From: Pogonophryne albipinna
Lineage: Eukaryota > Chordata > Actinopteri > Perciformes > Artedidraconidae
Assembly: GCA_028583405.1 (NCBI GenBank)
Contig: CM053264.1
Span: forward strand, 10,037,030 to 10,101,029
Length of the DNA: 64,000 bases
Reading direction: 5' to 3'
Under the pieces are notes generated by a model that saw nothing but the letters and a program-made list of their open reading frames with translations, was not told the DNA's origin and made no database searches. Positions 1-64,000 of this stretch are shown here, one piece after another (the first letter of the stretch is position 1; each line of letters starts with the position of its first letter). The position numbers and the translations under genes were made by a program.

Positions 1-715
1 GGACTAGTTCTATTTCTGCTCCGTTTAAAAACACGTTGGATCCTTCGATTTTGACTGGTCATTTACTGAACATCATGCATACTGTTTTTTTTACATTTAA
101 CTGTAAGCAAATGTTGTTCAGCCAGTGTTGAACCTTGCCCAAAGCATTTGAGAGACAGGATGTCATTATTTCAGTATTTTTCCCGTGGACAAAGATGACC
201 GCATCATCGGCATACATGTGCACATTCAACTCAGGACATACATTAGGCAAGTAATTAATGTACGCTGAAAACAGTAATGGTCCAAGAATGGAACCTTGTG
301 GAACCCCGACAGGGTTGGCAAGGTAGGGGGATTTGGCACCGTTGACCAAAACACACTGTTGTCTGTTTAATAAGTAGGACTTAAACCAATGTATTGAAAC
401 TGCCGAAAAATTCAGCTTTGTAAGGAGCACTTGGTGGTCAACAGTGTCAAATGCCTTCCTGAGATCATTGAAGACGGCACCTACTGTACATATGGGCTCG
501 TGTCCAACATACATTTCACCTTTTCCACAAAGACACAGTTAGCTGTCTCAGTGGAGTGGTGAGCACGAAAACCAAACTGCATTGGGTGGAGTGGAGTGAA
601 ACCTTTGTCTAAATGTTTTGTGATTAGTTTTGACACCCATGTATCAGCTATCAGGGGAGGATGCTGATGATATGGCTCAACAACATGAAGTACTTTCAAA
701 TCTTGCCAAAAATAA
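1..715 (-). mobile_element. LINE A fragment (non-LTR retrotransposon), truncated at both ends
   Basis: Remnant of a non-LTR retrotransposon read on the minus strand. It shows the central reverse-transcriptase core, beginning near a QFGFRAHHSTETANC block (about 570-620) and running leftwards off the window. The bases at 1-58 still code in the same frame for VFLNGAEIEL, which in this type of element lies just after the palm domain, so the element continues outside the window. The 5' side ends near 700-715, where similarity to RT fades. No endonuclease domain is present. The RT differs in sequence from LINE B and LINE C in this window, so it is a third family. I do not assign a clade. Confidence 0.85.
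59..699 (-). pseudogene. Broken LINE reverse transcriptase core
   Basis: Codes for part of an RNA-directed DNA polymerase that would copy LINE RNA at the target site. Visible blocks in order on the minus strand are QFGFRAHHSTETANC, LRKAFDTVDH (motif A, catalytic Asp), GVPQGSILGPLLF (motif B) and MYADDAVIF (motif C, the YADD active site). Two lesions are seen. A frameshift at about 481-490 separates the VKCMLDTSPYV part from the GAVFNDLRKAFD part, consistent with about five extra bases. A TGA at 59-61 interrupts the frame after FSK, and coding resumes directly behind it; elements of this kind usually have Arg there, so a CGA to TGA change at a CpG is likely. Non-functional. Confidence 0.85.
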
Positions 716-3700
716 ATAACCCTGGACCAGTGGGTTCAATGGAGAGAGCACAGGCCTGCAAATGGACTAAAGCTTAGCACATGTCTTTGTCTCATGGTGT
801 TTGTTTTACGTCTGAACCTGAAAGACTTGGGAGTACACTTTATTTTTAAATGATGGAGGTAGGAGAAGGTCTGACACATTTCTAAAGATCAACCCAGCGT
901 GGTATTGATTTCCGTCTACTGATGGTATTCTCTAAAGTGCCTCAATTCAAGAATTACCTTGAGCCGGACCAAGGCTTCTGCACCACGTCAACCTATCAAT
1001 CGTCCCCGTCCCTGTCTTTAAAGACGGATAAAGAGCGGGCAGAACAGAAAGTACAAACTGACATGTCTCCTTTTGATCCGGGATACAGAACGTCTAGTCC
1101 TGATGCCAGTGATCTGTTGTTGTGACACTGATGGTTTCTGCTGTTACATAAAAAATAACCCCCGTTGAACTAGAAAAAGGGATTGTGGGAAGTAATTGGG
1201 ACATCAAGTTATTTCCTCTGGTAAAAAAAAAATTCTCATTTGAAATTTGCATCAATAATCCCACTACCACAATGTAGAAAAGGATTAACAGCAGAATAAT
1301 TGAAGAAATGGTTTGGGGATTGATGTTGCTTGGCAACCCCTCAATTTGAGTTTCTAATGTTAGCTTTAATTTCCGTCAATTGAGTCACTCCAAGATTATA
1401 TGCATGGAAGGAATAATTCTCCCTTCCTACCTTGCTGAAGTTAATTTCGAATGAGTCAGGGGTAATACACACTTGGTGTAACTGTTTAAATAGCATTTGA
1501 CAAATTCATACTATCAACTGCTGCTTGTGGGCCAATTGCTCTAAATGGTTGCTATTGTATCTGTTAGCATCAGAAAGTTATTAAATCATAATCGTCGTTA
1601 ACCTGGGCCTCATTTCCATATTTCTGCTGACAAATCCTCATCAGTCTTTTGCAATCGCTCCTCACAATAAACCGGCGGGGTGAAAGTGAAAAAAGGGAAT
1701 GTCATGATACTTATTCAGCTATTTGAAGATATGATGCTGCTCTGGTTATGGTGCTATTATGTTGAAAGGGTACAATTTAATCACGTTATGACTTTGAGCT
1801 TCCCTTGACCCCTCTGGAGTGCAGTGTCCATTGTAAAAAGGTAGCTCAAGGGTGAAGGAAGTGAAAGTACTTCCCAAAATAACACAATCTAATGAAGGAA
1901 CCATACATTTCAGTGACCGTGTGCATGTGCGTCCACAGATCCCAACCGTTTTTTCTGCTTTTGTCAAAATCTGGGTCCACTTGAGTCATTCCAATGTTCT
2001 ACACCTGTCTGTCTTACATTGTGAAAATCATATGCTAGTGAACATTACCCAAGCAGCAAATGTGTTTCCTCCAATCATATTGTTTATGCAGAGTTAATTA
2101 ATACAGGGTTGAGATTGAATGATGTAAATAATGTGTTTGATGTATGTCTCGTTGGGCCTACTTTATATCCAGTGCATCAAATCCCCATCCCTTTGAGTAA
2201 CTCATTTTCAAAATTCACTTGATTTCACGGAAGGACAAGCGAATACAAAATTCAAAGCAAAACATTTTCATTTTCAACGAGGCCACGCATGTGTGTCCTC
2301 CTTTACGGTTAACCAACACTGATATCAGACTTGTTGTTTGCACAGCTTGAGTGATGTGGCACCAAAGTGACCTACAAAACAGCCGTGGTGGGGCCATAAA
2401 TCACATTGGGTCTGGAATGAATCACTGTGCAGAGGACATCTTCTGCCACCGCTGTCCTCTCACAATCACTCTCCACAAAATGCTCGCACCCGCCCTCCCT
2501 TCCATCCATCCTTCCATCTTTACCTCCATTGCTGTATCAACCACCAAGGAGACCACTGATTGGTCCCCGGAGAATGACAGAGGAGGGGTTGCCCTTTCCA
2601 CCACCTATTTAAAATGCAGGTTAAACTTTATAGAGTTGCCCGCATGTCAGCTATCTGAAATTCTTATCAGCACAAGATAATACGTTTTTCTTGTTCTCGA
2701 CTAGACCACATTACATTTCACAGCCTTCACCTCATGGCGCCAGCAGTATGATAACTGTCGGTTTTATTTCAAGATGCTGACCATAGGGACCATGGTGGGA
2801 GCAAGGAAGGGTGTGGAGGAGGAGATGGGGGCGCTTGATTTATTAGACGGCAGTCACAGTGGGGATCCAATCAACATTACATCGAATGCCAACACCAAGT
2901 CGGCGTGAGGCTTAAGGCACTTCACTTCAAGGGCAGCTGCCGTCAGTTCAAAGACAAGCCGGCACAGTGGCTATTGTCTTCACTGTAAAACTCAATCTGC
3001 CACTCGCCAATCCCGCGACCCTCCACTGGTAAATTACAGTCCTTACAGTAAAGCTATTTTAGTGGTCTGTAATAGGCTGACAACATTGATCTGTTGGGCC
3101 TGCAAAAGCTACCAATCCCTGCCAGCAGAGTATCAATGAATTATTATCTTGCTTTGATCTGTTAATACTGATATTGGCTAAAAGAAAACAACAATATATA
3201 TAATAAAGATAGGCTATTTGCCAATGCTGCAGGAAACCTCAGTTTTTAAAGCCCAACGTTGGAACTGATTATGAATGCATCTTGTGATTCAACATGCCAC
3301 TGTTCATCTGTTCTCAAAACTGCAATTATTTAGTGAAATGAATGTGAACATCCTACTTTATCAGATTCAGGTAAAATAACATATTTTTATCAGGTTTTAG
3401 CAGGAGTTAGATTGGAGCGGATAAGTTGTGGAAGAAAATGTGATTCTTTCAAATGTCTAATAGGAGGGATTTTTTTTTATTCCCTGCTGTCACAACACCT
3501 CACCAAATTGATAGTGGGAAGACATTTGATCTGCAGGTTATTGAACACCTGACTCACCTAATTATTGGTGTGCTATTACACACCATCATAAGAGTGTTGC
3601 TGCCTTTGGAGCTGATATTTTCATGCACATTATCCTCAATCACTTAATTGATGTCAGTGACATTAAATTGCTACTGCCACACTTAAATTGCCTTATAACA

Positions 3701-6700
3701 AGAAGTACACAATTGTTTCGACCTGGGAAAAAAGGCTCACAGTGTCTAGCTTGGTGTTATCAAGGTAACAAGGTTGCGTCAATATACTAAGAACCATTAT
3801 TACTACATTATTTTACTACTATTCTTAGTATGAGGTTTGTTCCGGTCCTCTGGTTCCTTTCCTCCATCTACAAACCTCTTACTTCACTTTTGAAATCTAT
3901 TTGTGTTTTATGTGACAGTGTTGCCCAAACCTTTGTCATTTCTGGTTCAGGAGATTCAGATTGTTGGTGTGTTTTTGCCAACCTCCAGAGTTGTTTGTCC
4001 CCCAGTGTGATTACAATCTCACACTACAGGAGACAGGACGGGTTCAGGGTCTGAAAAACGTCCATATATGCCAATCCGAATTTGCGGCGGCTGCTGCTGT
4101 CGAGGGTGAGAGGTGAGAGATACGTCTCGGCCCCAGTGGCTGGAGGCTGATGATTAAAGTTGACATCTGTCCGACATATCTTTTTCCAAAGGTCAGTCAA
4201 AGGCCTCAGTGAGAACCATGTCCAATTTTTCCTGAACTAACTGTTTTTTGGAATCCTTCACATATATTACTACCACATAGTGCTTTGGCAAGGCAGTATG
4301 CCAGGAATAAGAGGGGCCATGAGTACAGGTCAGGAGTGGATTTCGCAATTTCCCAAGAGATTATAAGAGTATTCTTGATATATGAACACTCTCAGAATAC
4401 AATCATTGAAGATGAGCATTTCAGTGGAAATTCAAACAAAGGCTGACAAGGTATCATTAACTTGTTTTCATGTTTTCCAAACTCAACCAGAAATGATTCA
4501 ACCCTCCCACACTCATATTCCCTACGTGAATGCAAATCACAACAACACATGTAATGATACATGAGTGGCTCCAGTATTCTGAAGCTCGATGACTGGTATA
4601 TTATGTTGCATGGTCCACGAATGGATAACTACGGTACATTATGTTGTGTTTTTCTCTGCTCACTTGAAGCCAACCTTAACCAGATGGTTCAAAATTGACT
4701 CAAATCCACGTATGACATGACACATCACCTACCAAATGACCTAAAACTACAAATTAAACGGTATTACCCGTTGCAGAAATGATACAATGGATGACTATTG
4801 ATAACAAAGAAATATGAAGTCGCAATGGTTTCTCATGGAAGTGACTGGGACTCTTTTGTCTTTTTCTGTCTACATTGACCTTATTTCAACTGAAATAAAC
4901 TATTTGTAAAAAACTCACCCCAGGATCAAAATGCATCATATCGACTAAATCCTTCTGACTTGCCCTGCTCAATCAATGTCCCACTCAAAAACACACTCCC
5001 TGTTGTCACAGCAATTAATCGGAAACAGCTAATCAAGATCTATGAGAGCAAACCCTCAGCAGGACACAGAAACTGTCCCCTCATTGCTGGCTGGCGAGGT
5101 AGCAAACGGCTGTTGGAAAATCAATACTTTCCAATTAAGTGACATTTGCTCCCAAGGGATATAGTTATGTCCTCTCATGTGGTGTTTTTAAGATGACTTT
5201 TTAAATGCATTCTTTGTTTAAAAATCTTCATCATTCCCTTTTAATCGGTAGAAGGAAGCAAAGACATCCACATAATATTATTTCGGGCAATCCCCACACA
5301 TTGTAGAAACAATGGGTTTCGTTATTCGTAGAGGAGAAATGACTTCGACATAAAAAGCCAATATGCAAATCCCTGAGTAGCATAATGAGTTTGCAGAAAA
5401 TATGAAAACAACCTATGAAAGACTGTAGAACAACCGTCCAACAATGCCTTCAGCTGCAATATCAGCTGTGCAAAACAGTGGAGACAATCTTTTTCAAGGG
5501 CCCTGTTCAATTGGAGTTGATGGTGTTGGTATTTCATGCAGTCAGATGCTGCGGACACCTCCTCCTCCACCAAGCAAATTGCTAGCACCTAGCACTGCTC
5601 CCTGAAGCCCGGTACGAAGAGTCAATTACGTTATTGGGTTAGCAGCCGTGATGGTCTCAGAAGGGCAATAGAAATTAGGTGGTGCACTTACACCAAGGTG
5701 GGCCGGGACAATCGGTAAATGATTGCAGCATTAGCTTCCCCGACCACATCCCTCAGCGTTTGGTGTGTCCAATAAAACACACAGAAAAATGCAATCCAAT
5801 GAATCAGACTCCGCTCTGCAGCAAATGAATGAACTGTGCACAGTGTCTATTAATGTCAACCCGTGACAAACATGTCTGAGTCTTGCCTGGTCTGCAGTAC
5901 AAAAAGCCTGTGTAACATTATGGGTAGTGCATTATTTATGCTTTTTCAACACCCATAAATCTATTTTTTATAAACTAACCTCCTAAAACAATGATTGCTG
6001 ATGCTCTCTATACAGCAATCAAATGTAAGTGTGCACTAGATGAATGCCATATTTATTCTAAAAACTGACTTTGAGTTATAGAAAAAATAACATGAAATTA
6101 CACAGCTTCCCGCAGAGTGCATGGCAGTGTTTGATCGTGATTGTGCTCTGACTTCAGCTTAGTAATTCAGAGTCAAAAGGATGTCTGTGAGTATGCCGAC
6201 TTATTTTTAGTTTGTTCATTTCATCAGGGATGTGAATAAAAACTAAGGAAAACTGCCCATGCGATGCGCCTGAGGACGTTTGACAATTTGTATAAGCTAC
6301 ATCCATCTTCAAGACAAAGTATTGAACTTGGAGGTTAGGGGAAATCAGCAAACACATTCATTTCTGTCAAGCAACACCACTGCGGACAGGAGAGGTACAT
6401 TGTTTCTGTTTGCCTATGATCAATTTTGGATGAGAGCGAAAAATATCATTTTTTATAATAGACACCAAAATTAATCTCAGAAGTGCTTTGTGTTGGGGAA
6501 TGAAAACATGTTTATGCAAGTAAAGAACATAACCTTTACTTTTATTCAATGATAATTGCTTTGTGCTGCAGAAAGGGAACCTTTTAGCAGTGTAGTTTGA
6601 TAACAAGCCTGTATTAGTCTGTTTTAAAAAGATATATTCAAACATTTCAGCTCTGTCTGAAGGGCATGACGCAGTAGAGAGATAGTGATACAAAAACTCA

Positions 6701-9156
6701 GTTTCCAAATTAAAAATGTGCACAATCCTGACGCGTCCTCAGATGTCCCTTTGACTTCCCGCCTCTCCAACAGAGCTCCAGATTAATACCCATTTAAAAT
6801 GTTCACATTTTAATTGATTCTTCCTTTTATTATTAATAAAGGTTGAGTTTTCTGTCAGACGGTTATGGGGCATGGTAGACTTGGACTTTTCCCATTTCTT
6901 TCTTTTTTTGGATTTTATGAGATCATGACCCAGAGCTTTTACTAGATTAACACTAAGGCTTTTAGCATCACACAGGTTCTAATTGTCCCTTGACAACATG
7001 AGTGCATTTGCACAAGTGCCACAGGCTTGACGCCACAGCTCCGAGCAACAGGCCCGCATCAACTAATTCACTTTGCTGTGAAAAGACTAAACGCTGTGTT
7101 TTCGTGCTGTCGCAGAGCAAGTGCTGTGACCTCATCCTGGCAGAGTGGTCATTTCATTGAGCACAAGTGGATTCCTTCCCACCTTTACTGGTAATTTGAC
7201 AGCACCGTATGACATCACTCATGTCGAAAGACGCGTGGAGCACACTAGAATGGAGTGATGGTGTTAACTCGAGGTGTTGTGCAATGTTTGTGCCAACAAC
7301 AAGCTTGAGCCTCGTCTGCTCAAACAAATTCTTGCTGCACTGACGCAGGTGTAAAGGGCTATTTTTCTCTTTTCTTTGAGACTTACTGTACTAGAGATCA
7401 ATCAATAGAAAGAATAGTATGTAATCTCAAAACCTGAGGTATGAAGAAATGTATGTAATAATCTGTTACTCAAAGAAATACTGCACTCATTTCTGTTGCA
7501 ATAGTCTTTTAAAACATCATATATCATGCACCTTTATGAATGTTGCCTCTAACCTCAGGTGTAAAAAGCAATTTAGCTGATCTCCAAGACATGTTCAAGT
7601 TATTTCCATAATCCACAGGTTGTGCTCTTAGAGACATTCTCTCTTTCCCACACTCCTCCTCTGACAACAATGTGTTGATTCAGTTAGTGCAACATGACTC
7701 ATTAAATGAATTAGTACGTCAGGGATCTATTCTCTGCCCGTTTATTATTTGTAAAGCTTTACAGAAGATGTTGTTGAACAATGTAGGAATGCCATGTTTC
7801 TCGACGAAGATGACACCACTGTCTGGCAGCTATAATTATCAAAATGCATCCGAGGTTACTGAGCTGGAATACATCTGAAAGTTGCCAAAATGTCTTCAAG
7901 CTTAGCAAATGTGTGGCATAATCCTATCAAGAAAGCAGAATCCATCTTGCCATGATAATTTATTTGGTGGAAGCAATATCATCTAAGTGAGCCTATGCAT
8001 CAAATCACAGGATCAAATCACAGCAGTAGGATTAAATCATTGTATTTTACACAACTGTCTGTGCCTAATAGAAATAACTTCCGTGCTTTTACCAAATCCT
8101 TCCAGCATTCATGGGTAATGTTTTCTAGCTTATCCAAATCCGTTTACAACTGTGTGACAGATTCACCCCTACTGGGACAGTGCCTCTGGTCATAATATGC
8201 CATCAAATTTGGTCTCTAAAATTAGGTGTTACTATACTGTGTGCCTAGTCTGCCTACAGTATACACACTGCAGTGCACACGCGCATCAAATTACATCTGT
8301 GAAATGCTTAATATTTACAAAGTAGAATTGATTACATCGTGAACAGTGTACTCTTGCCTGTAATTATATTATATTGACTTACAGACTTACACTCTTCCCA
8401 GGAATCATTTCCTCATAATTGGTTTTAATGTTCAAATGCTGCAAATATCTTCTAATGAAACTTGCTCGAACAGAGAATTGATGTCTTGTTCATAGCTGTC
8501 GCACTGAGAGCTGAAGAGGAGCAGTCATTTACAGTCATAGGAGAGTCCCTCCTTACCAATCTAAACTAAAGTGGTAGTATTGAAGTATCTCAGTATTGCC
8601 ACTTTACAACAAATCACCTCTGACACTGGGGAATCATAAATGGCACAGCAGCATTGTGCTTTTATCAATGTAACGGTTCACAAACACCCATCTTTCACTA
8701 AGAAAATGATAATAATTGTGAAATATACGTTAAAGTAACCACTACATCTGCATTTCTTCCTTTATATGTAGTCCTATGAGCACATCTGTTTACTGAAATG
8801 CCATTTGTAAATGTGTAAACATGCATATTTCAAATATCTGGATTGTTTTAAGTGCAGTGAGTTGAAAGTTGTATTTCTGCAGCTTGGTCTAGACATTCAA
8901 GGCTAAACAATGTCACACGTAAAAAACAAGGTAATGGTTGGCCAGTTGGCAGCGATCTTTTTGCGACGCAAGCAAACGTCTAACACACTCCCACACACAC
9001 ATGACAGTGGTCACCTCTTTGTGATTGATATTCCCATAGAGATTTCAAAAGCAGCTGATCCAGAAACACACAGGGACAGGTTAATGACATGAACCCTATG
9101 TGACCTCTTCCTCAGGTGTGTTTATGCGTACCATCAGCACAGTTAAAAGCGGACTC
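716..9156. other. No gene recognised, about 8.4 kb
   Basis: Non-coding by inspection. The longest open frames (109 codons from 2351, 118 codons ending at 6367) overlap other open frames in the same stretch and contain no domain I recognise. Local features are minor: a pyrimidine-rich CCATCC stretch near 2490-2515 and scattered A/T runs. A frame at 7672-7878 contains a VRQGSIL string reminiscent of RT motif B, but nothing around it supports a retroelement. Confidence 0.6.
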
Positions 9157-9260
9157 AGACTTTGTGTGTGTGTGTGTGTGCGCATGTCTCCATTTAGGCT
9201 TTGTGTGTGTGTGCATGTCTTCATTTAGGCTTTGTGTGTGTGTGCATGTCTTCATTTGTG
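9157..9260. repeat. TG-rich minisatellite, 31-bp unit
   Basis: About three tandem units with a 31-bp period. Each is a (TG)n run followed by a GCATGTCTTCATTTAGGCTT-like spacer; the GGC landmarks at 9197 and 9228 give the period. The first unit differs, with CGCATGTCTCC instead of GCATGTCTTC. Confidence 0.85.
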
Positions 9261-10504
9261 TCTTTTGCATGTGAATTAAGTGCGTTTGTATGCAAGGATA
9301 TTCCAGGCACTGCATTCAAGAAGGCAGAACAAATGCATTTAAAAAGGCAAATATGTGGTTGTTGCTTCTTTGTAAGACTCCATGTCCTCTGAGTTAGGTA
9401 GGTAGAGTTAGGCTGATGCATAAAATTGCCTCAACTGGTGAGGAGTGTATGTATTTGTATGTGTGTTTATTCACTTCCACAGAGCCTTGGCAGAAGGCCC
9501 GATGCGTCATTCCCACTCTTCCTCCTGGACAGGCGAGCGTGTACCATTTGCATGCACTCGCGGCCACTTGAGGCCTTTGCACCGAGGATTGCGTGCCGTC
9601 AGCATTACAGGCATGAATTCAAATGTCTGTTTTCATTTCAGCCTTCGACAGTCACAGAAAATGTCCAGACAATAAGCCGCATTGATTTCCTGAAGTCTTG
9701 TTATTGTTGTTTTGCGTTCTCTCCAACTGTCACTTTTCATCACTTTAGATACCCACACCCTGTCCTCAATTACCACTTTTTTTATTTGGATTTGCATATA
9801 ACAAAATGATGTCTTCATCCCCTCAACTGTCAGGTTTTTATCCTTTTCCTTGGGTTGATACATTTGCTGCGTAGGCGTAAGATCATGGGGAAAGACGGCA
9901 CTTCAATTTATAGCAACTTTTGAATTACAAAATGCATCTGTGCACTTTAAAATCCTGGCCTTTTAGCGGCCCAGCAAGCCAAGGTTTATCCCACAAACAG
10001 GTTAATCTGATTTCATAAAGGGGAGCTAAAACACATTGGGAAGAAAACTGTTGCTCTGCACCTTGGACTACTTTTAAAGTACAAACCATAAAAATAAAGG
10101 AAACATTTTACTTTTTGACCGGTATGTTGTGGGTGCAACAATGATGTTTCAGTAAGAAATACAGTGTTTCAGATTGAGTTTCACACCTGAAAGCTGGTTG
10201 ATACAAACACAGTGTTTACTTGTGGCCACTGTGCAGCTCCACTGGAGTAATTGAGGATTGAGAGCTTTGCCCAAGGGCATCTCAATTGGAGTTGTTGATG
10301 GAAGGAGAGTGTTGCTTCCCATGACATCCAAAGCTACCTCAGGGATTCACTGATCTGATCGTACTGGCAGTCTAGTTAGGAGACATTTGGACTTAATCTC
10401 CCTTATATTTAATCACCACTTGTTGGGGGTTATATTCCACTCTTTTTTCCTCTTTCATTCAAAAATATGCTCCAAATAATGCTTAGTTGGACTTTTGTTG
10501 ACCT
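9261..10504. other. No gene recognised
   Basis: Overlapping open frames at 9394-9863 occur on both strands (up to 127 codons) in a slightly GC-richer patch. None has a recognisable motif and they exclude one another, so I do not call a gene. Confidence 0.5.
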
Positions 10505-11345
10505 TTCCTCTAGTGTCATAATCAGCTCAAAATAAAATGCATTCCAATACTTTGGTTTATGACCAAATGCGACTCACATTAGCCTCAGTTGTACATTAGC
10601 ACATCTAGCATGGTTACTAGCATGGTAAATATAGCTTAAAGGGGACCTATCATGCAAAATGCACTCTTGTACGTCTTTTATACATGAATATGTGTCCCCG
10701 GTGTTCCAGGGAACTCACCAAGTGTCAGAAAACACAACCCTCTCTCTTTTCCTCCATACCCACATCTCTAAAAAAGGGGCTGTAACGTATCTGATACAGA
10801 CTGATCCAGATTTGAACACTGTCCTGACGTCAGGACGGTGGCGCTACGGCTATTGGTCAATTCTCCACCTATCAGGGGAATGAGAGGTTGGGCCACAGCC
10901 GGCCATTGCTGCTCGAAAGCGCTGGAGACGCTGTAGTACATATGCCAGGCCTGTAAGTGGCGCTGTAGTCTGCCACAAAAGCAGCGAAGAAGACTTCCCG
11001 TGCATGGTTGCCATGGTTGCCCTTCTATTTATTCTCTGCTGTGGCTCTTTTTCTCCCTCCCCGAGGCAAGCGTTTGCGCCTCCTGGTTTAAAACAAATGA
11101 ATAATGACTCTATATAAGGGATAATGTGCAGCGACGTGGTCATTATGGGGAAAAGAACACCGACAGGCTGATCAGGAAAAACTATATTTATATACTTTAT
11201 AGGTATGGCCCTACAATATATTGTTCAAATATAGCATGATATGTCCCCTTTAACCTTAACATTGTATCACTGTTAGTGAGCATTTTGCATTAGCATTCAG
11301 CTAGCATTCCTATGTAAGCCTCACATAGCATTTAGCCTGGTTGTT
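10505..11345. repeat. GCTAGC/TTAGCA-rich teleost repeat, split by a nested element
   Basis: The flanks at about 10505-10635 and 11254-11345 look like the two halves of one older dispersed repeat. The left half contains CCAATACTTTGGTTTATGAC followed by TTAGC and CTAGCATG motifs. The right half continues with GCATTAGCATTCAGCTAGCA. Such strings recur in many fish genomes (from memory). The halves are separated by the TTAA-flanked element at 10640-11249. Confidence 0.6.
10640..11249. mobile_element. Non-autonomous TIR element with TTAA target duplication
   Basis: A 610-bp element bounded by AGGGGACCTATCATGC on the left and its inverse GCATGATATGTCCCCT on the right, 15 of 16 bases matching. It is flanked on each side by TTAA (10636-10639 and 11250-11253). 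There is no transposase frame, so it is a MITE-like passenger. TTAA duplication is typical of the piggyBac and Kolobok superfamilies; the AGGGG ends do not fit the usual CCC start of piggyBac, so Kolobok-like is my preference without proof. The interior is GC-richer and includes a GACGTCAGGAC patch near 10826. Confidence 0.85.
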
Positions 11346-13860
11346 GACTATTTTAAACATAGGCCTATGGTAATTTGTCCTTTCAGATACAAATGTTATA
11401 AATGTTTCAAAGAAAGACAATGCAACATTAAAGGCATACAGACGGAATTGAAATGTAATTAAAAGAAGCTACTGCACTTTTAAGCAGTACATAGAAACCA
11501 CTAAGTCCAGCAGACTTTGAGTGCAGATGTATGTTGTCATGGCGAGGACACTAAAAGCTACACTAGGACTACAGTAAATGTACACAAAGCTAAAGCACAT
11601 GCTCACACTGTCTTCGTCTGTCTCCAACGCTCGCTATAGAAGACCACTCTCCGGCTGTGTGCTGCAGCAGAAAGTCGAAGCGGGCTGTCAGGTGCTACGA
11701 GCTCTTCATTAGACACAGCACTTTCACAGCCATACCTAGCGCCATGTAATAGAATTTATAGAGTGGTAGTTGAGTTACGCTTCCCCTTCCAAGAGTCCCC
11801 AGCTGAACGTGCATGGAGGGATATTGGGACCACGCAAAGCCTTTGACTGTACCGTAAATTGATTTCAAGCTTTTTGAATTAGCAGACGGGGAGGCGAGGT
11901 GCTGATATTTGGTTTGGAATTTTAAATTGGAAAAGTCCATTGAGATTGTCATACCCTATTAGCGAATGGCTAGCTGAGTGGACTGAAACCATTCTTGACA
12001 GGTAGTGCTTAGGCTGACATTGATTAACTTTGCATACTGTGTTGTACTTTATGTTAAAAGTCAGGGGGCTGGGCCAAAGAATAGAGCTATCTTTTGCTTT
12101 TATACCCACAATTGGAAAAGAAGTCCAGCTGCAGCCAGATCATAATACTTCTAAATTCCTCTACTTGCAGAAACTACCTCAATTCACTCAAAAGCATAAT
12201 CTTCAATTGTTAAGGCCAACTGGTGGGCTTTAAACTGAGCACTGTGGGGGGATTAGGAGCAAGTGTTCTGCATATTAGGCAGCCGCTCGGTGCCAATCTA
12301 AAGTTAACATGACTTTCATTATATGCCCCTTCCTCTGTGAAGGTGGGACACCCCTGCCCGATGAAGATTTATTTCCACATGTCTTTTTAAAATGTAAGAA
12401 TCTAATAGATATTTATGGTTGGGCTCTTTTTAATCTAAAAGGAGTCGAAACATCTGCGGCAAATGTTGGTTGAATAAGACTTTCAATTTATCATATACAT
12501 GAGCACGAGTCTTACAAAAATCAGTTGCTTGGAGATGTAAATCTAGTTGTAAGTGCTTACATTTATCTGTATGGTTTTCAATACCGCTCACAAATTGGAT
12601 TCATTTATTAGGAGTTGAATGGAGGTTCGCTTAAAAATGTCCATCTTAGGGACAACTTATTTTCCATCACTAACCATTTGCCTTGAGGGGATTTATAAGT
12701 CTACAAAGAAGGAATGGTCCTGAAGATTTGCAGAATATGTTTGCCCAATATTTGTCTTATTCCTATAATGATAGGAATAAGACAACACAAAAATATGTAC
12801 TGTTTATACATGTTCCCAGTTTTTATTAGTAGCAATTGTCCCCAATAAATTCTACAAAAAGTCACATAAGGTTCATCCAAACTGTCAAAGAAAGGAAGGC
12901 CAAGGTCTATCAGGCCCCCATTATTAAAATACAGATTGCTTCCTTTCCATAATAGGACTTTCACACATCTTTCACTAGCGAAGCATATAAATGTGTATTA
13001 GGCCTGGCATCGGGTCGGGAAGAATTAGTTTCATTTGCATTATTCATCGACCTAGCAGGCAGACACATCTATCAAGGCTTGGGTGACTTGCCGTTGCAGA
13101 GTTTTAAATATTACCTGTTAAGATATACACAGCTTATTTACTGAGGCAAATTGCTCTGAGAGTGTTTTGTGGAGTGGTCACACAGGATATTTATACACCC
13201 GGGACCCTGCAGACAACAACCTGATGTGCTCATAATTGGCTGATTTCTTTACAGTTGCCGAAGTTTCTTTGGGGAGAGAAAAAAAAGCTGAGTCCATTAA
13301 AAGAAAGCTTACCGTGCCCTGCTAGGACAACAACATAAACAGCTCTAGTAAGACTGGCAGTCTGCCAACCAGGAGACGATATGCTGTATTAAACGCAGCA
13401 TAGATGGCTAATCAATGTGCTGCAGTTCACTTTCCAATAAGCCCATCATTTAAGGTTGATTACTGTCATCAGCACTAATTAAGCAAACCGGAGAACCTCC
13501 ATCCATATACAGGTAGTTCAACTGTCAACACACACACAGTCTGGGTGGTCAGCAATAACATGAAACCAATGAGGAAATGTATGTAGATATTACTGACTGT
13601 TTACTCACGCTAAATGTTTACGCTAACATTTATGTCGCCAGATGAGTCTCTGGAGATTAAGATCCGGACTGAAATAATAAATATGCACCATTAGTAATGT
13701 CAATGAATGCATGGGTCAAGCAGCTAAAGATGTAAAGTATACTTAAGGAGCCTTATTGTAACTTGAGGGTTCATTTTTGTAATGTGTGCCTACTACTCTC
13801 TCTACTCTGGAGGGAACACAGGGATTTTAGCATTTGCAGAACATCTACAAGCACAAAAAC
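11346..13860. other. No gene recognised; possible degraded repeat at 11400-11720
   Basis: The stretch 11400-11720 (AAGCTACACTAGGACTACAG and following) reads like a degraded interspersed repeat, but I cannot name it. The rest shows only short, mutually overlapping frames. A small hairpin at 12753-12784 is listed separately. Confidence 0.5.
12753..12784. repeat. Perfect 14-bp inverted repeat, 4-nt loop
   Basis: The arm TGTCTTATTCCTAT (12753-12766) is followed by loop AATG and the exact reverse complement at 12771-12784. The stem is AT-rich and no T-run terminator or known RNA is attached. Confidence 0.9.
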
Positions 13861-14592
13861 ATGATATTAATCAGAAATAAATCCTGTTTCTCTTTTTAGA
13901 CAAGGAAACATTTGATATCTGCAACGTTTTTACCTGTATTAGATGATGGTGACCTGCTACACATGAATGCCTCTGACCAGTGCCTAAAGAGCTTGGATAC
14001 TGTGTACCATTGTGCCTCACGATGTATTACTGGATGTGGATATCGAGTACACCATTGCACTTTATATGCTGCTGCTAATTGGCCATCATACTTTCCCATT
14101 GGTTGGGTTTTATTTATAAATCTCTGCTTGGGTTGGTTCTCTCCTACATTTGCACATATATGTGTCAAAGAGAAAGTCTATATGGCCTGCGCTCCCAAGA
14201 TTTGATTCAGATGCTGGTTCCTACAGTGAGAACACAACTGGGTAAAACAGCTTTTAAATATGCTGCCCCCACAGCTTGGAACCGAAGGAGCTGAAACTCT
14301 CAGATGTAATCACTATGGGGGAATTCAGGTCCATCTTAAAGGACAGAGAACACGACACCATTGGTAGATGTGAGTGCTCGTATATCCTAAAATCGTTTTA
14401 AATGTTGCCAGGTTTTAATGATTTGTAATAGTTTGTTTTACTTTGCGTATTGACTGGCTAATGTGCCATTTTATTTGTGTTTTACAGCTGTAGTTGTCTG
14501 CCTGTCTTGTCTGTTGTAACATCGTTCATGCTGCCCTTCTTGGCCAGGTCACTCTTGGAAAAGAGATTTTAATCCTGGTTAAATAAAGGATA
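13861..14592 (+). mobile_element. LINE B copy 1, 3' fragment
   Basis: The 5'-truncated 3' end of the same non-LTR family as the 54.1-55.9 kb copy, in the opposite orientation. It keeps the last part of the ORF (see the pseudogene entry) and a 3' untranslated tail with CTCTTGGAAAAGAGATTTTA and the terminal TTAAATAAAGG. Copy 2 ends in the same TTAAATAAAGG. The run-out into ATATATAT follows. The 5' boundary near 13861 is approximate. Confidence 0.85.
13873..14294 (+). pseudogene. Broken LINE B C-terminal domain
   Basis: The region after the RT palm. Visible blocks are RNKSCFSF, then RKHLISATFLPVLDDGDLL, CLKSLDTVYHCA, HHCTLYAA, and after a frame change SHWLGFIYKSLLG, LRSQDL and LGKTAFKYAAPTAWN. 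Each block lines up with the copy at 54240-54698 (for example FLPVLDYGDLLYMNA and LGKTAFMCAAPLAWN). Lesions seen are a TAG at 13897-13899 where related copies read through, a frameshift around 14080-14100, and a TGA at 14292-14294 before the expected C terminus. The first open stretch begins at TTG 13912 only because of the upstream TAG. Non-functional. Confidence 0.85.
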
Positions 14593-18067
<3,475 letters not shown>

Positions 18068-18140
18068 AGGGGCGCTTTAATGCTTATTTTCAGGTTCATT
18101 TTTGTGTTTAAAAGAGTCTAGTGTTTTATAGTAATGTCAC
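18068..18140 (+). repeat. Fragment of a GGGGC...TTATTTTCAGGTTCAT teleost TIR element
   Basis: GGGGCGCTTTAATGC followed by TTATTTTCAGGTTCATTTTTG resembles the left end of a very common short fish TIR element. The fragment at 31384 is related, with GGGGCCCTATTATGC then TCATTTTCAGG. I see no matching inverted terminus downstream, so this copy is partial and its right edge is uncertain. Confidence 0.55.
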
Positions 18141-18744
18141 TATGTTATGGAAATGGAGGATTCTATTACCAAGCAGCTGTAAATGGCTACACACCCTAAA
18201 GTTGTCAGCGTTTTCAAATACAAAACTGGTTCTGAAACAGTACTTTCGCCAAATGTCAAAGTTGTTGTGTACAAACCGTCAGACAGTTAGAAAATTATTT
18301 CATAACAATGCAGCCCCCTCAATACATTCCTTTAAATGCAAGAGTAACTTAATCTGCTTCAGTATATTTCACAAGTGTACACTCTTCAAAAGGCATTATG
18401 TTTTCCCATAGCGTATCGATCGTTGTTTGTACGGCTATGATGTAGCATGGGATGATAATAGCTTTCAAACAATGGGGAGAATGGAGGTATAATAATATGC
18501 TTTGTAAAAGAGGAGGCAGGAGAAGAAGTCAGTGATGTATCTTGCTGTTAAGTAAAAAAAATGGTTTCAACTGAATGTCCTACAAACCGCTCAACCATAA
18601 GGTCACTTGTTTCCTCAACTCCACTCAGCAGCCAACTGCATTAACTGCAATTACAACTTCTATTTTCTCCTTCCATCAGTCGGGGCTGGCAAACACACAG
18701 CACACCGCAGGCGTGAAAGGTTCAGGGTCATCCACAAGCAGCAT

Positions 18745-18845
18745 GTCAGTGTTTCCTTTCAGGGCATTTCAACTCAACGGTCATCAGAGGCATCAAACCT
18801 GCGACCTTCTGGTTGTAGGATGCTTTCTCTAATTACCACGGCGCA
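18745..18845 (-). repeat. tRNA-derived SINE fragment
   Basis: Read on the minus strand, GCGCCGTGGTAATTAGAG resembles an RNA polymerase III A box region, and CGCAGGTTTGATGCC about 40 nt further on resembles a B box (GGTTCGANNCC). CATCCTACAACCAGAAGGT lies between them, as is usual in fish tRNA-derived SINEs. There is no foldable intact tRNA and no clear tail. Confidence 0.6.
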
Positions 18846-21800
18846 CTGCTCCCTGAAACACCAATATGACCCACAGTATCACTTTAGCTGTCCATCATCA
18901 GCTGCCACACTGCGAGCAGTGGGGTCAGACAACTTGTCTTTTGTGGGCAGGACAGTTTATACTGCGGGGACTTGCGAAAATGGAAGTATATACGCATCAC
19001 TCAAAAACATGTTTGCCGGACAATTTGATGATGAATCATTCCGACAACGTACTAGATACTAAAGTGATGATATGGTTGAAATGGAGCCGCGGGCAATGCC
19101 ACTTTGTATTTATTTTTTCAATTAAAAATGACATTCAGAACGGCGCCCCAGCTTGTGCTCTGATGTATTTTGGCTTCATGACAGTTTCAACAAGGTATGG
19201 TACCCCTGACAATAACAACAACCTTCCCCCTGTGTCCCCTCAATTCCAGATGTGGGAACGCTGCCAAACTACAAGAGCTGCAGCCTTGACAGATCTGATA
19301 GCTCAGGACTCACTCCTATCATCAAAAGTGCCTCCGTATCACCTTTACCCATCAACTCATGTTACAATGCATTGCTATCTGATATCTAGTTAAGTCATGA
19401 AGGATGCATATCAACTCAATTTGGTATCGATGTCTCTGGTAATTAGGCATAATTCAATTTTGCGCTCAGCCCCCACCTCCCTCGGTTCCATCTTACCCTT
19501 GTTTCTTAAAACCCAGAGGAAATCAAGACGGCGTCGCCTGAGGAATATGTAATTTCTCTCGGAAAAGTATTCCCCAGTTCGGCCCGAGCTGATGGAACAC
19601 AGCTTCATTTTTGAGAAGACGGCGGAGAAGGCATACAGCTTCATAAGTGCGGGAGTTATGACGAGTGTTGTTGGCTGCAGGCGTGTGTCTGACCTGCAAA
19701 TGAACTTGTGTATTACAACAAGGCAATACAATAAGCACAATGTGTGGATAGAAAGACTACTTGTCTTTAGTTTGTAGATGTTTCACAGAGAAAACTGCCA
19801 CATTTTGATTACAAAATAAATAATTTTGTGGTATTATGAAATATTAAATAGACTGGAATGATGGTGTAAGGTTTGGTGTGTGCAGACTTGCCTTGAACTA
19901 CGAGTTTCTCTTAAGATTTTCATTTAAGTATTATTTATTATATAATTACCTCTCCAGTTAATTATTCTTATTCTTTGCGGCAGTGCTCTGCATGCTTTAA
20001 ATGAACTGCGCATAATAACCGACAATTATGTAATTCAATATTAGTTTTTAATTATCTAAATGATATTAGCCTCAATATTCACATCATAATAGAGCTGCAT
20101 TGAAAAAACGAGTATGTAGAAAGCATAACATATGTACATGGTTAGCATACAGCTACATTACCCAAAGGTTTGCTGATAAAACCACACATTTGTTTAATAT
20201 GGCTAAATGTATACAAAATGAAATACTAGTATCTATGTGATTTAATTTTGTATGTGGAAGTATGTAAATACAACAAAAAAAAGAAGAAATATGGGAAAGT
20301 AATTAAAAATCCTGCCAGTTTGTGCATACGGTGTCTCTATTGTTAGAGGCCGAGGCCTGGAGAACATTTGTGAAGCATGTTGTGAGTGGGAGTGCTGGTC
20401 CGAGACCAGCGCCCAGTTTCTCCTCAGCATACGATATCATTCATCCTGACTATCAATCACCCCGGGAGATCTCAACTTTACGGTTTCATCTGCCGCTCAG
20501 ATTTGACTTCTGTAAAGCAGCCATGGTTAAAACAAACAAGACAAATGTGAGCATTTACAATCACAACTCGGCGAACTGATCCCACGATGGCTCACAGCTC
20601 TGCTTTGTAAGCCGTAATACATTATCCAAACCGATGACAATGTCTGCGCCCTCGCTGCAAGACAGAATGATGCAAATAAGGAGCAACATTTGCATACCCT
20701 TTCAATCAAATGTACAAGCTCCTAATATCAGCCGGGATATCTGACAGAGACCCACATGTTGCCAGTATGGGGTGGGTTCACGGGGTTTTCATTGTCTGGG
20801 CTTCACTTCTTCTCTACTCTGCCTTTTTCCGAGCCCAGCACTTGATTTAAAGTGAAGAACACATTTTCAGCATCCCCTCGGTGGCTGTTTCACAACTGAT
20901 GAGCTTCATAGCGTTGTGCCTTTGTTAAAGATATTTAAGCCTCCTCAAGAGAGAAATGTTTTGGTATAAGAGGAGGATAAAAATGCGGACAGTTTTAGAA
21001 GCATTTAATCATAACAAGCAAGGGCATGTTTTCTACATATTTCTTCCCTAAAACTGTGCTTAACAAGGAGGAAAGCATTCACTAATTTGTGCTGCCTGCC
21101 TTGTTAAACACTCCCAAGGTTTCACACCTTTTTTGTTGAAAAATACAAATAAAATGCACAGTAATAATTTCTCCTTATTAATGTATTTGACTATTTTTGC
21201 ATGCACAGAAAAGCATTATTTTTAAGCGTTTGTCAATATGTTGAATTGACAAAAAGACAAATTCAAACTAGCTTGATGCTAACATATATAGCATCACTTA
21301 ATGTGCCCTGTACCATCGCTACACCATAATGTATTGTGATAGCATGTTAACTTTGCCATGAAACAAACAACTGATGCTCCATTTTCCGTTCCTAAAGCGC
21401 AGCCGGGAGTTAATTTCCATCACTACTTCCGATTTTCTGGAAGCCATTGTGTTCTGCTCTGTTCCTGCGACGGCGGTGACATTTTTGACGTGTAACTCAA
21501 AAAGCCTGCAGTGAACTCTCGCAGTCGTAAGTCATGGAAGGGATGTCAAGCCTGAATCAGATGTAATATTCGAGTCATTTCAGGCTCAGCTGGTGATCAG
21601 GTCGGCACGCTGTGAGAACCCATGCATGACTTTGAACCATTAGATCACTGAGGAAATTGTGTAAAACCTCATATATTCACAGCACAACATGAGCCAATTG
21701 TTACAATTACAATTTCCCCTCCAACCACTGCTCAACATTTCAAACTGAAGTGCAGGAAATAAAATGAGAAAAACTTCTTGAGTATTATTACAATAAGATT

Positions 21801-22104
21801 GAGTTACAAAGTAAAGTTCACCAAAGTTCCACAAACTAGCTTCTTCTGACTGCCAATTACTCACTTCATACCGAAATGGGAACACCAGGTGCATCCCAAT
21901 GGAGTCCGGCACTACTAAATACCTTAAGATCTCATAGTATAGTCTAAAGATGTTGATCAAAATAGGTTACATTTCACAGGAAGTGGGGCATTGTGGACCT
22001 AAAAGCATTAGACTGGCTGTTTTACCCACAAATACTTTTATTCTTGGGTGTAATTCAGGCAAACAGAACAGAACTTCACATGAAATGATAAACAAGAATC
22101 CAAC
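18846..22104. other. No gene recognised
   Basis: The frame at 18866-19393 (175 codons) is the longest. It starts inside the SINE-flanking sequence and its product has no recognisable domain, so I reject it as a gene. GC-richer islands at 19480-19690 and 20320-20480 might be conserved non-coding elements; this cannot be judged without other species. Confidence 0.5.
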
Positions 22105-22250
22105 AAAGGGAAAGGCAGGACTTAAATAAAATCTGAACTAATGAGTGGATGAAGTGCAGGTGTGAAAGAGGTCAGGTGGTGAAGGCCTGACGGGAAACAG
22201 GTGAAACTAACAAGGACAATTAAATACGTGGGAAAAGACAGGAAGTACAA
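22105..22250 (-). repeat. Probable degraded LTR-like or LINE repeat
   Basis: GGAAAGGCAGGACTTAAATA, GGGAAACAGGTGAAACTAAC and GGAAAAGACAGGAAGTACA follow one another. On the minus strand this gives CTTCCTGTCTTTTCCC, GTTTCACCTGTTTCCC and TATTTAAGTCCTGCC, a style typical of fish LTRs or similar promoters. The piece at 62278-62465 is alike in style. Boundaries and family are unresolved. Confidence 0.4.
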
Positions 22251-25200
22251 TCCTTTTTTTTTCAAAATAACTATCTGGATTTGACTCAAGCTATTGCTAC
22301 TCATAGTATAATTATCGTGATCCTTTTTTGGTATCGTAACAATTATTTCTCGTAATTGAATGTGCAAGCCTAGTTTGTGGGGACTACTCTAATTATCTTT
22401 ACATTTTGAACAAGGTCAAACACGAAGAAACACCATGTTGGGAAAATATCATTTAAAATAACTAGAAAAACACAAGATTTAATGTAAGGCCTGTTTGTAC
22501 AATGTTGCAGATAATTTAAGTGGAAAAAAAGACTGAAGGATGTGGTCAAAAGCTCGGACGCCAATCCACCTCCAAGAGAGCCACAAGGCTGCTCCTAGCA
22601 CACTTCATTATTTGCACAGAGACGGAGTGGCACATACTGTATGTCCATAGAGCACTGAGCCTTCAGAACCTCCAGAGAAATGTTTGTGTGTCTGAAACCC
22701 CATTCTGTGGTGTATTCATGTGTGTGTGTGTGTGTGTGCTGTGAAGCAGTGTGGCTGTCAGTGACCTCCTGACGTTTCCTCCCTTTCTCGATAGTGGCCG
22801 TGCGGAACCTGCAGGAGTACAACTCGGGGAGATGATTGGCTTGGCATCACCACCAGCTCCACTTTAGCCCATAAGCCTTCAAAGAGCAGCTAGCCATGGA
22901 GAGAGGCCTCTTCTAAGTGTACAAAGAACTCTAAGCCCTGCTTTTCCATAGCACTTAACCACATTTTTATTAACATGGCTGTATCTGTGAGACCCACGCT
23001 CTCCCTGCCAGACTTCCATACCAGGAGCAATACCAGTGATGTGTTGCAAGAATAAAATATGGAACTTCTGAAGCATGCACAGTACATTGCATGTCTAACT
23101 CAGGCATACAAAATGTGGCCTATATGCACTATGCACATGCTCCTTCCTTTAATCATGCTTCTCATGGAATATTTGCAAACACAAAACTTTAAATAAAAGC
23201 GTTAAAACTGTGTAGATTTTTTTAAATGAAACAAGGGTATAGAAAAAAACACTTCTCTCTGATATAGCGAACAGAGGAAAAACACAGTGTGTTGTTAGTG
23301 ATTAGGATCTACTGATGTTCAAAGATTTCCGTCTCTCTGAACTCCTCAGGAACGGTGTGGCTAAATTATACAGCGAGTTTGACGTGATAGACTTTCGTCT
23401 TCCCCTCCCTCCTTTAGCTTTGATGTTGATGGCAGTTAATTACTGTGAAGTCCCATAAAGAATTTTTTACACGAGAAGCTCCTCATTTGCTTTTGTTTGT
23501 TTCCTTTTTTCCAGATTCGTCCCTTTTTCTGCTCTCACACTCCTTCTGTATCCCTCATGCTGTGTCTTTACAGTAGGCATTTGCTTTTTGACCGCATTGT
23601 GACATATACATCTCGTTAATTCTTGCCTTGCAGCGTGCTTGAGACATGCAGTCATTGGTATTTATATATAAAAAAACATTGTTTTCCCCCGTCCAATCGC
23701 CTTTGTGGTTCATTATCTTTTATTTATACTACAGAAATCATTTTAACAAGAACAGAAGCATTGAAAGGAGTCAAAAACAACGCTTCACTCAACAAGATTA
23801 TCAATTTACAATCTGCTGCTACGTACAATTACCATTTTTAATACTAATAATGACGCTAAGATAAAATATGACAGCTTGAGGACAACAATAGCTCAAATAC
23901 ATAAATAAGTTAAAAGCATTAAACTAGCCATCACTGAATTGTCAGTGTGTGTAAACACTTTTATTATGAAGCGAAGGTATCTCTGATTGTTTCAAAGCAA
24001 TAATAAAAACGTAAGTGTGCGTGGCAAATGGCAGGCTTTCCAATAAAGCCCACCGTAGATCATGCTGCTGCATATTCCACACTCATAAACAATATGGATG
24101 CATTTACCGGCCTGCCACATGTCCAATCTACCACATCAGTGTATCCGCACTAATCCAGTTACCACTGCTCATTATCCCCCCGTCTGCCGATACACTGTGA
24201 TTGAAATATGATAGTCATCTGAGATTGAATTAGCGACAAGGTCACAGCGGTAACCTTCCAACAAATTAGTACAGGAATGCTTTAAATATCACGGGCATGG
24301 CTTAGAAGTAAGTCTGGTTATTCCTGTAATTGCATGTGGGCTGCTCGGAGATGATCCACTGCTGTTGTTTGTGTCCTTGTTAAGTGTTTAACAAACAATT
24401 TGTTTCATGTCCTTGTTGTAAAAGTTATTTTATTCAGTTTAGAGATACTTCCAAATATAGCAATGCATCTCCTTGTAGGCCACACTGAAAATGTCCTTGT
24501 AGTTGACGATTGGTGGAAAACTAGTTCAAGTTATCTTAGCATATAGACAGTTCTCCGTGCTTTCGTTATTCATCTGGAAAATTGGGTTAGGTTAAGTATA
24601 CCATTAATCTAAGATAAATAGTGACACTGCAGACTGTAATCTTTCCATCCATCTTTGCCGTCACGTGGAATCAAACTGTGCTGCATTTAAAGTGTTCGAG
24701 AGGAATAGATTGGCATTTGAGAGTAAATTGTAAAACTTGGCCTCCATTTAGCTGCCGATTCACCTCAGGAAACAAAACAACCTATTAAATACCTATTGTT
24801 GTATTGTTATTGAGGGCAATAAAATACAGAAAAGTGTCTTTGGTGCAGCCTTGGCAGCGGAACAACAAAAGGCAAATGAAAGATAATTAACATCTGTTTC
24901 TGGCTCTTCAGCATGATTTAGGCTGTCAGGTTTCCTTCAGAACAACCAGAGTCGCAGAGGCGGCAGGAAGGAAGCCGTCGTAAATGCAGCACACACAAAT
25001 CAACAACCCACTCTACAAAGACACATACAGTAATCATACAGGAACGCACCACAGATGCACATTTTACACGCATGCTGTACTGATAAACGAGGTATTCATT
25101 CCCTCTGCCAGACTGTTACAGAGTGTGTAGTGTGGGTGCATAAAGACAGCATCCCCTGCTCTCACATCATCTTTTCAAAAGGTTACAAAAGTCAAACTGT

Positions 25201-25559
25201 CAGATAAAACTTTTTTTTTAAATTAGAATTATGGATTATGAAAAGGCTGAAAGAAAGGACTAAATGCAGAAACAAAAACATAACCCGCCAAGGCCGAAAG
25301 ATCCTTAAAGAACCGGCTAAAGAGGAATCCAAAAAATATTGTTTATCCAAACTGATATCAACATAATTAACTGTCACCTATACATTATACGATCCTTGAC
25401 ATGAGCAAGAACCTCCATTAGTTGTCAATGATATCAGAATAAAGTGTTTATTGAGGATATTTGTGCCTAGACTTTGCCTTTCCAATGATGTGATTCACCT
25501 TGAAAACACAATCTCCGAAGAATTTGACTTCAAGGAAAAAAGTCTGGATTCACAACAGA
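22251..25559. other. No gene recognised; small (TG)n at 22719-22738
   Basis: Only short frames (88 codons or fewer) without motifs. A 20-bp (TG)n tract lies at 22719-22738. Confidence 0.5.
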
Positions 25560-26060
25560 GGTTTGCAGACATTAGACAAGTGGAAAGGTTTCGTGCGAGA
25601 ACTTCCTCAAGGCCGCCCAAAAGTCCTTCTCCTTATCCTTTCCGAACTCCACCCAGGTTCAGACTATAGCGACCTCCTCAGCACTGATTATCTGGCCAAC
25701 CAGTTCCTCCCGATTACCAACCAATAACCAATTCCATGTTTCTGAGAGTTAAAGTCCCCAAGCTGAACAATAGCTGTCTGCCATGCCAATGGTACGCATG
25801 CCGAGGTCACCATCTTGCCTTTTGCCCCGCTAACAAACCCTAACGCCTTTCCCAGCGAGTGATAGACCTAAAGGGTGGCGGATTCATGTTGTCCATTTGT
25901 GCTTTGCCCATCCAAGTACCATGGGTGAAGGCCCGGCCACAAGACATTCGCCCGGCGATGTGCTGCTCAGTCTTATCTGAATCAAATTGGGTTCGTGAAT
26001 TGGTGCATTCTTCCTTGGGACCACTTTGCCTCCAAGAACCGCCTCCTCAACATAGTAAAG
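25560..26060. repeat. Probable degraded interspersed repeat (LINE-related?)
   Basis: A 500-bp patch, GC-richer than its surroundings, with CCCAGCGAGTGATAGACCTA, GGGTGGCGGATTCATGTTGT and GGGTGAAGGCCCGGCCACAA in series. These strings resemble a recurrent fish retroelement region from memory. No RT or endonuclease motif is open in any frame, so the assignment is weak. Confidence 0.35.
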
Positions 26061-27786
26061 AAGTGTCGATGACCCTTGTGATAGTGTTTTTGGTAGGTTT
26101 CTTTATGTGTGAGTCAGCTCTGTCAGTAAAATCAAGCCCTCAGAGCAAAGCAAAGGCTTGATTTTGGGTTTGCGTAGGTGGGCGGAGGTAAGAGAAGGCT
26201 GAGAGAGAGAGAAATCACACACTTTCATTCTCACCGGCATGAAAAAAACACATGGGGATGCTAATGTCAGTACACAAGCCAGCAAACGTGCACAAGAGAC
26301 ACACGCACAAACACACACACTAGCTTTGCACATACACCTTCCGACTCCACTAGCTTATCAGCGAGGCAGACAATACCATCCCACATGTAGTGCGATCTAT
26401 CATTGTGGGCATGGGACTGCATTACAAGGCCTTAGATTGTGGACTAGATGGGCCTCTCAAGGGGAAGGAGCAGAGTGTGCCAGAACCGTGGAAGCAGGGC
26501 AAAGCTGCATAGCCAAGTGGCGGAAATGAAAGCCGGCTTGGGCCTCACTCTGTATTTTCTTCTATCTCTCTTTGCATCCCGTCGCACCTCTCCGTTTCCA
26601 TCTTGCTCTCTCAGCCATAAAGGGAAGATCGTGCTTGAGTGAAGAGGCGATGTCGGAGGGGCCGGGCTCTGTGGATATAATGATTGAGGGGAGATTTCTG
26701 ATAAGGATGAAAAGAGGGGGGAATATAAAAGAAGGCAGTGTTTGTTGGCATCATTGATGGTGACGGGGGCGGCAGTGGGCTCGCGTCTAATTAAAAGTTC
26801 GCCCTTGGTGGAAGCGGAATTTAAAAAAAATGTAAAAGGAAGAATTGCACCATGGACAACATTCAGCTGTAGTGTTTGAAAGCACTGAAGTGCATTAACG
26901 TGGATGCTGATTGCAATATCAGCATCCACCCTCTCCAGATGATAAAATGCACTAGAAGACGTAATTCCCACTTGAATTGCACTTATAGGTGAAGCACTAT
27001 GTTTCCAGACACTCCTTGGTGATTAGGAAAACATTCAACATTGATCTCCACTATGACAGCTCCCATTCTGAGAACAAAAACACATTTGCTTTGAAATCCA
27101 TTGGTTTATTAACCTTAACCGTTTTGTTCAGCTAGAGTTCAACATGCTTTAACGCAAAGAGACAGTGAGACTCAGCGTCTAACCACTGTGTTCTATTTGG
27201 CATCCAGATGCAGAATAATTGCAATTTAGAACACAAATAAATCCCTATTTTTCTTCAAATGCCTTGTCAGTGAAACAACACAATATTAAGCCATCTGCTT
27301 TATTTCTAACTGATTTCCAAACGATAAGTAATGCAGCATCGTAGGCGTCGTCTTCAGAGTTCTAAAGGCATGCATAAGCAATATCTGCTTGTGAATAATT
27401 GACTAACGGTCGAAACAATATCATTCCACTTAGGATACAAGCTTACTTGGTATTATTACAGAACACAATGGATCAGTGCAGGAAAAAGGTCCGGACTGAA
27501 TCGATCGCGCTGCGCTTTGTGGTAAGACTGCGCAGTGATGGAAAAAGGCTCAGTGGCTGAGAGTGGATGGATAAAAGCATGGGGAACGTTTGTTTGACTG
27601 TGATTTCTAGTGTTTATCCTACTTAGCAGGGATCCATTCTTTCTTATTAGGATGTTTAACATCTCAAAAGCTGGCAGCTCATCTTCTTAAATGGTATATT
27701 TAAGGTAATCCTTTTGAGTGTTTGAAGACATTGAAAACAATTGCACCTTCTCTCTGCATTACTATGACTCATCAGTATTTGAATAC
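26061..27786. other. No gene recognised; 12-bp hairpin at 26900-26929
   Basis: The 175-codon minus frame at 26444-26971 overlaps three plus-strand frames and has no domain. Within it, GTGGATGCTGAT (26900-26911), loop TGCAAT, and the exact inverse at 26918-26929 form a small perfect hairpin. Confidence 0.5.
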
Positions 27787-28640
27787 CAGCGACGTGCAGT
27801 CAGGGGAGGCAGAGCCTCACCTGTCATACTCCAATGTAACGGAAAAACAACTAAAGAAAAACTAAATAGTAATAATAATAAAATGTCTCCATTGATCTGT
27901 GTTGTAAATGTGATTTATGTATGATTCCAATCGCTTTTTATAGTCAGAATCAGCAAATGTACCGAGCTCCGCTACAACTACGAGGAGCGATGAGAAGTGA
28001 GGCAGGGACGAGCTCTGCTTCTCGTAAGCCCACAGTAACTGGCTGGAGCGCGGGCACTAATTTAACGCGGGTGTTACGGAAACTTCGGAGCAGCAATACA
28101 GGAAAGATGGAGACTGGAATTCTTGTTGTCAAACACTGGGATTTATTTAGAGTTTTAGATACGGCCGGAGAGCTTCACACAGTTTATTCACATCATTACA
28201 TGTGGGCAAACCACGCGGAACTCTGACAACAAAGAGAATCATGGGTCTGTTATATTCTGAGAGGAGGGACTATGGCAAGCCTGCCTAATGAATGCCACAC
28301 ACAGGAACAACGACCCCTCTGTGTCTGCAATCCTTATCCTGCCAAACTTTTCCCCACAGGAAGAAAGAGGACCCTTTGACCTGTGACCCAGTTCAAGTTG
28401 CAGCCAGAGCATAATGCGACTTTAACGAGAAGCATAAGTTTGTAATTTTGACAGGTTCTCAGGAACGCTGAGAAACTCAATACACCAAGTGATCAGATTA
28501 AAATATTCTCTGACAGCGGGCACTTATTTTGTGAGCGCGCTCAAGCCAGTTACTGTGGGGTGAGGTGAGGCACAGATGAGCTCTGCCTCACCTCAGAATG
28601 CGTCACCCCACAGAAACTGGCTGGAAAGCGGGCCCTAAGC
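27787..28640. mobile_element. Probable non-autonomous hAT-like element with foldback interior
   Basis: The left end CAGCGACGTGCAGTCA followed by GGGGAGGCAGAGCCTCACCT resembles hAT (Charlie-type) termini, which start with CAG. About 75 bp at 27999-28065 (GAGGCAGGGACGAGCTCTGC onward) recurs as a diverged direct repeat at 28566-28640. The segment 28546-28633 is an imperfect palindrome: CTGTGGGGTGA and GGTGAGGCA are matched by TGCCTCACC and TCACCCCACAG, and further out AAGCCAGT is matched by ACTGGCTG. I see no transposase and could not fix the right terminus or an 8-bp target duplication. A second GGGGAGGCAG at 28805 may belong to it or to a neighbour. Confidence 0.5.
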
Positions 28641-31383
28641 GCATGCCTGCACCATCTCACTGTATGTCACCAATGTAATGTTTGTAGATCCCTTTATTAC
28701 ATTTATCCTCGCCATCCATAGTCTCTAAATAACTTATTTCACGTATATATGATATTTGAGCTCGCTGGTCTCATAGTACAACGGCAATGAAAAAAGCACC
28801 AGGGGAGGCAGCCACAACCTCTGCCGCACTGAAGGGGGCGCAAGTGAACCCACAGGTTCTTGTTGCTACTGTTATTCTACGCAGAGACGGTAGACGAAAA
28901 CAACAAACTAGGCTTTTGAAACTAGAGGGAGATAAGGAGGACTTTTAGAAAAAAGTAATAGATTGTTGTCCAGAAGGACAGCATGGACTTCATCTTCAAG
29001 TCAAGGTAAGACCACAATTGTAATGAAAATGGGATCTTACTAAGAAAGAACAATCCTATATTTAGATTTTGGGTAGGCTATCCTTTTGCTGAACGGTCTG
29101 TTTAAAATGAATCGAAGCATCAGACTAAAAAGGCTTTTGAAAATAACCGAACATTTCGATTAAGGTCAAAATATAATATTTGTAAATCTTTTAAGACAGC
29201 ACTGTTTTTAGATCATTTCGTTCAGGTTTAAAGATTATAGCCATTAAGCAAAGAAATAAAGTTGTATGCTGTCTCTTGTGAATCTGTGTGTTAACTTGAA
29301 TGCTCCCATTTTCTAACTGAGCTCTACAGCATCGCAGCGTGCCCTTTTGACCTTCATGGTAAGGTTTCTGCTGAGTGTTTAAAAATTGAGAAGAATAACC
29401 CTCCAGCTACTCTTGTTCCTTGTGGGCTTTTTGTCACAACCACTATGCACATTTTAACAGTGGTTTGAGGGATCTATTGCATACAACCTGTATATAAACA
29501 GGCTCATTGCATCTCTTGAGTTTGAAACTTGAGGTTGGTGAGGAGGAAAACAGTGAGGTCATTGTGCATTTCACGGACATTGTAGAGAGGATAAATGTCA
29601 GTATCATTTCGGAGGTCATTTTTTTATGTGGTAGATCATTAATTCTGCTCACATATTCATTTTGTATTCATCCTTTCAATTCTCTACTCTTTTGAAAGCA
29701 TAGTTTTGCTGGAATACTTGAACATGTGTTCCTTTTATCATTATATGTTTATGACTAAGCTGCAATCAAAGTTAAAGTAGCATGTTTTCTGCCTTAAAAC
29801 ATCAGGAATGTGTGGGTTGATCAGATTTGATTGACAGTCACAGCAAATAACCCGCAGACTATAATCAAATCCACGTTTTAAAATTTGCTAAACCATATTT
29901 TTTGGATATAAATATATAACCTGTTAGTTTTTTTTCAACCAAGCTCTTTCTATCTACAAAAACGGAGAGTAAGTAAGGAAGAACATTTTTTCAAACTTTC
30001 GAGCAAGACAGTGTGTTCATTCAGTAATTTATTAAGAAAATAATGGATTAAGGAGCCTTTATAATGATTTTGAATGACCAGTTTATTCGTTGAAATTACA
30101 CAAAGTGCTGCTTGGTTTCCTCACAGGAATGTAATCCTCTGTGTTGGGTTCTGTGTGTAGTCAATAAGCCACTATGCAGGTTTTCTGTTGACTTGCCAGT
30201 TGATAACAAGTCATTTGCAGAGTTTTTCCGAACTAATAAACAACAACAACCATATCTTGATTACGCATGACACTGGAACAGCAGCTATTAGTCTCATACA
30301 GACATCCATGATGCCACGTTGAGATCGCAAATGGTCAAACGGGACAGCCTGCTGCGCGAACGAACAGAGTGATTCATGTTTTACTCAGTCACACAGAGAA
30401 CTTCACACACACCCTTAGTGAGTCGTGCCTAAGTGTGGGTGACGGAAAAAAAAAGATACAAAACAATGATTTTAATCGTGTTATTGATTTCACAACCAAC
30501 CCAGCTTGTCGTGCAACAGCGCACCATTTAAGTAGGTGGTCGCCGGGGCAATGGTTTGTTCCCACTCCTCCGCAGAAATGACTACAATCTTGAAGAAGGC
30601 TTCTCTGCAGCAGACGTGGGAATTTCCAATCAGTAAGCACTGTTTTTCGATTTAATGAGGTGGAATTGTGAGCAGGTTTTCCCCCCACGTCTTGTTTCAT
30701 ATTGTCCTAGCAACAGGAAAGCCAACCCCCCTACGACCATGGCTTTCAACTGAACCCCGCTGATTATCATCACATGTTCTTAAAGCAGAGAACCGAAATT
30801 GCAACCGCCCACTGTAGCAGCCTGTCTCCACACACTTAGAAGTGTGAGGCTTTGAATGTATCCATCTGCTACAAGCTCTGGTGGTTAGTTTGCTGCCTCG
30901 ATTCTCTTATCGCATGTCACCATACATAGGACACTGTGAAACCTTCGGCCTGTGTGTCATGGTGAGATCACAGTGGAATCTGAAACTGTTAGGGTATTTT
31001 CCTCTAGTCCATTTCTTAAAAAGAAAAAAAAGGTTAGAGTGCACTTCATTATAAGAGTAGTGCTTCCACTGCTGTTTTTACCCTGCAGTTACAGTCTCTC
31101 ACCTGACATAAACACAATGTTAACATGGCAAACCGATGTGTGGCAAGTGTGAGATATGGAAAGTCTGTGCATGCCATTTCAAAGTGTTCAGTGTAAGAAA
31201 TGGTTATCAAGATAGAAAATGCCCAACAGGTCTAACATGCAGTATCTATAATTACAGTATAGTTATATCTTGGAGCAAATGGTGGAATATATACAGTAGC
31301 TTTTAATCACTAGTTACAATCATAATTTTTACTGGAATATGACTGACTTCTGAAAATACGACTCTTAAATGTAACTTTCTTAT
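28641..31383. other. No gene recognised; isolated exon-like string at 28983
   Basis: ATGGACTTCATCTTCAAGTC followed by AAGGTAAGA at about 28983-29011 looks like a short first exon with a consensus splice donor, but there is no visible partner exon. Elsewhere I see only short frames. Confidence 0.45.
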
Positions 31384-31490
31384 AGGGGCCCTATTATGCT
31401 CATTTTCAGGATTCATAATTGCCACGACTGTGACATGTTACATCGTTTAATGTTCAAAAAGGTCTGTATGTTTCTCATACTGCCTGTGCT
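31384..31490 (+). repeat. Fragment of a GGGGCCCTATTATGC teleost TIR element
   Basis: AGGGGCCCTATTATGCTCAT, TTTCAGGATTCATAATT, GTTTAATGTTCAAAAAGG and TTTCTCATACTGCCTGTG occur in the order expected for a very common short fish TIR element (from memory). The right half is missing. The 180-codon minus frame at 31413-31955 runs through it and is spurious. Confidence 0.65.
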
Positions 31491-34400
31491 GTTGATAAAA
31501 ACATAATTTAAGCAGCAATAGGCATATAGAAAAAACATATTTGCAGTTGTGTAATTTCTAAGACACATAGTATTGGTTTGAAGCTTACTGAGGCCTTCCC
31601 TCACATACATGATATATATGAGTTTAAAACAATGTGATTCTATTTGCAGTGAAGGAGAATAAGAGGCAGTCCTCAGGAAATGTGAATGACATTGAATCCT
31701 TTTCTTTTTATTAAACTCGCTGCAGTATGAGGGAAAATAAAATAAAATAAGGTTTCTCTCTATTTTTCGACTTTGAGAAGATGGCTCTAAATTGTCTTTG
31801 TTTAAAAGGTTATTTTTATGGCCTTTCCTCCACTGCACACCAAATAGACTTGTGACATGACATATGTGTTTGTCTGCTGAATCATGCCCTGACTTCCAGC
31901 GGGCTTTGTGAGACCCATGCGCTGAATCCCAATGTCCTCGTCCGTCCTCCTGCATTAATTCCCCTATACGGCAGAGGTGAAGCCGAATTAAATGATGGAC
32001 TGGCCTGATTGATGAGGCTGATTAAACTCCAATTATCATTTACATGGCTGTCATTTTAACCAACTTCATTTACCAATAGAAGAATACTACTTAAATAATT
32101 ATGATGATGGACTAGATCCTGAATCCGCAGTGTAGATTTTTGGGAAAAAGGAGAGAAAGAACATATTAATATTACATTAAGGCATTTGGCTGACACTTTT
32201 GGCTGACTCGCAATGACTGCTAAAGTTGAAAACAAATGAGGACATTTAATCCCTTCATAAGTTTAGAGGTTATAAAATGTAGTTTTGATGAAGGGGTTTG
32301 GTGAAATACTTTTCCCAAGCCTGCCTTCATAAAGACAGAACTGAGAGACGCTTAATGCATCACGCAACGCGGCTTTCTCCTGGGATAGTTCGAAATGGAA
32401 GATGTGAGCGGAGTAATATCTGCAAAAAATGAATACAATAATACACAAGTGTTACATTCAGAGAGGGGGAAATGATAAAAAGGCCAGTTGAATATATGTT
32501 CTTATTGGAAGATCCTGAGAAGACCGGAGCATCCCACCCTCCTAACTAGACGTGGAAATTAAATTCAGTTGTCAGTTTTGATCAGTAATGGAACATTTCT
32601 GCTATTTCATGCCTTGCAGTAGCAGCCTATAGATCAGAGGTTTTCAAAGGCTGACACTGTGAGCCCCCTTCAGGCAAATTGAGACAACTGAACCACCCCA
32701 TGCCTTTATGTTTTTTCCAATAAAGAATATTTGCAGCGAAATAGGCACCATGAAAAGTATGCCGAATTAACTATTAGCAGTTCCTGTTCGCAATGTCACA
32801 ATGGATGTACACAAAACCATCACTGCATCAGTTTGATAGTGAAGAAAACCTTAAAAAGTGAAGATTGTTAAGGATGTTCTGCAGTTATTATTAATGTATT
32901 TTTACATGGTGCATGTAAACTGTATTTGACAAGAAACTGACCAACTGTGATTACTGTAATTGGACAAGGAGGGTTAAAAACAAATTATTCACATGTTGCA
33001 TGGTGGATTTTTAGGAAAACAATTACATAGGTATATAACAAAGCATTTGATTGATCCTGCTCACAAAGGCGAGGATTACACATTGCTGCTAATTTGGACA
33101 GCAGCCCTTTTTTCTGCTTCTCATGCATCTGACCGACCCTTGTTACATCAATAGCTTAATGGTATGATCCGAGGAGCTTTAAATATTAAATACCACATAA
33201 AAGTGCTGTTTCCGGGGTCCAAATCATAGCTTTAGTGGAAGTAGTTAGTCTGATTAATGAGGTTTTGAACTTTCTCCAAAGCAAGAATGCATTTAAGTGG
33301 CTCATTTCTGCCTAATGATAGGCTAGCTGTCTGACGCTTCATAATGTTGCAGTAGTCACACACTATTGTCTCCACTGAGTCATCATTATGAAGTTAGACA
33401 AATGTGTCAAGTTGACCTTTAAAAAAAGCAAAGAAATAAATTAAAAAGGAACGAACAGACATGCAAGTCTCTCCTCTCTAGGGCTTTTTTATTTTTTGAA
33501 AGAGTCGGTTTAATCAAGAAGCAGTGCTGTCAAGATGCAACCGAGTGCCATAACAGCTGTCATCACTTCCTGAAGGTGAGAAGCAAGGGATTGTCTCCAC
33601 TGCTATTGTCTGCAGGGCCCTCCATTCCATTAACATTCATTAGGGAGGAGTGATTTCATACAGGAAACCATTAAAAACCTCTAAGGTCTGGTTTTAAAGA
33701 ATACATTAAGTACTTGCAGGTACTTTAGGATAGGTAGTACTTGGAGAAAACATCCAGGGATGAAGACATTTTATTCCTGCTTTGGATGTGTTTCAATAAA
33801 GGAAAGACTGTTTTATGAAAAGTAGGACTATGTTATATTATTTTAATTCTACAAATGCAAGGGACCCCAAATTCTAATAAGAACAATCCAGGGATTTAAT
33901 GACAAAAATATGTTGTAATAATAAGTAAGCAATCTTAATCCAGCGCAGGAATGGTGGGGTATTTGTAAAAACTACGATATACAGAGTTGATTGCTGTATT
34001 TGAAGTCATCACATGACCATGAGAAAATGTTGATTGCAGCTCGGACGGATAAGCATGGATGCATTCCAGTGGTGTAAAAGTATATATCCATTTCTAATAA
34101 TGAGACTTTCTTTCTCTCCAGACTCAGCTGCAGTGGTACTCGTATCCAGAGGGCAGAATGTCAAACAGGTGGTTGAGCGGCTGGTAAGGGAAGGCAGCGC
34201 TCTCAGTTGCCCTTTTTCATGCTCCGCTGTGAGGATCTTAAATAAAGGGCAGCTGGAGGCACTCTTCTCTCTGAGCCATACAGTAGACGCATCTCGCAAT
34301 AGAATAAAGAAATATTGAGAAGAATAGACGATGCTCCACATGCTGACCCTCGATCGTGTCCATTGAATTAAACCATTTCATTCTTGCACACGCTTTATAT

Positions 34401-35035
34401 CAACTTGGAGTGCTTTCTTACATTTACAGCAAGGACACGGAACAGGTTCTAAGGTCTGGTGAAGGTTTTTCACATAGAGACATGAATCGTTTAAGAGGAA
34501 CAAATTATCAATTGGATCTATTATAAATCTCTGAGCGAGGTTAACTCTTTTCTTTACACCATTGGATTGGTTCAATGCAGTATATATTTTAAGTGTGTCA
34601 ACAAAAGGAAAAAGAGAAAATTGTTCAAAGTACAAAACATCAACAAAAGACCACCACGCTGCGCCACCTTTGTTCACCAGGAACGTGCTGTTTACTGTAA
34701 ACCCATACAGCATCAAATACTGCAAGCAAGCATCAGGGATGTTCAACGTGCAGAAACCTTCATTGGAGTCTCTTTTTTCTCACCTCAGAAGACATACTCT
34801 TGGGATTTTGTTCTCAAGTCTGGGGCCTTTGAAGCTATTTTTGACTTGCTCAACCTACTTTTGCAATGACATTCACATTGTTGCTCTCTTTTCCCTTTTT
34901 TGAGCCAATAATCCCTCTTGACACAACCTTTGGTCCATTTTTCAGGGGCTTAGGAGGCTCAGAGTCGACTATGAGAGGTTGTTGTGGTTTGCCACGCTGA
35001 CTATGGGTCTACAGAGTCAACTACTTTGATGATTT
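31491..35035. other. No gene recognised apart from a possible hAT terminus
   Basis: Short overlapping frames only (122 codons or fewer). Paired frames on both strands at 34009-34341 and 34378-34903 have no domain. A possible transposon end at 32634-32700 is listed separately. Confidence 0.5.
32634..32700 (+). repeat. Possible hAT transposon terminus fragment
   Basis: CAGAGGTTTTCAAAGGCTGA then TGTGAGCCCCCTTCAGG resembles the CAGNGGTTCTCAAA... end shared by many vertebrate hAT elements. I did not find the opposite end or a target duplication. Confidence 0.4.
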
Positions 35036-35185
35036 TTACCTCTGCCGAAGAAGTAATATTTTTCACTTGGTTTTTCCGTCTGTTGGGTTGTCTGTATGCA
35101 TGATTGCGGTTATACAACTTGTTAAATTTTCATGAAACTCTTTGGAAGGGTTGAGTGTCGGCAAAAGGACTAACCAAGTCCGAAC
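35036..35185 (+). repeat. Degenerate 'CCTCTGCCGAAG' teleost repeat
   Basis: ACCTCTGCCGAAGAAGTAAT, TCACTTGGTTTTTCCGTCTG, TTTTCATGAAACTCTTTGGA and GGGTTGAGTGTCGGC occur in the same order as a common fish repeat whose units read 'CCTCCGCCAAGGAGGT ... GATTTTCACGAAACTTGGTGGAAGG' (from memory). Diverged and without an open frame. Confidence 0.55.
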
Positions 35186-36262
35186 TCAACTCAAATTGTC
35201 CTTTACATTGTGAAGTGTGGCTGGAAATACAACAACAAATCCTCTATGTATTGGCCATGTTGATTCCACATTAGAAATTAATGATTACATGATCAATACG
35301 AGAACAATATCCACATGTCAGGGATTGGGACCGTCCAAGGAGCATGTGAATGCACCATTGACCATTTTCGGTGTTTGGCTGTTTTCTGATTTAATCAAAG
35401 CGAGTGTGCTTGAAGGACTGCAAACAATGATCATCCAAAAAGTGATTGTTGACACAATGAAGAACAAGTTCAGCCTTAAGCATTGTTGGACACCAAATAT
35501 GGTCAGTATTGAGTACGAGAGGGACAAAACAGTATATAAAAGAAATGGAAAAAGCATTTGGCCCTAGAACAAAAACAGAATAATAACTTAAAAACAAAAG
35601 CAAATAGTGTGTAAGAATGAACAATACATTAGTCTATCTCGGTGCGACAGCCATGAATTAGCATGATTAGCTTTACATTGCTGTCACAACACTTCAGTGT
35701 ATGGAGTATTTTAATAATGCCATCCAGACTGACTTCCGGATAAAGCCTCTCGGAGAGTTCATTTAAACTGAAAATGTGACAGCTGCTGTCATTATAAATT
35801 CATCGGGAGTCAATTAAGTCAGTGAATCAATTAGCAGAATGAACACTATGTATGTGATATCTTCTTAATTACTTGCTAACGCTGTATGTCCTCACGCCAT
35901 GTGGTCCCTCTGTCTGCTGCTTTTTGCTCTGCCATTAGAGGAGGGAGGCGTCGGTGCCAGCGGAATAACCCCGGCTATGTGAAGCCAGTGGGGGGATGCG
36001 ACAGAAAGAGAGGGAAAGGGAGAAAGCGGGAGAATCCACAGCTCTTTTACAGTAGATCCACTCTTCTCTCTGCCCCCCCCCTCTCCTTCCGAGTCTTTCT
36101 GTTTTCTCCTTCCGAGTCTCCTTTTGCGGAGTGTTAGCTCTGCCTTGGGGAGCGTGCAACGTGCTGAGGCCACGTGCTGGCAGCCACCTCACACCACAGA
36201 CCTTGACCTCACACCACCCTCCTTCAGCCTCCCACCAAAGTGAGACTTGTAGTATCTTGGGA
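35186..36262. other. No gene recognised; GC/purine-rich patch at 35930-36160
   Basis: Low-complexity GAGAGGGAAAGGGAGAAAG and CCCCCCCTCTCC tracts at about 36005-36090 produce overlapping frames on both strands with no domain. Confidence 0.5.
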
Positions 36263-36356
36263 ATTCACTTATATTCCTCATCTCTTCCGTACTTTTTCCC
36301 CACATGAGTCTTCATGTGGGGAAAAAGTATGGAAGAGATGAGGAATATAAGTGAAT
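36263..36356. repeat. Near-perfect 45-bp hairpin with a 4-nt loop
   Basis: The left arm 36263-36307 and right arm 36312-36356 are reverse complements over 45 positions with one mismatch (CCGTAC in the left arm opposite GTATGG in the right). They are separated only by GTCT. The arms read ATTCACTTATATTCC... towards ...CCCCACATGA at the loop. No TIR-element core, transposase or T-run is present. Such a structure could be a recent snap-back duplication or template switch, a small foldback element, or the stem of a hairpin RNA; sequence alone does not decide. Confidence 0.95.
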
Positions 36357-36357
36357 G

Positions 36358-36409
36358 GACAGGAAGATGGAAAGATATAGTATGACAGGAAGATGGAAAG
36401 ATATAGTAT
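36358..36409 (+). repeat. Tandem duplication, 26 bp x 2
   Basis: The unit GACAGGAAGATGGAAAGATA plus TAGTAT occurs twice without a difference (36358-36383 and 36384-36409), starting one base after the hairpin at 36263-36356. Confidence 0.97.
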
Positions 36410-36963
36410 AACATGATAAACTAGAGAATGCAATTCCTGAAGAAATTGCTAGTGGGAATGCTTTATGCTGAAAAGCTGATGCTAAACTGCTATGCTGAAA
36501 TGTAATGTGTAAGAAGAAAGTGAAGAATTTAGATTGAAATGATACATGAACACTGGGGGCTTGCATGTGTGATGAGAGAAGAAAAGAAAGTGAAAAGGCT
36601 TGGAAAAGCAGCAGAATATTTGAACTGCAAACTTTTGAACTAACTTGATGGCGAATGATCTGTCGCCATGGCAACGGCATTTGATGAATGACATCCATAA
36701 TACGCTTAGATGCGTTGATGGCTGCATCGTTTCTAAACCTGTGAAGTTTTGGGCCGTTTTCACTGAAGTTATGAAAAAACCGTGTTTCATGGCGAGCATT
36801 GTGTTGCTATGGCAACGGCATTTGAAGAAATCTCAAAACTGTCCCATAGATGTCTTCACTGCTGGACTGTTAGCACACATGTGAAGTTTGAGCACTTTTT
36901 GAACATTTTCATAGGAGTTAAAAAAAGGAAAAAAAGCTTGTACTACATGTTTCCTGTCGTTGC

Positions 36964-37071
36964 TTAGCGTCTGCGTCGGACCACTCTCTTGCGTCTGCGA
37001 GCAGCGAGGGACTTCTGAGGTCTCCTGCGTCTGCGCACGGGGCGAGCGGCTTGTCTGCGTTTGCTTGGCAT
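36964..37071 (-). CDS. Protamine-like (thynnin-type) sperm nuclear basic protein, 35 aa
   Basis: Protamines replace histones in maturing spermatids and compact sperm DNA by binding it through arginine clusters. This minus-strand frame is ATG (37069-37071) to TAA (36964-36966), 35 codons, without a break. Sequence layout: MPSKRRQAA, then RPVRRRRR at residues 10-17, PQKSLAA, then RRRKRVVRRRR at 25-35. It has 16 Arg and 3 Lys, and no Cys or acidic residue. Length, the MP start, RPV followed by five Arg, the Ala/Ser spacer and the VV-plus-four-Arg end match perciform fish protamines (tuna thynnins) and, more loosely, salmonid protamines, which are encoded by small intronless genes. Oddities: Lys at 4, 20 and 28 and Leu at 22 are unusual in an Arg-only family. 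An in-frame ATG lies immediately upstream (37072-37074), preceded by an AATT microsatellite. I see no TATAAA nearby upstream and no AATAAA or ATTAAA within 300 nt downstream. It could therefore be a live gene, a recent retro- or repeat-captured copy, or a fresh pseudogene. I am confident of the family but not of expression. Confidence 0.82.
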   Translation of the reverse strand: MPSKRRQAARPVRRRRRPQKSLAARRRKRVVRRRR

Positions 37072-37073
37072 CA

Positions 37074-37098
37074 TAATTAATTAATTAATTAATTAATA
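37074..37098. repeat. (AATT)n microsatellite just upstream of the protamine start
   Basis: A 25-bp run of TAAT/AATT units. It directly precedes the ATG of the minus-strand protamine frame and is the only AT-rich element in the position of a TATA box. Confidence 0.95.
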
Positions 37099-37870
37099 AT
37101 GTGGCCTTTTTGGCAGATTAACTAAAGGTTAACTGCTGTGGTGGGGAAAGATGAGGCTGAACTTACAATGGGGTTTAATGGAGACATGTTGAACGTTTTT
37201 GTCACTTCATGCCCTCAAGAGGCATTTTGTTTAATTATGTTGCTTAATTTATTTTTCATTTTTCAAGCTAAGAGATGTTTTCCTACGTTCCTCATGAAAA
37301 ATTATGTCTCAGGAATGTAGGGTTTGGGAATTATGGCAGGTTTAAAAGAAAATATGAAGGCAAAATTAAATCTGTCCTCCACTCTAGCTGTGACATCACG
37401 CACTCTAAAATCTGAAGAAGGCCTCTGTACCAAGGTCTGAACAAGGTTTAATATCTCTAAAAGTACGAATCAGATTTAAAAGTTGTGTTACACGAATAAT
37501 GTCAGAAAGATGTGTAGCATTCTAAAGTTGGAATGAGGTTTCTGAGTGAAAGTATGAAGGAGCAGTTAGAAGTTGCATGAAGATTGTTCAAGTCTGAAGA
37601 GTTTCTCCATTGACTTCCATGTTAAAAAATTGATGAATTATGGGATGTATCTCTGGAATTATGAAAGTTATGAATGAGAAAAGTAATAGCCACCGATTCC
37701 CGACCGAGCTGAACGTTTTGATGTTCGAACGGAGTTTCTGCGATGTGGAATGGGGGAGAAGTGCAAAATAACCCGGCGGAATAATAAAGAATTGTGTGCG
37801 TAGCGTAACAGATAGTGGGAATGCTGATGTGATAAACGGCGATCATTTACAACCCAAAAGGCCCCAGGCT

Positions 37871-40800
37871 TAAGTGATGAACGCAGAACGAGCAATTGTC
37901 ATTTAATTGAGAAAATGCTGCTCTGGAGTCATATTTTGCATACTAATCAATACAAATGTTGTGTTCAGGGACTCCCAAAAAAAGTGCACGTGGATGCTCA
38001 TTTACTGGTGCAAAGCAGATTAACAGATTTGACATATTTAATTAGCACCTATAGCATTGTTTTCTGCTCTCCTGGGCGACTCATACATCGTATTTTCATC
38101 AGTTTAATTAATGCCGGTGCAACCTCGACTGATTGTTTTTACGGCTCACTCTCATTACCTATCTCCGCACTGATCTCTGTCACATGCACTGGTAATGGCA
38201 TGCATGTAGTGCTATTACGGTGTGGCATTCTCCATGTATCACGGGAGAAATTGGCCCTCTTTTGTGGTGGGGGAAAATGCAGTTTTACTTGTGATTACAT
38301 TTTTTATCTGGAGAACGGTTCCAGCTCGCTTGCTTTCATCATTTAGCAATAACAGCAGCGGAGGAAAAAAAGCCACATCATGTAGACGTCTGAAATGTAA
38401 GGAATAACTTTTGTGGATTTTTACCTTTTGGGATTTCTTCTTTTTGATATCTGCAAAATGACCTTGAAAGCTGAGACCGGCTTTGCTGATTATATCTCTC
38501 CTCACTTGATGAGTCAAGTGTGAATGTGTGTGCAAACCTGGCCTAGTTTCCTCCCACAAACACATCTCCTTAACTGAGTAACGCTACAGTTCAAACCCAA
38601 AGCTCACACAGAATTAAAGATGCATGCCAAGTGACGCGGCTCGCCTGTCACGTATTTGAGCATATTTCCCTGATTGCTCTGTGAGATATCGGCTCACAGC
38701 CCTTTTTTTACTCCTGCAGCTTAAGCTGGCTGGCAGTCGGCCCGCACACACCGACACTTACACTTACACACACACAGATACAGACAACCACATGCAGACG
38801 CGAGCACACATGCTCACTCACTTCTAAAGAGCTGCAGGAAGGCAGAGGCCGATCACATCATGCAAATCGCTGTCGCTTGTTGGGACGTGCACGGCATTAG
38901 AAAAGAAGTGACGGATAGAGGAGAGCAGGGAGGAAGGAAAAAAGGCGGAGGAGGGAGCAAGGGCGCGAGACTTAAAGGCTGCTTTTCAAAAGCTTTTGTG
39001 TTCTTGACCCCCGTCGGTTCCTCTTCACGCTTGCCTGGCCACGGTGACGGAGTGTGTGACATGCCGTCAGACACCTCAAAGGTCAACAAGATAAGCATAT
39101 GGCCTTTGTGATAATGGAAGCAGAGGCAAATATGTATGTCCGCCTGTGTATGCACCTTAAATCCCCCTTTTTCTCTCCGCTGGTCACGGGCTACAGGTGG
39201 CTAGCAAGGTGACACGGCATCTTGTTGTTGAAACAGGAACCGGCCATATGCTTGGGCTTCTGTACAAAGCTGTTTTCCCTGTAAGCATATGTGTCTGCCA
39301 AAAGTTGCCGCGACATCAGTGAACTTGTTTACTTTAATGTTGTCAGCGTTGGCTTTCTTTGTCCGTGGACATCTGCGGTGACTGTGCAAAATGTAAGGAC
39401 GGAGCAAGATCAATATGGGTTTAACAAAGTTTTAAACGAAAGAAAATTGACTTTTTTTCCAATGGCTGCTTTTCTTCTCATCTCCACTTAGGGTAAAGAG
39501 CCCTCACCCGATCGAATTATTTAGATTTTGATATCAACAACACTCCTCTGGTGGTAGAATAGTAAAATATGCCATCTGTTCGTACATTGCAAATATACAA
39601 AATCAGTGAAGCTTAGAAAGCTAATTTATCCAAAATGTAGCTCTTGCAGTCAGGGAAATACATTCGCAGCCAAATGATTCCTCCTGCATTGCAGCACTTT
39701 CCCCAGTGAGTGATGGTTCTTTAACAAGCTCCTCTAAATAGCACGAAGGAACCCTGGGCTTAATGATGACTGCTTTCACACCGATCCAACAGGTGAGGTC
39801 GGGAATGCAGTTAGGAGGACTCAGCGTGGGCAAAGTCACCTTAATCATATAAAGTGCTTGTTACCGTGAAGGTAACACGGGCGTAGAAGTTGTTTGTACA
39901 CTTAAAATTCCCAAATATATTTTAGGATTCTCTAGTAAGTGTGAAATAATTGTACTTAATTGTATAAGCAAGAATGCAGTATGGAGACATTTCTGAGTAT
40001 AGAGGAATAAATGGCTGCCATCGACGAGAGTATGCAACGTCAGCAGATTAGGATAGTGGTGCAAGAAAACTGCCTTCTGTTCCATTTTAAAAATATCTGT
40101 GAGAAAATCTTTATCGGTAATAAACAAAAGTCAAACAAGGCCTAATAAATGCTGGTTAGGGACACTTTTCTTTGCCAAAACAATAGATTGTGTGATCTTG
40201 GGAAACTGACTTAGATGAATGGTATACTAATATACTTTGTGTCACAGTGTCACCTGCATGAGTAGCTGATGTGTTTGAAAATGACTTAATGCCGATATTA
40301 GGTAGATATTCATTAGAAAGTGTTATACGTTGGGCTGAACATGCACAAGGCACACAAAAGACATCCATTGTGCCTACTGTCAGATTTTGAATCTAGAGTG
40401 AAAAGATGAAAATCAATTTGGTTTAAAAAATGTTTTTTAAAAAGTCTAAATGTATCCTGACAGCGCAAGTACCACCAAAGACTATATTCTGAGTTACTGT
40501 GCAGTAATTTATGTGAAGTGAGAGACAAAATGATGTCCTCATTGTCTGTATTTGTGTCTCCTCCCTATATAATGTCACTACAATGTCAAGGATATCATGC
40601 ATCTCAGCTCTGGAGGCCAACCATTAGCTCCACGCTTGCTAAAAGGTACATAACATGTTCATACACACTCCGCGGTCCCATGTGCATCCACCGTGAACCC
40701 TTCAGATGTGCGCACACCTTGTGATGTGACATGATCCGCCTTCAGACCTGCAGAACAGGTTGAGCGCGAGCAGCCTTGCTAAATATTAATCTCCTTTCTT

Positions 40801-42489
40801 TTTGGTCTTATCATTTCAGCTGCATGTGTGTAATGTTTGGCAGGATGCTGACAATGCTTCGGATGAGCCCTGGGGAAGCTGGGAGAGGGAGAAACGTGGA
40901 ACACACCTCATCACAGGACTCCACCAGATGCTGGAGTTGTTCACCCATCGAGCATGAAATTCTGTCCGCCGGGAGATGATTTATAATTTTAGTCTTACTG
41001 CTTGGGGAAAACAGCGAAGGAGAGACTGCACGTGGGAGAATGCGCAACACAAACTGAATGGTTTCCAGACTTTGATTATTTCTCACTCTGTTATTGTGAT
41101 AACGTGGAAGCAAAACAGCAGCGATGAGGAGAACTTGGCATTTAGTTTGGGTACTGGGGTTGGGGGCAATGGTCCTTGCTGATGTTTTGTTTGCATGAGT
41201 CGGCACAATCATTACTGCACATTAGAGGAAACAGGCACATTATGGACGGCCCCACATTGTTTGGCTATCTGGCATGCATCTACCACTGCATGGCGGACGG
41301 CAGCTATCAGCGATACATCAATTATTAGTTTGAGAAAAGGAAGGATAAGGTTTCCCATGGCGGGCAAACACAAACCTGCAATACTTAAGTATAACTGTTA
41401 GTTTCAATGGTGGAGTGTTTTGTCTATAAGCATCCAGGAACAATGCTTTTTTTTATGGCCGTAGAATGTAAAGGCATTATTGTTTATGATTGGCACTGTG
41501 AACACTGTCGGCAAGCAGCCCAAATATTGGTCATAACCTTGTCCATTTTATACAGAATTGGTTATATCTCCCAACATTAACACTAGTTTTAGAACCTGGC
41601 CTTTGGAAATACATCAAAGTTTGCGAACAAAACATATTTTGGTTCATGAATTGCTGATCGCGGCCAACTTCTCTCTTTCTTTCCTTTTTCCTGTCTCTGC
41701 TAATTCTATTTATACTGTAGACTAATTAGGCCGGCACCTAGCCACTAGCCACATCTACAGCACCGCAAGTCAATAAGAAGCTTCGACCTGCCACTCCAAA
41801 ATAAAAAAAAGGGCTTGTGTGAAGAGACAGAGAAATAAAGGGAAAATGTGTCATTTGGTTGATGAATATTTAAAAGGAATGGGGGAAATGTGATATATTA
41901 TCTTAACTTGTTTACCCACAGTAATGTTTTTTAAGTATTTGGGCACAGTTTTTTGATTGACTACATCTACGAGTGAAGCAGATTGCTACTGATACGTACG
42001 TTTCACATTGCATGTGTCATCTATTTGCCCTCTGGCTTTCCTAATCCACTCCTGTGTCACTCCAAATCACAACTGGTGTCATTCTCACTCCCTTTTTCTG
42101 CCTTTTTCCTTTGAATGAATGGATGTGTTGCACTCCCGGGATGTAAAAGCCGAATAAAACACCTCAAAGACAGAAGTAAGTGAGTTTAACATTAAAGTGC
42201 CATCCATCCAAATTCTCACCCTTAAAACAATCAAGCGGCTTTGATTCACCTTGATGTTTGTTTGAAATGACACCTTTTGTGGATGTGGAACTTTATAGAA
42301 ATCTCAAATGGAGCAGAACTGGCTGTGTGGACTTTTCTTTCGGAAAACTCTGACCTACCCCCGCCAACTTTGGTTCCGCTCGCTGCCTAGACAAAAAAAC
42401 CTTAAATAGATTTCTCTAACCTTCACTTATCCCAGTAAGGTTCACTGAGCATGCATGCTGTTTTTTTCTTTCTTTGGGATCGGCCCCGC
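37871..42489. other. No gene recognised, about 4.6 kb
   Basis: A CA-rich impure stretch at 38750-38820. Frames up to 143 codons (37915-38346) and 133 codons (40811-41212, minus) overlap others and have no domain. I see no repeat with confidence. Confidence 0.5.
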
Positions 42490-42690
42490 TTCACTTTTAT
42501 ACACTTACACACATTCACACCAAGGAGCTGCCCGGCAGTAACACAGTCCTCAACTAGTAGCCCTCTGAGGAATTCCTCTCGGGCAGGTGGGGATAAATTG
42601 TCTAGCTCAAGGACATTTCAATGGGAATCGAGCAGGTTTCTCATTTACTTCCCTGGCCAGGTTTTCCCAGTTGTTGGGGAAACTGGACCT
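42490..42690 (-). repeat. tRNA-derived SINE, degraded
   Basis: On the minus strand CCTGCTCGATTCCCATTGAA contains a B-box-like GCTCGATTCCC. It is followed by TGTCCTTGAGCTAGACAATT and ATCCCCACCTGCCCGAGAGG, a variant of the common fish SINE body 'CCTTGAGCAAGGCACTTAACCCC', and then GGTGTGAATGTGTGTAAGTG near the 3' end at 42490-42520. The order and spacing fit a SINE of that family. A 123-codon plus frame runs across it and is not a gene. Confidence 0.6.
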
Positions 42691-42989
42691 CTCACATCTC
42701 TGTTTTTATTTTTGTGTTTTATAACCAATGCTAGGTGGTTGATTTCGGTCAAGGGTACTTTTAAAACTACTTGGACTTTAGTTATGTCACCATTCTTGGG
42801 CCGTCTGATTTCAAGGACTTGACTTCTGAAGACTTTTGAGGAGATTTGAGTATAAACATTAGTTCACTTCTTCTTTGCACAGCCTTTCAAACTAAAATGT
42901 TGTTCGACCACTGCTTCAAAAATGTCTTTGTCCCAAAATTACAGACCTTTGAACACCTTTAAAAAAAAAGAAAAAAGGACCCATCTGTT

Positions 42990-43072
42990 GCTCACCCTTG
43001 GTGTGAATACACATCTGAAGCACTTTGTGATGTTTTTTTTCTTTTAAGGGGCTTTATAAATAAACTTACGTA
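42990..43072 (+). repeat. SINE/LINE 3'-tail-like fragment
   Basis: CTTGGTGTGAATACACATCT, GAAGCACTTTGTGATG and GGGGCTTTATAAATAAAC match the style of 'AAAGCGCTTTGTGA ... AAAGCGCTTTATAAATAAA' tails in fish SINEs and their partner LINEs. It lies 300 bp from the SINE at 42490-42690 but in the other orientation, so it is probably a separate insertion. Confidence 0.55.
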
Positions 43073-46000
43073 AGACTAAAATGTTTTTCAAGTCCAGTAG
43101 CAGATTTTAGGACACAAAAGACGGCAAAGAATGCTCCAACTGTGTCCTCAAAATGTATTCAAATGAGTTGATCTCAGCAGAAGGCCCTTTTGCTGAAGCA
43201 ATTGATCTTGAAATAATGATTCAGTAGGAGGCAAGTCAGACTTGTCCTTACTCTCAGCCCCATTGTATGTATATTGTTCACAAAGAAGTTATATACATGC
43301 AATAAACAAAAGAATGATTCGCCCACAGACGGTTGGACTAGTTGGTCTTATGCCAGAAATATGCCAGCTTTCTGACCTGGAGAACCCCATACATTCATTG
43401 CTACTTGGCTGAAACCGAAAGTGTTTCATGCCCTGGCACTCGACACTTTCATTATACAGAAGCCCCGGGGCAATGTCTTCACAGGCGCCACCATATGAGG
43501 GGATGTCATTGTCTTGTGGAAGAAAAGCTCCTTTAGTTAGTCAGCCATAGAGCCTCCAGCAGTAGAGACACATCTTAACATAAGATTTGAAGGTTATGTC
43601 TGGGTGAGTGAAACTTTGACCTTCCATGCACCACTGATCTACTTTTCATATGTTTAACCAAAAATATGTCTGGGCCAACTATTTCTTTAGCAGCCAAACT
43701 GGAGAGCTTAAGGTCACTTTGTAGGGCTGGAGCCCCCGGTGGAAAACCTTGTGTAACCAAATATTTCAATATATTTCCCATTAATCATGATCTACTTCCT
43801 GTTTTGATGCCAATGTCATTTGTAGAACACATTATTCTGATTTATTAGACGTATGTGGTACAGTTTAACCTCTGAGTCATTGTCTAAATCCCCAATATTT
43901 CCAGAAAAATACAACCAAGTTCGCCAACACACTTCCGAAAGCTTTGATTAAGAGGTTACATCACGGAACCAGAGCCAAAATGGAAAAATTGGCATGAAAA
44001 GAGCAAACAAAAATACAGGTACATGTATAGCATTGTGAAAATACTATTTAGATTGGATGAATGTGTCACCGAATATCAAATGCTTAGGGCAGAAAAAGAA
44101 TTCCACGTTTTATTTTTAACTGCCATATCTTTGTACCTTAAAATTGTTGCTGTTGAGAAAAGTTGGTTGGCTAAGAATGGCCGTTAGTTGTTGATGTGTT
44201 TTACACCCTGAAGGCATTCTATCATTGTTTTTTTACACACAACATTTTTTTAGCGTAAGGGGGTGTTCACATGCTGCTAGTGGCCAACAGATTGGGACAT
44301 AATTCAACATTCATACGGTTCTAATAATAAGTGGTTAATGGTTGATACATATGCGGGTTGAAAGAAGCAGAATAACTGCTAATGAACCCAACACAACTAA
44401 GTACAGTCCAATAGCTCAGACCTCAGGGAGCATTAACTGCATTACTGCCTTCATGTGGTTTGTACAGTGTCCGTGTCCACGCATTGATTGAGACGGACTT
44501 GTGCTGTAGCCCTGGACAGATCAGTGAAAAGTATGGGTTTCCCCCGCTCCTGACCGATGCGATCCTGCCGAATAGTAATGATGACAAAAGTATCTGTGTG
44601 ACAGAGCGCCCGCGCAGACACAAACTGAAGGATCTTGAAGGTTCTTTCATCATATGTGGAGGTCAGTGCGTGTGGCGAGGGGAAGCACAATGTATTGTCC
44701 AAACACAGACTTGTAAATAATGGGCAGGAACGGTAAACAGTGGGATGTCATCTCAGGCAAAATAAACAATGAGATGAGGCTGCAAAACAGGTTTGCAGAC
44801 ACAGTTGACTTCATTAGCTAAAAAAACAGATGTATCTAACCTCACCGAATCTTATCGTAAAAGCAATAAATCCAGTTGCTTTACTTTGATAATCTCGAAG
44901 AATGCACACAGGGAGTCGTTGCGATGCAATGAATGATGAATTACTTTGGCCGTTGATGACGTCAGATATTTATCATATGCTGAAATTGGAAAATGAATGC
45001 ACTTGAATTCAATAATTCATGTGCATTCAGGGGAAACTGGAAATCTATTAGTGTCTCCATCATCTGTCGACAGCCCATTTGTACGGCAGATAGTGGCAAC
45101 ATCTCATCGTCAGAACCATTCTTCATGCATTGACAAACACCATCTACTTTACTGAGTTTACAATATTCCAATAGGCATTATTATAGGAACAGATGAGGAG
45201 ATTACTATATACTGTCTAATAACTCTCAGTATGTCACCTTGTGTACATTTCAGTTTATTGCTAGTTTTTAGTGTTCGTTCCACTGTGATTAACTTTAATA
45301 ACCGTTTTGTTATCACTAGCAGTTTGTCTCTCATTTCTCCGACTCTTTTTCTCCTTCACTTCTGACTCATTTCATTATATTTTTCTCATCAGCTCATCAT
45401 TACTTGATTTACTTGAGTTTTGAGAATTACAGCTGTGATATTTGTTCTAAATTTATTTAGTTTGAGGCTATTTTAGAGTCAACTTTTTCTGTTGTCCTTG
45501 ACTTTTTGAGTAAATACCCCTCGATCTTCAGTGCTTTGCTGATGCTTTCTCATTACATCTTAAAAAGACTTTTGATTATCTGATGAAGAAGCATGCACAT
45601 CCTGATTTCTTGGCAATTTCTCTCTAATTACATAAGATAGGGAAGCATGCAAAATGACAGATGGGTCATTGTCGTGATCCGGGAGATGGAGAGAATCATT
45701 TCCCCAATGATCCAGACACCAAAAAAAAGTGCATCATCTGGAACGCATTAGCAGACTGTCTCATTATTTTAAGGAGAAAAACTGGATCTGTATTTTGAGC
45801 AGAGTCCAAGACTGCAAGCTTGTGGAGGGTAAACAGATTTTAATGATGGCAACAACCATTAGACTCTCAAATGTAATAATCCTGATTGAACCGCTAACTA
45901 CAAAACTTTTTTTTGAACCAGTCATTTCAATTAACGGCGGGAAAGTAGAACAAGATGAAGTGGACGTTGGCAGCCTTTAAAGCTGGGTATGCCTCAATCA

Positions 46001-49000
46001 GAGGATATGAACACTTTCTACAAGAACAAACTAAAGGAAATACGTTGAAACTTCTTCTTTATGCTGCTCAGTTATGCAGGAAGGACTCATTGCCCCCCAA
46101 GTCCTCCTCCTGCGCGACATTTATCCTGGGACAGAGTCAGCGGGTGGTTGACATGTGCAGAAGGAAAGGGAGTGGCAGGGGCAGCACCTCTCAACAGGTG
46201 CAGACCATTAGCGTGAAAGAAGCCTTGCAAAAATTAGCAGAGTAAAAATGAAGAGGGCAGATACGTCAAAGCATGCTTCGTCTCATGTTTATGTATACCG
46301 ATTTTAAGCTATTCTTGTTTGACCGATTCTCAAAGACACAAAAAAGGTGACGCAAGAACTTCTAAAGTTAAGATGAAAAGTTTTAAATCTTCACCAACAT
46401 GCCACCTTTCGCTATGTACAGACCTGACGAGTCGCTATTCAACAAGAAAACATGAACCATGCTGCAACACCACACAACTTCCAATACTGCTTCTTTTTTA
46501 TTTACTAAGCTTTGATCATGCACACCTCAACCATGTGCTACTGCCTGTCTCCAGCCCTGCTGGTGTTCCTGCATTGTGTAGAGTTCACTCACACAAAAGA
46601 AAGCAACAGCATGTACAACAGAGGCAGAGAAACACAGGGAATAATGTATCATAGACGTGAGCTAAAGTCTGGGCTGTTATCCAGCAGTTATTATTTAAAA
46701 TGTAAGTACCGTTATAGTGTGCATATCTTTTTTTCTGATACAGGACATTATACATCCACACAGACGTACATATGAGACATGCGTACTGGGCGATTCCTGA
46801 ACATCAGAGACCCATCTTAGCTTCATCAGATCTGGAGAGCCTGCTCTTTATTCCCTATCATGTGAGTAAAGCGGCCCCCTGCTGTGACTAATCTGCAGGA
46901 CAAGAGAAGTAAGACTTCAGAGCTAAATGGCAGGGCAGGAAGTCGATATTCCAAGAGTGATATCGTTCAAAGACTACCCTCCAGTGTCCATATTTCAGTG
47001 ACAATTACTTAGTTGATTGGATGTTTGAAACGGGAAAGTTATAAATGTATATGTGGATTTTAATAACCTAATACATCTTTTATAGGGATGATTTTGCTGT
47101 GGATTTGTCAATTATTGGACATTTAAGATGTCAAAATGGTATTACTTGACAGAGAAAAGGCTGCTTTCATTACGCTTAATTATACTATTGCTTTTAACTG
47201 TTGCATTAGCATGTAAGCAGCACCTTTGTGTTGTAGCAGGCTATGATGGGATACTATCTAGTTTGGATATCCCACTGTCTTATTTAAGATTGAACATACA
47301 CATCCTGTGACAGTGACTTCTAATTTAGGTGCATGAGATAATAGAAGATAAATAAATATTATTGTTAGAAGGTAAAATGCTATTTACTTTGGCACCAGTG
47401 CTCTGCGTCTTGAGAAGCAGATAAGAGGAGATAAGAGGAGAGGGAGTGATCGCTGCTAAACCCCCGGGGATCGAAGAGAAGCGGGTTCACAGGTAGATGC
47501 TGGGGGGTTGGAGGGAGCAAATAAAGAGTGAAGAAGCAGCGGGAAGCTTTGGCATCAACAGACCTAGCGGGTAAACACAAGGGTATGGAGCTGGCTAGTG
47601 GGGAAAATAGCAGAAATGGCAGATTTTTCTTTTTTTCTTCTTCATTGACCGGTGAGTCTTTGTTCTGAACCTTGCAGAAGCAGCTGGGGAGAGAATCTTT
47701 TTGTGTTGCTACTTTGTACTGCAACTGCTGCACAACAATTCCCCTCGGGATGCAGAAAGATCCATCCCGTCTTATCTAAAGAGTGGCTAGAAAATGGACT
47801 GTCAGATGAGCACAGTTTTCAATCCACAGCAATGACAGTCAGTGTTCTTCTGTCAAGACTCAGGACAGTAGCCTACAAACTAACCTGCGTTAAGAAAAAA
47901 AAGGCTGATCACCCCTTACTGTGGCTCAGATTTTCAAAGTTCACCTAAAGTAAGGTCACAGCATGATTCAGGTTCACGGGACAAACATAGCAATAATACT
48001 TTCACCTCTGGACACCCAATGTAACCAAGAGGACACTGTTAAGCCTGTTGCTTTAAGATTTTTCTATTTCATTTAAACAGTATTCTGCACTAATGGGTCC
48101 TTTTATCCAGCACCCATTATAGGCCCACACACTATATATGCCATGTAGCTATGGAAACACATATTTTCTTTATTTCTAGCTGCATTTAGCCTAAGTAATT
48201 GTTGGAGCCTTTTACACTGACAATTCAAAGTATGGTTGCATCCAAATGACGTTGTCCTTGGGAGTTGATGAGTCATGACTTAGAATTACATGCATAATCA
48301 AATTCATGGAGGACAGTATGCCAGAAAGTACACCTCAAGGAATCTACCATGCAACAAAACTCTAAGCAGAGTTCGAAACGAAGCATGTGTGATGTGGGTC
48401 AAAGGAGGGACAAGAGAGAACTGTTCTGACCAAAGTCTGTGATGGAAGATTTTGCAAGGAAATGTAGCCCACACTTGTAAATGGCAGAGATCTGGTAGAT
48501 TGGTCATTATACTCATCCAATAAAATACAAAATGTTGTCAGTAAATGGAGCCAAGGTCAAAATAGTCTTAAAGAACGAGCTACTGACTACCAATTACCTT
48601 GCGACTACACTCTGTAGCTGTTAGCTTCAGACAGCATAAATCAACAAAAATGTCAAGCTTCTTGAATGTGGCGACTCTAAGATAGCAGATTATAGGTTGA
48701 GCAAATCTGCAAACAATGATGGGACCAATTCCAAATGTCTAATTGTGCCACGCTCATACTGAGATATCCAAAAACACTGACGGCAGTTCCCGCCAAAGAG
48801 GCTTAAGATGCACCCATTAAAGGTGCTGAATACTTATTGCATTCATATAATAAAATGTGTTTATTTTAGCCTCAAGGCTTTTGAAAAGCACCAGATATAT
48901 CTCTACTGAGCTCCAGCAAATGTGTCACATCTGTTTTGGCTCTGCCCAAAATTAACTGATTTTCGGCTATATTCAAATGAGTTTCTGACTTTCTAAAATT

Positions 49001-51014
49001 ATCCAGATCCTCATACTTCCAACACTTGGCTCTGTACTCTTCTTCTTTATTTTCTTGCCTAATGAATGTTATTTTTTGTTTGTAGTATCATCACACTTGC
49101 TTACCATTGAACATACAGCTTGATATGTCATGGGACATTTGTTATGTGCAATAGGCAAGGTCTACATAACAAACTCTTTCAACAAAGACTTTTCAAAGGA
49201 GCTTTTCAGAGTCAGAAGAGGACCACGTGCAGGAGGCTTTTGTTCAGAATTGTAAAGGCTTGGTCTTCTACAAACATGTCTACAGGTTCTGCCATTTGTA
49301 AAGACACTTTTTAAAAATTGTTTTTTTGTCTAGATTGACTTCATTCATGTGTTACTATGGTGATACTATTTAATATGATAAGGTCTGGTACTACATTCTC
49401 AGTATCCACTCAGTACAAAGGCTATGAAATAATGTGTCTGAAACTACTTTGCTTTCAGTGTTCCACTTGCATTTTCTCACAATGGCAGTGAAAAAGTATC
49501 TCACAACGAACGCACATACAAGGTTTAGATTATACTTGATTAAGATAATGATGATGAAAAATACTCGTATGGGGGAACGAAGCAGAGCGTAGTCCTTGGT
49601 CCAGTATATGTGCAACGAACAGCTGCAACTGTATTCATATGTATGCATATAATTACCTATTGATTTAAGCTTTTGAAGTGCTAGTTCTAAGATGAACAAT
49701 ATACGGAGCAGATAATCAGTAACATTGTTGGTTGAAGATGTTCATGGCCCATCTCTTTGCCCTATTTCACAGAGGTCTAAAGGGCGATTGATCACCTAAG
49801 CATTTTCCAAAGCATCTACTGGAATCCATCTGGACCTTTCTGACCTCAATGTACAGCTTGCCTCAGCCATAATTTATCCCCGTAACCCCCACCCCAACCA
49901 CCTCGCCCTGGGATTTTAATACGGTTCAAATGAGTTGAGCATGTCGGAAAAGTTTTCTTCTTTCAATTGGTTTTGAGTCAGTGATGGACGGCCCTTATTT
50001 CACTCTGCCATGTTGACATGTAAGAGATGGGGCACTACCGTTTAAAAGTCAATATCACTGAGACAGATTGGCAATTTAAGAAAGAGAAGTGACACACTGA
50101 GTATTCAGAAGGGACATATCAGAACTTAATGTGTGCCAAAATATGACATATGACTAACAAGAATAAAAAGAATGTGGCATTTGTTAACTTAAGGAACACC
50201 CCGGCTTTGTAAAATATATTTAATTGGCTGCTCTATTTTATGACTGACACGTTCAACATGAACTTATTATAAAATGCACCTAACAAGAAATGTGTCTTTT
50301 CATTTTAAAATAACTCACCTGCCTTAAACAGTAGGGGAGCAGAGTAGCATAGCAATTAGGAAAATGTGAATTAGTTTTAGGTGATGACGAATCATCCAAC
50401 TCTATGGAGTGTTATTGAAGAAGAGAAATAATGTGTACCAGCTCCGAGGTTGCTGCTTGTAGATGACCCTGACTTTTGACCTTCTTTTCAACGAGTACAA
50501 GTGAAAAGACAGTTTACACACTTAGGGACCGATATTATCATATGGTGATCTAAAGCGCTTAGAGACTATTATGATCTTTAAACCCTGCTGTAAAAAGGTG
50601 TTGAATAACAAAAAACAATATAATTAGTAGTTTGGGGTTTTTGAGAGCCTTGCCAGTAATGCAGCTATACATTCAAATGGTGTTTCTAGAAGAAGGGTCG
50701 TGGGGTCATTACATTTGAACAGGGTCTAACCACCTGGTAGCGTGAAAGTGCACTTATGGTCCTAAAAGGAAAAGATCAATTCTCTAGGGAGTAATACAAA
50801 ATTGACCTCATAGCGGTGCTTGATGAAATATGATTGCACATAAGAAATGTGGATATCGTCTGGGAACCATGAACGCCTAAACATGTGTGTCGATCTGTCA
50901 AGTAGATGAGTTATTTCAGTGAAGTTATTTTGATCTGCTAGAGGAAAAGTCAAGGGGATCACCAGGAGGATGCATCCTCTTGGGAGCATCAATATTATTT
51001 CTGTTTGGATAGGC
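43073..51014. other. No gene recognised, about 7.9 kb
   Basis: Frames of 83-117 codons (for example 45955-46245, 46319-46654 and 47380-47733) have no motif. The 45955-46245 plus frame (96 codons) has an unremarkable composition, but no splice or homologue can be shown. A 16-bp hairpin lies at 44994-45029. Confidence 0.5.
44994..45029. repeat. 16-bp inverted repeat, one mismatch, 4-nt loop
   Basis: TGAATGCACTTGAATT (44994-45009), loop CAAT, then AATTCATGTGCATTCA (45014-45029). One T/A difference separates the arms. Confidence 0.9.
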
Positions 51015-51552
51015 TGTTCTGTTGGATAGGCTGGAAAGGTATATTACCACAGCTGACAACCAGTTTGGTTTTAAAAGAAAACATGGCACAGATATGTGTA
51101 TTTTTGCTTTAAAAGACATTATAGCAAAATATAGAAGCCATAATTCCACCATGCTTCTGTGTTTTATTGATGCTTCCAAGGCATTTGATAGACTGAATCA
51201 TTACAAATTATTTGACAAAATGTGCCAGAGAGGGGAACCCGAGTACATAATAAGGATCTTAGCCTTTTGGTATGCACATCAGACTATGCAGGTGAAGTGG
51301 GGCAATACTGTGTCTGAACATTTTTATGTTGGTAATGGGGTCAAGCAAGGTGGGATTTGATCTCCTTTGTTGTTTAATCTGTACATGGATGATCTGTCTA
51401 GGAAACTGAACTTGTGTAAAACTGGCTGTCATCGGTGCTACTGTTGTCAACCACCTTATGTACGCTATGATTTAATCATCTTCTCCCCATGCAGTGCTGG
51501 CTTACAACAGCTTCTGAGGACTTGTTCCCAGTATGGCATTGATTTTAATATG

Positions 51553-51933
51553 AAAGGTGGGGTAGGTAAGTTTGAGAAACCGATTTGTGATACACTTTAT
51601 GTTATATTCCATGGAATGCTCTTAACATCCCGATAGCAATGAATATCTTAAGTGCTTTGACAAAAAATCCATAAAGAAATATCATCTGTGGAAGCCGTGA
51701 CGCTGTAAAAAGCACGACCAATCATCTGAGCCGGCTAAAGTAACTGGATGGCCTACCTGCCTGTCAGCCTTCCATCTGTGCACAAACTTATCTCGTGCCC
51801 TCATTGGTCATGGGCGCGTTCGTGTGTGTTGGAGGAGGGGCTCTGTAAGGAAGTGGCAGATTTCTTCCTTCTGTGTATTTTCAAATTCTACCGCACTCGA
51901 GCTGGTTTCTCCGAAATTACCTACCCCACCTTT
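51553..51933. mobile_element. Nested non-autonomous TIR element inside LINE C
   Basis: A 381-bp element with inverted ends: AAAGGTGGGGTAGGTAAGTT... on the left, and on the right ...AATTACCTACCCCACCTTT. The inverse of the right end reads AAAGGTGGGGTAGGTAATTT, and similarity extends to GAGAAACC in both. There is no transposase frame. It separates two halves of a LINE reading frame, which proves insertion after the LINE arrived. The flanks TTTTAATAT and TTTAAGTAT may be a diverged target duplication of about 8-9 bp (hAT-like), but TIR and duplication overlap in sequence, so I leave the superfamily open. Confidence 0.85.
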
Positions 51934-52203
51934 AAGTATAACGCCAAGAAGAGTAGCATCATGATTGTGCGAAGTAAAGAGGATAAAAAGGCTGTATTTC
52001 CTCATTGTATTCTCAGTAGCAACATTCTACTTGTGTGCAGTGAGATGAAGTACCTGTCATTATATTTCTGATGATCTCACAGATGACAAAGACATCCATA
52101 GACAACGCTGCAAACTGTATGCCCAGGCAAACATATTAATGCAGAAGTTTCACAAGTGCTCTGTAGATGTCAAGGTATCACTTTTTAAAGCTTTCTGTAC
52201 ACT

Positions 52204-52275
52204 GCTCACCTGCGGAGTAACTACACGGCTCACCTGCGGAGTAACTACACGGCTCACCTGTGGAGTAACTACAAG
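52204..52275 (+). repeat. In-frame triplication of 24 bp within LINE C ORF
   Basis: Three contiguous 24-bp units, each GCTCACCTG(C/T)GGAGTAACTACA(C/A)G, at 52204, 52228 and 52252. The first two are identical; the third has TGG for CGG and AAG for ACG. Translated, each gives AHL(R/W)SNY(T/K); the third, with Trp and Lys, probably represents the ancestral coding state. Confidence 0.97.
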
Positions 52276-52700
52276 GCTAGAAGCATGCAAAAACTAAAAG
52301 TTGCATTCAATGATGCTTTACGGTTGCTGCTGAGGGTACCAAGATGGCACAGTGCCAGCCAGCTGTTTGTTAACTTGGGGGTACCTTACTACCTGTCAAG
52401 CCCTTTTAAGAAAGTTAATGTACAAATTCATGTGTCGCCTAGAAGACTCGGACAATCATGTTATCTCGATTTTAATTAACCCTGTGAAGAGTTCTACCCG
52501 GTTCTCTTCCATGATTTGGAGACATTGGCGCAACAGCCTATACAGACAGTGAGCATGTGTGGCTAGCTGTGATTGGACTGATTTTATGTTTTTATCCGTT
52601 TGTTTTTATCTGTTTTGTGTTTAGCTTTTTATCTTATTTATTGATGTGTGTCTTTTCGTATGTGATATGGACCTTGAGTCTGGAATAAAGATTGGAATTA

Positions 52701-53767
52701 TATGTTTGACGACAATTTACATGAGATATGTCAGTCCGGAACCAAATGGTGGTCCAATCATTGCAGTCTATAGAACCAGGGTTTTGTTCAGGCTAAAATG
52801 TACAAAATCCTTTGATTCTCTGATCTTTTGTTCCAGTCTGCCTGGAGCTCAGGATGGACAGGGTGTTCTTTTTATCTGCGATCCCATTTGCTCAGACTGT
52901 ATTTGCTCCAAAAAAAAATCAATCATCCAGTTATTTTTTGTGTTATTTTTAATGTTCTTTAAAAAGCAATTTGATACCAGATCCTGTTTTCTAAAAGTAC
53001 CAGTGCTCTTCCCCGTTCAAAGTCTGTGCATTACAGCGCTGACGGTGATGAACTTGCTTTTTGCAGCTTGGCACCGTTCCTTTTGCTTAGTGCGTGAGGG
53101 TAGTGTTTAGCCTGTAAGCTCAACTCCTAGGACTGAAAGAATAAATAGATTCTAAAGTGTGCATGACAGAAAAGCAAAGCAGGCAAAATGAAAAATAAAA
53201 TGGGCTTTCAGGGATTTTGCTGCTGTAGTTTTATATAGTGAGAAGAGGACACGAGTGAGCTAAATTTCCAGCACTTTGATGTTATAAAGAGGAATAAAAC
53301 CAATGCCAGATTCTATGTATTGTGTAGCTTTCACATTATTTATAGAGAATACAAATCCATCAGTGGGTTAGCGTAAAATGCACAATACAGAGAAAAGGAG
53401 ATGAAAACAAACATTGTTTTTTAGGCTTCAAAGAGGCTCTAGCCTTTACGCCTGGACTACCATTTTGGTGGGACGCTTGCAGATAATTTAATATGTGACT
53501 TTAAATTATTCTCATGGATTATTACTCCTATGTGGCTTATTAATGTTCTTTGATCCCATTGTCATGCCTGCATGTAATTACCACACTGTCCTTCATGCTT
53601 TTTTCATGTAAATGTGTTTCTGTCAGTTCCTTTTTATGTGTTAATGATTTGTGGCTTCCCCCTGTCTTTGAAAACAACAATAAGAAACCATGAATCGTTA
53701 GTAATTACAGGAACGTGTGCAATAAGAGCTCAGGAAGTCCATGACATCATTTGATATTACATAGTTG
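52701..53767. other. No gene recognised
   Basis: A 154-codon plus frame (52646-53110) begins in the LINE C tail and has only hydrophobic and Ser/Cys-rich stretches without a domain. I regard it as chance. Confidence 0.5.
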
Positions 53768-53985
53768 AAACATAATAATAATAATAATAGATTTATTTTG
53801 TTAGCGCTTTTACAGGTGCTTAAAGAAGCTTTACAGATATAGTGAAAAGAAAAGAAAGGAACATCAAATAAATATATAGTTAAAGTTACAATCAAGCAAT
53901 ATAAAAACAATCACACATTAAAATCCAGATTGAAGAGGTGAGTTTTTGTGAAGTTTTTGTGAAACATGTGTATTATATTAAGTTA
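53768..53985 (-). repeat. LINE/SINE 3'-end fragment with (ATA)n tail
   Basis: An (ATA)n tract at 53770-53788 is followed by GATTTATTTTGTTAGCGCTT, TTACAGGTGCTTAAAGAAGC and TTTACAG, then TTAAAATCCAGATTGAAGAG and GTGAGTTTTTGTGAAG. This order is typical of a common fish element whose 3' end reads '...AAAGCGCTNNACAAAATAAA(n)'. The simple-repeat tail on the left implies minus orientation. Confidence 0.6.
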
Positions 53986-54089
53986 GGGTTGAGGTACATG
54001 CTATATGGGTAAAAAAGATATGGAGACCAAGATCAACTGCAGTTTTAAACCTTGTCTGAATGTGTGAAACGTTCAGAAGTCTCTAGTCT

Positions 54090-55920
54090 GATTTAATTTC
54101 AAACCTTTATTTAATCAGATTGTTGCCATTGAGATCATAGATCTCTTTTTCAAGGGAGACCTGCAGCAATTAGGTTCCACATGAAACATAAAACAATAAA
54201 GGACATCATACATTATATTTACAGGATACATTTACATACTTATAGACATTTACATGTGCCCATAGTATCAACGAGCATTTCATTTAGACTTGCTTTAAAA
54301 ACATGCAGAGGAATGAGATTGCTCAGTTTTAATTCTTGCTGAAGATTGTTCCAAGCAAGTGGAGCTGCGCACATAAAAGCTGTCTTACCTAAGACAGTCC
54401 TTGCTCTTGGCACATCTAACAATACTACATCATGCGATCTCAGACAATAGCTGCTTGCAACTCTCTGTGTTATCAGAGAGCAGATATAATACAGGAGTTT
54501 ACCCAACAAAGCTTTATAAATAAACATGTACCAATGACTGAGCCTCTTTACAGTAAGTGATGGCAAACCTGCCTTGGCATACAGGGTACAGTGATGTGTA
54601 AGTGCGCTGTGATAGGCGGCATCTAACTTGTTCAGGCAATAGGCAGGTGCATTCATATACAACAAATCACCATAGTCCAGTACAGGTAAAAAGGTCACAG
54701 TGACTAGCCTTTTCCTGGCCTCAAGCGAGAAACAGGACTTGTTACTGTAGAAGAAACCTAGTCTAACCCTCAGCTTTTTAAGCTTTTTTTAAGGTTATTG
54801 ACATGAAGTTTAAAAGTAAGACAATCATCAAGCCAGATACCTAGGTATTTATAACAGGCAACCACTTCAAGTACTTGTCCTTGCATAGTAACAATATCTA
54901 AAACAGGCTCTGGTGTCTTTTTGGCTTTTGAAAATAGCATTACCTTGGTTTTATCAACATTTAAAAGAAGCTTAAGCTCAGCGAGCTGAGTCTGAATAAT
55001 GTTAAAAACAGCCTAATTTAACAGCAGCCTCCTTATTGGAGGGACCTGCACAGTACATCACGGTATCGTCCGCATAGAAATGTAAAGTAGCTTCATCCAC
55101 ATTTTCACCTAAACTGTTGATATATATATGGAGAATAAAAGTGGACCTAAAACAGAACCTTGAGGAACACCATTAGCAATGTTTAACCACTCAGAAGACA
55201 GCCCATCAAAGTGAACACATTGGGACCTTTCAGAGAGTAATTCACAAACCACCCCACTGCATGGCTGGATATGCCAATACTAGCCTCTGCTTTAAGATGC
55301 GATGATCGACGGTATCAAACGCTTTGGAAAGGTCAACAAATAGAGCTGCACAACTCTGCTTATTATCTAAAATAATCGTAATGTCATCCACCACTTTCAT
55401 TGTGGCAGTAATGGTGTTGTGTTGCTTTCTGACGCCTGACTGATGTTTAGACAGGATATTATTTTTACATAAAAACTCCTTTACTTGTTCACTCACTAGG
55501 CGTTCGAGCATCTTCGCCAGAACTGACAATTTAGAGATTGGCCTATAGTTATTTAAAATAGTTGCCTCCCCTCCTTTTAGTGAAGGCAAGACATAAGCTG
55601 ACTTCCATACTGTTGGAATTGTGTTTGTGCTGAGGGAGAGGTTAAAAAGAGAAGTGAGAGGTGGAGCAATAAAATCTGCAGCTATCTTTAAGAAGAAAGG
55701 TTCTACGTTGTCCGGGCCAGCTGGTTTCTTAGGATCTAACTTGGTTAAGGCTTCACGAACAACATCAATAGTAAAAGGAGTAAAACTGAAAGGATTTTCC
55801 AGACCACATTGTTCAGAGTCACGGATTGGGGTGTTCACAGAAGCAGAGTTATAAACAGAATCAAACAGAGAGTACTGATGCAGTATGTCCAAATCAAACA
55901 ACTTCACTGTTACACTGTCT
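54090..55920 (-). mobile_element. LINE B copy 2, nearly complete RT, 5'-truncated
   Basis: The longer copy of the family also seen at 13.86-14.59 kb, here on the minus strand. From 55907 leftwards it holds RT fingers, palm and thumb and the C-terminal domain, then a 3' untranslated tail ending, on the minus strand, in GATTAAATAAAGG at about 54107-54120. The insertion is about 1.8 kb. The 5' endonuclease half is absent; the break near 55910-55920 is the usual 5' truncation of LINE insertions. Confidence 0.92.
54240..55907 (-). pseudogene. Broken LINE B reverse transcriptase
   Basis: Minus-strand blocks in order: LDPKKPAGPDNV and ILNNYRPISKLSVLAKMLE (fingers), FVDLSKAFDTVDHRIL (motif A) up to 55242, where a stop follows. 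The next blocks are QCVHFDG, NGVPQGSVLGPLLFS (motif B, about 55130-55180), a one-base frame change near 55120, then HFYADDTVMYCAG (motif C, about 55060-55090, YADD intact). Further on come LLLNVDKTKVMLFSKA, YKYLGIWLDD, GFFYSNKSCFS, and from 54698 the FLPVLDYGDLLYMNAPAYC to LGKTAFMCAAPLAWN region. All main motifs survive, but the frame is broken at least at the 55242 stop, near 55120 and near 55015. Closest relative in the window is 13873-14294. Confidence 0.92.
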
Positions 55921-57083
55921 TAGATCTAATCCAGTAAGATGTGTGGACTTTAGCAGGACTTCCTTTGTCCACTGGGATTTCTCTCAAATACCACAAATAT
56001 ACAGTGTGTGGGTAAAATGCACAGTCTATACTATCACTTGGTCTCTGAACAAAGCCATTCAAGCTCAACAAAGCAACCTCATTTAAGAAACTGCACAGCA
56101 TATCCATCAAGTCACTTCAAAGCAAACTAGCAGACTAAAATCACACTTAATTACAGAATATGACACCGAAATTGCATGATAATATCGTACTGAATTATGA
56201 GACGTCTTTCTGCCACCAGGTTCTCGTACTCATTAACTAAATAAACCGAAGGTGGCTTCTTATTAACATCAGGGAGCTCAGACATGTCCATCAAATAAAC
56301 TCTACAAGTGTTTGATCTTAGTTGCTTTTCACCCTCACTTTGATGTAGTGACATCACGATAAAGATGTGTGGACCTTAATGATTAAAGAAAATAACATGA
56401 TAGTTAAGCAACCAAATATTATTGTAAATTCTTGGCATAATCTCATTTAGTTTGATTTGAAGACTGTCTCCTTCTCAGTGCATGCTGGGATAAGCTTGAG
56501 CGCCGCCATGACCCAAAAGGGATTAAGTGGGAAGCAAAAGGGAATGATTGACAACAGATGCACATCGGCCTGTCTCATTGATGTGTTTAAATGCCGATAT
56601 TCAATGAGCATCTCAAAGGTGACCTGACTAAAGGGTCCTGACAAGAGAGTTTCTCTCCCCTTCTTTGATGGGGATAAACAACTCACTGAGCAAAGTATGC
56701 TTGTTTACGGGTGTGAAACAGAGGGTGCGAAATGAAGGCAAGTTAAGAGAGAAAAACAGAATGTTCAAATTCATCCCAATTAAATAAATGAATCATCGCA
56801 GAGCAATAGCAGAGTAGATCAGAACAACTCTGCCGATGAGTCTCCCACTGTTCCAGCCAGCAGGCCTCGGCCACCCTCGGAGATTAATCAAATTCATGGG
56901 ATGTTTGATTTGCATTTCATTAAAGATTTGGGAGAAAAATAAATGGGGAGGCATTTTGTTTGCAGGTGATGGACTGCATTTCGAACCCATCTTCATTTGT
57001 GTCGTGTCCTGTATTTCCTATCATCGCCGACGTGGCTTTGGGTTTCTTTTGGGTTGCTCTCAGTCTGATGTTTATCTGGCCCC
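55921..57083. other. No gene recognised
   Basis: Short frames only, up to 106 codons (56836-57156), the last running into the solo LTR. A small repeat scrap at 56478-56540 is listed separately. Confidence 0.5.
56478..56540 (+). repeat. Scrap of the 'GCTGGGATAGGCTCCAGC' teleost repeat
   Basis: TGCATGCTGGGATAAGCTTG, AGCGCCGCCATGACCC and AAAAGGGATTAAGTGGG follow the order of a very common fish 3' repeat end ('GCTGGGATAGGCTCCAGC...CGCGACCCTGAACAGGATAAGCGG', from memory). Confidence 0.65.
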
Positions 57084-57088
57084 AGAAA

Positions 57089-57457
57089 TGTCACGATCTG
57101 TCTGTGTTGTGTTTTGTCTTGTCTTTTTCTGTCTTTGGTTTCATGTTTTATTTTGAAAAGTCTTCACCCCCTGTCTTGCCTGTTGCTGTCTGTCTGTTTT
57201 CCCTCCTACCTGATTACCCGATTGTGTTCACCTGGTGCCCCTGTGTTTTCTCCTCCCTCCTCACCTGTGTCTTGTTTGTGTGATTAGTCTTGTGTGTATT
57301 TAAGTTCTGGTTTTTCTGTCTGTCATTGTTGGTTCATTGTTTGTCTTTGACTGTGTCACGGGGTAGGGTTCTGTTTCTTACGCTTTGGCCTTGAAAGAAA
57401 GGTATTTTTTCGTTGAAATCTGCATTTGGGTCCTGCCTGCTTCACTCAACCCTGACA
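57089..57457 (+). mobile_element. Solo LTR (Ty3/gypsy-like retrotransposon) with 5-bp target duplication
   Basis: A 369-bp unit that starts TGTCACGATCTG and ends CAACCCTGACA, so it has the TG...CA termini and TGTCA/TGACA inverted ends of an LTR. Flanking AGAAA at 57084-57088 and again at 57458-57462 is a 5-bp target duplication. GTGTATTTAAGTTCTGG at about 57294-57310 is a TATA-like box in the plus orientation. No gag, pol or second LTR is present, so it was probably left by recombination between two LTRs. The superfamily is inferred from length, the 5-bp duplication and style; an ERV-type LTR is the alternative. Confidence 0.82.
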
Positions 57458-58134
57458 AGAAAAGCAAGCTAAGTTTTAATGTGGGTCATATTTGCTTATG
57501 TTGTACACATTTGGCAAATGTTCTATATGTTCCAGTCTTTGCCAGGCCTCAGACTGGATGATTGAACAGAAAACAAGTTGTATTACTTGACATATTGCCA
57601 TCATGCCATGCCCTGTGTCCAGTGCCTTTTTTTGTTGCACAATGAATGAATAAATGAATGGATATGTGGGTATATGATACAGAAAACCCTGTGCATTTTG
57701 ACATATATTTTCCCAATAATGAATTCAAAATAATAACCTTTGTAACCGCGGTCTTCCCCACTGTAAATGTTTTTTATCACCTGCACACATGCATTGTCCC
57801 ATACACCTAAACAGCTGCCAATTGTGATGGGAACTATTTGCACAGATGGGTAAAATCCTAATCTCTTTTACTGTCCAAACGCATCCAATGTTTCAGTGGA
57901 TGTGCAAACTCTGGAACATCTGGGTCGCATCAACATCTGTGTCCTTTTGGATGTATGCCCCAGATATCAAAAACAGGGATATACATAAGTCCTCTGTTTT
58001 GTTCTGCTGGTGTATCTAGTGTACCCAAGTGTTCTTTAACATTTTCATTTGATTGTATTCTTAGTTTAATTCTCCAGCAGCCCTAGTGGCTCCATTTTGA
58101 GGAGTTCATTAAGATGGCATTTTGTAAAGCACAA

Positions 58135-58179
58135 TAATTTACCCTGGGAGGGGAGACGCTCCCCTCCCAGGGCAAATTA
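58135..58179. repeat. 21-bp inverted repeat, one mismatch, 3-nt loop
   Basis: TAATTTACCCTGGGAGGGGA plus G (58135-58155), loop ACG, then the inverse at 58159-58179, with one A/G difference (TTTACCC versus TTTGCCC). The stem centre is GC-rich in an AT-rich setting. There is no T-run, so it does not look like a polymerase III terminator or a known RNA. Confidence 0.95.
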
Positions 58180-60954
58180 CCTTAAATTACAATCAGTGAA
58201 AAGACACAATAGTGCAAAATCATTGAAGTTAAAAGCAGTAATTGCTCCTGTGCTGACTTCGTGAACATTGCTAGTTTGCCATCCACTTTTGAGTTGCACA
58301 TTTGGGAGCATTTCAGCATTCTTCCCATGCCAAACTGCATTAGTTCAACAGCTCGCCAGATAGAAAGAGTATTTATATCCAAAGCTTCCATCTGAGTTGC
58401 CGGTCTTGTTCCCCATCTGTATAAACAACATCGACATGGATGTCATGTCAGGCTTTAAAACACTAGTCGAGATCACATCAATGGCACGGGTAGTGATAAT
58501 CAATTTCAATGAACCTGCACTGTGTTGTAAACCTATTCACATTTATCCACTGGAAATCAATATTATGGAACTGCTTACTAGCCTGTGGCAGTGACATGGC
58601 AAGAGGTTGGCTCCCGAAGTACACATTTGCATCCTAAGACCATAATGATGGGTTATAATATTGAAGAGCTGAAGTTACACATATAACTCCTCCAAGTATA
58701 TCATAGTAATATTCTTATATTAAACCTTCTAATAAGGGAAAAGGAGGGGAATAAAGCTCCTGGAAATGATTTACACACATGGGAATTAGAGCTCAGCAGT
58801 GTTGGATAAGTACAGCCATCAGCTGTGATAGAGACAGATAGAAACACACAATCCACGCTGCCAATACTAACATGCTGGCACGGGACTGTGTTTGCTTCCT
58901 CACTCGAGCAAATCATCCATATAAACCAAGAGTTTTGTTTCAATAATATTTGAAGATCAGCAGCAAACAGCTTCAACGAATGCCAACACCGGATCGGAAG
59001 TTAGCCCATTCCAAGTCCGCATGTGAATAGCTGCCGAGCGTCTTTAGGAGAGCATAGATGTCAAACACTCCTACCTCCATGTGATTCCATTAACAGATAA
59101 GTGGATCATTTTACCAGTGATATTGCATTTGTATCTGTAAATGCGGTGCCTTTGCGATTCTCTCCCTTAAGTCATGCTGAACTACTGCAATGCAGAGGAT
59201 GATAATTATATTGTATTGATTTTTATAACTTAACTAATTTTGCCCATTTGTAATTTCTGAAGAGACAAGCCAGAACATTAATGACTATGGATTTCCGGTG
59301 AAGAACTTGACCGTTCATTAACATACTGTATATGAGGGCACGGATTGAACAAAGTGAAATATCGCTTTTAAAGTCCAACATTGGCAAAGGCCATTTTCTA
59401 TAAACTAATATATTTCATGCAAACGAGCCCTGCGTATCTTTATTGATCTTGGGAAATAAATTATCATAGATCAAGGTACTCACTGCGGGCAGCTCCTTAT
59501 TGAGACCGGTTGCTTCAAGGAAACATGGCTCTCATGAAATGACAGCACATATTACATGATAAAGTATATCATGCATGATCCATCACTGAAGTCAGTTCAT
59601 CACGGGTCCTGTGAAACAGAACATATTAGTACGACATTTTTCATAATAATGAGTAGCTTGAGTCATTACAACTTGGTATTGAGTAACTACATGTGGCAAC
59701 AAGTCCTTGCGCAATTAAATACACGGTGGATTTTCTGCTTATGTGGTCTAGTTTGACCATTAGCTAATGGTAGCCAACTTAAAGTGGTATTTCCTATAAC
59801 TACTCCTGTGAGCTTTAACCATTATACGAAAGAGAGTAAAAGCAAAAAGTAGGTTGTCTAACTTCTCATGAACTCCACTAATGAGGTGAATTAAGGTAAA
59901 AGCAATTATCTCTTATTGGTTTTCCTTTTTTTTCCAAAGCTACCAATTACAAAGGCAGAAACGGATGAGAAAGCTGAGAGCTAATCAGGTGGTGTGAAGG
60001 GCTGCGTCTCAATAAAGACCTTCCGAATGTTTATACTGTACATGTAATGAAATGCAACTGAAGCCTAAAGCCATTATGTGTGATAAATATGCAGCATATA
60101 ATGAAATAGAATCATTTTGTTTTTGTAAGTTATGTTCCTCCATTTAATGGCTGCATTGCCTAGCAACAGCACCCTGGCCAGCGATAAATATCCATCCCCC
60201 ACCGCCTCTCATCTCATCCTAAAAGGCTGCTTGAAATTTGCAGCAAACACTTGAAACCACGACACTATGCTTACCCCCCTATACTTAACCAGCTACCGCC
60301 CTGGCTGAGCAATTATGTAACATTTGGGGTTAGGAGTTCACAAAGTCATTAAATGCTTTTCTAATTATTATTGATTGAGCGCCAAAGGATCGAAGAGAAT
60401 CTGGAGCGGCGGAGAGGCCGAGACAGGAGTGAAGTATGGTGCTTTCAGGCCTGCCAAGAGAGAAGCCTCTCCCAGACTGACGTGGTTAAAACTGCCGCCC
60501 TCCACCAAAACATGGTGGCACCTTTTTCATTTTCAGATGATCCTATCTGGGCATCTCCAATGAAATGGGACATAATGTCAATTTTCTGCATCAGGCCAGA
60601 AAAAATATATTGGCAACAAAAAAAGCAATTTGCTGACATTTTATGCTGTTTTCTTCCACCAACTCAAGGAACTCTGAGATAGAGTTAAAAATAAGCTGCA
60701 TAAATTCTATCAAACTTTTCATTCTGTATGCAACCGATGCAGTCATACCAAACAGGATTCTTAAATAGCTGGAGCTTTCTCCCAAATGAGTGCTGTTACT
60801 TCAATGAGATGGGCTAAAATATGACATTGAAAACAGTGAATTTGGTGCAGAGAGCATAATAAGCAGTCAATTTGTAAATTAAGTGTTATCCTTTTCTTTT
60901 TCTTTTTTCAACTGTCCCACATTATGATGTGAATCAAATGCACTTGTGCAAGCG

Positions 60955-61037
60955 ATGGAAGGGAAGTGTATTGTAAGTTACAATACACTTCCCTTCCATA
61001 TTATTCACTGTGTTACAATTTGTAACACAATGAATAA
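60955..61037. repeat. Two adjacent palindromes with 1-nt loops
   Basis: The first is ATGGAAGGGAAGTGTATTGT plus AA (60955-60976), a single G, and the exact 22-bp inverse at 60978-60999. The second starts two bases later: TTATTCACTGTGTTACAA (61001-61018), a single T, and its inverse with one C/T difference at 61020-61037. Single-nucleotide loops cannot form stable hairpin RNAs of normal geometry, which favours an origin by snap-back replication. Confidence 0.96.
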
Positions 61038-62277
61038 TTCAATGGATTATTAGATTTCATTAATTGGAGATAGCCTTGGTTAATTAAAAGGGCTTTTGGT
61101 AAATTCCCATTGTGCTTCCTGTCATAAAAATAGCATTGGAACAGAAGTGCCATACCACTTTGTCTTCATATCTTGGTATTCTGCTCACTTCCTGCAGCAC
61201 AGTGATGTAATTCCTTCAAGATTTCGCCAGAATGCAGTACTTTTTTTTCTGTTAGTCTCAATCTGTCAATCAATCAGAGGCATTGTTTGGGCATGAAAAC
61301 AAACAAAGAATGTGTAGACCGTTTCTTTCATGACCCATCACTGTGTGAGAGTGTTTGTCTGCAGATACCAGCTGCCAACACTTCATGTACTCCTCTTCCT
61401 GCTTTTCTTTTAGAATAACATACAATTACAGTAACTGGAGCATATCTATCCATCAGGACCTGTCACACAGAGTCAATGAAAACTCATTAGTCGAATGCAT
61501 CGGAGGTGAAACTAATTTTAGATTCCAACAAAAGGTGGGCACGTGTGCATGTGTATTTCCTTTTGATCTGTCTTTTTCCAGACAGGTTGTCCATGCATGT
61601 GTTTATGTTTGTACTTTCAAACACTTGATAAAAAGCTAGACAGCTTATTAATGCATTACGATAAGATCGTGTTTTCTTGTTTAAATGCTAATTCATGCGC
61701 ACATGTGATCTCCCTTTGTCTCAAGGTTCTTTGATTCCGCCTGTCTGTCTCTCCTGCACTGTCTCTCACAAACAAAGATTAGTCTCTCCTCGAGCTGTCT
61801 TTTTTTGTTCTGCTCATTTGCTACAGCATCAGAGCTATTGGAATTTTTTTTGTTGCAGCACTCATCGCATGTGAAGATTGTCTCACGAGAGAAGAAAGAC
61901 AATAACTCTCAGCAAAGATGAATGGGCAGGAATAACTTCTGGGGAATTTATGGTGATTTTCTGCACGTCAAGTTCCTCACATCCACAAATATGACGTCTT
62001 TGCTCACATCTCATTTGTTACAGCTGATGCTTAGGCAATATACGGTTCAGCATAGTGCTACATGTGGCTGCAGGCTGCTATCAGGATCACAGACAAAGGC
62101 ACATTATCGTAAGAGGCGAATATTTCCATCCGTCATGTTTTTGTTCTTTGTTTCGATATAATTGTTGCTAAGTGCTCCGTGATGTGCTCATGTTGAACTA
62201 CAATACAGCTGTCAATCAAGCACTGGGACAGATTCAAAGTTTGGATTTCATTTTAAGAGACAATTCCGATGTCTTTA

Positions 62278-62465
62278 AGTGATATTCTGTCTTCCTGTTT
62301 ATGTTGTTACTCACCTCCTCCTCCTTGTTTCAGTTCACTTAATTTCCTCCAATGTTGCTTGTCTGCCCGACCCTAATCAGTTTCACCTGTCCCCCCTTAG
62401 CCCTGCAGTCACCTGACCTCCTGCACACCTGTGCTCACTTTCCTAATTGGCCTGTCTCTGAATTA
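62278..62465 (+). repeat. Probable LTR-like or LINE-derived repeat fragment
   Basis: CTTCCTGTTTATGTTG, CTAATCAGTTTCACCTGTCC, CACCTGACCTCCTGCACACC and TGTGCTCACTTTCCTAATTG follow each other. This pyrimidine-rich 'CACCTG...CCTGATTAG' style is seen in the solo LTR at 57.1 kb and the fragment at 22.1 kb. No terminal duplication was found. Confidence 0.4.
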
Positions 62466-64000
62466 ACACACATAGTTCCTGCCATGGTATGTCTTTATTA
62501 ATGATCCGAGTTCTGGCACCTGTTTAACGTTAGTGTGTCCTGCATGTAGTTTAAACCCAATTCCGAATCCACCCCGACACACTTTTACTCCGTGATGGAG
62601 TGAAATACGTCCTCCTTTAAGGTGCAGGGGGTAATGCAGCAGCATGCTTTAGGTACGAACTCCCCTCTGAAATATATAAGAACTGTCATATTTTTCAATG
62701 CCATGATTTAAAAATCAGCATCTTCCTGACAAAAAATACTAATAGTACAAATACAACTAAAATAAATCTTTAGTTGCATTACTTGTTTTTTAATCTGATG
62801 TTTATGAACTGCTTGGTTTGATCGAAACTTAAGCTATCAAATGCACACATCTCCCAGTTTCTAGTCTAAACACAGGTATATATGATACAAATGTAGGATT
62901 CGGCTAAGTCAACAGTCAGCATGTGAGGGCATTGACTAAGTCAGCGGTGTAACAATCCTTGCTGTAGGCTTGCAGATGCCGAAATGTAACTTAGTTTATC
63001 ATGGTTACTGGAAATGTACTGTGTGTACATAGATTTGAAAATACTAAGGCGCTACATTTCTGACCTGCTGTTGACTGATTAGCGGACATGCACAGACATT
63101 TTGGGGGGCGGGAGCTCAAGTGAGAAAAAGGGCACTTCCCATAATCATTTATAAAAAAAATGCTTTAAAACAAAAAGTTAAAATCACCGATCATGCTATT
63201 TTTAGGCAATAGCACAGATATATAAAAAACATGTCTATGAAGTGTTTTGCTCAAAATACCAAACAGATCACCCATTCTAGCCATGCCTCATATCCCTCTG
63301 TTTCACTTCCTGTTTCAAAAGTGCTGATTTTGGGTATAAAGCTTTACAAAAATAAAAAAATTATAAAAAAGGAGGGGGCTGAGCTCGTGCGGGACCCGGC
63401 AGCTACAGGCAAAAAGATAGTTTTTTCATGTACTTGTACATTTTGTGATTTTGGTCTAATTTGCTTCCATGTTTTCTTTCACTCTAGAAAGAAAACTTCC
63501 AAAAAACACATATAAGTGGTGTTTGTTTTACTATGTCTGAATCATAGGTCTGAATTCATCTATAGATTTAAAGCTAATCTGCATATTTAAACATAACATT
63601 TCAGGGGGAGTAACTATCTAGGGAAGTTGTGAGGTGATTTGTTTTTTGTTTTATCCTTTTCACCTGCAATGCCTTGGTAAATGCATGCAAATTAGCGCAT
63701 TTTAATTAGGCCTAGTTAACGCCTAATTTACATATCAATGTGGCGATTGTGATGACGTTATTAGATACACAGACTGTATTCACCTTTAGTGTCTCCCCTT
63801 AAGTACAGTACATTAGCCTGTATGCCCATGATAAATTGCCTTAGCTCATTGCTCAAGGTTTAGCTAACTTATCCAGTAGCTAGTAGCCTACCTTAGTTTG
63901 TCTTTTGGCTAATAGCTGTAAACTCGAGTAACTTTAGTCATTTGTTCATCATCACCACTCACCTTCAAACAAGCCAAGAAAAGCCGGTATAACATGGGAC
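62466..64000. other. No gene recognised
   Basis: A piece at 63265-63350 (CCCATTCTAGCCATGCCTCA and then TTTCAAAAGTGCTGATTTTG) resembles the interior of a fish TIR element, but I found no ends. The right edge has no open frame that continues past the window. Confidence 0.45.

Follow-up and report, generated by a model that had tools for sequence, protein, structure and literature searches.

A 35-codon Arg-rich frame of Pogonophryne albipinna is probably a fish protamine coding sequence, slightly unusual for its Lys residues

The locus described here raises the question of whether a short, Arg-rich open frame on the minus strand of a Pogonophryne albipinna contig (CM053264.1) encodes a sperm nuclear protein and, if so, whether such a gene is still in use or is a copy on its way to decay. 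We analysed it within the whole stretch of DNA in which it lies (64 kb, here called the window), and favour, with a probability of about 0.6, the reading that it is a single-exon percomorph protamine coding sequence of the thynnin type, most likely still encoding a sperm nuclear protein. The features at the frame itself are the following.

36964..37071, minus strand: protamine frame of 35 codons, its TAA stop within the span, product MPSKRRQAARPVRRRRRPQKSLAARRRKRVVRRRR (translation, ORF list)
37074-37072, minus strand: alternative start, a second in-frame ATG that adjoins the main ATG on its 5' side (MMPSK...; ORF scan and sequence reading)
37072..37101, no strand: palindromic TTAA-rich tract adjoining the start on its 5' side (opposite-strand self-match; overlaps an inverted pair)

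The original prediction, of an unbroken minus-strand frame running from ATG to TAA over 35 codons, with 16 Arg and with Lys at three positions, was borne out: translation of 37071-36964 gives MPSKRRQAARPVRRRRRPQKSLAARRRKRVVRRRR followed by a stop, and the 34 residues after the Met include 16 Arg and 3 Lys (positions 4, 20 and 28). The intactness of the frame and its length are thus read directly from the DNA. With the upstream ATG included, the longest ATG-started version found by the ORF scan has 36 codons, and only 2 sense codons lie between that ATG and the next in-frame stop on its 5' side. Arg is encoded by 8 CGC, 6 AGA, 1 AGG and 1 CGA codons, and Arg and Lys together make up a fraction of 0.559 of the product without the Met (0.543 with it).

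Such richness in Arg exceeds chance. The maximum over all open 34-codon stretches of the window is 16 Arg, reached in the protamine frame, and the next best stretch has 9; in Markov versions of the window the top count per 34 open codons averaged 7.7 at order 1 (maximum 9, n=60) and 8.2 at order 3 (maximum 11, n=60). A low-complexity tract of the (CGCAGA) kind that merely happens to read as Arg, unrelated to protamines, could be imagined from the repetition of CGCAGA in the codon list and from a 15-base direct repeat within the frame (copies at 36985 and 37021), but we give this origin a negligible probability: none of the 120 Markov versions exceeded 11 Arg per 34 codons, against 16 in the frame, and, for four protamines taken in turn (one published sequence, three presumed ones), the frame matched better in residue order than 20000/20000 shuffles that kept its composition. 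Chance or a simple-repeat origin is ruled out for practical purposes by these shuffles and Markov controls, and Tandem Repeats Finder, at a score of 50, likewise reported no array at the frame.

An Arg-rich composition alone is a weak argument for family membership, and it was the order of residues that was tested, by alignment and by shuffling the frame's own residues. As query we used salmon protamine (salmine), with the sequence as printed in PMC11818168. In tblastn against the window (filters off) this query matched the protamine frame from end to end with 60% identity and an E value of 1.1e-9, the database searched being the 64-kb window alone; the next match in the window reached E 0.058 with partial query cover, and no second protamine copy was seen there. 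In global alignment the frame and salmine scored 94, a value attained by 0/20000 shuffles (mean 47.3, sd 7.2, maximum 88), and Arg clusters in conserved order are common to the two. The cluster layout and the match to a published protamine are therefore, like the intact frame, direct observations, and we conclude from the sequence comparison that the sequence is, almost surely, that of a fish protamine.

Beyond the layout of the Arg clusters, the frame shares RPVRRRRRP identically with the salmine of PMC11818168; salmine differs in being two residues shorter, in having GG for VV and more Ser, and in its lack of Lys. For the perciform protamines thynnin, dicentrarchin and mugiline, presumed sequences were used; against them the frame has 26/34 identities to a thynnin-type consensus, 25/34 to dicentrarchin and 20/34 to mugiline, with 0/20000 shuffles as high for each. 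Like the presumed thynnins and dicentrarchin, the product has 34 residues after the Met, P at position 1, RPVRRRRR, a break of AA or AE after an S, and an RRR-RVVRRRR end; unlike them it has Ala for Ser before RPV, Pro for Tyr/Thr and Leu for Thr, and five Arg positions of the consensus are changed (three to Lys, one to Gln, one to Ser). Mugiline beta, the mullet protamine (also a presumed sequence), shares the RVVRRRR end, and is unlike the frame in being one residue shorter, in having RPI for RPV, and in having Arg as its sole basic residue.

The elements QA-RPV, S-AA and VVRRRR, set against the presumed sequences, probably place the frame in the thynnin (perciform) subtype. The claim of a thynnin-type protamine can thus be divided: membership of the fish protamine family stands on the full-length order match to published salmon protamine, and the thynnin subtype comes from presumed sequences. 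We treat the family as a tested result and the subtype as a strong lead, because the presumed perciform sequences were not found in print. A search of open-access papers gave no match to RRRRRVVRRRR, and neither VVRRRR nor ASRPVRRRR was among the matches listed; RPVRRRRR did occur, in the matches examined as part of a salmon-type protamine.

Searches of more general collections added little. With an E limit of 10 the product had no Pfam match, a miss of little weight since no Pfam model of teleost protamines is known to us. Nor was there a match among solved structures, a candidate in a protein search for orthologues, or an RNA family (Rfam) at the gathering score. Disorder is expected of a 35-residue Arg-rich chain.

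Taking the frame as a real protamine homologue, we predict that it is probably functional, and regard it as possible that it is a diverging copy or a relic (either a duplicate lying among repeats where genes are few, or a leftover in a histone-reverted species) that has stayed open by luck. The five replaced Arg of the presumed consensus are compatible with such a copy. When non-synonymous changes at Arg codons are weighted, only 0.04-0.06 of them give a stop; a short frame evolving neutrally can thus remain open for long, and its being open is in itself little proof. A Pfam scan of all six frames over 15001-59999 (45 of the 64 kb; stops as X; E limit 0.01 in one section and 0.1 in the others) found reverse transcriptase pieces and no other known domain, as would fit gene-poor surroundings, although short exons could escape such a scan. 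The basic fraction of the frame (0.559 without the Met) lies just under 0.562, the lowest in a set of 34 fish protamines with an observed range, which is not a rule, of 0.562-0.704 (PMC7126135). Sperm of gilthead seabream have no protamines (PMC9391476).

The kind of substitution and the base composition of the frame stand on the other side. Under six mutation settings, the neutral expectation for the share of Lys among changes of Arg was 0.05-0.17, and the probability of at least three Lys in five changes was 0.001-0.037, in a test that rests on the presumed relatives and on inferred ancestral codons. This over-representation of Lys among the inferred replacements of Arg speaks rather for positive charge having been kept by selection than for lost constraint. 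Moreover, the frame is the CpG maximum of a CpG-depleted window: its 108 bases hold 12 CpG, and of 5325 108-base stretches (step 12 bases) none has more and only 2, both overlapping the frame, have as many. The observed/expected ratio for CpG is 1.13 in the frame, 0.45 and 0.63 in its 1-kb flanks and 0.44 in the 64-kb window. In methylated vertebrate DNA, CpG without constraint decays; given 1.13 against 0.44, the CGN codons for Arg have therefore not decayed. The argument depends on the methylation state of the frame, and the high CpG suggests constraint until lately, a recent arrival or a lack of methylation.

Signals for transcription are sparse. TATA[AT]A is absent from the 1.5 kb upstream of the frame (one TATAA lies at -1423), as are TGACG and CGTCA elements in the same 1.5-kb scan, and AATAAA is absent from the 1.5 kb downstream, where the nearest variants are CATAAA at +497, AATATA at +689 and ATTAAA at +1249. 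The lack of both TATA[AT]A and AATAAA would fit a relic. Among 1200 minus-strand control positions of the window, 385 were without TATA[AT]A in the 1400 bases upstream, 151 without A[AT]TAAA in the 1200 bases downstream, and 34 without both; the joint absence is thus unusual, each absence alone is a weak argument, and neither is decisive against a gene. One feature of the 5' flank bears on where a promoter might lie.

37136-37153, minus strand: splice-acceptor-like site, a pyrimidine tract followed by CCACCACAG, about 60 bases 5' of the start (sequence reading)

With a distant promoter, the 5' leader might contain an intron, to which this candidate acceptor would belong. On the 3' side of the stop, sequence reading showed no poly(A) tail of the kind left by a retrocopy.

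Returning to the favoured reading of a protamine still in use, we infer transcription, translation, a nuclear role and a tolerance of Lys in place of Arg. The replacement of histones by fish protamines is an established mechanism, which we extend to this frame. In spermatids the chain of 34 residues, its Met removed, would take the place of histones; the Arg clusters (RRRRR, RRRKR and RRRR) would offset the charge of the DNA phosphates, while the chain would be able to follow the DNA by bending at its short breaks without charge (QAA-RPV, SLAA and VV), the predicted outcome being a compact and silent sperm chromatin.

On this evidence the frame is a probable further member of the fish protamine family, slightly unusual for its Lys. 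The type of sperm nuclear protein varies in a scattered way across fish, with protamines that come and go by lineage (PMC11607694, citing Saperas 1997; PMC9391476). Lys in a fish protamine preparation has a parallel in purified pufferfish protamine, for which PMC10780564 reports 36.90% Arg and 27.02% Lys, although a mixed preparation may lie behind these values. An intact frame that bears Lys may serve as a test case, for Arg drifting to Lys while the protein is in use or for a protamine on its way out. Genes of protamine size are shorter than the usual length limits of gene finders, and counts of protamine loss may therefore be inflated.

Finally, we considered whether the frame could have come to its place within a mobile element, given a pair of short repeats that bracket it.

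36450..36462, no strand: left copy of the 13-base direct repeat TAGTGGGAATGCT (repeat search)
37813..37825, no strand: right copy of the same repeat (repeat search)

The pair is possibly the edge of a repeat element or a target-site duplication. Pairs of 13-base direct repeats are uncommon, occurring in 2/31 stretches of 2.2 kb in the window, and one of the two, judged from the coordinates, is the frame's own stretch. The flanks of the frame presumably resemble dispersed fish repeats. A unit of about 1.4 kb (36450-37825), one of many dispersed copies, would then carry the frame, and such elements would have moved protamine sequences about fish genomes; we hold this to be very unlikely, blastn having found no second copy of the flanks in the window at E 0.01, and the window having no full-length second copy of the frame. 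Were it true, mobile units would offer a mechanism for the patchy occurrence of protamines across fish, and the Lys-bearing copy would be a passenger between working gene and relic. Patterns from the flanks gave 0 matches in viral and genome contigs, as did flank DNA against phages and plasmids, which was expected since these collections hold no fish, and which carries no information on copies in fish.

Several other repeats were observed in the window. The 3' flank of the frame has a 44-base direct repeat (36645-36688 and 36786-36829, 80% identical, core ATGGCAACGGCATTTGA), and at 36263-36356 there is a near-perfect hairpin, by its look a small inverted-repeat element, with 45-base arms that are 98% complementary and a 4-base loop spacing. 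The reverse transcriptase pieces are an RVT_1 match at 51046-51555 on the plus strand (E 1.5e-17), a remnant of a LINE-like element, and another at 54836-55556 on the minus strand (E 3.3e-16), also LINE-like, with a weak continuation in another frame that falls below the Pfam cut-off (E 0.00087). A 151-codon ORF at 59-514 on the minus strand has, by eye, a reverse transcriptase core (YADD), and a perfect CA dinucleotide array of 119.5 copies occupies 17188-17426.
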